33,851 nucleotides of DNA from Candidatus Fermentibacterota bacterium (GTDB lineage Bacteria > Fermentibacterota > Fermentibacteria > Fermentibacterales > JCC-6): assembly GCA_030609965.1 (NCBI GenBank), contig JAUWSQ010000027.1:1-33851 (forward strand). The letters run 5' to 3'. Positions 1 through 33,851 of this stretch are shown here, one piece after another. Position numbers and translations under genes: made by a program. Below the pieces are notes generated by a model that was not told the DNA's origin, did not search any database, and saw nothing but the letters and a program-made list of their open reading frames with translations. Positions within the stretch are counted from its first letter, which is position 1. Each line of letters begins with the position of its first letter.

Positions 1-224
1 AAGCCCGAAATTTTTCTTCCCTCCATGAAGGGCCACTCTTTTACGGGAATGCTTCCGGGAATGTTCAGGGGGAACGAACCCTGAGGGCTGTAAACTGTTA
101 TGGAGAAGAAAGGCTCAAGCTGACGAAGCAGAGCCCCCGCGACATTGACCCCTCCGCCGACCGGCAGATTATGAAACACTGCCAGCTCGGGTCGATCGCG
201 GGGAGATTCGGTGATATCCGTCAT
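1..224 (-). CDS. Glycosyltransferase, GT4-like, N-terminal part (runs off window)
   Basis: The minus strand is open from an ATG at 222-224 to the window edge, giving 74 codons. The translation contains FHNLPVGGGVNVAGALLRQL followed by a beta-strand-like stretch (FFSITVYSP). This is the Gly-rich first Rossmann strand-loop-helix typical of GT-B fold (GT4) glycosyltransferases, which transfer sugars from nucleotide donors in the cytoplasm. A purine-rich GGAAGGAAGAG lies just upstream of the ATG, and a perfect TATAAT on the minus strand (plus-strand 272-277) could be its -10 box, though no good -35 was seen. It is divergent from the GT2 gene at 332. Family assignment rests on the N-terminal fold pattern only; the catalytic half is outside the window. 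Confidence 0.7.
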   Translation of the reverse strand, partial: MTDITESPRDRPELAVFHNLPVGGGVNVAGALLRQLEPFFSITVYSPQGSFPLNIPGSIPVKEWPFMEGRKISG

Positions 225-331
225 TCTCTTCCTTCCGGCTGCTGTTCCTGGACGCTTTGTACTGTTTCGGTATTATATATTCCACTGTAAACTAACACGA
301 TTCAGGTTTTACGAAAACCGGAGGAATCCTT

Positions 332-1237
332 ATGCATGTAGCCGTCATTCTTGTCAACTACGGACAGTGGGAACTGACAAGGAAATGCATCGATTCTCTG
401 GACCGGTCCTGCTCCGCTGATATAAGTATTACGCTCATAGACAACTGTTCTCCCGGCCCGGTACCCTCATGGGTAACCAGCCTGAAGGGGCTCAGGTTCA
501 AGCGGACTTCAGAGAACATCGGCTTTGCCGGAGGTAACAACGCTGGCTTCCGGATGTCACTGGAGGATAAAGCGGAGTTCACGTTCTTCCTGAACAACGA
601 CGCAGAAGTTCTTCCCGAAACGGTTCACAACCTGGCTGGGTATCTCAGCGAGAATGCCGGAGCCGGCATTACTGCTCCCGCAATTTACTGGGCATCGGAT
701 CCGGAACGGCTCGGGGGCGCGGGGGGAAAGTTCGTAAAGTGGAAAATGCGTTTTGAACAGGTGGATCTTCCCGGAAGGAAATTCGGTCCCGAAGATGGAA
801 TACAGGTGGATTTCGTATCGGGTTGCGCTCTGATGATAAGGACGGATCTATTCAGCAGAGTGGATGGTTTCAGGGAAGACTTCTTCATGTACTACGAGGA
901 TGCCGATCTTTGCAGGAAGGTTCTGAAACAGGGTTACTCTGTTGAAGTCCTTCCATCGGAGACGGTTCTCCACAGCGTGGCTTCCGGAAGCGGCGGAGAA
1001 CTTTCAAAAATCGCCATCTATTTTTCTGAGAGGAACAGGATCATTCTGTCCCGTGATATGCTGTCTTCTTGTCTGCGATTCGTTTTTATGGTATACAAAA
1101 GCGCTGTTCTGCTGGTGCTGACAATGAAATTTCTTCTCTGGCAGGGACCCGAACTGATTCCATGCATCTGGCGGGGTTACTTCGACGGCCTTGCCGGAAG
1201 GACCGGCTATTCTGAAGTTATAGACAAGCTCCTCTGA
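332..1237 (+). CDS. Family 2 glycosyltransferase (rhamnosyltransferase-like)
   Basis: A 301-aa GT-A fold glycosyltransferase, predicted to transfer a nucleotide-activated sugar to a growing surface glycan on the cytoplasmic face of the membrane. Visible motifs in order are the N-terminal strand VAVILVNYGQWELTRKCIDS, DNCSPG, the NIGFAGGNNAGF motif of WbbL/RfbF-like enzymes, and the metal-binding DxD equivalent in FFLNNDAEV (about residue 90). These are followed by VDFVSGCALMIRTDLF and the acceptor-side motif FFMYYEDADLCRKV with its ED pair. A hydrophobic stretch near residues 245-270 may associate with the membrane. GGAGG about 7 nt before the ATG supports the start. It heads a same-strand set with the zinc-ribbon, ligase and sulfotransferase genes. 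Sugar specificity cannot be read from the sequence. Confidence 0.92.
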   Translation: MHVAVILVNYGQWELTRKCIDSLDRSCSADISITLIDNCSPGPVPSWVTSLKGLRFKRTSENIGFAGGNNAGFRMSLEDKAEFTFFLNNDAEVLPETVHNLAGYLSENAGAGITAPAIYWASDPERLGGAGGKFVKWKMRFEQVDLPGRKFGPEDGIQVDFVSGCALMIRTDLFSRVDGFREDFFMYYEDADLCRKVLKQGYSVEVLPSETVLHSVASGSGGELSKIAIYFSERNRIILSRDMLSSCLRFVFMVYKSAVLLVLTMKFLLWQGPELIPCIWRGYFDGLAGRTGYSEVIDKLL

Positions 1238-1331
1238 GAGATATTTGTATAACTCTTTCCACAACGTGTGTATTGGTTATCTTACCTACGTTCGCTCTGT
1301 TGAAAAACGGAATTCACCTGGAGAGGTGTGG

Positions 1332-1616
1332 ATGACCTGCAAACAATGCGGTTACAGATACGATGGAAGATCTGTTGGTTTCGGAGTTCTATGCGAAAGC
1401 TGTGGAGAGTATCTTCATACCTGTTTCAATTGTACCCTTTACAATTCAAATGCGGAGAGATGCCGATCTCTTACCACAGAAGCAGTCAGTGATAGAAAAA
1501 GCAGAAATTTCTGTGAGGAGTTCGTTCCCAACACAGGCATTGCACCGGGACAGAATTCGGGGAGAGAAAAAACCGCTGAACATTTTGATAATCTTTTCAG
1601 TAAAGATGGGGAGTAA
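1332..1616 (+). CDS. Small zinc-ribbon protein of unknown function
   Basis: A 94-aa protein beginning MTCKQCGYRYDG, with three CxxC pairs (CKQC, CESC, CFNC) in the first 40 residues and further cysteines in ERCRS and NFCEEF. This resembles a widespread small family in which two zinc-ribbon knuckles are followed by a Cys-rich motif of the type CRNCxFYDP...NFCDxF. No reaction is known to me for the family. The ATG at 1332 is chosen over an in-frame ATG at 1245 because GGAGAGGTGTG precedes it and the conserved cysteines start immediately. The tail after residue 60 is polar and not recognisable. It sits between a glycosyltransferase and the O-antigen ligase, 38 nt before the latter. Confidence 0.75.
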   Translation: MTCKQCGYRYDGRSVGFGVLCESCGEYLHTCFNCTLYNSNAERCRSLTTEAVSDRKSRNFCEEFVPNTGIAPGQNSGREKTAEHFDNLFSKDGE

Positions 1617-1654
1617 AACATCTATGTCAATTCGCTGCAATCGGAAAGAAGGAG

Positions 1655-3184
1655 ATGAAAGACTATTCTCAGGATCTGAATAACATTACGGAATGCAGAC
1701 TCAATAAGTGGGGCATAGCAGTATCGCTCCTGCTGACCGCAGGATATTTCGTCTCCTACCTCTTTATGTCTCACAGAATGCTCCTCCTGATCTTTGCCGG
1801 AGTAGCTGTTGTTACAGCTTTATTCCTGAAGCCGAAACCCGGCACCTGGCTTCCTCTGTTACCTCTTCTTTTCATGGCAGGCGGATCGACACTGCCGATG
1901 GGTAATTTCAATCCCGCCATTGCGACTTTAGTTATGACAGCGTTTACATTTTTCTACGTTGCCTACAGAACACTCCATAACGAGACCCTGTTCGTACCGT
2001 CTCCCTGCTATTTCTTATTCTTCGTTGCTATTTTTATTCAGGCAGTCAGCATATTCATCTCAATCCATTTACACGGGCAGCACATGTGGAATGCCATCCG
2101 GGACGGCAGCAGCCTCTTTCTTTTCTTCCCTCTTGCTTTAATCATTCCCTCTGTTTGCAGAACCGAGAAAAAATTCAAACAGCTTTTGCGGGCCATACTT
2201 ATCACCGTTCTGGTTGCCTCAGTTATTGGTGTTATGCAGTATTTCTCAATAACAAGTTTCTCAAGAGTGGATATAAGCCTCGGATACATTTATCGAGGAA
2301 GAGTTACGAGCCTCTTCGGCAACGCAAATATATTCGCAGGATATCTTGAACTGGGCATCCCCATTGCCATTGCTCTGTTAGCCACAGAGAAGGACATAAG
2401 GTGGAGGATCACCGCAGCAGCAACGATTGTATTTGGTATACTCAGCGTTCTATATACTTTCTCGAGAGGGGGGTTGCTCGGTGTTTTCCTCGGCAGTGCG
2501 ATAACCCTGCTGTACATTTTCAGATCCAAGGTATGGATCCCCATTCTTATGGGTACTCTGGCGATATTCATACTGATAAAGAGTGTGGATACCTTCGAGA
2601 GACAGATGACGTTTTTTATGAATCCAACAGCACATCTGAACCAGCCGACCCTCCTTCACAGATACGTAACCTACCGCGGGTTCTTTAACCAGATCTCAGA
2701 GTCTCCTGTTACTGGTGTCGGATGGGGCGCCAGGGAATTCTACTGGGGACGGTCAATGTTATACAGTTTCTGGGAGGTAAGGCACATCGTAAGCAGAGAA
2801 ACGATACGCACGTTTGGGGGACTGAACAGCCTTTTCCTGAATCATGCCGTGAAAGGAGGGATTGTATCTCTTTTATCTGTTCTTCTGGTGTTCGCAGCGA
2901 TTTACAGAACCTTTTTCAGGACACTCAAGAAAGGTGGGGGGATACTTGCAGTTGGCATTATCGCGGGAATATTCAGTTTCATGATTCATCAGATAATAGG
3001 CAACCAGCTGAGCTTTCCAACTGTCAATTCGCAGTTCTGGTTTGTCACTGGGCTGCTGCTTGTTCTTGAGACATCGGATTTCATTAACCCGAACAGAGAG
3101 GAACGATTGAACTTACAGCAGTTTCCCGAATCGAAAAAGCAGGTGGACTCTGGACGGAAGGAAAGAAATGTCCAGCATCCCTGA
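1655..3184 (+). CDS. O-antigen ligase/polymerase family membrane protein (Wzy/WaaL-like)
   Basis: A 509-aa polytopic membrane protein with about ten to twelve hydrophobic helices from residue 20 to 465 and a polar C-terminal tail. Family-type signatures are GNANIFAGYLELGIPIAIAL (residues about 222-241), VLYTFSRGGLLGVFLG (about 269-284) and the periplasmic-loop sequence RYVTYRGFFNQISESPVTGV, resembling the R...W..........P..G.G pattern of the Wzy_C domain. Such proteins polymerise repeat units on undecaprenyl carriers or ligate glycans to an acceptor on the outer face of the inner membrane; which applies here is not decidable. AAGGAG sits 7 nt before the ATG. The 3' end overlaps the sulfotransferase gene by 17 nt, implying cotranscription. 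Confidence 0.88.
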   Translation: MKDYSQDLNNITECRLNKWGIAVSLLLTAGYFVSYLFMSHRMLLLIFAGVAVVTALFLKPKPGTWLPLLPLLFMAGGSTLPMGNFNPAIATLVMTAFTFFYVAYRTLHNETLFVPSPCYFLFFVAIFIQAVSIFISIHLHGQHMWNAIRDGSSLFLFFPLALIIPSVCRTEKKFKQLLRAILITVLVASVIGVMQYFSITSFSRVDISLGYIYRGRVTSLFGNANIFAGYLELGIPIAIALLATEKDIRWRITAAATIVFGILSVLYTFSRGGLLGVFLGSAITLLYIFRSKVWIPILMGTLAIFILIKSVDTFERQMTFFMNPTAHLNQPTLLHRYVTYRGFFNQISESPVTGVGWGAREFYWGRSMLYSFWEVRHIVSRETIRTFGGLNSLFLNHAVKGGIVSLLSVLLVFAAIYRTFFRTLKKGGGILAVGIIAGIFSFMIHQIIGNQLSFPTVNSQFWFVTGLLLVLETSDFINPNREERLNLQQFPESKKQVDSGRKERNVQHP

Positions 3185-4007
3185 AGACGCGTACTTAATA
3201 ATAATCGGGGCGATGAAGAGTGGAACCACATCTCTCTATTCTTACCTGGCGCAACATCCGCAGATCTGTGAATGCAGAGTTAAGGAGCCGGAGTTTTTCT
3301 CACGGCACCAGAGCCATGGAGAGAAAGAAACTGATTACGAAGATTTATGGGACTTTCAAGATTCCGTTCACAGATATGTCCTTGATGGCTCTACAGGATA
3401 TACCAAGTACCCCATGGAAAAGGGTGTTCCAGAAAGAATCAGAACCCTCGGAATTGATCCGTGGTTTCTCTACATCCTGAGAGATCCGTTTGAGAGAATT
3501 GAATCTCACTACAATTCTGGTCGCTTCAACGTCGAGTGGAAACACTGTATTCTTGACGAACACCTGATAAATGTCAGCAATTACTATATACAGCTTCAGC
3601 GTTTTCGCCGGTTTTTCCCTCGGAACAGATTCCTGCTTCTGGATTTCAGTCAGATGAAAACAGACCCGCAGAAAGTACTCTGTAAAATCTATGATTTTCT
3701 GCATCTGGATCATTCATTCTTTCCCGATTCGTATCAAAAAAAGAATGAAACTGTATACAGCAACAGATTTGAACTTATCTACAGAAAGATGATCAGAACT
3801 GTGGGAATTAACAGAATAATACCTGAATCACTGAAGAAACAGGGACGCAAAATTCATTCCCGCTCCGCTCGCATACCCAGAAAACTTCTGACGAAGGAAG
3901 AGAGAGAAAGAATTCATAATATTCTTGAAGCGGATATGATCAAACTGCGGGACGAGTATGATTTTGATGTAGCGAAATGGGGTTTTGGAATAGATGATGG
4001 GTTATGA
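3168..4007 (+). CDS. Sulfotransferase family protein (PAPS-dependent)
   Basis: A 279-aa enzyme expected to transfer sulfate from PAPS to a hydroxyl or amino group. The 5'-phosphosulfate loop is IIIGAMKSGTTSLYSYLAQH (residues about 11-30). The 3'-phosphate site is YILRDPFERIESHYN (about 101-115), with Arg and Ser in the usual places. The C-terminal third is basic. Length suits bacterial heparan-sulfotransferase-like or Stf0/NodH-like enzymes. Translation starts inside the 3' end of the ligase gene; the stop overlaps the convergent MurJ-family stop by 6 nt. Location beside glycosyltransferases and a polymerase suggests that it sulfates the polysaccharide made by this island (inference). Confidence 0.9.
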   Translation: MSSIPEDAYLIIIGAMKSGTTSLYSYLAQHPQICECRVKEPEFFSRHQSHGEKETDYEDLWDFQDSVHRYVLDGSTGYTKYPMEKGVPERIRTLGIDPWFLYILRDPFERIESHYNSGRFNVEWKHCILDEHLINVSNYYIQLQRFRRFFPRNRFLLLDFSQMKTDPQKVLCKIYDFLHLDHSFFPDSYQKKNETVYSNRFELIYRKMIRTVGINRIIPESLKKQGRKIHSRSARIPRKLLTKEERERIHNILEADMIKLRDEYDFDVAKWGFGIDDGL

Positions 4008-5600
4008 TACTCCGGGGGGAAGTTCTTTTCCCGAGAATAACTTTCGCTTAACAACATTCACATAAATTCTGAAGGTTGTCGAACCGAGAAGCCCAGTTAC
4101 TGCAATGTAAAGGACAATTCCCGGTATAATGCGTATTAGCAGGTTGTAGATTCTACCGGGAAGCGCTGCATGCAGGTCAAAGGGAAAAAGTTTACCGGAA
4201 AGTACAAGATATCCTACCATAATAATCGTCGCTGTAAGGATTTTCAGATACTCAGGAACGAACACGGAACCGTTTATCCCTCCAAGTTTCTTCCGAAGAA
4301 AATACATCTGAAAGAGGGTCTTCGCTGATGATGTTAGTGTAGTCGCCAGAGCAAGCCCCGCTATTCCCATCGGCTGAATGAGAATGATATTTAGCAGAAT
4401 ATTCGCAAACACTGCCCATATTCCCAGGACAACAGGAATTAACGTCTCTTTTGTTGAGTAGAAGGCTCTTCTTATGAGCAGCCCAATTCCTATCTGGGCA
4501 AACCATGGTGAATAGAATGCTAGAGCATAACCAATGCGTTGCGACTGCTCAGGACCGAAATTACCCCTCTGAAAAAGGACGGATATCATCGGTACTGAAA
4601 GAACAACAAGGATTCCAGAGGCAGGTACGGTGTAATAGGAAATGTACTTTATGAAACTTGCTATTTCACCTTTCAGCTTTTGAATATTATTCCCGGCTGC
4701 AATTTTTGCGAATGAAACCGTTGACAGGATGATAATAGGCTGAATCAGAACGATTCGTATCAGATTTCTAATTCGTGCGGCATAATCTATAGCTGTTACC
4801 GAACTTGCCCTGAGTAATGAAGCCAGTATCTTATCCGCCACAGGGCTGAGATAACCGGTAATAACGCCTATTATGATAGGTACAGCAAGTCTTATCATTT
4901 CCCTGAAATCACGGTCTCGTGGATCAATCACCATCATGTAACGCAGGCGAAGACGTAGAGAAAGAACTGCAGATATGGAGAACGACACCATTGCCCCTGC
5001 AACGCCGGATATTGGTATTACCATAATACCGAGACTTTTATGTCCCAGAAGGAGAACTATGTATGAAACAGTAATCTGAAAAACACGGACAAAACTGACA
5101 AGACCATACCTTTTCCCGTAGATCAAGAAGTTATGCAAAATTCCTTCGATAGAGTTAAGGAAGATCACGGGGAGAAATATTTTCAGCACCTCATTTGCAA
5201 GGACAGCTGCATTCTCCTGTAATCCCGGACCAATAATTCTGACAACTGATGATCCGAATAGAAACACAGCACCGATAAGTATTGCACCCGATATGGACAT
5301 CCAATTGATTATTCTGCTGATCAGACGATTTGCAGCAACATCTCCCTTACCGAGCATTACTCTTGAATAAATAGGCATGAATGCGACGCCGAAAGCAGTG
5401 GATATCACCTGTTGGAGAAGTATGGGAATCACCATGGCGATTGAAATTGCGTCTGTCTGCCAGGTAGTACCGAAAATCTTTGCTATTTCGGCGAACCGGA
5501 GATAAGTAACAAGAGCGATTAAAAGATTCCCGATCGAAAGAAGAGAGAACCCCGCTCTCTTACCCTTTTCACCTCCCAGCCAGCCTAGAACTCTTTTCAA
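4002..5600 (-). CDS. murJ: MurJ/MviN-family lipid-linked precursor flippase
   Basis: A 532-aa MOP-superfamily membrane protein with about 14 hydrophobic segments. The N-terminus has the family pattern GFSLLSIGNLLIALVTYLRF ... FGTTWQTDAISIA, followed by PILLQQVISTAFGVAFMPIY, close to the conserved MurJ region for the cavity-lining first helices. Length agrees with MurJ (about 510-530 aa). It flips lipid-linked oligosaccharides across the inner membrane. In a polysaccharide island it may serve an exopolysaccharide rather than lipid II, so the symbol is family-level. The minus-strand start is followed upstream by about 180 nt with no gene. A remnant of a second, similar gene is at 13046-13255. 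Confidence 0.88.
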   Translation of the reverse strand: MKRVLGWLGGEKGKRAGFSLLSIGNLLIALVTYLRFAEIAKIFGTTWQTDAISIAMVIPILLQQVISTAFGVAFMPIYSRVMLGKGDVAANRLISRIINWMSISGAILIGAVFLFGSSVVRIIGPGLQENAAVLANEVLKIFLPVIFLNSIEGILHNFLIYGKRYGLVSFVRVFQITVSYIVLLLGHKSLGIMVIPISGVAGAMVSFSISAVLSLRLRLRYMMVIDPRDRDFREMIRLAVPIIIGVITGYLSPVADKILASLLRASSVTAIDYAARIRNLIRIVLIQPIIILSTVSFAKIAAGNNIQKLKGEIASFIKYISYYTVPASGILVVLSVPMISVLFQRGNFGPEQSQRIGYALAFYSPWFAQIGIGLLIRRAFYSTKETLIPVVLGIWAVFANILLNIILIQPMGIAGLALATTLTSSAKTLFQMYFLRKKLGGINGSVFVPEYLKILTATIIMVGYLVLSGKLFPFDLHAALPGRIYNLLIRIIPGIVLYIAVTGLLGSTTFRIYVNVVKRKLFSGKELPPGVS

Positions 5601-5779
5601 GAAATTCCTTTCAAGTACTCGTTCATGAGAGTTTGTTCAGGCGGAGAATAAAGCTGTAATGCATCTTCCTGAACACGGAAACCGACCGGAGACAGCAGTG
5701 TATCTTACATTCCGCACTTGTTGAGAAGCAAATTTAATAATTTCATTCACCATTTTTGAACATATCAGGCGTACGCTGA

Positions 5780-6171
5780 CGAGTCCATACCAAGGAGCTC
5801 TTAATTATCTCTGATGATGGTGGTAGTAACGGTTCACGTAATCGTTTATGGAAGTTGGAGCTCCAAAAATTTGCGGACTGGGCTCATTTGAAAGTAACTA
5901 TGTTTCATTTCCCTCCAGGCACAAGTAAATGGTATAAGATTGAACATCGAATGTTTTCGCATATTACCCAGAACTGGCGAGGCAGGCCTTTGACGAGTTA
6001 TGAGGTTATTGTCAACTTAATCGCAAACATAACTACGAAGACGGGATTAAGGATACAGGCAGCACTTGATTCTAAAAAGTATCCAATAGCGAAATGAAAG
6101 TGATTAAACTTAAAAGGAATTCTTTTCACGGGGAGTGGAATTATTCTATCGATTTCACCTCAAACCGATGA
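5780..6171 (+). pseudogene. ISAzo13-type transposase, C-terminal fragment with frameshift
   Basis: The reading frame from about 5780 gives KELLIISDDGGSNGSRNRLW, then FPPGTSKWYKIEHRMFSHI and NWRGRPLTSYEVIVNLIAN. These are hallmark ISAzo13-family sequences: the DGGGSN and FPPGTSKWNKIEHR regions carrying the second and third acidic residues of the DDE transposase. The frame stops at TGA 6095-6097 after YPIAK. The family's C-terminal sequence continues in a shifted frame (KRNSFHGEWNYSI) to TGA at 6169-6171, so one frameshift is present. An in-frame stop at 5777-5779 and loss of everything upstream show that the N-terminal three quarters is gone. It converges on an IS91-type fragment only 6 nt away. 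Confidence 0.85.
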
Positions 6172-6177
6172 GTTATA

Positions 6178-6567
6178 TTATTTTAAACTTATAGTGATCG
6201 AGTCCCACGCACATCTGCAGAGCTTAGGCAGAAGCTTCCGATGATGCAGGAAATGCAGCCTGAGTATCTTCGGAACACTCCACACCCAGTGACGATGATT
6301 AACTGACCTGAATAGTTCTTCCTCAAGGAAGATTGCAAGGTTTAATGAATTCCGCTTCGAGCAGGATGGGCAGAAACCACGACATTTGCAGGAGAAGGCT
6401 CTCAGGTATTCTGCTCCGCACTCCTTGCAGCGAATCCTGGCAAAGCCGTAGCGCTTGGAAAAGCGTTCGTCATACACATTTCTGAATTCTTCGTAATAGC
6501 CATCCAGTAATCTGAATAGAGAGGTATGAACCACGGAAAAACCTTCAAAGACTGCTTGAAGCATCAC
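6178..6567 (-). pseudogene. IS91-type (Y2) transposase, N-terminal fragment
   Basis: The 129-codon frame contains YDERFSKRYGFARIRCKECG, AFSCKCRGFCPSCSKRNSL and LPKLCRCAWDSI. This matches the N-terminal zinc-binding region of IS91-family HUH transposases (pattern YDERF...RYG, FARIRCxxCG, AFSCK.R.FCPSC..K, LGKLCRCAWESL). The catalytic HUH and tyrosine regions are missing because the frame ends shortly after the last motif. Between RYG and GFARIRC the family normally has roughly 20 more residues (a VVEKF.DCGD segment), so an internal deletion is likely. The fragment lies head-on to the ISAzo13 fragment, and its 5' side abuts the truncated GT4 gene at about 6590, so it probably marks the event that removed that gene's 5' half. 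Confidence 0.82.
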
Positions 6568-6595
6568 AGCATCGATTTCTGGAATTCCACATTCA

Positions 6596-7033
6596 ATGGT
6601 AACAACGGGAGGCCTTGGATGGAAATATGAGAGAATTCTGGATACTGTCTCACATCATCCTTGCAGTGACAAAACACACCTTACAGGTTTCGTGGAAGAT
6701 GATGATCTCGTAGTCCTGCTTTCTCTTGCGGATTTTCTGGTTTATCCCTCGATCCTCGAGGGATTCGGTTTGCCAATCCTTGAGGCAATGGCATGCGGTA
6801 CTCCCATTATTACATCGAATGTTTCATCCATGCCTGAAATTGCAGGAGATGCAGCTCTTCTTGTAGACCCGTATTCAGTAGTCTCCATGTCCGAAGGAAT
6901 TGCGGAACTTGGAGGAGATGCTCTTTACAGAAAAGAATTATCTGAAAAGGGAATAAGAAGAGCTCGCTGCTTCTCCTGGAAACAGACTGCTCTGAAGACA
7001 CTGGAAGTCTATAGAAAAGTCATAGCCGGGTAA
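6596..7033 (+). pseudogene. GT4 glycosyltransferase, C-terminal domain only (5' truncated)
   Basis: The 145-codon frame carries the complete C-terminal nucleotide-sugar-binding domain of a GT4 enzyme. It has GGLGWKYE, HLTGFVEDDDLVVLLSLADF, the EX7E motif within SILEGFGLPILEAMACGTPI, and NVSSMPEIAGDAALLVDP. It aligns along its whole length, without gaps, to residues from about 220 onward of the intact GT4 at 13652-14758 (for example YPSILEGFGLPILEAMACGT against YPSILEGFGLPVLEAMACGT). The acceptor-binding N-terminal half is absent; the sequence before about 6590 belongs to the IS91-type fragment. The frame itself is intact, so truncation may be fairly recent. Production of an active enzyme is unlikely. 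Confidence 0.85.
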
Positions 7034-7039
7034 GTTTCA

Positions 7040-8044
7040 TCAATGCTGCATAATCCGGAACGAACTATTCAGAATCCTGCTGATTTTTTTCTCCACAAGG
7101 TAGTAAAGGCGGGATCTTCCTTCAAAGTGCGTTGCGAAATTCAGAATATATGCTTCTCCCGGAACTGCGTATTCGCAGGGCTTTACTTTTCTTAGAAGTC
7201 CGGGGAATATGCTGAACAGTATTGCCATGGAAAGCTTCGGGTCTACCTTCAGCAAATGCCATATGCCGCGATGGAACTGCAGTAATAGAAACCACGGAAG
7301 AACTCTAATCAGGGTATGGTTCGAAAAATGTCTTCTAAGAATCAACCAGTGGTTTCTGTTTATCATGAAATCTCTCCTGAACGGGATTTTTCTCGAGCTT
7401 GCTGAGCCTTCATGGATAACAACTGATTCAGGCTCATATACAACCTTCCAGCCATCTCGCCAGAGACGCCATCCCAGTTCCATATCTTCTCCGTACATGA
7501 AAAGCTCCTCAAAAAACAGGTTCTCTTCTGTCCTTAAAGCGCTCCTTCGGATCATCATTGCTCCACCACAGGGGTAGGCGATATCCAGGTTGCTGTCATT
7601 CTCAACAGCGGGTTTTCCTCTGCCCCGGTCCATTGCGAAACCCAGAAGGTCAATCATACCTCCTGCGGAATCAATTAAATCAGGATTCTGTACCATTCTC
7701 ATGGAGCTTGATGCAGCACCAACCCCCGGCAGCATACACGCGCTCCTGAGAGTTGAAAGCCAATTAGAGGAAGCAACACAGTCATTGTTTATCAGAGCAA
7801 TAAATTCGGCATCAGTCTCTTTCACCGCGATATTGTTTGCCCGTGCAAAACCGATATTTCTATCCATGCGTATAACTCTGACTTCCGGAAATTCGGTTCT
7901 TACAAGTTCAACTGAACCGTCTTCGGAACCGTTATCTACAACTATTATTTCATCAGCTTCTGGCTGCATTGATACCAGGGATCTGAGACATCCGGTAAGG
8001 TATTCTCTGCCGTTATAATTGACAGTGATTACAACAGTTTTCAT
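7040..8044 (-). CDS. Family 2 glycosyltransferase (rhamnosyltransferase-like)
   Basis: A 334-aa GT-A fold enzyme. Motifs are VVITVNYNGREYLTGCLRSL at the N-terminus, VVDNGSEDGS (about 36-45), MDRNIGFARANNIAV, the DxD equivalent ALINNDCV (about 88-95), PCGGAMMIRRSAL and the acceptor-site motif FFEELFMYGEDMELGWRLWR with its ED pair. A hydrophobic segment after residue 245 may anchor it to the membrane. It is immediately downstream of the gene at 8045-9307: that gene's TAG and this ATG are directly adjacent, so they are probably translationally coupled. It presumably adds one sugar in the same glycan as the neighbouring transferases; donor and acceptor are unknown. Confidence 0.92.
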   Translation of the reverse strand: MKTVVITVNYNGREYLTGCLRSLVSMQPEADEIIVVDNGSEDGSVELVRTEFPEVRVIRMDRNIGFARANNIAVKETDAEFIALINNDCVASSNWLSTLRSACMLPGVGAASSSMRMVQNPDLIDSAGGMIDLLGFAMDRGRGKPAVENDSNLDIAYPCGGAMMIRRSALRTEENLFFEELFMYGEDMELGWRLWRDGWKVVYEPESVVIHEGSASSRKIPFRRDFMINRNHWLILRRHFSNHTLIRVLPWFLLLQFHRGIWHLLKVDPKLSMAILFSIFPGLLRKVKPCEYAVPGEAYILNFATHFEGRSRLYYLVEKKISRILNSSFRIMQH

Positions 8045-9307
8045 CTACATTCCGAACTTCTTCAGAATTCTTCTGGAAAGACCCTTTATTCCCTGGTTGG
8101 CAAGGTATTCCTTAGTGAGCCAGAATAGAAAACTCGGGCTTCTTGGATGACTTACCGGTAAGCGACCGACAGGTCGTTTGCGGAATGGTGATTTGCCTGG
8201 AGATTCGGCCCACTTCAGCAGAGGGTTAAACATATGGCTGATTCTACCAGGTCCAGTACACCAGGATAGCTGGTTCTCGACGATTCTTTCATATGTCCTG
8301 CTGTCACCGCTCAATTTAATCAGCGCGTCAGCCAGGATTTGTGGATTCTTCTGGGGTACAGTAATTCCCAATCCATACCGATCAATATCAGCTGATATTT
8401 CAGCCCCTCTTGTACATACTACCGGGATTCCCCTTGATATCCAGTCAAGAACTCTGGTTCTGGCACCAAGTTCGGATTCGTAACAGGGGATATCAGTATA
8501 CACTGCAGCGTCAGATCTCATGTATATCTCTTCAAGTTCTCTTTTATCCACCCATCCGCGTATGTCCATTCGTTTTCTGAAATGACTGTTATTCACTTTT
8601 TCAAGGAATTGCTCATAGGAATAGGGAGAATGCGGCACAGGTCCCCCGACACATGTAAACCTTATTCTGCTGTCCTTTTCCATTGCTGTTTCCAATGCCT
8701 TGAGAAGTGTTTCTGCATCAAACCAGAGATTGAATGAGCCGGAAGAAAGAATTGAAAAAGTACCTTCCTGCCGATGATGAGTGTACTCCCCAATATCCAT
8801 GGCACAGTTACCTATACATGATACCATCTCATAAGAAATATCTCCTCCATCCAGCCTTCCCAGAATCATAAGCTCTCCGATCACCGCAAGTCTCTGTTGA
8901 GCTGAAACAGTGGAGAAACGATCTCCTCTTCTTAAAAGAAGGGCCTCCTGATGAAGTGTTCTGGCAAGAAGTTCCCGGGTAGGCTCAATAGATGAACGCA
9001 ATTGCATCTCGGCTGGATGTGCCCCGTTCAGATCAATCCAGAGAGGGAGTTCCGTACGGGATCGAACGGCAGCAATGGCTGGTTTCATGCTTATGGCAAC
9101 AATTCCCTTAATATCTGGTCTTTCTCCGAGGAAATTCCTTACTTCCGCTCCCGACCGTGATCCCGTAGCAGGGGAAATATATTCAACCGTGTGACCTGCC
9201 CCGATAAGTGCTGAATGGAATCTTGAGGTGCGCATGCACGCAGCTCCTCCTCCTTTTTCCGGTGCGTGCCGATCAGATGAGAAACCTATTAGTGCAAGTC
9301 TTGCCAA
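8045..9307 (-). CDS. GT-B fold glycosyltransferase (GT4-like)
   Basis: A 420-aa protein. The N-terminus MARLALIGFSSDRHAPEKGG is a GT-B first strand, and the C-terminal half has the donor-binding pattern with FSILSSGSFNLWFDAETLLK, FTCVGGP, IRGWVDKRELEEIYMRSDAA, the Glu-rich loop SELGARTRVLDWISRGIPVV and ISADIDRYGLGI. This supports a family 4-type retaining transferase, divergent in the EX7E region (E...RVLDWISRG). The start is TTG (plus-strand 9305-9307), preceded at a suitable distance by AGGAAAGGA; no in-frame ATG makes a better start. It is the first gene of a pair with the GT2 at 7040-8044. The exact sugar is unknown. Confidence 0.82.
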   Translation of the reverse strand: MARLALIGFSSDRHAPEKGGGAACMRTSRFHSALIGAGHTVEYISPATGSRSGAEVRNFLGERPDIKGIVAISMKPAIAAVRSRTELPLWIDLNGAHPAEMQLRSSIEPTRELLARTLHQEALLLRRGDRFSTVSAQQRLAVIGELMILGRLDGGDISYEMVSCIGNCAMDIGEYTHHRQEGTFSILSSGSFNLWFDAETLLKALETAMEKDSRIRFTCVGGPVPHSPYSYEQFLEKVNNSHFRKRMDIRGWVDKRELEEIYMRSDAAVYTDIPCYESELGARTRVLDWISRGIPVVCTRGAEISADIDRYGLGITVPQKNPQILADALIKLSGDSRTYERIVENQLSWCTGPGRISHMFNPLLKWAESPGKSPFRKRPVGRLPVSHPRSPSFLFWLTKEYLANQGIKGLSRRILKKFGM

Positions 9308-9436
9308 TGTCTTTTATTCCTTTCCTGAAGAAAATTGCCATAAGTAAAAAGTCTCCAGTTATGCTGTCGATCCTGGAGATCTTAGGAGTTAGATTTCGTG
9401 TTAAATAATATCATCATGCAATATCCGGGTTGAATA

Positions 9437-10468
9437 TCATGCCTGACCGAAGACTTCGGCAAGAATCTCCCTCATTCTCTCTTTCGGTCTGTTCACATGA
9501 TAGTTGTCCAGAACAAATTTCCTGGCTCCTATCCGGTTTTCAAGAGTACAGTCCCATTTTTCTGCAAGCCAGTCTATCTGCTGTGCCAGGTCTTCCGCTG
9601 TCTCAAAACTTCTGGAGAATTCAGGAGCCTCTGTTGCCAGATGGGTCCATGGTGTTACGAGAGGGAATATTCCGGAGGCCATATACTCGTTTACTCTCAT
9701 CTGGTAGATGAAGGGTACCTTTTTGAAGCATGCAACACCTATCTGGAACTGTTTGAGAAATTCGGGGAGATCAAGTCTGAGTATTGGTTGATGATACGTT
9801 ACCTTACCTCCCGTACGGGAACAGAGTCTTTCAACTTTTGAACGCAGTATTCCATCACCGACAATGGTCCCTGAAAGTTTTGATTTCATTACACCCTCTA
9901 TGAAAAGTTCCGGTCTCCTGAGAGGATTCAGCGTAGAGAGCAAGAGGACTCTTTCAGCTCTGTCATGCTCGATAAATTCAAACCTATCAAGGTTTACAGA
10001 GTGATTAATGGTCTCGAAATCATATCCTGGTATTTCTACACTAGGACCAAGAGTAATAAAAAGGGCTCTGTCAAGTAATTTTCTCAATTCCCCCGGAGCT
10101 GTTGGTGAAGGATTTCCGTGAAATCTCAGGGCATATGGAAGATCTAGAGAGAAACATTCTCTTGCTGAAGAAATATTCAGGCAAAGCACAAAATCAGCAT
10201 TGTGTGCCTGAAAGGCTCTCGCGATGGCATGACGGAAGGGCAGTGAAGCCAGAGCAAGCCTTATTCTGTTCAGGGAAAACCAATCCTTTGAGAAGCGTAA
10301 CGGTTTAAGGACACCAAAAACAGGCACGTTCTCAAGCGTGTAAGAGCCTGATAGTCCTCTTTTGACTACATAAGCAACTTCATGCTCATCCTGAAGCAGA
10401 TCAAGTGGAGTCGACCAACCTCCCGAGTATCCGGGAATCGTATCGTGAGATGCTATCAGAATACGCAT
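9437..10468 (-). CDS. GT-B fold glycosyltransferase (GT4-like)
   Basis: A 343-aa protein beginning MRILIASHDTIPGYSGGWST, the Gly-rich N-terminal loop of GT4 enzymes. Later come VLLLSTLNPLRRPELFIEGV (the start of the second Rossmann domain), GTIVGDGILRSKVERL, the strand IGVACFKKVPFIYQMRVNEY and MASGIFPLVTP, where the RVNEYMASG segment occupies the place of the EX7E/donor-binding loop. GGAGAAAGGAA precedes the ATG. The 129 nt to the next downstream gene contain nothing recognisable, so it may form its own transcription unit. The next feature upstream is the left end of the IS at 10533, 64 nt away; that insertion may have displaced its promoter. Confidence 0.82.
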   Translation of the reverse strand: MRILIASHDTIPGYSGGWSTPLDLLQDEHEVAYVVKRGLSGSYTLENVPVFGVLKPLRFSKDWFSLNRIRLALASLPFRHAIARAFQAHNADFVLCLNISSARECFSLDLPYALRFHGNPSPTAPGELRKLLDRALFITLGPSVEIPGYDFETINHSVNLDRFEFIEHDRAERVLLLSTLNPLRRPELFIEGVMKSKLSGTIVGDGILRSKVERLCSRTGGKVTYHQPILRLDLPEFLKQFQIGVACFKKVPFIYQMRVNEYMASGIFPLVTPWTHLATEAPEFSRSFETAEDLAQQIDWLAEKWDCTLENRIGARKFVLDNYHVNRPKERMREILAEVFGQA

Positions 10469-10532
10469 TTCCTTTCTCCTTCACTTACAGGTATTGGATA
10501 GAATGATGCGAATCAGCAGGCATTCATAATAC

Positions 10533-10550
10533 TGAACACCGATTTTCGCA
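10533..10550 (+). repeat. Left terminal inverted repeat of the 2.1-kb IS
   Basis: The sequence TGAACACCGATTTTCGCA matches the reverse complement of 12641-12658 with one mismatch at the fourth base. Similarity ends at once on the outer side and decays within a few bases on the inner side, as expected for transposase-recognised tips. Confidence 0.75.
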
Positions 10551-10845
10551 ACACCAAAACCTATAACGTAATATACACCTCTGACAACCCCCCGGCTTCG
10601 TAAACTCTGACAGAATAATCGCATACACGTAGTACGTTCTTGAATATCAATACAATATCTTATACCTTATGACGATTATAGACGAATATGCAGAGTTTGA
10701 ATGTAACCCTTGCGCAACTAAGAAGTAGTGATGCTGTCGTATTCCAGATGCTATATACTTTTGGTAATTCATAAGATACACAAATATTCCAGTTATTGGC
10801 GCTTGGATGATGCTTTTCGCGAAATATGTTTTATGCTGATAGCAG

Positions 10846-10874
10846 TTGATATCGAGAACGATGTGTAGTATAAG
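10846..10874 (+). promoter_or_regulatory. Sigma-70-type promoter of the transposase gene
   Basis: TTGATA (10846-10851) and TATAAG (10869-10874) are separated by 17 bp, each one base from consensus. Transcription would begin near 10880-10882, which is the transposase ATG, implying a leaderless or nearly leaderless mRNA. No convincing Shine-Dalgarno sequence stands before the ATG. Confidence 0.5.
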
Positions 10875-10880
10875 ATAGGT

Positions 10881-12599
10881 ATGAAAGACGAAACCTATTT
10901 CACAAGACCTGTACATGAGTGGCAACGAAGGTACGAAGCTCTGAGGGCTTCATTCGTAGAAAGGCTTCCCGCAAAGGTAGTCGCTGAAAGATTCAATTAC
11001 AGCCCGGGTTATATCCATCTTCTCAGACACCAGTTCAGGAACGGCAAGATAGACTTCTCTGAACCGATCCAGGAGGGAAAGGTCAAGAGACTCAAGGTCA
11101 CGTCCGAGGTGAGAGGGAAGATCAAGGCATGGAGAAGGCAACGCCTATCCGCCGGTGAGATTACCCAGTTGCTCAGTGAGGATGGTATCGAACTCTCCGT
11201 TCGTACTATAGAGCGTGTGCTTGCCGAGGAGGGCTTCGAGAAGCTTCCGCGTCGAACAAGGCTCAGGACAGGATTTACAACCAGGGGAACCGAGGTTCCC
11301 GAGCGGTCTGAATCAGTGACCGTTAAAGAGAGAGATGACGGGGTTTTCGAATCGGATTCCGCGGGGATCTTCCTCTTCGCGCCATTCCTCGCACAGCTCA
11401 ACATTGACGGAATAGTGAAGTCAGCAGGTCTGCCCGGATCGAAGATGATATCTGCGAAGAGTTATCTTCTGTCTTTCCTCGCATTGAAGCTTCTCGGAAC
11501 AGAGAGGTTTGCTCATGCGGGAGATCACGGCTTTGACCAGGCGCTGGGACTCTTTGCTGGGCTCAACGTACTTCCGAAGTGTACTGCCATGTCAACCTAT
11601 TCCTATCAGCTGGACAGGGTGCATATCAGCCGTCTGCAGAAGGCATTCGTCAAACAGGTTTCAAAGTTTGGTCTCTATGACGGCAGCATTGTCAACCTGG
11701 ACTTCCACACCATGCCGCACTTCGGAGATGAATCGGTACTGGAGAAACACAGGGCCGGAGCCAGGAACAAGCGAATGAAGGGGGCTCTGACTCTCTTTGC
11801 CCAGGATGCGGCCACCAGACTGATTCTCTACACGGATGCCGACATCCGTCGCGATGAATCGGATGACCAGGTACTTCAGTTCCTCTCGTTCTGGAAGGGT
11901 ATAAGACGTGGTGTCAGACCGACCCTGATATTCGATTCGAAGTTTACATCCTACGGAAAACTCTCCGAACTCAATGAACAGGGAGTGAAGTTCATCACAC
12001 TCCGGCGGCGGGGGAAGAAGCTGATAGAATCACTGGACGGCATGACCCCATGGAAACGCTTAGACATTCCTCACGAGAAGAGGAAGTACCGTAACCCCCT
12101 TGTACACGAAGAAATGGTTCAGCTCCGAAACTATGACGGAGATGTTCGTCAGGTTGTTGTCCGTGGTAACGGACACGAGAAGCCGGCATTCATTATCAGC
12201 AACGACATCGACATGCCCGTGGAGCTGCTTGTAGGCAACTATGCCAGCAGGTGGAGAGTGGAGAACGGAATAGCCGAGGCAGTGAAGTTCTTCCACATCA
12301 ACTCCCTGTCCTCACCTATTCTGATCAAGATACACTTCGATGTGGCAATGACCATGATCGCGGATACTCTTTACTTCATGCTTGCGAAGAAGCTTCGGGG
12401 CTTCGAGGACAGCAATGCCCCCAAGCTGTACCGTCACTTTATTTGGGGAAAAGGGAAAGTGGTCGTGAAGGATCGAAAGGTCATTGTCACGTATCCCAGA
12501 CGATCACATAATCCGATACTGAGACTTGTTCCGTGGGAGAAATTGCCCTGTGAAGTTCCGGGTCTTGGCAACGCCGAGCTTGAACTACGCTTCCGATGA
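10881..12599 (+). CDS. DDE transposase, IS4-superfamily-like, with N-terminal HTH
   Basis: A 572-aa transposase. Residues about 15-60 (ERLPAKVVAERFNYSPGYIH) and 80-120 (LSAGEITQLLSEDGIELSVR) are two helix-turn-helix units for binding DNA ends. The catalytic domain begins near residue 170. Candidate DDE residues are Asp in NLDFHTMPHFGD (about 272), Asp in LIFDSKFTSYGKL (about 352), and Glu in YASRWRVENGIAEAVKFFHI (about 459), the last resembling the YREK-like signature of IS4-type enzymes. It lacks frameshifts and fills the element between inverted repeats, so it may be active. Subfamily within IS4/IS1634/ISNCY groups is not decided. The next start candidate is far downstream, so ATG 10881 is kept despite a poor RBS. 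Confidence 0.85.
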   Translation: MKDETYFTRPVHEWQRRYEALRASFVERLPAKVVAERFNYSPGYIHLLRHQFRNGKIDFSEPIQEGKVKRLKVTSEVRGKIKAWRRQRLSAGEITQLLSEDGIELSVRTIERVLAEEGFEKLPRRTRLRTGFTTRGTEVPERSESVTVKERDDGVFESDSAGIFLFAPFLAQLNIDGIVKSAGLPGSKMISAKSYLLSFLALKLLGTERFAHAGDHGFDQALGLFAGLNVLPKCTAMSTYSYQLDRVHISRLQKAFVKQVSKFGLYDGSIVNLDFHTMPHFGDESVLEKHRAGARNKRMKGALTLFAQDAATRLILYTDADIRRDESDDQVLQFLSFWKGIRRGVRPTLIFDSKFTSYGKLSELNEQGVKFITLRRRGKKLIESLDGMTPWKRLDIPHEKRKYRNPLVHEEMVQLRNYDGDVRQVVVRGNGHEKPAFIISNDIDMPVELLVGNYASRWRVENGIAEAVKFFHINSLSSPILIKIHFDVAMTMIADTLYFMLAKKLRGFEDSNAPKLYRHFIWGKGKVVVKDRKVIVTYPRRSHNPILRLVPWEKLPCEVPGLGNAELELRFR

Positions 12600-12640
12600 T
12601 TCTCGCAGGAATTCTTATACAGTCATGACGGTTATAGCAG

Positions 12641-12658
12641 TGCGAAAATCGGTGCTCA
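12641..12658 (-). repeat. Right terminal inverted repeat of the 2.1-kb IS
   Basis: Read on the minus strand this is TGAGCACCGATTTTCGCA, matching the left repeat at 10533-10550 in 17 of 18 positions. It lies 41 nt after the transposase stop codon. Confidence 0.75.
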
Positions 12659-12924
12659 ACACGAATCTTACAACAATTCATACATCTCACTCGTGCCGGT
12701 GAATACTTCAAAGTTACAGGAATCCCCCAGAGCGGTACGTGTTTCCAACTGCGTTCTTTGAGCCGATCTCGAACCCGCCCAAGTTTACCACAGGTCCCAT
12801 ACGGTTGTCTGCGACGCTTGTAAATATCTAACTTCACTGTGATTCCTGAAGAATTCTGGGTTACTTTCTTGACTACCTGACTCTTGATTCCCAACGTGTT
12901 TATGACAATACTACTTACGAGCAT
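12659..12924 (-). pseudogene. ISL3-type transposase, N-terminal fragment interrupted by the IS
   Basis: From an ATG at plus-strand 12922-12924, preceded by GGAAGGAAAGC, the frame reads SSGITVKLDIYKRRR, then RSWKHVPLWGIPVTLKYSPA and RVRCMNCCKIRVEH. This is the N-terminal zinc-finger region of ISL3-family transposases (pattern RxWRHLDLWGVPVxLEYxPRRVRCPxCGVRVE). One of the usual cysteines in the first knuckle is missing (YGTCGKLG). Family resemblance ends at RVEH, exactly at the tip of the 2.1-kb IS, and the frame then reads into IS sequence. The DDE domain is absent from the window. Confidence 0.78.
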
Positions 12925-13045
12925 GTGCTTTCCTTCCTGTTTTACGGTGTCGGAAAACAATGTAAATACAATGGTTAGCACATACTCGTCAACTCATTTC
13001 GTGCACAGATTCTTGTGAGGAGCCAATTTATATTTTTTCTGAGAG

Positions 13046-13255
13046 TTAACAGGAGCTCATCTGCTTTCCCCTTCGATGCCTCAGCAGAAAAACTAAGATC
13101 CGCGAAAATGAGAAAAGGCTGAAAGACGACAGCAAGAGCGATGTTATCTGTGCAAAGCGGACATAGGTGTATAAAGCGGTGAAGACACTGCTTGCGGAAA
13201 GGGCGGAAAACCCAAGAAGTTTGCTTTCTCCCGCAGGTCTGGGTTTATCAGCCAT
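13046..13255 (-). pseudogene. Remnant of a second MurJ/MviN-family gene (N-terminus)
   Basis: The 69-codon frame starts with ADKPRPAGESKLLGFSALSA and continues TALYTYVRFAQI. This matches the start of the MurJ-family protein encoded at 4002-5600 (GEKGKRAGFSLLS ... ALVTYLRFAEI) at the same spacing. Beyond FAQI the similarity stops and about 30 hydrophobic then basic residues follow (ending HRRGKQMSSC). These could be the C-terminal tail joined by an internal deletion, though that is a guess. About 460 codons are missing, so no functional flippase is made. It lies 3 nt downstream of the GreA-fusion 5' remnant on the same strand. Confidence 0.6.
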
Positions 13256-13258
13256 CTG

Positions 13259-13390
13259 CTAAACGGAGGGGAGTATGGATAAAGCCTCTGCCATTTCATC
13301 GTATGAGACTGCTTGATTGAAGGATTTAAATCGGAAATTAGAAAGAGTATGGTATTCATAAACATCTGTGATGCCGGTTAAACTGGACAA
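13259..13390 (-). pseudogene. 5' remnant of a second GreA-fusion gene
   Basis: A TTG start (plus-strand 13388-13390) with AGGAGG-type RBS opens 43 codons. They align without gaps to the first 43 residues of the 702-aa GreA-fusion protein (start 18756). Both begin MS, both end SYDEM...SIL, and the remnant reads AVSYDEMAEALSIL where the intact gene reads ASYDEMIGSFSIL. The upstream DNA is also alike: TCTCAGAtAGGAGG before the start and a shared ATA-TTATC motif about 35 nt upstream. A TAG at 13259-13261 ends the frame just after the alignable part. Because promoter-proximal sequence and RBS are kept, a 43-aa peptide could still be made. The matching 3' end is found displaced at 14831-15241. Confidence 0.65.
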
Positions 13391-13481
13391 TCGCCCTCCT
13401 ATCTGAGAAAGGATAAGATACTGTTGAATATCCATTGAAAGTATACGCAGCCGATGCAATATGCAAAAAGGAGAATACCAT

Positions 13482-13649
13482 GTGGTGAAGCGGTTTTTTG
13501 ACGGAAGTAGAATTTGCGAGTTACTGAGGCTCTCTATATATTTTTTCGTACTTTTTGCAATAGATTCTATTAACCATCTTCTGGTGAAAAATGCGCGGAT
13601 TGTTTTTCCTCAGAATCCTCGTGCCAGAGTACGGAAAAGGCAGTGCTGA
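13482..13649 (+). CDS. Small putative single-span membrane protein, unknown
   Basis: A 55-aa frame starting at GTG 13482 (GTG GTG AAG), 8 nt after a strong AAGGAG (13468-13473). An in-frame ATG at 13461 lacks an RBS. The sequence has one hydrophobic stretch (LRLSIYFFVLFAIDSI, about residues 13-28) between basic ends, and a very basic C-terminus (PRARVRKRQC), as in a single-span membrane peptide. I recognise no family. Its TGA lies 2 nt before the ATG of the GT4 gene, so the two are probably translationally coupled and this product could tether or assist the transferase. The alternative is a leftover fragment of an older gene, since remnants surround it. Confidence 0.4.
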   Translation: MVKRFFDGSRICELLRLSIYFFVLFAIDSINHLLVKNARIVFPQNPRARVRKRQC

Positions 13650-13651
13650 AT

Positions 13652-14758
13652 ATGAGAATCGGAATGAAAATATCTCCGCTGACTGTCCTGAAAGCAGGGA
13701 TTCCGAATTATATCATTCATCTTCTGAAGACTCTGTCGGATATAGACCGTCATAACGAGTACTATCTTTACACTAACAGACCTGTTCCGTTTGAGATGAA
13801 TCTTTCCGACAGGTTCAAAATAGTAACTGTTTCTCTCCCGTCTCCTCACCTGCAGTTATGGTATCAGGCAGGTCTGCCCCTGCGAATGAAAAAAGATGGG
13901 ATCCAGCTTTTTCATGACCCCGTTTACCCGCTGCCGTTCATTTTGCCCGTACCCGGGGTAATAACCGTACACGATCTCTCAAACTACACTGATCCGGGAG
14001 TTCACAGATTCAGATCATCACTTGCAGGCAGGTATTTTCCGATGTATCTCAGGAAAGCACGTCAAATCATAACCGATTCCTTATTCACTGCTTCTGAACT
14101 TGAAAGGATATTTCCATGGACTGCGCACAAGATCAACGTGATACACCTTGGGGTTGCTGACAGATTCCACCGGATAACTTGCAAAAATACGCTTGAATCC
14201 ATCAGGAAATTATACAATCTCCCGCCTCGATTCATCCTCTTCCTGGGTACTCTTGAACCCAGAAAGAACATAGTAAGACTTCTCGAAGCATTTTCACATT
14301 CATGTTTAAGCATGCCCCTTTCTCTGGTTATTACCGGAGGACTGGGATGGAAATATGACAAACTGCTGAAGATTATTGCCAATCATCCCAATAAAGACAA
14401 AATACACCTTACCGGATATGTTGAGGACGCACATCTCCCCGCACTACTTTCCTCCGCGGAGTTCCTTGCCTATCCTTCCATCCTTGAAGGGTTCGGTCTT
14501 CCTGTTCTCGAGGCTATGGCCTGCGGTACACCGGTATTAACTTCAAATGTTTCATCATTACCGGAGATTGCCGGCGAGGCAGCTTTTCTTGTCGATCCAA
14601 ATTCGGTTGACTCCATATCAAACGGCATAAACCTTCTCAGTCAGAGTGATGAGCTGAAAAAGGATCTGTCCCGGAAAGGGCTTGAAAGAGCCGCCTGTTT
14701 TTCATGGAGGAAAACCGCTCGGAAAACTCTTGAAGTTTATGAAAAAGCTATCGAGTAA
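13652..14758 (+). CDS. GT4 family glycosyltransferase (intact)
   Basis: A 368-aa GT-B enzyme. MRIGMKISPLTVLKAGIPNY is the N-terminal acceptor-domain loop; VITVHDLSNYTDPG and ARQIITDSLFTASELERIF are the usual mid-protein motifs. FILFLGTLEPRKNIVRLLEA opens the donor-binding domain, followed by VITGGLGWKYDK, HLTGYVEDAHLPALLSSAEF, the EX7E motif in SILEGFGLPVLEAMACGTPV, and NVSSLPEIAGEAAFLVDP. This pattern is that of mannosyl/rhamnosyl GT4 enzymes. The ATG at 13652 is preferred over GTG 13643 because MRI is the normal family start and GGAAAAGG lies 11 nt upstream. It is the paralogue of the truncated gene at 6596-7033. It is flanked by GreA-fusion remnants on the opposite strand. Confidence 0.93.
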   Translation: MRIGMKISPLTVLKAGIPNYIIHLLKTLSDIDRHNEYYLYTNRPVPFEMNLSDRFKIVTVSLPSPHLQLWYQAGLPLRMKKDGIQLFHDPVYPLPFILPVPGVITVHDLSNYTDPGVHRFRSSLAGRYFPMYLRKARQIITDSLFTASELERIFPWTAHKINVIHLGVADRFHRITCKNTLESIRKLYNLPPRFILFLGTLEPRKNIVRLLEAFSHSCLSMPLSLVITGGLGWKYDKLLKIIANHPNKDKIHLTGYVEDAHLPALLSSAEFLAYPSILEGFGLPVLEAMACGTPVLTSNVSSLPEIAGEAAFLVDPNSVDSISNGINLLSQSDELKKDLSRKGLERAACFSWRKTARKTLEVYEKAIE

Positions 14759-14830
14759 ACCGCATACCTTCCCAGGAATTCTTTCCTGATGTCACTTATC
14801 TTCTGAAGATCTCAGCAGTACTTCAAGCTG

Positions 14831-15241
14831 TCACTGTTTCACAAGGTCAATCATTTCAAGGAAGGCAATTCTCCATTCTCTCGTATCTTCTCCAGGAAGC
14901 TCTATAATATCTCCGAGAGATTTCCCCAGCAGAGTTTTCCCCAGGGGAGTCATGTAGTTGATTTTTCCCTTCTGTGGATCCGCATCAAGAGGACCGACTA
15001 TATCAACTGTATATACAGTCTCTGATCCTCCACTTTCCTGGAGTTTTACTCTTATGCCGGGACTGACAATATCGGGAGAGATCTGTTCAGGAGGATATGC
15101 GCGGTACTTATGAAGGTCTTCCGTCCATCGTTTGTGCTTGTCCAGCAGCAGGTCCCTCTTCTCTATCGCTGCTGCATATTCTGCATTCTCGGAAAGATCT
15201 CCGTGGGAAGCAGCCTCTCCGATGGCTTCGGCTGCAGCCGG
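14831..15241 (-). pseudogene. 3' remnant of a second GreA-fusion gene (GreA domain, no start)
   Basis: Read on the minus strand from 15241, 136 codons are open without any frameshift to TGA at 14831-14833. They encode the whole GreA-type domain: AAAEAIGEAASHGDLSENAE, AAAIEKRDLLLDK, VSPGIRVKLQESGGSETV, VDIVGPLDADPQ, INYMTPLGKTLLGKSLGD and TREWRIAFLEMIDLVKQ. Each matches the C-terminus of the intact gene at 16648-18756. The acidic GDLSENAEY tip needed for RNA cleavage is retained. There is no start codon near 15241; instead sequence switches there to a sulfotransferase fragment on the other strand. The first 106 bp are nearly identical to the intact gene, the remainder clearly diverged. Confidence 0.85.
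15136..15241 (-). repeat. 106-bp near-identical tract shared with 16953-17058
   Basis: 15136-15241 and 16953-17058 differ at only two positions by hand alignment. The adjoining downstream parts of the same two coding frames (14831-15135 and 16648-16952) differ at many sites, including third codon positions. The tract codes for the GDLSENAEY coiled-coil tip of the GreA domain and ends exactly where 15242 turns into unrelated sequence. Confidence 0.85.
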
Positions 15242-15941
15242 AATCCATTCTGCACAGCGATCGCCTCATTGCAGGTTCGGTAAGGAACCCCTGGGACTGG
15301 TACGTATCGGTATGGGCATACGGGTGTGATGAAAAAGGAGTACTTTACAACAGGCTCGCCGGATCGAGAAAACTCCTGGGATACGGATACCGGCAGTCAT
15401 TCCTTACAAGTCTGTCGAACTGTCTGCATGAATTATGCCGTCCTCGTTGCCCTGGCGCGAGACATACACCGATTCTTCATCTCCAATTCTATTCAGGCGA
15501 TGGCTCACCGCTTTGCTGGATCCGGAGAGGAGCCGGGGCCTCGGGGAATATTACAGCAGATCACCGCTGAGCAGGTTTGCAGGTTTCTATACTTATCGAT
15601 ACTGTTACCTTTTCCACCGTACTCTGGAACATCTTTACGATGGAACCATCCATAACAGAAAGACGCTGCTTGAGGCTGATGAAAAGCTCAATATCATCCA
15701 GCATATGCTTCAGACAGAAAAACTGACTGACGGGATTCTTGAATTGTTTGAAAGCGCTGGAATAAGCCTTGACAAAGAGAACCGGAACAAGATTATAAAA
15801 CTGGATCGAACCAACCCATCCTCCAGAAACAAGGAATTTTCTCTCTACTACAACAAAGAAACCTCAGATCTTGTAGAACGAAGGGATGCTCTGATCGTAG
15901 AAAAATACGGCTACAGCCCTCCTGAGGTCAAAGAACTGTAA
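15242..15941 (+). pseudogene. Sulfotransferase-like gene, 5' truncated and frameshifted
   Basis: The first frame reads RLIAGSVRNPWDWYVSVWAY directly after the breakpoint at 15241. VRNPWDWYVS is the 3'-phosphate-binding motif of a sulfotransferase class in which it lies mid-protein, so the PAPS 5' loop and everything before it are lost. After about 15430 the family-like sequence continues in another frame: SPLSRFAGFYTYRYCYLFHR, then TNPSSRNKEFSLYYNKETSD and LIVEKYGYSPPEV, the usual C-terminal region (YYxxET..LV...D..I..KFGY). Thus there is at least one frameshift between roughly 15360 and 15440. The 3' end overlaps the convergent sulfotransferase gene at 15911 by 31 nt. Confidence 0.78.
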
Positions 15942-16651
15942 ATCATTCCAGCTTTCTCAAGGAGCAAAGAATACCTGCCCGATTCAATCTCCGCTGCCAG
16001 TTTCCGCTTGGGTTCCTCTCTTGAGGAAGAAGGTCTCCCTATGCCGGACTCTTCTACCTTTCCATTCAGATGAGTGCTCCATTCTTCCATCCGTCTGAAG
16101 ATCTCTTCGCGATTCTCCGTTGAATTGATAAAGAGGCTGAAACGGGTGCCAAATTTTAAGTTGATCCTTTCAATAACTGTTCCAAAATCCTCAGAGATCT
16201 CTTCAAACGTGGCCAGGACAAACTCATCTTTGTGCGGTAAGATGCATTCATAAAAGCTGATCCAGTCTCGGAGGCCCTGCTCAAGCTTCCCTGAAGGGGT
16301 TCTGATCTTCTGTGAAATAATCGCGTCGGATGCTTTTCTCAGTATAACAAGTACCGGGATCTTATGACGGCACGCGTAGATGATTTGCGCTGGAACGTGG
16401 AAATGGTGTGCGATTCTCAAAGGATTCTTCTGCGCAAGCCTCATGGCGATAACTGCAAAGGAGTTCCCGGATCGGGGAAATCCCTCGATGACCAGTTCTG
16501 TATCCCTGTTCACCAGTCCGTTTGTTCTGTAAGCCTCCGGAGAAGCGAAATCAGAAGGAACGAACCCTAAACGCCCTGCAAATCTTAGAAGACGATAAAT
16601 GGAAGGAATGCCCCAGAGAGCTCTCTTAAGATCTCTTTTCAGAGATATCAC
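15911..16651 (-). CDS. Sulfotransferase family protein
   Basis: A 246-aa protein with LVIEGFPRSGNSFAVIAMRL (residues about 52-71) as the 5'-phosphosulfate loop (FPRSGNS replaces the commoner PKSGTT) and VLVILRKASDAIISQKI (about 99-115) as the 3'-phosphate site with Arg and Ser. These support PAPS-dependent sulfate transfer. The first 40 residues include LKRALWGIPSIYRLLRFAGR, a basic amphipathic stretch that may lie on the membrane. Its ATG overlaps the TGA of the GreA-fusion gene (ATGA at 16648-16651), so the two are translationally coupled. Acceptor unknown; possibly the local polysaccharide. The pairing of a transcription factor and a sulfotransferase is unexpected and may only reflect operon packing. 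Confidence 0.82.
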   Translation of the reverse strand: MISLKRDLKRALWGIPSIYRLLRFAGRLGFVPSDFASPEAYRTNGLVNRDTELVIEGFPRSGNSFAVIAMRLAQKNPLRIAHHFHVPAQIIYACRHKIPVLVILRKASDAIISQKIRTPSGKLEQGLRDWISFYECILPHKDEFVLATFEEISEDFGTVIERINLKFGTRFSLFINSTENREEIFRRMEEWSTHLNGKVEESGIGRPSSSREEPKRKLAAEIESGRYSLLLEKAGMIYSSLTSGGL

Positions 16652-18756
16652 TTTTCTACCAGGTCGAGGATTTCAAGGGAGACTATTCGCCACTCCGTGC
16701 TGTCATCACCCGGAAGGAATGCTATATCTCCGATTGTTTTTCCCAGAAGAGCATTCCCGAGGGGTGCCATGTAATTGATTCTGGCATTTTCCGGGTCTGC
16801 GTCCAGCGGGCCAACGATATCAATTACCTGCACAGTCTCTGCTCCCCCACTTTCCTGAAGCTTTACCCTGATGCCCGGGCTGACAGTGTCAGATGTGATT
16901 TCATCGAGTGGGTATACCATGTACATCTGAAGTTCCTTCATCCACCGATTAAGCTTGTCCAGCAGCAGGTCCCTCTTCTCTATCGCTGCGGCATATTCTG
17001 CATTCTCGGAAAGGTCTCCGTGGGAAGCAGCCTCTCCGATGGCTTCGGCTGCAGCCGGGATCTCTGACTGCTTCAGCCGGAGACAATCGGCTTCCCGCTG
17101 TTCGATGGCTTCGAAACTTGAGAAAAGACCGCTCGATTCCCAGAAATGTTTTTTTACGGATTTGCCAATGGATGAACTTTTTCTGCGTGAAATCTCCCTT
17201 CCCACAAAGAGGCAGAGACCCTCATTCTGGGCTGTTGCGCTTGTACTGAAACTGTCAAGGTAATTACCAAGTTTTCTCGTATCAATTGAAGAGAGATAAC
17301 CGTCCAGTTTTGATTTCAGCGGACCTGTAAGAAGACGGATCACTTTTTTTTGAGTATCAGCAGTGGAAAATATCAGGTAATCGAGGAAAAGGCTGGTCTG
17401 GTTTTCTCCCAGGCTGTCATCCCATTTGTCCCCTCGCGAAGCAAGAAATGCAAGTGTCCAGAGGAACCTGTCAGTTTCAGATGGTTTTGAGAGATAGTCT
17501 CCTATACACTCCGAAAGAAGGTCAGGGTCGAACTCCTCTAGGAAGGCGGTAGCATGTTCCCAGAGCGAACGCCTGAGTCCCGACAGAAGCGTTACTTTTT
17601 CCTCCCGTTCGGTAACCCCTGAGAAAAAGAGATCAAGGTAATCCTTTCTGCATGCGGGAGAAAGGATTTCACCAAGGGCTCTCTCCGCTCTGGCGGCAGT
17701 GGTTTCGAGATAATCGTACTTTATTCCTGCGAATACATCCTTTGTCCCTCTGTTACTGAGAATCCAGCACAGCTCAAACAGCGAACCCGTTTCGGGAGTG
17801 GATATAGTACGCACTTCTTCCAGAAGACCTGTCAGTCCATCGGGAAAGGCGCCTGTGCAGGATTTTAACAGAGCCTTGATTTGTCTTACCTTCTCCCGGG
17901 CGGGTTCTTTCTTTTTGTTGATGATCTTCCCAGCCCGCTCAAGGAATTCCATATTTTCATCCAGAAGTACGATACGATCACCCAGATATAGGAAACCCTC
18001 GGTTGAAACAGATGTTTTCTTCAGTAATTTCCACGCTTCACCGACAGTGAACTCCGAACCGGAGAAAAAAGCATTCAGATCCGCAATGCAGATCTCTCCA
18101 GGATTTACCAGCGGTTCGCAAGCGAGTCTGCAAAGAAACTCAGAAGGGGATTCTCTGAAAAGAGAAGAGAATTCTTCCATACTCCTCCAGGCAAGGACCG
18201 CCAGTGAGTCGGAAGCAATCGGTCTTGTGAATTCGAGAACAACATTCAATTTCATATCATGATTCTGAGCCTTCTGAAAATCTATAGTAGCATGTGTTCG
18301 ACTCATTCTTGTGATCTGTCCGACACCGAAGGTGTTGTGGTACAGATAACCGTCTTTATTGTATTTCATCAGCGAGTTGAAAGCCCGCCATGAAGACTGT
18401 ACGTTACCGTTCTCGTTCTTGAGTCCACTGAGTTTCAGAAATTGTTCGAGAGGCTGAAACATCAGGTAGTCATCCCTTAGCACTTCAATAAGTGCTTTCC
18501 TTAGTGGCTCTGACTCCTGGAATAGATCTGCTGCTTTCAGGAGAAAATCAGAAAAGGCATCTTCTCCATCGGATTCCTTCTCTGTAATTATCAGTTCGAG
18601 AAGTTCTGTTGCAAGACCATATTCTCCCTTGCTCTGAAGTATCGAGAAGGAGCCGATCATTTCATCGTATGATGCGTCGGAGTCAAGGGTTTCGAGCAAT
18701 AGGTCTGTCAGGGTATCGTAATCACCAGCACTTGCGGCATCGAGTATTTTGGACAA
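16648..18756 (-). CDS. greA: GreA-type transcript cleavage factor fused to a long N-terminal region
   Basis: A 702-aa protein. The last ~160 residues are a GreA/GreB unit: the coiled coil with AAAEAIGEAASHGDLSENAE and EYAAAIEKRDLLLDKLNRWM, carrying the tip Asp and Glu (in GDLSENAEY) that hold Mg2+ for RNA cleavage in the RNA polymerase secondary channel. The FKBP-like domain follows with VDIV/IDIVGPLDADPE, INYMAPLGNALLGKTIGDI and WRIVSLEI. Residues 1 to about 530 look mostly helical and repeat-like; I recognise no domain. A comparable GreA with a large N-terminal extension is known in Chlamydiae (about 720 aa). The start is TTG (18754-18756), 4 nt after AGGAGG. It is divergent from the Tat-protein gene. 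Confidence 0.88.
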   Translation of the reverse strand: MSKILDAASAGDYDTLTDLLLETLDSDASYDEMIGSFSILQSKGEYGLATELLELIITEKESDGEDAFSDFLLKAADLFQESEPLRKALIEVLRDDYLMFQPLEQFLKLSGLKNENGNVQSSWRAFNSLMKYNKDGYLYHNTFGVGQITRMSRTHATIDFQKAQNHDMKLNVVLEFTRPIASDSLAVLAWRSMEEFSSLFRESPSEFLCRLACEPLVNPGEICIADLNAFFSGSEFTVGEAWKLLKKTSVSTEGFLYLGDRIVLLDENMEFLERAGKIINKKKEPAREKVRQIKALLKSCTGAFPDGLTGLLEEVRTISTPETGSLFELCWILSNRGTKDVFAGIKYDYLETTAARAERALGEILSPACRKDYLDLFFSGVTEREEKVTLLSGLRRSLWEHATAFLEEFDPDLLSECIGDYLSKPSETDRFLWTLAFLASRGDKWDDSLGENQTSLFLDYLIFSTADTQKKVIRLLTGPLKSKLDGYLSSIDTRKLGNYLDSFSTSATAQNEGLCLFVGREISRRKSSSIGKSVKKHFWESSGLFSSFEAIEQREADCLRLKQSEIPAAAEAIGEAASHGDLSENAEYAAAIEKRDLLLDKLNRWMKELQMYMVYPLDEITSDTVSPGIRVKLQESGGAETVQVIDIVGPLDADPENARINYMAPLGNALLGKTIGDIAFLPGDDSTEWRIVSLEILDLVEK

Positions 18757-18827
18757 TCTTCCTCCTGTCTGAGAAGCGATAATATACTGAGTGGATAGAC
18801 GTATAAGTAATGGCAGGAGGAAGAAAT

Positions 18828-19724
18828 TTGGGCGGAAAAAACGAATCTGAGAAGAAACTCAGCAGAAGGCAGTTTCTTGGAAAGGCAGGCAAACTGGGAG
18901 GAGCCGTTTTCCTTTCCTCCCTTACTGGAAAAACCCTTGCCGGGGAATGGGAACAGGGAATGGAAGAATTCTGGACTAATGGCACATTCAGACAGGACAC
19001 AGTTGACGCTTCGGGAGAGGCTGAGGGAGTTATCAGGGCGTTGATAGATGGATCGTGGCAGGATTTCTCGACGATACAGTTGCCGCAGCCTTTTATGGAC
19101 TGGAACCTGGCAGGCCGTCTTGAGGTGCTGGAGAACATATCCATGATGTTCAGTGGAGATGGCGGTTCTCCCCCCTCCCTTGCAGGACCCCATAATGCCG
19201 CAATGGCAACCTGGGGAGGAAGCAGGGCGGACAGCAGGCTTGAGATAAACAACGCATTCAAGGGAATGGGTCTATGTCCCGGCAGGTGGGTGATCAAGGA
19301 CCTTCTTGCCGAGATGGAGGAGTTAATGTCCGGCGGTATGGGTCCAAGATTGGCGTATCTCATAGATCTATATTCCGATGCAGCAAAATTCGATCTGACG
19401 AAGATGATCTCACTGGAGCTGTACAGTACTCAGGAATTTGAAACCCACACTTTTCTCAATCTCATGGAACGCCCTACGACATCACTGGTGTTTCTTGATA
19501 ATAAGTCATACGAGGTCAGGGGTATCGGCCAGCTTGTAGCTCCCGGTGACACGGAAGCCGGAGATTATGCAAACGATATTGTTAAGTATACGAATATGGC
19601 TCACACGCTCTTCCATGGAGAGTTTCCGAGACTGTACCCGGGGATTCTGGTTCATGTCACTGCCGTATTCGACAATACACCTGGTACCGGCCGCGGAGTA
19701 AGGATAGCACCGCCGCTTGTATAG
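18828..19724 (+). CDS. Tat-exported protein of unknown function
   Basis: A 298-aa protein from TTG 18828. LSRRQFLGKAGKLGGAVFLS is a twin-arginine signal (RRQFLGK followed by a weakly hydrophobic stretch and a possible AGE cleavage site), so the folded product is sent to the periplasm. The mature part has no motif I know; it contains segments such as GPHNAAMATWGGSRADSRLE and GPRLAYLIDLYSDAAKFDLT. The TTG is preferred over the upstream ATG at 18810 because AGGAGG (18815-18820) lies 7 nt before it and lies within the coding region if the ATG is used. Tat use often means a cofactor or oligomer acquired in the cytoplasm, but none can be inferred. The HAD gene follows 14 nt later. Confidence 0.75.
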   Translation: MGGKNESEKKLSRRQFLGKAGKLGGAVFLSSLTGKTLAGEWEQGMEEFWTNGTFRQDTVDASGEAEGVIRALIDGSWQDFSTIQLPQPFMDWNLAGRLEVLENISMMFSGDGGSPPSLAGPHNAAMATWGGSRADSRLEINNAFKGMGLCPGRWVIKDLLAEMEELMSGGMGPRLAYLIDLYSDAAKFDLTKMISLELYSTQEFETHTFLNLMERPTTSLVFLDNKSYEVRGIGQLVAPGDTEAGDYANDIVKYTNMAHTLFHGEFPRLYPGILVHVTAVFDNTPGTGRGVRIAPPLV

Positions 19725-19738
19725 AAAATAACACATCT

Positions 19739-20431
19739 ATGGATACAATAAGGCTGCCAGACGGCACCGTCCCCGAAATGTACTTTGTGGATCTTGACGG
19801 AACGCTTCTTTCAACGTCTTCGGAGAAGTATTTTCTGAAACATCTTCTTAAGAAAGGGATACTGTCTCCCCCGGCTTTCCTCCGATTTGCTTTCTTCTAT
19901 GTTCTCCACCCCGGATTGACAGTTCGGGAGGGAAAGGGATGGAATAGAAACTACCTGACAGGTATTCCGCCTGAAGTAATTAAGCTGGAGGCGGCAATAT
20001 GTGCGAAACTCCTCCTGAAGAACTCTTTTAGAGACTGGACATTGCAATCCATACATGAATTGCAGAATACTCGTTGTGAAACGGTTCTTATGTCTGCCTC
20101 ACTTGAATACATCGCTGCTGGCATAGCTGAGGATATTTCCATCGATCACATTCGGGCAAGCAGCCCCGCAATAGTAAACGGAAGGTTTACCGGACAACTG
20201 AAAGGTCTGCGCCCATGGGGAAGGAATAAGGCGGAGCTGATGCGGGAAATCTGCGATCAGAGAAGGATTCAGCCGGCAAACTGCGCAGCTGCAGGAGATT
20301 CCTGGGCCGACAGGTTTGTAATGAATGAATGCGGCTGTTCCGTTGCGGTGTGCCCGGACAGGAAACTGAGAAAACTTGCCATAAGTAGGAAGTGGAAAAT
20401 AGTGGAGGGCAGGCACACCAGATGGGCGTAA
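19739..20431 (+). CDS. HAD-IB family phosphatase (SerB-like)
   Basis: A 230-aa HAD hydrolase. Motif I is FVDLDGTLLST (nucleophile Asp18, acid/base Asp20), motif II VLMSASLEYI (Ser in SAS), and motif III Lys in WGRNKAELM with motif IV AAAGDSWADRFVM (Asp pair). The helical insert between motifs I and II (KYFLKHLLKKGILSPPAFLR) is the C1 cap of subfamily IB, as in phosphoserine phosphatase and related phospholipid phosphatases. It removes phosphate from an unidentified small molecule; the membrane-seeking helix FLRFAFFYVLHPG hints at a lipid-linked substrate such as acyl-phospholipid (speculative). Only 14 nt separate it from the Tat-protein gene and it overlaps the PP-loop gene by 10 nt. Confidence 0.85.
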   Translation: MDTIRLPDGTVPEMYFVDLDGTLLSTSSEKYFLKHLLKKGILSPPAFLRFAFFYVLHPGLTVREGKGWNRNYLTGIPPEVIKLEAAICAKLLLKNSFRDWTLQSIHELQNTRCETVLMSASLEYIAAGIAEDISIDHIRASSPAIVNGRFTGQLKGLRPWGRNKAELMREICDQRRIQPANCAAAGDSWADRFVMNECGCSVAVCPDRKLRKLAISRKWKIVEGRHTRWA

Positions 20432-21291
20432 GGGCTCTTGGGGCGTTTTCAGGCGGGTTGGACAGTATGATCGCAGCCCTTCTACTTAAATCCCAGGGTA
20501 TTGAGGTGGAATTGGCCACCTTTGCCAGCCCCTACTATTCGTCGGAAAAAGGATACCGTGGAGCGGAACAGCTTGATCTTCCATGGAGAGAAATCGATAA
20601 TACCGACGAAATGATGACCCTGCTGAAAAACCCTCCAAGTGGATTCGGCAAGAACCTCAATCCGTGCATAGACTGTCATGCGGGTATGTTTCGGATACTT
20701 GGAGATATCGCAGCGGCCGAGGGGTTCGACATTATTTTCTCCGGAGAAGTCGCTGGACAGCGGCCCATGTCGCAGAACAAAAATTCCCTCAACCGGGTTG
20801 CCCGTCTGTCCGGCTATCCGGAACTGCTTCTGCGGCCGCTATCGGCAAAACTTCTTAAAATTACCGATCCTGAACAGCGAGGGCTTGTTAACAGGGACTT
20901 GCTTCAGAGCATTTCGGGAAGAGGCAGAAAACCACAGATGAAGCTCGCAGAGGAATATGGAATCCAATACATCAATCCCGGGGGAGGATGCCTGCTCACC
21001 GATCCAAATTACTGCGACAGGCTGAGGATTCTCATGGAAATCCCGGGGCTTTTCACGGCAGGGAACGCCAGATTGATAAGACACGGCCGGATGTTCAGGC
21101 TTTCTGATGATTCAATCGGCCTTGTGGGACGTGATGAAAAAGATAATGACGGACTTGAATCCCTTGCTGCAGATAAGATCACGTTTACACTTGAAGAGAG
21201 GCCGGGCCCTACGGGAGTTCTTATAGGAGACCCCGAATTGCTTCCGGAACTTATCGAACTTGTAAAGCGCTACGCCGGAGTCAGGTCCTGA
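20422..21291 (+). CDS. PP-loop ATPase, MnmA/ThiI-like tRNA thiolation family
   Basis: A 289-aa protein starting MGVRALGAFSGGLDSMIAAL, where SGGLDS is the PP-loop that binds and adenylates with ATP. NPCIDCHAGMFRILGDIAA holds the paired cysteines of the family, then SGEVAGQRPMSQNKNSLNRV, LLRPLSAKLL, GRGRKPQMKLAEEYGI and NPGGGCLLTDPNY, a third conserved Cys region. The pattern is shared by proteins annotated as tRNA 2-thiouridylase-like (MnmA/archaeal ThiI-type) and predicts sulfur insertion into a tRNA base; the exact position is not shown. ATG 20422 is chosen since it fits the family start; an upstream GTG at 20392 is possible. It overlaps the HAD stop. Confidence 0.83.
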   Translation: MGVRALGAFSGGLDSMIAALLLKSQGIEVELATFASPYYSSEKGYRGAEQLDLPWREIDNTDEMMTLLKNPPSGFGKNLNPCIDCHAGMFRILGDIAAAEGFDIIFSGEVAGQRPMSQNKNSLNRVARLSGYPELLLRPLSAKLLKITDPEQRGLVNRDLLQSISGRGRKPQMKLAEEYGIQYINPGGGCLLTDPNYCDRLRILMEIPGLFTAGNARLIRHGRMFRLSDDSIGLVGRDEKDNDGLESLAADKITFTLEERPGPTGVLIGDPELLPELIELVKRYAGVRS

Positions 21292-21302
21292 AGTTACGAC
21301 AC

Positions 21303-21330
21303 AGACAATGGGGTCGAGACAATGGGGTCG
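21303..21330 (+). repeat. Two tandem 14-bp repeats, possible relic of a REP/IS200-type end
   Basis: AGACAATGGGGTCG occurs at 21303-21316 and again at 21317-21330, directly followed by TATCTTGAATTTTGGCA. Sequences of the type ACAATGGGGTC...TTGAATTTTG are familiar to me from flanks of REP-associated/IS200-like transposase genes in many genomes. No such transposase is present here; only this short trace remains in the 302-nt gap between the PP-loop gene and the ABC genes. The rest of the gap is AT-rich. Confidence 0.5.
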
Positions 21331-21414
21331 TATCTTGAATTTTGGCATTTCAAAATTTTAGTATTGAATATAAATGTTAATATGTAATATGGATTCTGTA
21401 AGCCCCTTCATTAC

Positions 21415-21444
21415 TTGACATTCTGAGAAAAATGAATATTTAAT
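21415..21444 (+). promoter_or_regulatory. Predicted promoter of the ABC exporter/radical SAM operon
   Basis: TTGACA (21415-21420) is a perfect -35 box; TTTAAT (21439-21444) is one base from the -10 consensus at 18 bp spacing. The leader to ATG 21594 would be about 145 nt. It contains two short GC hairpins, one around ATCCCGGGATAGCCCGG at about 21558-21575, which might affect expression, and no recognisable riboswitch. Confidence 0.45.
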
Positions 21445-21593
21445 CCTCTTCTCAATCGAAGGGCACCATTATGACAAAGATCAAAAGACTGTTTCAGTAA
21501 TTCAGAAACCCCCTGCTCCATGGCGGGGCTGACTTAATCAGTTTCACGAACAGATATTGATCCCGGGATAGCCCGGTTTATAGGAATAATGAG

Positions 21594-23387
21594 ATGCACA
21601 TTCACTTTGATGACACACACGACGACGTTTCGATCAGAAAAACATCCACCTTTGGTGTTTTGAGGAAGATCTTTCCCTTCGTCAAGCCGCACAAAAAATC
21701 CTTTGCAATCGCAACTGTCCTGCTCTTCCTGTCCGCCGCTGGAGAGCTGACAGGGCCTCTTATCCTCCGGATGGTCATCGACACAGCAATCCCGGATAAG
21801 TCGGTGCGGGACATTGTACTTTACTCACTTCTGTTTGCCGGAACATTCACCTTCGCCATGGTGATGTCCTATCTGCAGGTGATGATCACCACGAAAGTAG
21901 GGCTCTCTGTGGTAAGGGATCTGAAGGAGAAGGTTTTCCGTCACATGCTTTCCCTTTCGCTTTCATTTTTCGACAGCAATCCAACAGGGAAGCTCATGGC
22001 TAGGGTTGAAAGCGATTCTGAAAGGGTGCGGATGCTGTTCAGTGACGTTTCAATGGCGTTGCTTCGAAACGTAACGATGGTCTTCGGAACTCTGGGGATA
22101 ATGCTTGCAGCCGACGCTGAAATAACGAAATGGATCATTCTTCTCTTATTGCCTGTGGCGCTGTTAACGGTGCCGGTTCTGAAGAAAATGAGGAAACTTT
22201 ACAGATTGGTCAGGTCAGCCTACGCGCGAATTTCCGGGTTCATAGCAGAATACGTGAGATCGGTTCCGGTTCTCCAGGTGTTCGGCGCAACAGGGATGGC
22301 ATCTCTGAAGATTCATGTCGAGGGAGAACGCTTTCTGAACAGGGAGGTTAAGGCTTACTTCTGGGAGTACGGTTTCTGGAGCTTCCTGGGCAGCTGTGAG
22401 ATACTTGCTGTTATCGTTATTCTTCTTTCCGGGAGATCCGGAGTTATCTCCGGTGCCGTAAGTGTCGGTACGGTAGTCATGTTCGTTGAGTATACAAGAC
22501 GCCTCTTCGGGCCGGTTGTGATGTTCTCCGAGACACTGAATATGGTTCAGCGGGCAGCGGCTTCTGCGGAGAGGCTCTTTGATATTCTCTCCACAGAAAC
22601 CCTTACGCCGGATGGACACCTGGATGATGAAGATTTCCCCGAAGAATGGGAAGAGATACGTTTTGAAGGCGTCTGGTTCAGATATCCCGAAGGCAAGTGG
22701 GTTCTGAAGAATGTCAGCTTCACTGTAGCTCGAGGAAGCATGGTTGCTCTGGTAGGGGCAAGCGGAGGAGGCAAAAGCACTATTGTAAGCCTGTTGATGA
22801 GATTCTACGAACCCGCGGAAGGCAGAATCACCATCGACGGGATCGACATCAGGGAGTTCCAGCTGAGTGTCTGGAGAAACAGGTTGGGACTTGTTCTTCA
22901 GAACGTGAACCTGTTTTCAGGAACTCTTTCCGAGAACCTGACGGTTTTCACGGAAGGAATCCCTGCATCAAGGCAGATAAACGCTCTGAAGGTGATAGAA
23001 GCCGAAGATATTCTTGAAGTCATTCCCGGGGGACTTGATGGCAGCATAAGTGAAGGCGGTCTGAACATTTCGATGGGTCAGCGTCAGCTTATCAACTACG
23101 CCAGAGCTGTTCTCAAAGAGCCTGAGATACTTGTTCTGGACGAAGCCACTTCGTCGGTTGACCCCGGAACGGAGAAACGGATTCAGAGATCAACAGATCT
23201 TATAGTTCAGAACAGGACAGCAATAGTGGTCGCCCACCGCCTGAGTACAGTCACCCACGCTTCAAAGATCCTGGTAGTTCAGCACGGTATAATAGCCGAA
23301 GAGGGGACACACGAAGAGCTGCTGAAGCATGAAGGTATTTATGCCGGTCTGTGCCGTCTGCAGCTGCAGGGGGTGTCAAATGCCTGA
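21594..23387 (+). CDS. ABC exporter half-transporter 1 (consensus ATPase site)
   Basis: A 597-aa fusion of a six-helix ABC type 1 transmembrane domain (residues about 30-320) and a nucleotide-binding domain. Walker A is VALVGASGGGKSTIVSLLMR (about 383-402), Q-loop LVLQNVNLFSGTLSENL, signature ISMGQRQLINYARA (about 487-500), Walker B ILVLDEATSSVD (about 508-519) with the catalytic Glu present, and H-loop VVAHRLS. The signature reads ISMGQ in place of LSGGQ. Such exporters move lipids, peptides or drugs outward with ATP. It overlaps the next half-transporter by 8 nt and the pair probably forms a heterodimer. AGGA lies upstream of the ATG. Confidence 0.95.
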   Translation: MHIHFDDTHDDVSIRKTSTFGVLRKIFPFVKPHKKSFAIATVLLFLSAAGELTGPLILRMVIDTAIPDKSVRDIVLYSLLFAGTFTFAMVMSYLQVMITTKVGLSVVRDLKEKVFRHMLSLSLSFFDSNPTGKLMARVESDSERVRMLFSDVSMALLRNVTMVFGTLGIMLAADAEITKWIILLLLPVALLTVPVLKKMRKLYRLVRSAYARISGFIAEYVRSVPVLQVFGATGMASLKIHVEGERFLNREVKAYFWEYGFWSFLGSCEILAVIVILLSGRSGVISGAVSVGTVVMFVEYTRRLFGPVVMFSETLNMVQRAAASAERLFDILSTETLTPDGHLDDEDFPEEWEEIRFEGVWFRYPEGKWVLKNVSFTVARGSMVALVGASGGGKSTIVSLLMRFYEPAEGRITIDGIDIREFQLSVWRNRLGLVLQNVNLFSGTLSENLTVFTEGIPASRQINALKVIEAEDILEVIPGGLDGSISEGGLNISMGQRQLINYARAVLKEPEILVLDEATSSVDPGTEKRIQRSTDLIVQNRTAIVVAHRLSTVTHASKILVVQHGIIAEEGTHEELLKHEGIYAGLCRLQLQGVSNA

Positions 23388-25113
23388 GTATCGCGGATAT
23401 CTGAAATGGATAATCGGCTTCTGGAAGCCTCATAAGAAGCACCTTATTGTTCTGACGCTATTCACAGTGGTTTCAAGTGCCGTAGCATTGAGTTTTCCCC
23501 TGGTCTTCCGCTATCTGCTGGACAATGTACAGCAGGTTCTGGGCTCCGCGGGAAGCAGCAGTGAATTTCGAAAGATCGTAATGGTTCTTGCGGTGCTGGC
23601 GTTTGCCAGGTTTATTTCGGGGCTGTATCCCGGGGCACGAGCCTGGCTGAACAGCAAGCTCGGTCTTGATATAAGAGACCGGGTTTTCTCCAGTCTGCTG
23701 AAAAAGGATTACAGATTCTGGAATACCTTCAGGCCGGGAGATCTAACCACAAGGCTTACCGATGACATCGTCGACTATCCACGAATAGCCTGGTTCAGCT
23801 GCTCTGCGGTTTTCAGAGCACTTGAATCATCCTCAAGACTGGTTTTCTGTCTGGGAGTTATGCTCTTTATGAGCTGGGAATTGACACTGATAGCGCTGGT
23901 TCCTCTTCCGGTGATGTTCCTGATATTTACACGGGTCGAGAACAGGCTGGGAAGTAGGGTTGAGGAAAGCAGAAAAGCCACGAGTCATACCAGCAACCTT
24001 CTGGACAGCACATTTGCGGGTATTCCCATAATCAAGGCTTACAATGCCGAGGAAGGGCAGGCGGGAAGGCTTCGAGGTCTGCTCGATGAAAGGCTGGGGA
24101 TAGACCTGTCCATAACCCGGCTTGTGATGATCCTTCATGGAGTATACAGTGTCATCGGCCAACTGGGGAAAGTAACCGTAATGTGCGTCGGAGGGCTGTT
24201 TGTTATCTGGAACCGCATCGGTATTGGGGAATTCTACGCTTTCTACGTTTATCTCGATATGCTTCTTGCGCCAATGATGGACATTCCAAATCTCTTTGTA
24301 ACATCAAGGCAGGCTTTTACATCAATAGACAGAGAGATTGAAATACTCAAATTTCCCGCTGCTCCCGAAAGGGATGGTACCGAAGGAGAAGGAGCGATCT
24401 CAAACCTGAAGCTGGAATCGGCAGGTTTCAGATACTCCGGAACCGACGCTGGAATTACCGGGCTTGATATCCAGCTTCGCGGCCCGGGGATGTATGCTCT
24501 CGTAGGAGAGGTAGGAAGCGGGAAAACCACTGTCCTGAAGATGCTGACAGGGCAGCTTCCGTGTACCGAGGGAAGAATTCTGTACAACGGTACCGATCTG
24601 AACGAGCTGTCGGAAGATTACCTCATCTCCGAAACCGGCTATGTACCGCAGGAGTCCGTTCTCTTCAGCGAATCGGTTGGAGATAATGTCAAGCTGAGCA
24701 GGGAGATTTCAGATGAAGTGGTATCGAATTCACTGCGAATAGCAGGATTGGATGGAACGGAGCTTGAAGCCGGCGTGGAAACACTACTTGGCCAGGGAGG
24801 CGTCGGGGTCAGCGGAGGGCAGAAACAGCGTATCGCAATAGCACGCGCCCTGGCCGGGAAGCCCTCGCTGTTCCTCTTCGATGATTGTACCGCTGCATTG
24901 GATGCGGAAAAGGAAGAAGCTTTCTGGCGCGAACTTGCGGAGGCCAGAGGAGATGCTCTCATACTTGTAGTATCCCACAGACAGGCAACGGTCAGAAGGA
25001 GTGACAGCGTGATTTTCGTTCATGAAGGGAAGATGAATGCTTACGAAACTCATGAGAACCTTCTGAGAAACAACAGGCTCTACCGTATGGTCCTGGCAGC
25101 TGAAATGGAATAA
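23380..25113 (+). CDS. ABC exporter half-transporter 2 (degenerate ATPase site)
   Basis: A 577-aa half-transporter: TMD at residues about 10-300, then NBD with Walker A YALVGEVGSGKTTVLKMLTG (about 373-392), Q-loop GYVPQESVLFSESVGDN, a canonical signature GVSGGQKQRIAIARALAG (about 471-488), and Walker B LFLFDDCTAALD. There the usual catalytic Glu is Asp (DD for DE). The H-loop His is kept (VVSHRQ). Heterodimeric exporters such as TM287/288 or TAP typically pair one such degenerate partner with an active one, here probably the preceding gene. ATG 23380 (MPEYRGYLKW) follows GGGGGTG and overlaps the previous stop; an upstream in-frame ATG at 23329 lies deep in the preceding gene. Confidence 0.93.
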   Translation: MPEYRGYLKWIIGFWKPHKKHLIVLTLFTVVSSAVALSFPLVFRYLLDNVQQVLGSAGSSSEFRKIVMVLAVLAFARFISGLYPGARAWLNSKLGLDIRDRVFSSLLKKDYRFWNTFRPGDLTTRLTDDIVDYPRIAWFSCSAVFRALESSSRLVFCLGVMLFMSWELTLIALVPLPVMFLIFTRVENRLGSRVEESRKATSHTSNLLDSTFAGIPIIKAYNAEEGQAGRLRGLLDERLGIDLSITRLVMILHGVYSVIGQLGKVTVMCVGGLFVIWNRIGIGEFYAFYVYLDMLLAPMMDIPNLFVTSRQAFTSIDREIEILKFPAAPERDGTEGEGAISNLKLESAGFRYSGTDAGITGLDIQLRGPGMYALVGEVGSGKTTVLKMLTGQLPCTEGRILYNGTDLNELSEDYLISETGYVPQESVLFSESVGDNVKLSREISDEVVSNSLRIAGLDGTELEAGVETLLGQGGVGVSGGQKQRIAIARALAGKPSLFLFDDCTAALDAEKEEAFWRELAEARGDALILVVSHRQATVRRSDSVIFVHEGKMNAYETHENLLRNNRLYRMVLAAEME

Positions 25114-26084
25114 TGTATCAGCCTGGATACTTGAATTTGCTTGAAAAGGGAGAGCTTACTGCAAGAATTCGCGATCTGAACAGACTGCTGGAAGAATGCA
25201 GGCTGTGCGGAAGAAGGTGCGGAGTTAACCGGCTGGCAGGAGAAAGAGGTTACTGCGGGGCAGGAAAACACCTTGAAGCAGCTTCTTCCTGTCTGCACAG
25301 GGGAGAAGAGCCGGTTCTTACCGGAGGCTTTGGAACAGGGAATATCTTCATTGGAAGATGCAACATGAAATGCGTCTTCTGCCAGAACCACTCAATCAGC
25401 CAGCCCGATGGCTCTACCCCTTCAGGCTGGCGCCGTTCCGCCGCTGATATCGCTGAGATACTGCTTCAGTTTCAGAAGCAGGGATGCCCCACGGCGGGTT
25501 TCGTATCCCCTACTCATTACGCGCCTCAGATATTCGAAGCAGTGAGCATCGCAGCGGAGCGGGGCTTCAGTCTGCCGGTCATTTACAATACAAACGGATA
25601 CGATTCCATGGAACTGCTTTCCATGCTTGACGGCATTGTGGACATATACCTTCCTGATTTCAAATACTGGAACAGCGCATATGGGAACATCTACTCCGAT
25701 GTTCCTGATTATCCCGAAACCGCCAGGCAATCCATCAAGGAGATGTACAGGCAGGTGGGAACCCTGCTGACCGATTCCTCTGGAACGGCCGCAAGGGGAC
25801 TGATAATCCGCCTCCTTGTGCTGCCGGGCGGGACATCCGGAACCGGGGAAGTTCTCCGATTCATAGCTGATGAGCTTGGTAACGATGTTTTTATAAGTCT
25901 CATGTCCCAGTATTATCCTGCACACAATGCCCTGAATTACCCTGCGCTTGCAAGAAAACTCAGGCCGGAGGAATACGCGGAAGCTGTGAGAATCCTTGAG
26001 GAACTGGGGTTTGAGAACGGATGGGTTCAGGACCCCGTAACCTCTCCGGACAGTTACCGCCCGGGAATTGATTTCCGACTCTGA
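25113..26084 (+). CDS. Radical SAM protein, PflX/COG1313 type
   Basis: A 323-aa protein. The CxxxCxxC cluster-binding motif is C83, C87, C90 in GRCNMKCVFCQNHSIS, defining a [4Fe-4S]-SAM enzyme. Before it, cysteines 29, 32, 36 and 48 (CRLCGRRCGVNRLAGERGYC) form the auxiliary Cys-rich N-terminus typical of COG1313 proteins, named putative pyruvate formate-lyase-activating enzyme-like, whose substrate is unknown. Later motifs include YNTNGYDSMELLSMLDGIVD, YLPDFKYW, VGTLLTDSSGTAARGLIIRL and SLMSQYYPAH. It is linked to the ABC exporter by TAATG (one-nucleotide overlap), so it is translationally coupled. No PflB or precursor peptide gene is nearby. Needs anaerobic, reducing conditions. Confidence 0.9.
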   Translation: MYQPGYLNLLEKGELTARIRDLNRLLEECRLCGRRCGVNRLAGERGYCGAGKHLEAASSCLHRGEEPVLTGGFGTGNIFIGRCNMKCVFCQNHSISQPDGSTPSGWRRSAADIAEILLQFQKQGCPTAGFVSPTHYAPQIFEAVSIAAERGFSLPVIYNTNGYDSMELLSMLDGIVDIYLPDFKYWNSAYGNIYSDVPDYPETARQSIKEMYRQVGTLLTDSSGTAARGLIIRLLVLPGGTSGTGEVLRFIADELGNDVFISLMSQYYPAHNALNYPALARKLRPEEYAEAVRILEELGFENGWVQDPVTSPDSYRPGIDFRL

Positions 26085-26102
26085 CGCAGCTGTATGAACC
26101 CG

Positions 26103-26888
26103 CTAAGTCTCTGTAAGTAGAGTATGGATTTTCTCCGCTGCGATTTTCCCGGAAAGAAGCATTCCACCGAATACAGGTCCCATTCGATGAGCTCCCATGG
26201 CTGCATTTGCAGCCATACCGCTAACAAAGAGGCCGGGTACGATTTCAATTGTATTTTCCGCCAGAGCTCTCTCTCCCATATCTGCATTCATGGACCTTTC
26301 TCCCTCTATGCCGCCTGAGGGAGTTCTCAGCCTAAAACCAGTCTTTTCAATAACAGTGTGCAGAATCTCAAGTGGATGACCTGTGGCTTCGATCACGTAT
26401 TTTGCAGATATACAGATTGGATCTACATGAAGACCGGCGATTTCAACAGGGCTGGAGGTAACCACTACTCCGGTAATCCTGTCAAGATCTATCATTACAT
26501 CTTCCACTGAGAATAGGTTGAAAACGGATACACCGGCCCTGCAGGCCTCCGCTATAAGAGTGGCAATGGATTCAACTGAATCTGCTGTGAAGTAACCGGG
26601 GGAGTAAAGAGATGTTCTTACTCCAAGTTCCTCGAGAATACTTTTCCCCTCTTCCTGGACTACGATTACGTTGAAGCCCATTCCTCCTCCCCACATGCCA
26701 CCCCCGGGAGAGAGTTTTCTGTCAAAAAGAGCTACTTTATGACCCCTGAGAGCCAGTTCTCTTGCAGCAGTCAATCCTGCAGGTCCACCTCCAGCAACGG
26801 CCACGTCCAGCTCAAGGTTGTCGAGCAGGATGTTCATATAAGTGTCAACAATAGCCCTGGATATTTCAACATCATTCAACTTGCTCAC
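26103..26888 (-). CDS. thi4: Thi4: sulfide-dependent thiazole synthase (adenosine thiazole)
   Basis: A 261-aa THI4-family enzyme that makes the ADP-thiazole precursor of thiamin from NAD, glycine and sulfur. Seen are the dinucleotide fold VAVAGGGPAGLTAARELALR, FDRKLSPGGGMWGGGM, FTADSVES, and the C-terminal RMGPVFGGMLLSGKIAAEKI. In yeast the sulfur donor is a Cys; here the corresponding stretch reads EIAGLHVDPICI with His, as in archaeal catalytic enzymes that use free sulfide with Fe(II) and are not suicidal. This fits an anaerobe. GTG at 26886-26888 (MSKLND) is chosen since GGAG lies just upstream; a GTG 12 nt earlier has none. It is the third gene of the thiM-thiE-thi4 operon. Confidence 0.92.
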   Translation of the reverse strand: MSKLNDVEISRAIVDTYMNILLDNLELDVAVAGGGPAGLTAARELALRGHKVALFDRKLSPGGGMWGGGMGFNVIVVQEEGKSILEELGVRTSLYSPGYFTADSVESIATLIAEACRAGVSVFNLFSVEDVMIDLDRITGVVVTSSPVEIAGLHVDPICISAKYVIEATGHPLEILHTVIEKTGFRLRTPSGGIEGERSMNADMGERALAENTIEIVPGLFVSGMAANAAMGAHRMGPVFGGMLLSGKIAAEKIHTLLTET

Positions 26889-26940
26889 GAAAATCTCCAC
26901 TCTGTATGGTTATTTATCAGGTTCGACAGGATTTGCTTTG

Positions 26941-27555
26941 TTACCGAAGAAGAGCCCTGACAACCTTCGGGACATCCTCTGCCGCCATTATTGCGGACAC
27001 AACGGCAATACCGTCAGCGCCGGCTTTCCGGACAATATCCGCATTGGAAGGGTTTATTCCGCCTATGGCAACAAGAGGCAGCGGGGAAGCATTTTTCAGT
27101 TCCGCAATGGCGCTCAGTCCCAGAGGTTCTCCAAGATCGGTCTTAGTATCCGTGGGGAAGATAAGATTTGCCGCTATGTAATCAGCCCCCTCTTTCCATG
27201 CAGCCTCCGCCTCCAGAGGAGATCTGGCGGATGCTCCTATCACCGCATCAGGCCCCAGAAATTTTCTGGCAAGATGAACAGGCATATCATCCTGTCCCAG
27301 ATGAACCCCATCTGCGCCACAGACCATTGCAACGTCAATCCTGTCATTCACGATAAACAGGGCTCCATGCCTTCTGCAGAGATTCTGCAGGATAACAGCC
27401 ATTTGAATCAGCTTCCGTGTGGAAGCATTCTTGTCCCGTAGCTGCAGAGTGCCTACACCGGACTCAAGCGCAAGCCTGCAGGTCTCCGTAACTCCCCTGC
27501 TGCCGCAGAGGACAGGGTCGGTTACAAGATAAAGCGAAAGCTGTTCAGGGTTCAT
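26941..27555 (-). CDS. thiE: Thiamin-phosphate synthase ThiE
   Basis: A 204-aa (beta/alpha)8 enzyme that joins HMP-pyrophosphate and thiazole phosphate to thiamin phosphate. Motifs are LYLVTDP at the first strand, GVGTLQLRDKNAS with pyrophosphate-binding residues, FIVNDRIDVAMVCGADGVHL, GQDDMP, IGASARSPLEAEAAWKEGAD, IFPTDTKT and LPLVAIGGINPSN. The GxSxHS region is GASARS here, a mild change. The length is normal for ThiE (about 210 aa). Its ATG overlaps the thiM stop (TGATG), so it is translationally coupled to thiM. Downstream, 52 nt lead to thi4. Confidence 0.95.
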   Translation of the reverse strand: MNPEQLSLYLVTDPVLCGSRGVTETCRLALESGVGTLQLRDKNASTRKLIQMAVILQNLCRRHGALFIVNDRIDVAMVCGADGVHLGQDDMPVHLARKFLGPDAVIGASARSPLEAEAAWKEGADYIAANLIFPTDTKTDLGEPLGLSAIAELKNASPLPLVAIGGINPSNADIVRKAGADGIAVVSAIMAAEDVPKVVRALLR

Positions 27556-28358
27556 CAGAATACTTCTGCTCTTATGCGGCTTTCTATGATTTCACTGTCC
27601 AGAGCCGACAGGGCGTCAAGAAAACAGGGGACAAAAGTGCCGGGACCGGTGCATGTTTCAGCGGCATTCTCTCCCGCAATGCCCAGAGCGGCAAGACCGC
27701 CTACTGCAGCATGGAAATGATCTTTCATCGCTGCTGCGAAACATGCCACGGAAGTAGAAGCGGAACAACCGGTTCCCGTAACCCTTCCCATTAAGGAATG
27801 ACCGTTTTCTATCCTTGCTGTTCGATTTCCATCGGTAACGATATCCATAGCTCCAGTAACCGCGATCACACTGCCACAATCCGCGGCAAACGAGGATACA
27901 AGATCGATACGTCCTTCAACCGAATCCATCGAATCTACACCGCGTACTTTTCCGTCCGCGCCGAAAAGTGCAAGAACTTCTCCGGCGTTCCCCCGGATGA
28001 TTGCGATATCAAGTTCGCGGGTGATCATCTTCGCGGAGTCCGTTCTAAGCCCGGTGGCTCCTGCTCCAACGGGATCGAAGACTATGGGTATCCCGAGTTC
28101 GTTCGCAACTCTTCCCGCTGCCAGCATGCTCCTGACAAGGGCCAGGTCCAGAGTTCCTATATTCAGAAGAAGTGCCCCGGCGAACTGTACCATCTCGGGG
28201 GATTCCTTTATACAGGGCGCCATAACGGGAGCTGCTCCGAGGCACAGCGTCACATTTGCTGTAAAATTCATAACGACAGTGTTCGTCAGATGATGGATCA
28301 TCGGTTTGCTGCTTCTGATGGCAGCCAGTCCGCTGCAGGTTATCTCTGCGGGTTTCAT
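27555..28358 (-). CDS. thiM: Hydroxyethylthiazole kinase ThiM
   Basis: A 267-aa ribokinase-like kinase that phosphorylates 4-methyl-5-(2-hydroxyethyl)thiazole, used in salvage or after Thi4. It has HHLTNTVVMNFTANVTLCLG, GAAPVMAP, the DPVGAGATGLRTD ATP/Mg motif, RGNAGEVLALFG, VIAVTGAMDIVTDG and RVTGTGCSASTSVACF with the catalytic Cys-containing GTGC loop. Length agrees with the family (about 265 aa). GGAGG (28364-28368) precedes the ATG and directly adjoins the TPP riboswitch, so this gene and its coupled thiE respond to thiamin pyrophosphate. Confidence 0.96.
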   Translation of the reverse strand: MKPAEITCSGLAAIRSSKPMIHHLTNTVVMNFTANVTLCLGAAPVMAPCIKESPEMVQFAGALLLNIGTLDLALVRSMLAAGRVANELGIPIVFDPVGAGATGLRTDSAKMITRELDIAIIRGNAGEVLALFGADGKVRGVDSMDSVEGRIDLVSSFAADCGSVIAVTGAMDIVTDGNRTARIENGHSLMGRVTGTGCSASTSVACFAAAMKDHFHAAVGGLAALGIAGENAAETCTGPGTFVPCFLDALSALDSEIIESRIRAEVF

Positions 28359-28368
28359 GAAAACCTCC

Positions 28369-28451
28369 GGATTTTCTTACGCCGGCATTACCCGGGTCAA
28401 GTTCAAGGGGTGTAATTCTCAGGCCCGGAATCTCCGGGCCGCCCCCAATCC
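28369..28451 (-). promoter_or_regulatory. TPP riboswitch (THI element)
   Basis: Read on the minus strand: P1 GGATT...AATCC, P2 GGGG with ACCCCTT, a P3 arm GGCCCGG/CCGGGCC, the invariant CTGAGA, then TTGAAC, TGACCCGGGTAATGCCGGCG and TAAG. These are the pyrimidine- and pyrophosphate-sensor halves of the THI element. It ends one nucleotide from the thiM Shine-Dalgarno GGAGG (28364-28368), and no terminator hairpin lies between, so control is most likely at translation. Just after P1, GAAAATC and GGTTTTC (flanking CGGA) can form a hairpin that includes the Shine-Dalgarno, competing with the 3' strand of P1. Confidence 0.95.
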
Positions 28452-28458
28452 TGCGTCA

Positions 28459-28487
28459 AAGCTAAAAACGATTTGTTCGATAGTCAA
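28459..28487 (-). promoter_or_regulatory. Possible promoter of the thi operon
   Basis: On the minus strand TTGACT (plus 28482-28487) and TAGCTT (plus 28459-28464) are spaced by 17 bp, and transcription would start near 28452, just ahead of the riboswitch P1. The -35 is good; the -10 matches at only three positions, so the call leans on placement. Confidence 0.4.
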
Positions 28488-28496
28488 ACCTTAAAA

Positions 28497-28530
28497 CCGG
28501 ACTCATCACGAGTACCTGTGATGAGTCCGG
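28497..28530. repeat. Perfect 13-bp inverted repeat between thi operon and solenoid gene
   Basis: CCGGACTCATCAC (28497-28509) and GTGATGAGTCCGG (28518-28530) pair perfectly around an 8-nt loop. On the minus strand the hairpin is followed by TTTTAAGG, a short T run, while on the plus strand no T run follows. It lies immediately upstream of the predicted thi promoter and 82 nt before the solenoid gene. It could be a terminator for minus-strand transcripts entering the thi operon, or an operator. Confidence 0.6.
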
Positions 28531-28612
28531 GCTAACACTTGTTGATATCCTCCCGCAATGTTATTTCAGGCAGATACAGAGGATATCGTTAAACTTGTGA
28601 AAGGTATTTACA

Positions 28613-31081
28613 ATGACAGTAGTTTTCATGCTTATTTCCGTAGTACTGACAGCAGGGCTGCAGCCCGGAGAGCAGTGGCCGCCAGAAGCGGATTCTGCAA
28701 TGGCACTTGCCATGGACACGCTGAACCTTGCAAGGGAACAGCTTGATTTTAACAGGCACTGGGCAACCCGGGTTCACCTCGCGGATTCAACGGTTTTGCG
28801 GGCAATTCAGCACGTTGAGGAAATCCCTCTTATTCTTGAAGAGCGCCTTGGAATGTTAACCGATTACAGGATTTGTGAATCGGATAACACAGGCAGGGAA
28901 GCCCTGACCGCAATTCTCAGCCTGCTTGAGGAAGCCGATTCCCTTATGCTGGATATGCTGGAAAGCATGGGACAGGAAACTGTTGATTCACTGATTACTG
29001 TAATCCCGGTTGTCTGGCTGAACGAGAACGATCCTCTTGACTGGGATTCAGTTGTAGAGGGCTGGGGAATAGAATTTTCCCCGGATGATGATATGGAAAT
29101 GGATACACTTGCCGCACTTTTTCAGCGGTGCCGATTCGAAGTAAGCATTCCTCTTGAAGAACTTGTCATAGCGGCAAAAAGTCTCCAGGGAGCAGAATGG
29201 CCGTCTGAACTGTCGGTTACCCTTCCGGGCGTCAGCGGAACTACAGCATCGTACTGTTTCGACGGCCCTGTAAGGTGGGTAATAGGAGGCGCAAGAGATA
29301 ACATCTATACGGAGGATTGTCCGTTTGAGCTGATCATAGATATCGGCGGAAACGATTTCTATGGAGATGGTATCGGGGGGGCCGCCGGGCCTGCGGGAAG
29401 AAGAACTGCCGTGGTTATAGACCTCTCTGGAGACGATACCTATTCAAGTACTTCTCCGGTCAGTCAGGGATGCGGCCTTCTGGGGCTTGGAGGAGTGATT
29501 GACCTGCAGGGGAATGATATCTACAGGGCTGAGAATTTCTCACAGGGGGCAGGATTGATGGGTTTCGGCTTTCTTATCGACCTTCAGGGAGAAGATTACT
29601 TCAGGGGTGGCACGTTCAGCCAGGGTGCCGGCTGCCTTGGAATGGGGATCCTGTACGATGGCTCCGGAGATGATTTTCGGCAGGTTGATATGTTCGGACA
29701 GGGTTTAGGAGGGCCGAAAGGCATCGGGATACTTGTCGATATGGAGGGCAGCGACTGTTCTCTGGCCGGATTCCGGTACTCCCACGAACCGCTGCTGCCG
29801 GATGACAACCAGGCCATGTCACAGGGTTTTGGTATGGGCCTGCGGCCCCTGATAGCCGGAGGCATAGGGCTTATGGCGGACTTCGGAGAAGGGAACGATA
29901 CTTACAGAGCAGAAGTATTCGGGCAGGGATGCTCGTACTTCTACAGCCTTGGAATGCTGTACGACCAGGGGGGACAGGACACTTACCAGGCAGCCCAGTA
30001 CAGCCAGGGATCCGGGATTCATCTTGCGTCCGGGTGCCTGTGGGACGGAGACGGTGATGACAGTTACTTCTCAAGAAACGGACCGGCCCAGGGAAGCGCC
30101 CACGATCTGTCCACCGGTTTTCTCCTTGATGGCGGCGGTAACGACTGGTACTGCTCCGATGGCGGACAGTCCCTCTCCCTTACCAACTCCGCTTCTATCT
30201 TCATCGACCTTGCGGGGAATGATACCTATTGCGTACGGGGAGGAGGACAGGGCGAAGCCAGGTGGGCAAGGGGGTCATCCGGTGCCGGGGTGTTTATTGA
30301 TCTGGCCGATCATGATGTGTATATGGGTTCCGGCTCCGATTCAACCAGCTGGCTTTCCAATGAATACGGCGTCGGCGTCGACCTGCCGAATCTGACTCCC
30401 GGAGGGCTTGATCCCCAGGATCCTGTGGGCGACCCCGAATCTCTTGAACTTGATTCACTCTTTTCCGTTGCGTCGGAATGGGCTGTTGGACCCAACAATG
30501 ATAAAGTCAACGCACATCGGGAAGAGCTGGCATCACGCGGGGAAGCTGCTGTCAGGTATCTGATAGAAAATCATATGGGGACTCTGAGTGGCCTTGCAAG
30601 CCGCGCTATGGAAAGGGTATTCAAGGATAATATCGACATTTCCATGGAACTTCTGCTGGATATGCTGAGTAGAATTGACAGCATACCCGACAGGAACGGG
30701 GGAAATCTGGTGTTTTTTCTGGGAAAACTAGAGGATGACAGGGCAAGAATTCCGCTTGAGGGAATCCTGATGTGTCCTGGCGACAGCATATCTACAGGAA
30801 GAATAACAGGGATTGTCAAGGCGCTTGGAACGATAGGAAACCCTGAGTCACTTCCAGTCATCCTGCCGCTGGCCTCGGATACTGCAGGCAGAGTAAGACG
30901 GGAGGTTGCAGTTTCAATTGGAGAGATCTGCAATCCGGGCGGTATCGAGACCCTGGAAGAACTGTTACTGGATCACGAGCTTGATGTGAGGTCCGCCGCC
31001 GAACGAGCGCTAAGACTTATTGCAGAAAGAATTAACGAAGATGAAGAGAGCGGAGAAAACGGGAATAACCGGCTTAATTGA
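28613..31081 (+). CDS. Exported D/G-rich repeat protein with C-terminal HEAT-like repeats
   Basis: An 822-aa protein. Residues 1-16 (MTVVFMLISVVLTAGL) form a short signal peptide. Residues about 20-235 are helical and acidic. From about 240 to 592 there are some eleven imperfect repeats of about 30-40 residues with the pattern DLxGNDxYxxxxFSQGxGxxGxGxLxD; examples are GVIDLQGNDIYRAENFSQGA and FLIDLQGEDYFRGGTFSQGA. The G-N/D-D-x-Y turns recall Ca-binding beta-solenoids but do not match GGxGxDxxx RTX. Residues about 640-815 are helix pairs (GEICNPGGIETLEELLLDHE), HEAT/PBS-lyase-like. I know no function; a surface or periplasmic structural or ligand-binding role is inferred. AAAGG precedes the ATG. 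A promoter for the next gene overlaps its stop. Confidence 0.85.
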   Translation: MTVVFMLISVVLTAGLQPGEQWPPEADSAMALAMDTLNLAREQLDFNRHWATRVHLADSTVLRAIQHVEEIPLILEERLGMLTDYRICESDNTGREALTAILSLLEEADSLMLDMLESMGQETVDSLITVIPVVWLNENDPLDWDSVVEGWGIEFSPDDDMEMDTLAALFQRCRFEVSIPLEELVIAAKSLQGAEWPSELSVTLPGVSGTTASYCFDGPVRWVIGGARDNIYTEDCPFELIIDIGGNDFYGDGIGGAAGPAGRRTAVVIDLSGDDTYSSTSPVSQGCGLLGLGGVIDLQGNDIYRAENFSQGAGLMGFGFLIDLQGEDYFRGGTFSQGAGCLGMGILYDGSGDDFRQVDMFGQGLGGPKGIGILVDMEGSDCSLAGFRYSHEPLLPDDNQAMSQGFGMGLRPLIAGGIGLMADFGEGNDTYRAEVFGQGCSYFYSLGMLYDQGGQDTYQAAQYSQGSGIHLASGCLWDGDGDDSYFSRNGPAQGSAHDLSTGFLLDGGGNDWYCSDGGQSLSLTNSASIFIDLAGNDTYCVRGGGQGEARWARGSSGAGVFIDLADHDVYMGSGSDSTSWLSNEYGVGVDLPNLTPGGLDPQDPVGDPESLELDSLFSVASEWAVGPNNDKVNAHREELASRGEAAVRYLIENHMGTLSGLASRAMERVFKDNIDISMELLLDMLSRIDSIPDRNGGNLVFFLGKLEDDRARIPLEGILMCPGDSISTGRITGIVKALGTIGNPESLPVILPLASDTAGRVRREVAVSIGEICNPGGIETLEELLLDHELDVRSAAERALRLIAERINEDEESGENGNNRLN

Positions 31082-31106
31082 CATACAGAAGCCGCAGGTT
31101 TATTTT
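31078..31106 (+). promoter_or_regulatory. Predicted promoter of the FN3-like lipoprotein gene
   Basis: TTGACA (31078-31083), overlapping the solenoid gene's TGA stop, and TATTTT (31101-31106) are separated by 17 bp. The -35 is perfect and the -10 matches at four positions. It lies 52 nt before the ATG at 31158. Confidence 0.5.
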
Positions 31107-31157
31107 GCTGTAGTGTTGGAAATAGACTAGAATGAACAGAAACAGAAAGGAAAATCC

Positions 31158-31982
31158 ATGAAAAAACTCGGACTTATGATACTTGTAGCCGGAATCATCC
31201 TGATGGCTGGCTGCGCGGGAGACGACCCTGCTGGTCCCGGTGGTACCCTTGCAGACGTAACTGGTGTGGAAATTGGCACAGCTTCCACTGGCCAGAGTAT
31301 TGCTATTACCTGGACAGCGATTGATGACGTTGACGGATACAAAGTCTGGTTCCGTGCGACATCAACCGCCGACTGGGTAGAGGTAGACGATGTAACAACC
31401 AACGCCAGTACCGTTACAGCAACTTCCGCCGGATACTACGTTGTAACAGCCTACGAGGGAACCAACAACTCGGAAAACAACTCCAACGAAGTTACCACAA
31501 TGCCGTCTGACGTAACTTTCACATATACGATATTTGATAGATGGTGCCCCGATACCGAGCACAGCGGATTCATCTTTGGAGAGGACTCAGGCGATACAGG
31601 TTTAGCCAGTAATACTGGATTCCTTCAGGACATTTACGCCTGGGACTACGATACCGATGGTGATGATACTGTATACCTGACCTCCGGTGGCTGGGGAACC
31701 TACGGTAACGGTAGTGATTCCTGGATGCATGAAGCTACTAATGCAAGCTATGTTGAGGCAAGAACTACAGCTAATTCTGGCCCTTCCGGACCCTGGTACA
31801 GTAATGATTATAAGCTCTACACCTCAGATACCAGGACTTATATCAGCCTTTCAAGCGGACATTATGTCAAGATGTATAATCTTAGTATCGTTCCCAGCTC
31901 AGTAACCCCCAGAGGCACAGAGGTAAGTTTCAGCTACGAATACCAGACACTTGAAGGCGTAACAGTCTTTTCAAGTAACTAA
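31158..31982 (+). CDS. Lipoprotein with fibronectin type III-like domain
   Basis: A 274-aa protein starting MKKLGLMILVAGIILMAGCA, a signal peptide with lipobox LMAGC, so it is lipidated at Cys19 and anchored in a membrane. Residues about 33-115 fit an FN3-type beta sandwich (SIAITWTAIDDVDGYKVWFR, then TVTATSAGYYVVTAYEGTNN). The remaining Tyr/Asp/Ser-rich part (DIYAWDYDTDGDDTVYLTSG; GHYVKMYNLSIVPSSV) is not recognised. Few lysines and low charge suit an exposed surface protein. GAAAGGA lies ahead of the ATG. A strong terminator follows 20 nt after the stop, so it is probably expressed as a single gene from the promoter at 31078. Confidence 0.82.
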   Translation: MKKLGLMILVAGIILMAGCAGDDPAGPGGTLADVTGVEIGTASTGQSIAITWTAIDDVDGYKVWFRATSTADWVEVDDVTTNASTVTATSAGYYVVTAYEGTNNSENNSNEVTTMPSDVTFTYTIFDRWCPDTEHSGFIFGEDSGDTGLASNTGFLQDIYAWDYDTDGDDTVYLTSGGWGTYGNGSDSWMHEATNASYVEARTTANSGPSGPWYSNDYKLYTSDTRTYISLSSGHYVKMYNLSIVPSSVTPRGTEVSFSYEYQTLEGVTVFSSN

Positions 31983-32002
31983 GCCACTATTTTGGTGAAC
32001 TA

Positions 32003-32029
32003 GGGGAGAGCTTCCGGCTCTCCCCTTTT
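32003..32029 (+). terminator. Rho-independent terminator after the FN3-like lipoprotein
   Basis: GGGGAGAGC (32003-32011) and GCTCTCCCC (32017-32025) form a perfect 9-bp GC-rich stem with loop TTCCG, followed by TTTT (32026-32029). It begins 20 nt after the stop of the gene at 31158-31982, and the next gene's Shine-Dalgarno is only 7 nt beyond it. Confidence 0.88.
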
Positions 32030-32046
32030 CGTTATGGAGGATAAAG

Positions 32047-32835
32047 ATGAATCGATCCTATCTGGGGTTGCTTATAGCATCTGTTGCCTTGAGTTCAATT
32101 ACAGGGACTGGATTGCTGATTTCCACTTCAACTGCTTCTCTGCCTGAGAATCTGGAAGCCATTATACAGGAAGTATCTCAGATTGCAGATGCAAGCTGGG
32201 GAATAGCCGTGATCGAATTCAAAACAGGAGAAGAAAGAACCCTGAATGCCAATGGGCAGTTTATGATGCAGATTCCCCACCTTCCCCTGGCGGCCATGCT
32301 TGTTGAACTCTCTAATGCCGGTGAGATTTCTTTAGATGGCCTTATATCAAGAGGCGAGTATTACTGGGAAAGACTCCACTGGGCACAGCAGGGCGGACGT
32401 GGTATGTGCATGGCAGTTATCTGGACAATTGGTTTCGGCAGGATAAACGAATGGCTGGCTGAAAAGGGGTATACAGGTACGGAGATAAGAGGTGTTGCTC
32501 AGGACGTTCCTTATGCTCCTGTTTTCGATTCCAATTACATTACCGCACAGGATGCTCTGGGATACCTGAAAATCATCTACAGCAGCCTCGACCAGGCAAG
32601 TGTAAGGAATATTGGTACAAATCCCCCTCTTTCTGATCATATCAGAGAAACGCTGGGATTTGATAACACCATCTACGGCTGGTTGGATATTTCAGAAGAC
32701 AGTAAACTCCTGTTCATCATCATCGATCTGCCCGGAGATTCTGATCTTGGTTTAGTGGTTCTTGCAGAGGATATTGAAGATCCTGCCGATGTTGATCAGG
32801 GATTCAGGATGCTGTACGAAGCACTGACAGATTGA
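32047..32835 (+). CDS. Exported class A beta-lactamase-like protein lacking catalytic motifs
   Basis: A 262-aa protein with an N-terminal hydrophobic signal (LGLLIASVALSSITGTGLLI). ASWGIAVIEFKTGEERTLNA and the helix LAAMLVELSNAGEISLDGLI match the class A beta-lactamase/PBP-type fold: first strands, then the helix that follows the active-site serine. The place of the SxxK motif is QFMMQIPHLPL (Q75, H78), so both Ser and Lys are absent. The SDN and KTG equivalents (GGRGMC; IYGWLDIS) are also unrecognisable. Hydrolysis of beta-lactams by the usual mechanism is therefore not expected. GGAGG lies 6 nt before the ATG. A small lipoprotein and a further relative follow on the same strand, so this may be one operon. 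Fold call is moderate. Confidence 0.65.
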   Translation: MNRSYLGLLIASVALSSITGTGLLISTSTASLPENLEAIIQEVSQIADASWGIAVIEFKTGEERTLNANGQFMMQIPHLPLAAMLVELSNAGEISLDGLISRGEYYWERLHWAQQGGRGMCMAVIWTIGFGRINEWLAEKGYTGTEIRGVAQDVPYAPVFDSNYITAQDALGYLKIIYSSLDQASVRNIGTNPPLSDHIRETLGFDNTIYGWLDISEDSKLLFIIIDLPGDSDLGLVVLAEDIEDPADVDQGFRMLYEALTD

Positions 32836-32887
32836 CCCTTAAGCCTGATATATGGAATTGAGATTTGACATTCTGAAAAGAGGAAAC

Positions 32888-33256
32888 ATGAGAACTGTTC
32901 TTTTGTTATCTGTATTCCTTTTGCTTGGCTGCAGCAGTCCCTGGGGTCCCAGTCTTTCAATAAACGTTACCCATCCCCCCGCCGGAGGGGTACAAGCGGA
33001 CGAGAGTTACATCATCCAATGGACCCTCAGCGCACCGGAGTATTCCAATACAGGTGTACTGCTTTTCGTAGACACCGACCTTAATCCGGAAGCGGGACTT
33101 ATCCAGATATCCGATTCCCTTTCCATTCAGTCCTCCGGCTACCTGTGGGACTGTTCCAATTTCCCTGAGGACGAGTATTACATCAGGGCGATCGTATATG
33201 AGGGAAACAACCATGAAAGCGATTACAGCGAGGGTACAGTTACCGTTACGCATTAG
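32888..33256 (+). CDS. Small lipoprotein, beta-rich, unknown
   Basis: A 122-aa protein beginning MRTVLLLSVFLLLGCSSPWG, a signal peptide with lipobox LLLGC, so it is lipidated at Cys15. The mature part resembles a single Ig/FN3-like sandwich (SLSINVTHPPAGGVQADESY, IIQWTL, YYIRAIVYEGNN, EGTVTVTH); the IIQW and final beta-strand pattern suggest a domain that packs against or attaches to other surface proteins. ATG 32888 is chosen over ATG 32852 because GAGGAAAC precedes it and the lipobox then lies at a normal distance. It sits between two beta-lactamase-like genes, 52 nt after the first. Specific function unknown. Confidence 0.78.
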   Translation: MRTVLLLSVFLLLGCSSPWGPSLSINVTHPPAGGVQADESYIIQWTLSAPEYSNTGVLLFVDTDLNPEAGLIQISDSLSIQSSGYLWDCSNFPEDEYYIRAIVYEGNNHESDYSEGTVTVTH

Positions 33257-33292
33257 ATTTATTATTGAGAATGAAAGGGAGTAGTTAAACTT

Positions 33293-33851
33293 TTGAAAAA
33301 CAGGACATCCGTTTTTGCTTATATGGTGATGCTTGCCCTGCTCAATGCATCAGCTTTTGCGTCGATTCCTTCCTTTCTACGGAGCCTGGGACTTGCACCG
33401 GCAGAGGATTCAGTAGAGGAAACACAACAGGTGATTGGTTCGATCCCCGCTATGGAAGAATTGCCTGGAATCAGATTCAGTGCACTTGTTATTGATCTTC
33501 AAACCGGGAATCCTGTAGCACGATCCGGTGAAGGTGTATTTTCACTGAACGTTCCGGAGGTCTATACTCTCGCTTCTGCCATAGATACGATGCAGGTAGA
33601 CTCCCCGGGCCCCCCTCAGGAGGCTGAAACCATGTCTTCAAGCACCGCAGCTGATGTTGCCGCAGCACTGCAGATAATCCACTCCGGAATGGATAGGCCA
33701 GCGGTTATGGAGTTGCTGGAAAATCCTGAAATGGGAGAAGGACAGGCCTCGTCCATAGGAGAAGGCTGGGATCTGTACGGCTGGGTTGACTCCGGAGTGA
33801 ACCATAAAACGTTTGTATTAATAGCTATATCCCCTGAAGGCAGGGAACTTG
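33293..33851 (+). CDS. Exported relative of the beta-lactamase-like protein (runs off window)
   Basis: From TTG 33293 (GGGAG 10 nt upstream) 186 codons are open to the window end. The protein starts MKNRTSVFAYMVMLALLNAS, an N-terminal signal with AFA cleavage site. GIRFSALVIDLQTGNPVARS corresponds to WGIAVIEFKTGEERTLNANG of the gene at 32047, and EGWDLYGWVDSGVNHKTFVL to the IYGWLDISEDSKLLFII region. The active-site place reads VFSLNVPEVYTL, again without SxxK, and the following middle part is shorter than in the relative. Because relatives of this type seem to be degenerate, it is probably a paralogous pseudoenzyme. The 3' end and therefore the full domain order are not seen. Confidence 0.6.
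   Translation, partial: MKNRTSVFAYMVMLALLNASAFASIPSFLRSLGLAPAEDSVEETQQVIGSIPAMEELPGIRFSALVIDLQTGNPVARSGEGVFSLNVPEVYTLASAIDTMQVDSPGPPQEAETMSSSTAADVAAALQIIHSGMDRPAVMELLENPEMGEGQASSIGEGWDLYGWVDSGVNHKTFVLIAISPEGREL

Follow-up and report, generated by a model that had tools for sequence, protein, structure and literature searches.

Background

T6SS effector-immunity modules of Vibrio cholerae undergo sequential displacement: homology anchors one side of an arriving module, which replaces its predecessors, and genes of these previous occupants persist as an array at the border (PMC5361080). Homology-facilitated illegitimate recombination, also suggested by the same authors for these module arrays (PMC5361080), has been the subject of a conjugation test in E. 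coli (PMC3240628), and work on it in Acinetobacter, Streptococcus and Pseudomonas is cited in PMC5361080. Our search for literature on the scars of polysaccharide-cluster replacement found nothing directly on point.

In this study, we analyzed a 33,851-nucleotide stretch of DNA from a Candidatus Fermentibacterota bacterium (hereafter the window), focusing on a segment in which broken pieces of a GreA-fusion gene, a MurJ gene and a sulfotransferase-like gene surround an intact GT4 glycosyltransferase gene. We assign a probability of roughly 0.72 to the reading that this segment is recombination debris, produced by successive exchanges at the right (GreA) border of a variable polysaccharide-gene island. 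Such a process belongs to a known kind, with no new mechanism or working new system, and most biologists would see in it an ordinary result of genome turnover. As in the V. cholerae T6SS arrays, there is a one-sided homology anchor and remnants of earlier occupants lie at the border; whereas immunity genes are kept there, the leftovers here come from the broken border gene of a polysaccharide island and are probably functionless. The apparent pairing of one homologous with one illegitimate joint likewise recalls homology-facilitated illegitimate recombination; in contrast to the systems studied for that process, it is read here from one fossil joint.

Genomes compared

The window is an entire contig of a MAG (2.6 Mb, 81 contigs, completeness 80.7%, contamination 0.57%) whose nearest named relatives are Candidatus Fermentibacteraceae and Candidatus Aegiribacteria MAGs. 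A total of 41 genomes of the same order, comprising 18 of the same genus and 23 others, were compared with it, giving 42 with its own genome. Synteny across the relatives revealed, in most of them, a conserved left block (glycosyltransferase, O-antigen-ligase-like gene, sulfotransferase and MurJ) and a conserved right block (GreA-fusion, Tat-type gene, HAD hydrolase and ABC transporter), between which gene content varies from genome to genome. Both outer flanks of the debris region are collinear with the relatives. The features of the region are listed in Table 1.

Table 1. Features at the GreA border of the window (nt, nucleotide identity; aa, amino acid)
Feature	Positions	Strand	Evidence
5' end of ISL3-type transposase relic (ORF 12487-12981)	12867..13031	-	Zn_ribbon_ISL3, E 7e-4, under curated cut-off
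MurJ* relic, codons 275-315	13026..13145	-	73% nt to G015, 72% to G010
MurJ* relic, codons 1-41, ATG start	13134..13255	-	70-74% nt to G015/G010; 76% to G025 (another genus)
GreA 5' piece, taken as an older GreA-fusion copy: ~38 codons, Shine-Dalgarno and upstream region	13271..13476	-	64.7% nt to resident gene; changes without third-position bias
Intact GT4 glycosyltransferase, G010/G015 type	13643..14758	+	PF00534, E 2e-36; sister to G010/G015 GT4 (tree support 89/93)
GreA 3' piece, taken as a divergent, recently cut GreA-fusion copy	14822..15245	-	76.7% nt to 16638-17062, same strand, E 5e-87; third-position bias
Resident-like stretch inside 3' piece	15136..15245	-	97% to 16952-17062; ~107 bp at broken end
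GCCGG microhomology at GreA/sulfotransferase joint	15237..15241	.	5 bp common to GreA and sulfotransferase gene
Sulfotransferase-like pseudogene	15238..15941	+	5' end missing, frameshift near 15440; 83% nt to intact G011 gene
Resident intact GreA-fusion gene, right border of island	16648..18756	-	GreA N and C domains, E 3e-11 each; 87% aa identity to G011

Results and discussion

The resident GreA-fusion gene and its distribution

The resident gene has a continuous frame, a start codon, the N-terminal part and both GreA domains, and is thus a complete GreA-fusion gene. NCBIfam models PRK14720 (906 positions) and PRK06330 (718 positions) likewise describe a large N-terminal part followed by C-terminal GreA domains, although the resident protein scores far under both curated cut-offs and its best-matching stretch is the GreA part. 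A reading made from the sequence alone (the sequence-only reading) had called this gene rare; within its group it is not, since all 42 Fermentibacterales-type genomes searched (its own and 41 of the order) carry one. A scan of genome contigs retrieved chiefly ordinary GreA of other phyla.

Partial extra GreA copies inside a contig occur in this genome only, among the 42 of the order; GreA fragments elsewhere lie at contig ends (G002, G007) or represent a single frame-broken gene (G035). The latter (G035:C1:77358-79359) is in three frame-broken pieces, and another GreA-fusion gene (G003:C276:1-981) has an in-frame TAG near its end, both attributable to sequencing errors or decay. Two different GreA-fusion genes, with 83% and 81% aa identity to that of the window, are present in G002 (C17 and C297/C299); with a bin contamination of 7%, they probably belong to two strains.

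Identity, order and strand of the pieces

The plus-strand order in the window is ISL3-type fragment, MurJ*, GreA 5' piece, GT4, GreA 3' piece, sulfotransferase and resident GreA, MurJ* being the different MurJ allele carried by G015 and G010. Nucleotide alignments to the resident gene place the two GreA pieces on the same strand in the wrong order for one gene, with the opposite-strand GT4 between them, a MurJ relic next to the 5' piece and a truncated sulfotransferase fused to the 3' piece, all as the sequence-only reading had described; its limits needed adjustment, however, as the 5' piece begins at ~13271 rather than 13259, the MurJ piece starts from 13255 and the 3' piece covers 14822-15245. 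The pieces match many independent orthologues and their similarity is therefore not due to chance; in the relatives their counterparts are segments of GreA, MurJ and sulfotransferase genes rather than unrelated genes.

The two parts of the MurJ relic, which match only this foreign allele, are joined by a deletion of ~0.7 kb. Their match to the MurJ that the window itself carries at 4002-5600 is marginal (E 0.035), and MurJ* has 39% aa identity to the latter. Between MurJ* and the MurJ of another genus, aa identity is 71-78%, against only 34% for GreA. From this discrepancy we conclude that MurJ* has moved horizontally between genera, a lipid II flippase-type gene being transferred together with the island. 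The MurJ* allele common to the two genera was recorded at L032 (1653-3230), L034 (14037-15614), L137 (9860-11392) and L138 (12797-14359).

The GT4 protein has a GT-B C-terminal domain with the EX7E motif (EGFGLPVLE). It is likely an active enzyme and is likely the only piece still functional; its family and neighbouring genes, among them one of Wzy_C type, predict a role as sugar transferase in the making of a surface polysaccharide. The ISL3-type fragment, at 12878-13031, is 77% identical in nt to the DNA just upstream of the GT4 in G015 and 76% in G010; copies elsewhere, in G009:C399 (87%) and G011:C151 (75%), weaken the case it makes for a common GT4 flank, and it need not share the history of the GT4.

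The sulfotransferase-like pseudogene lacks its first ~55 codons, including the N-terminal part with KTGSS (5'-phosphosulfate-binding motif) expected of a PAPS sulfotransferase, and carries a single frameshift. Pfam gave no match for the intact homologue in G011 either, and the family name therefore comes from motif reading. Ahead of GreA, five relatives (G011, G009, G008, G002 and G012) have an intact sulfotransferase-like gene; in G015 and G010 this place is taken by a GT4 on the plus strand together with another glycosyltransferase.

The ISL3-type fragment, MurJ*, both GreA pieces and the GT4 all keep the strand that they have in G015 and G010, so that the inversion considered by the sequence-only reading is unnecessary and was rejected. 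Its other requirements were borne out, namely that a single simple insertion is insufficient and that extra copies and deletions are needed. Circular (Campbell) integration in GreA was also rejected: it predicts the order GreA 5', MurJ*, ISL3, GT4, GreA 3', as opposed to the observed ISL3, MurJ*, GreA 5', GT4, GreA 3'.

Two GreA pieces with different selective histories

The 5' piece (~13271-13423) matches, over 13272-13423, positions 18638-18789 of the resident gene (E 1.4e-11) and the equivalent stretch of about ten relatives (best E 5e-15), the match to G018 reaching 13476, into the promoter. Its Shine-Dalgarno sequence and TTG start are still recognisable and a stop follows after ~38 codons; like the 3' piece, it falls short of a GreA-fusion gene. 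Its distance to all relatives is about equal, and none is singled out as donor type. Private changes at codon positions 1/2/3 number 14/7/4, a small sample of 25, and the piece is taken as an older pseudogene without constraint.

As protein, the 3' piece gave a stop-free match of 136 aa at 72% identity (E 2e-60) in a whole-genome search, and it is closest to G010, with weak tree support (81/75). A working small GreA was rejected, as no in-frame ATG, GTG or TTG occurs before codon 98. Since the absence of stops is weak proof of selection by itself (10% of neutral simulations were stop-free), we turned to codon-position bias. With the resident-like stretch set aside, private changes at positions 1/2/3 are 7/4/20, a third-position share reached in 0 of 5000 neutral simulations, and pairwise dN and dS are 0.19-0.22 and 1.0-2.8 (ratio ~0.08-0.21). 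We take the 3' piece to be a divergent gene that was functional and under purifying selection until recently, and then was cut.

The codon-position spectra of the two pieces differ (14/7/4 versus 7/4/20; Fisher p = 0.0004, with slightly different reference sets). The pieces are therefore probably leftovers of two different extra copies and not of one scrambled gene, which fits better than the single second copy proposed from the sequence alone. One extra GreA cannot give the observed order without a piece being moved, and two extra copies with deletions can. That one extra GreA was broken and its pieces passed each other by inversion or transposition around the GT4 is quite unlikely: the 5' and 3' pieces of the same gene do lie less than 2 kb apart, and transposase genes and relics are found near the debris, but every piece keeps its native strand and the two histories differ.

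The joint between GreA and the sulfotransferase

At its broken end, the 3' piece contains the stretch in which it hardly differs from the resident GreA. Identity to the resident gene is 97% and 69% on the two sides of ~15136, with differences at 3 of 108 sites in the stretch and 92 of 300 in the rest of the piece (p 4e-11). The same stretch is generally conserved among relatives, though less strongly; the stretch-versus-rest ratio between the 3' piece and the resident gene is the lowest of 190 pairs (median ratio 0.60). The stretch stops at GCCGG.

The joint thus shows a switch point between donor and resident sequence (~15136) on one side and, on the other, microhomology (GCCGG) with loss of resident sequence (the sulfotransferase 5' end). 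We read these as one homologous and one illegitimate joint, which fits homology-facilitated illegitimate recombination. Later gene conversion could give the same appearance to the resident-like stretch, and a small tandem duplication whose left part was then replaced would produce a similar joint. The 68 bp between the GT4 and the 3' piece yielded nothing when traced to a donor.

A purely internal origin, by tandem duplication of the resident GreA region and subsequent deletions without foreign DNA, would account for the near identity of the 107-bp stretch and for a microhomology joint at 15241 resembling that of a tandem duplication. It is nevertheless unlikely, given that the remainder of the 3' piece differs from the resident gene by 31%, is closer to G010 and has diverged in the manner of a selected gene, and that neither MurJ* nor the GT4 belongs to the type usual in the window. 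Misassembly or strain mixture might be suspected in an 81-contig MAG with a 107-bp near-repeat (44 bp exact) at one joint. We regard this as unlikely, because contamination is low, the outer flanks are collinear on both sides, and there are several joints, with the 5' GreA piece, MurJ* and the sulfotransferase each showing decay of its own.

Proposed history of the border

MurJ*, the GT4, the ISL3-type fragment and, weakly, the 3' GreA piece resemble G010/G015, so the remains of a G010/G015-type island seem to lie beside a G009/G011-type border (the sulfotransferase and resident GreA). Under the reading of successive exchanges, incoming islands with a GreA of their own would have paired with the resident GreA, and border GreA copies would have been left in tandem, later losing pieces. 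Several steps are assumed because the order MurJ*, GreA 5', GT4, GreA 3' cannot be reached with fewer than two donor copies; the older MurJ*-GreA 5' scar, flanked by the ISL3-type fragment and the GT4, would mark an earlier event. In the latest event, the incoming GreA may have crossed into the resident GreA within its most conserved stretch and, ~107 bp on, GCCGG would have become the junction with the sulfotransferase gene, which thereby lost its 5' end, the resident GreA remaining whole downstream. No intermediate stage was present among the genomes compared.

For an uncultured phylum, the locus shows how polysaccharide islands swap and what remains, and it preserves a joint that can still be read (homologous switch, 107 bp and microhomology). 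Wrong-order gene fragments need not imply inversion, and the selective history of each piece can reveal different copies. A tentative and rather doubtful extension is that the GreA-fusion gene serves as a regular homologous anchor for the exchange of surface-polysaccharide islands across its order; if so, GreA remnants would be a fossil record of past surface types.

Other genes in the window

An ORF at 15911-16651 (246 aa), between the sulfotransferase and GreA and with no Pfam or NCBIfam match, also occurs in G009 and partly in G012 and is absent at the same place in G011. The 3' half of another GT4 gene is present at 6527-7033 (68% nt to the intact GT4 over 366 bp), beside relics of an IS91-type zinc-binding transposase domain (6178-6567) and an ISAZ013-type transposase (5855-6097). 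An apparently intact 572-aa DDE transposase gene is located at 10881-12599 and matches IS1380 and IS4 models, as well as having an IS481-like N-terminal part, all under the curated cut-offs.
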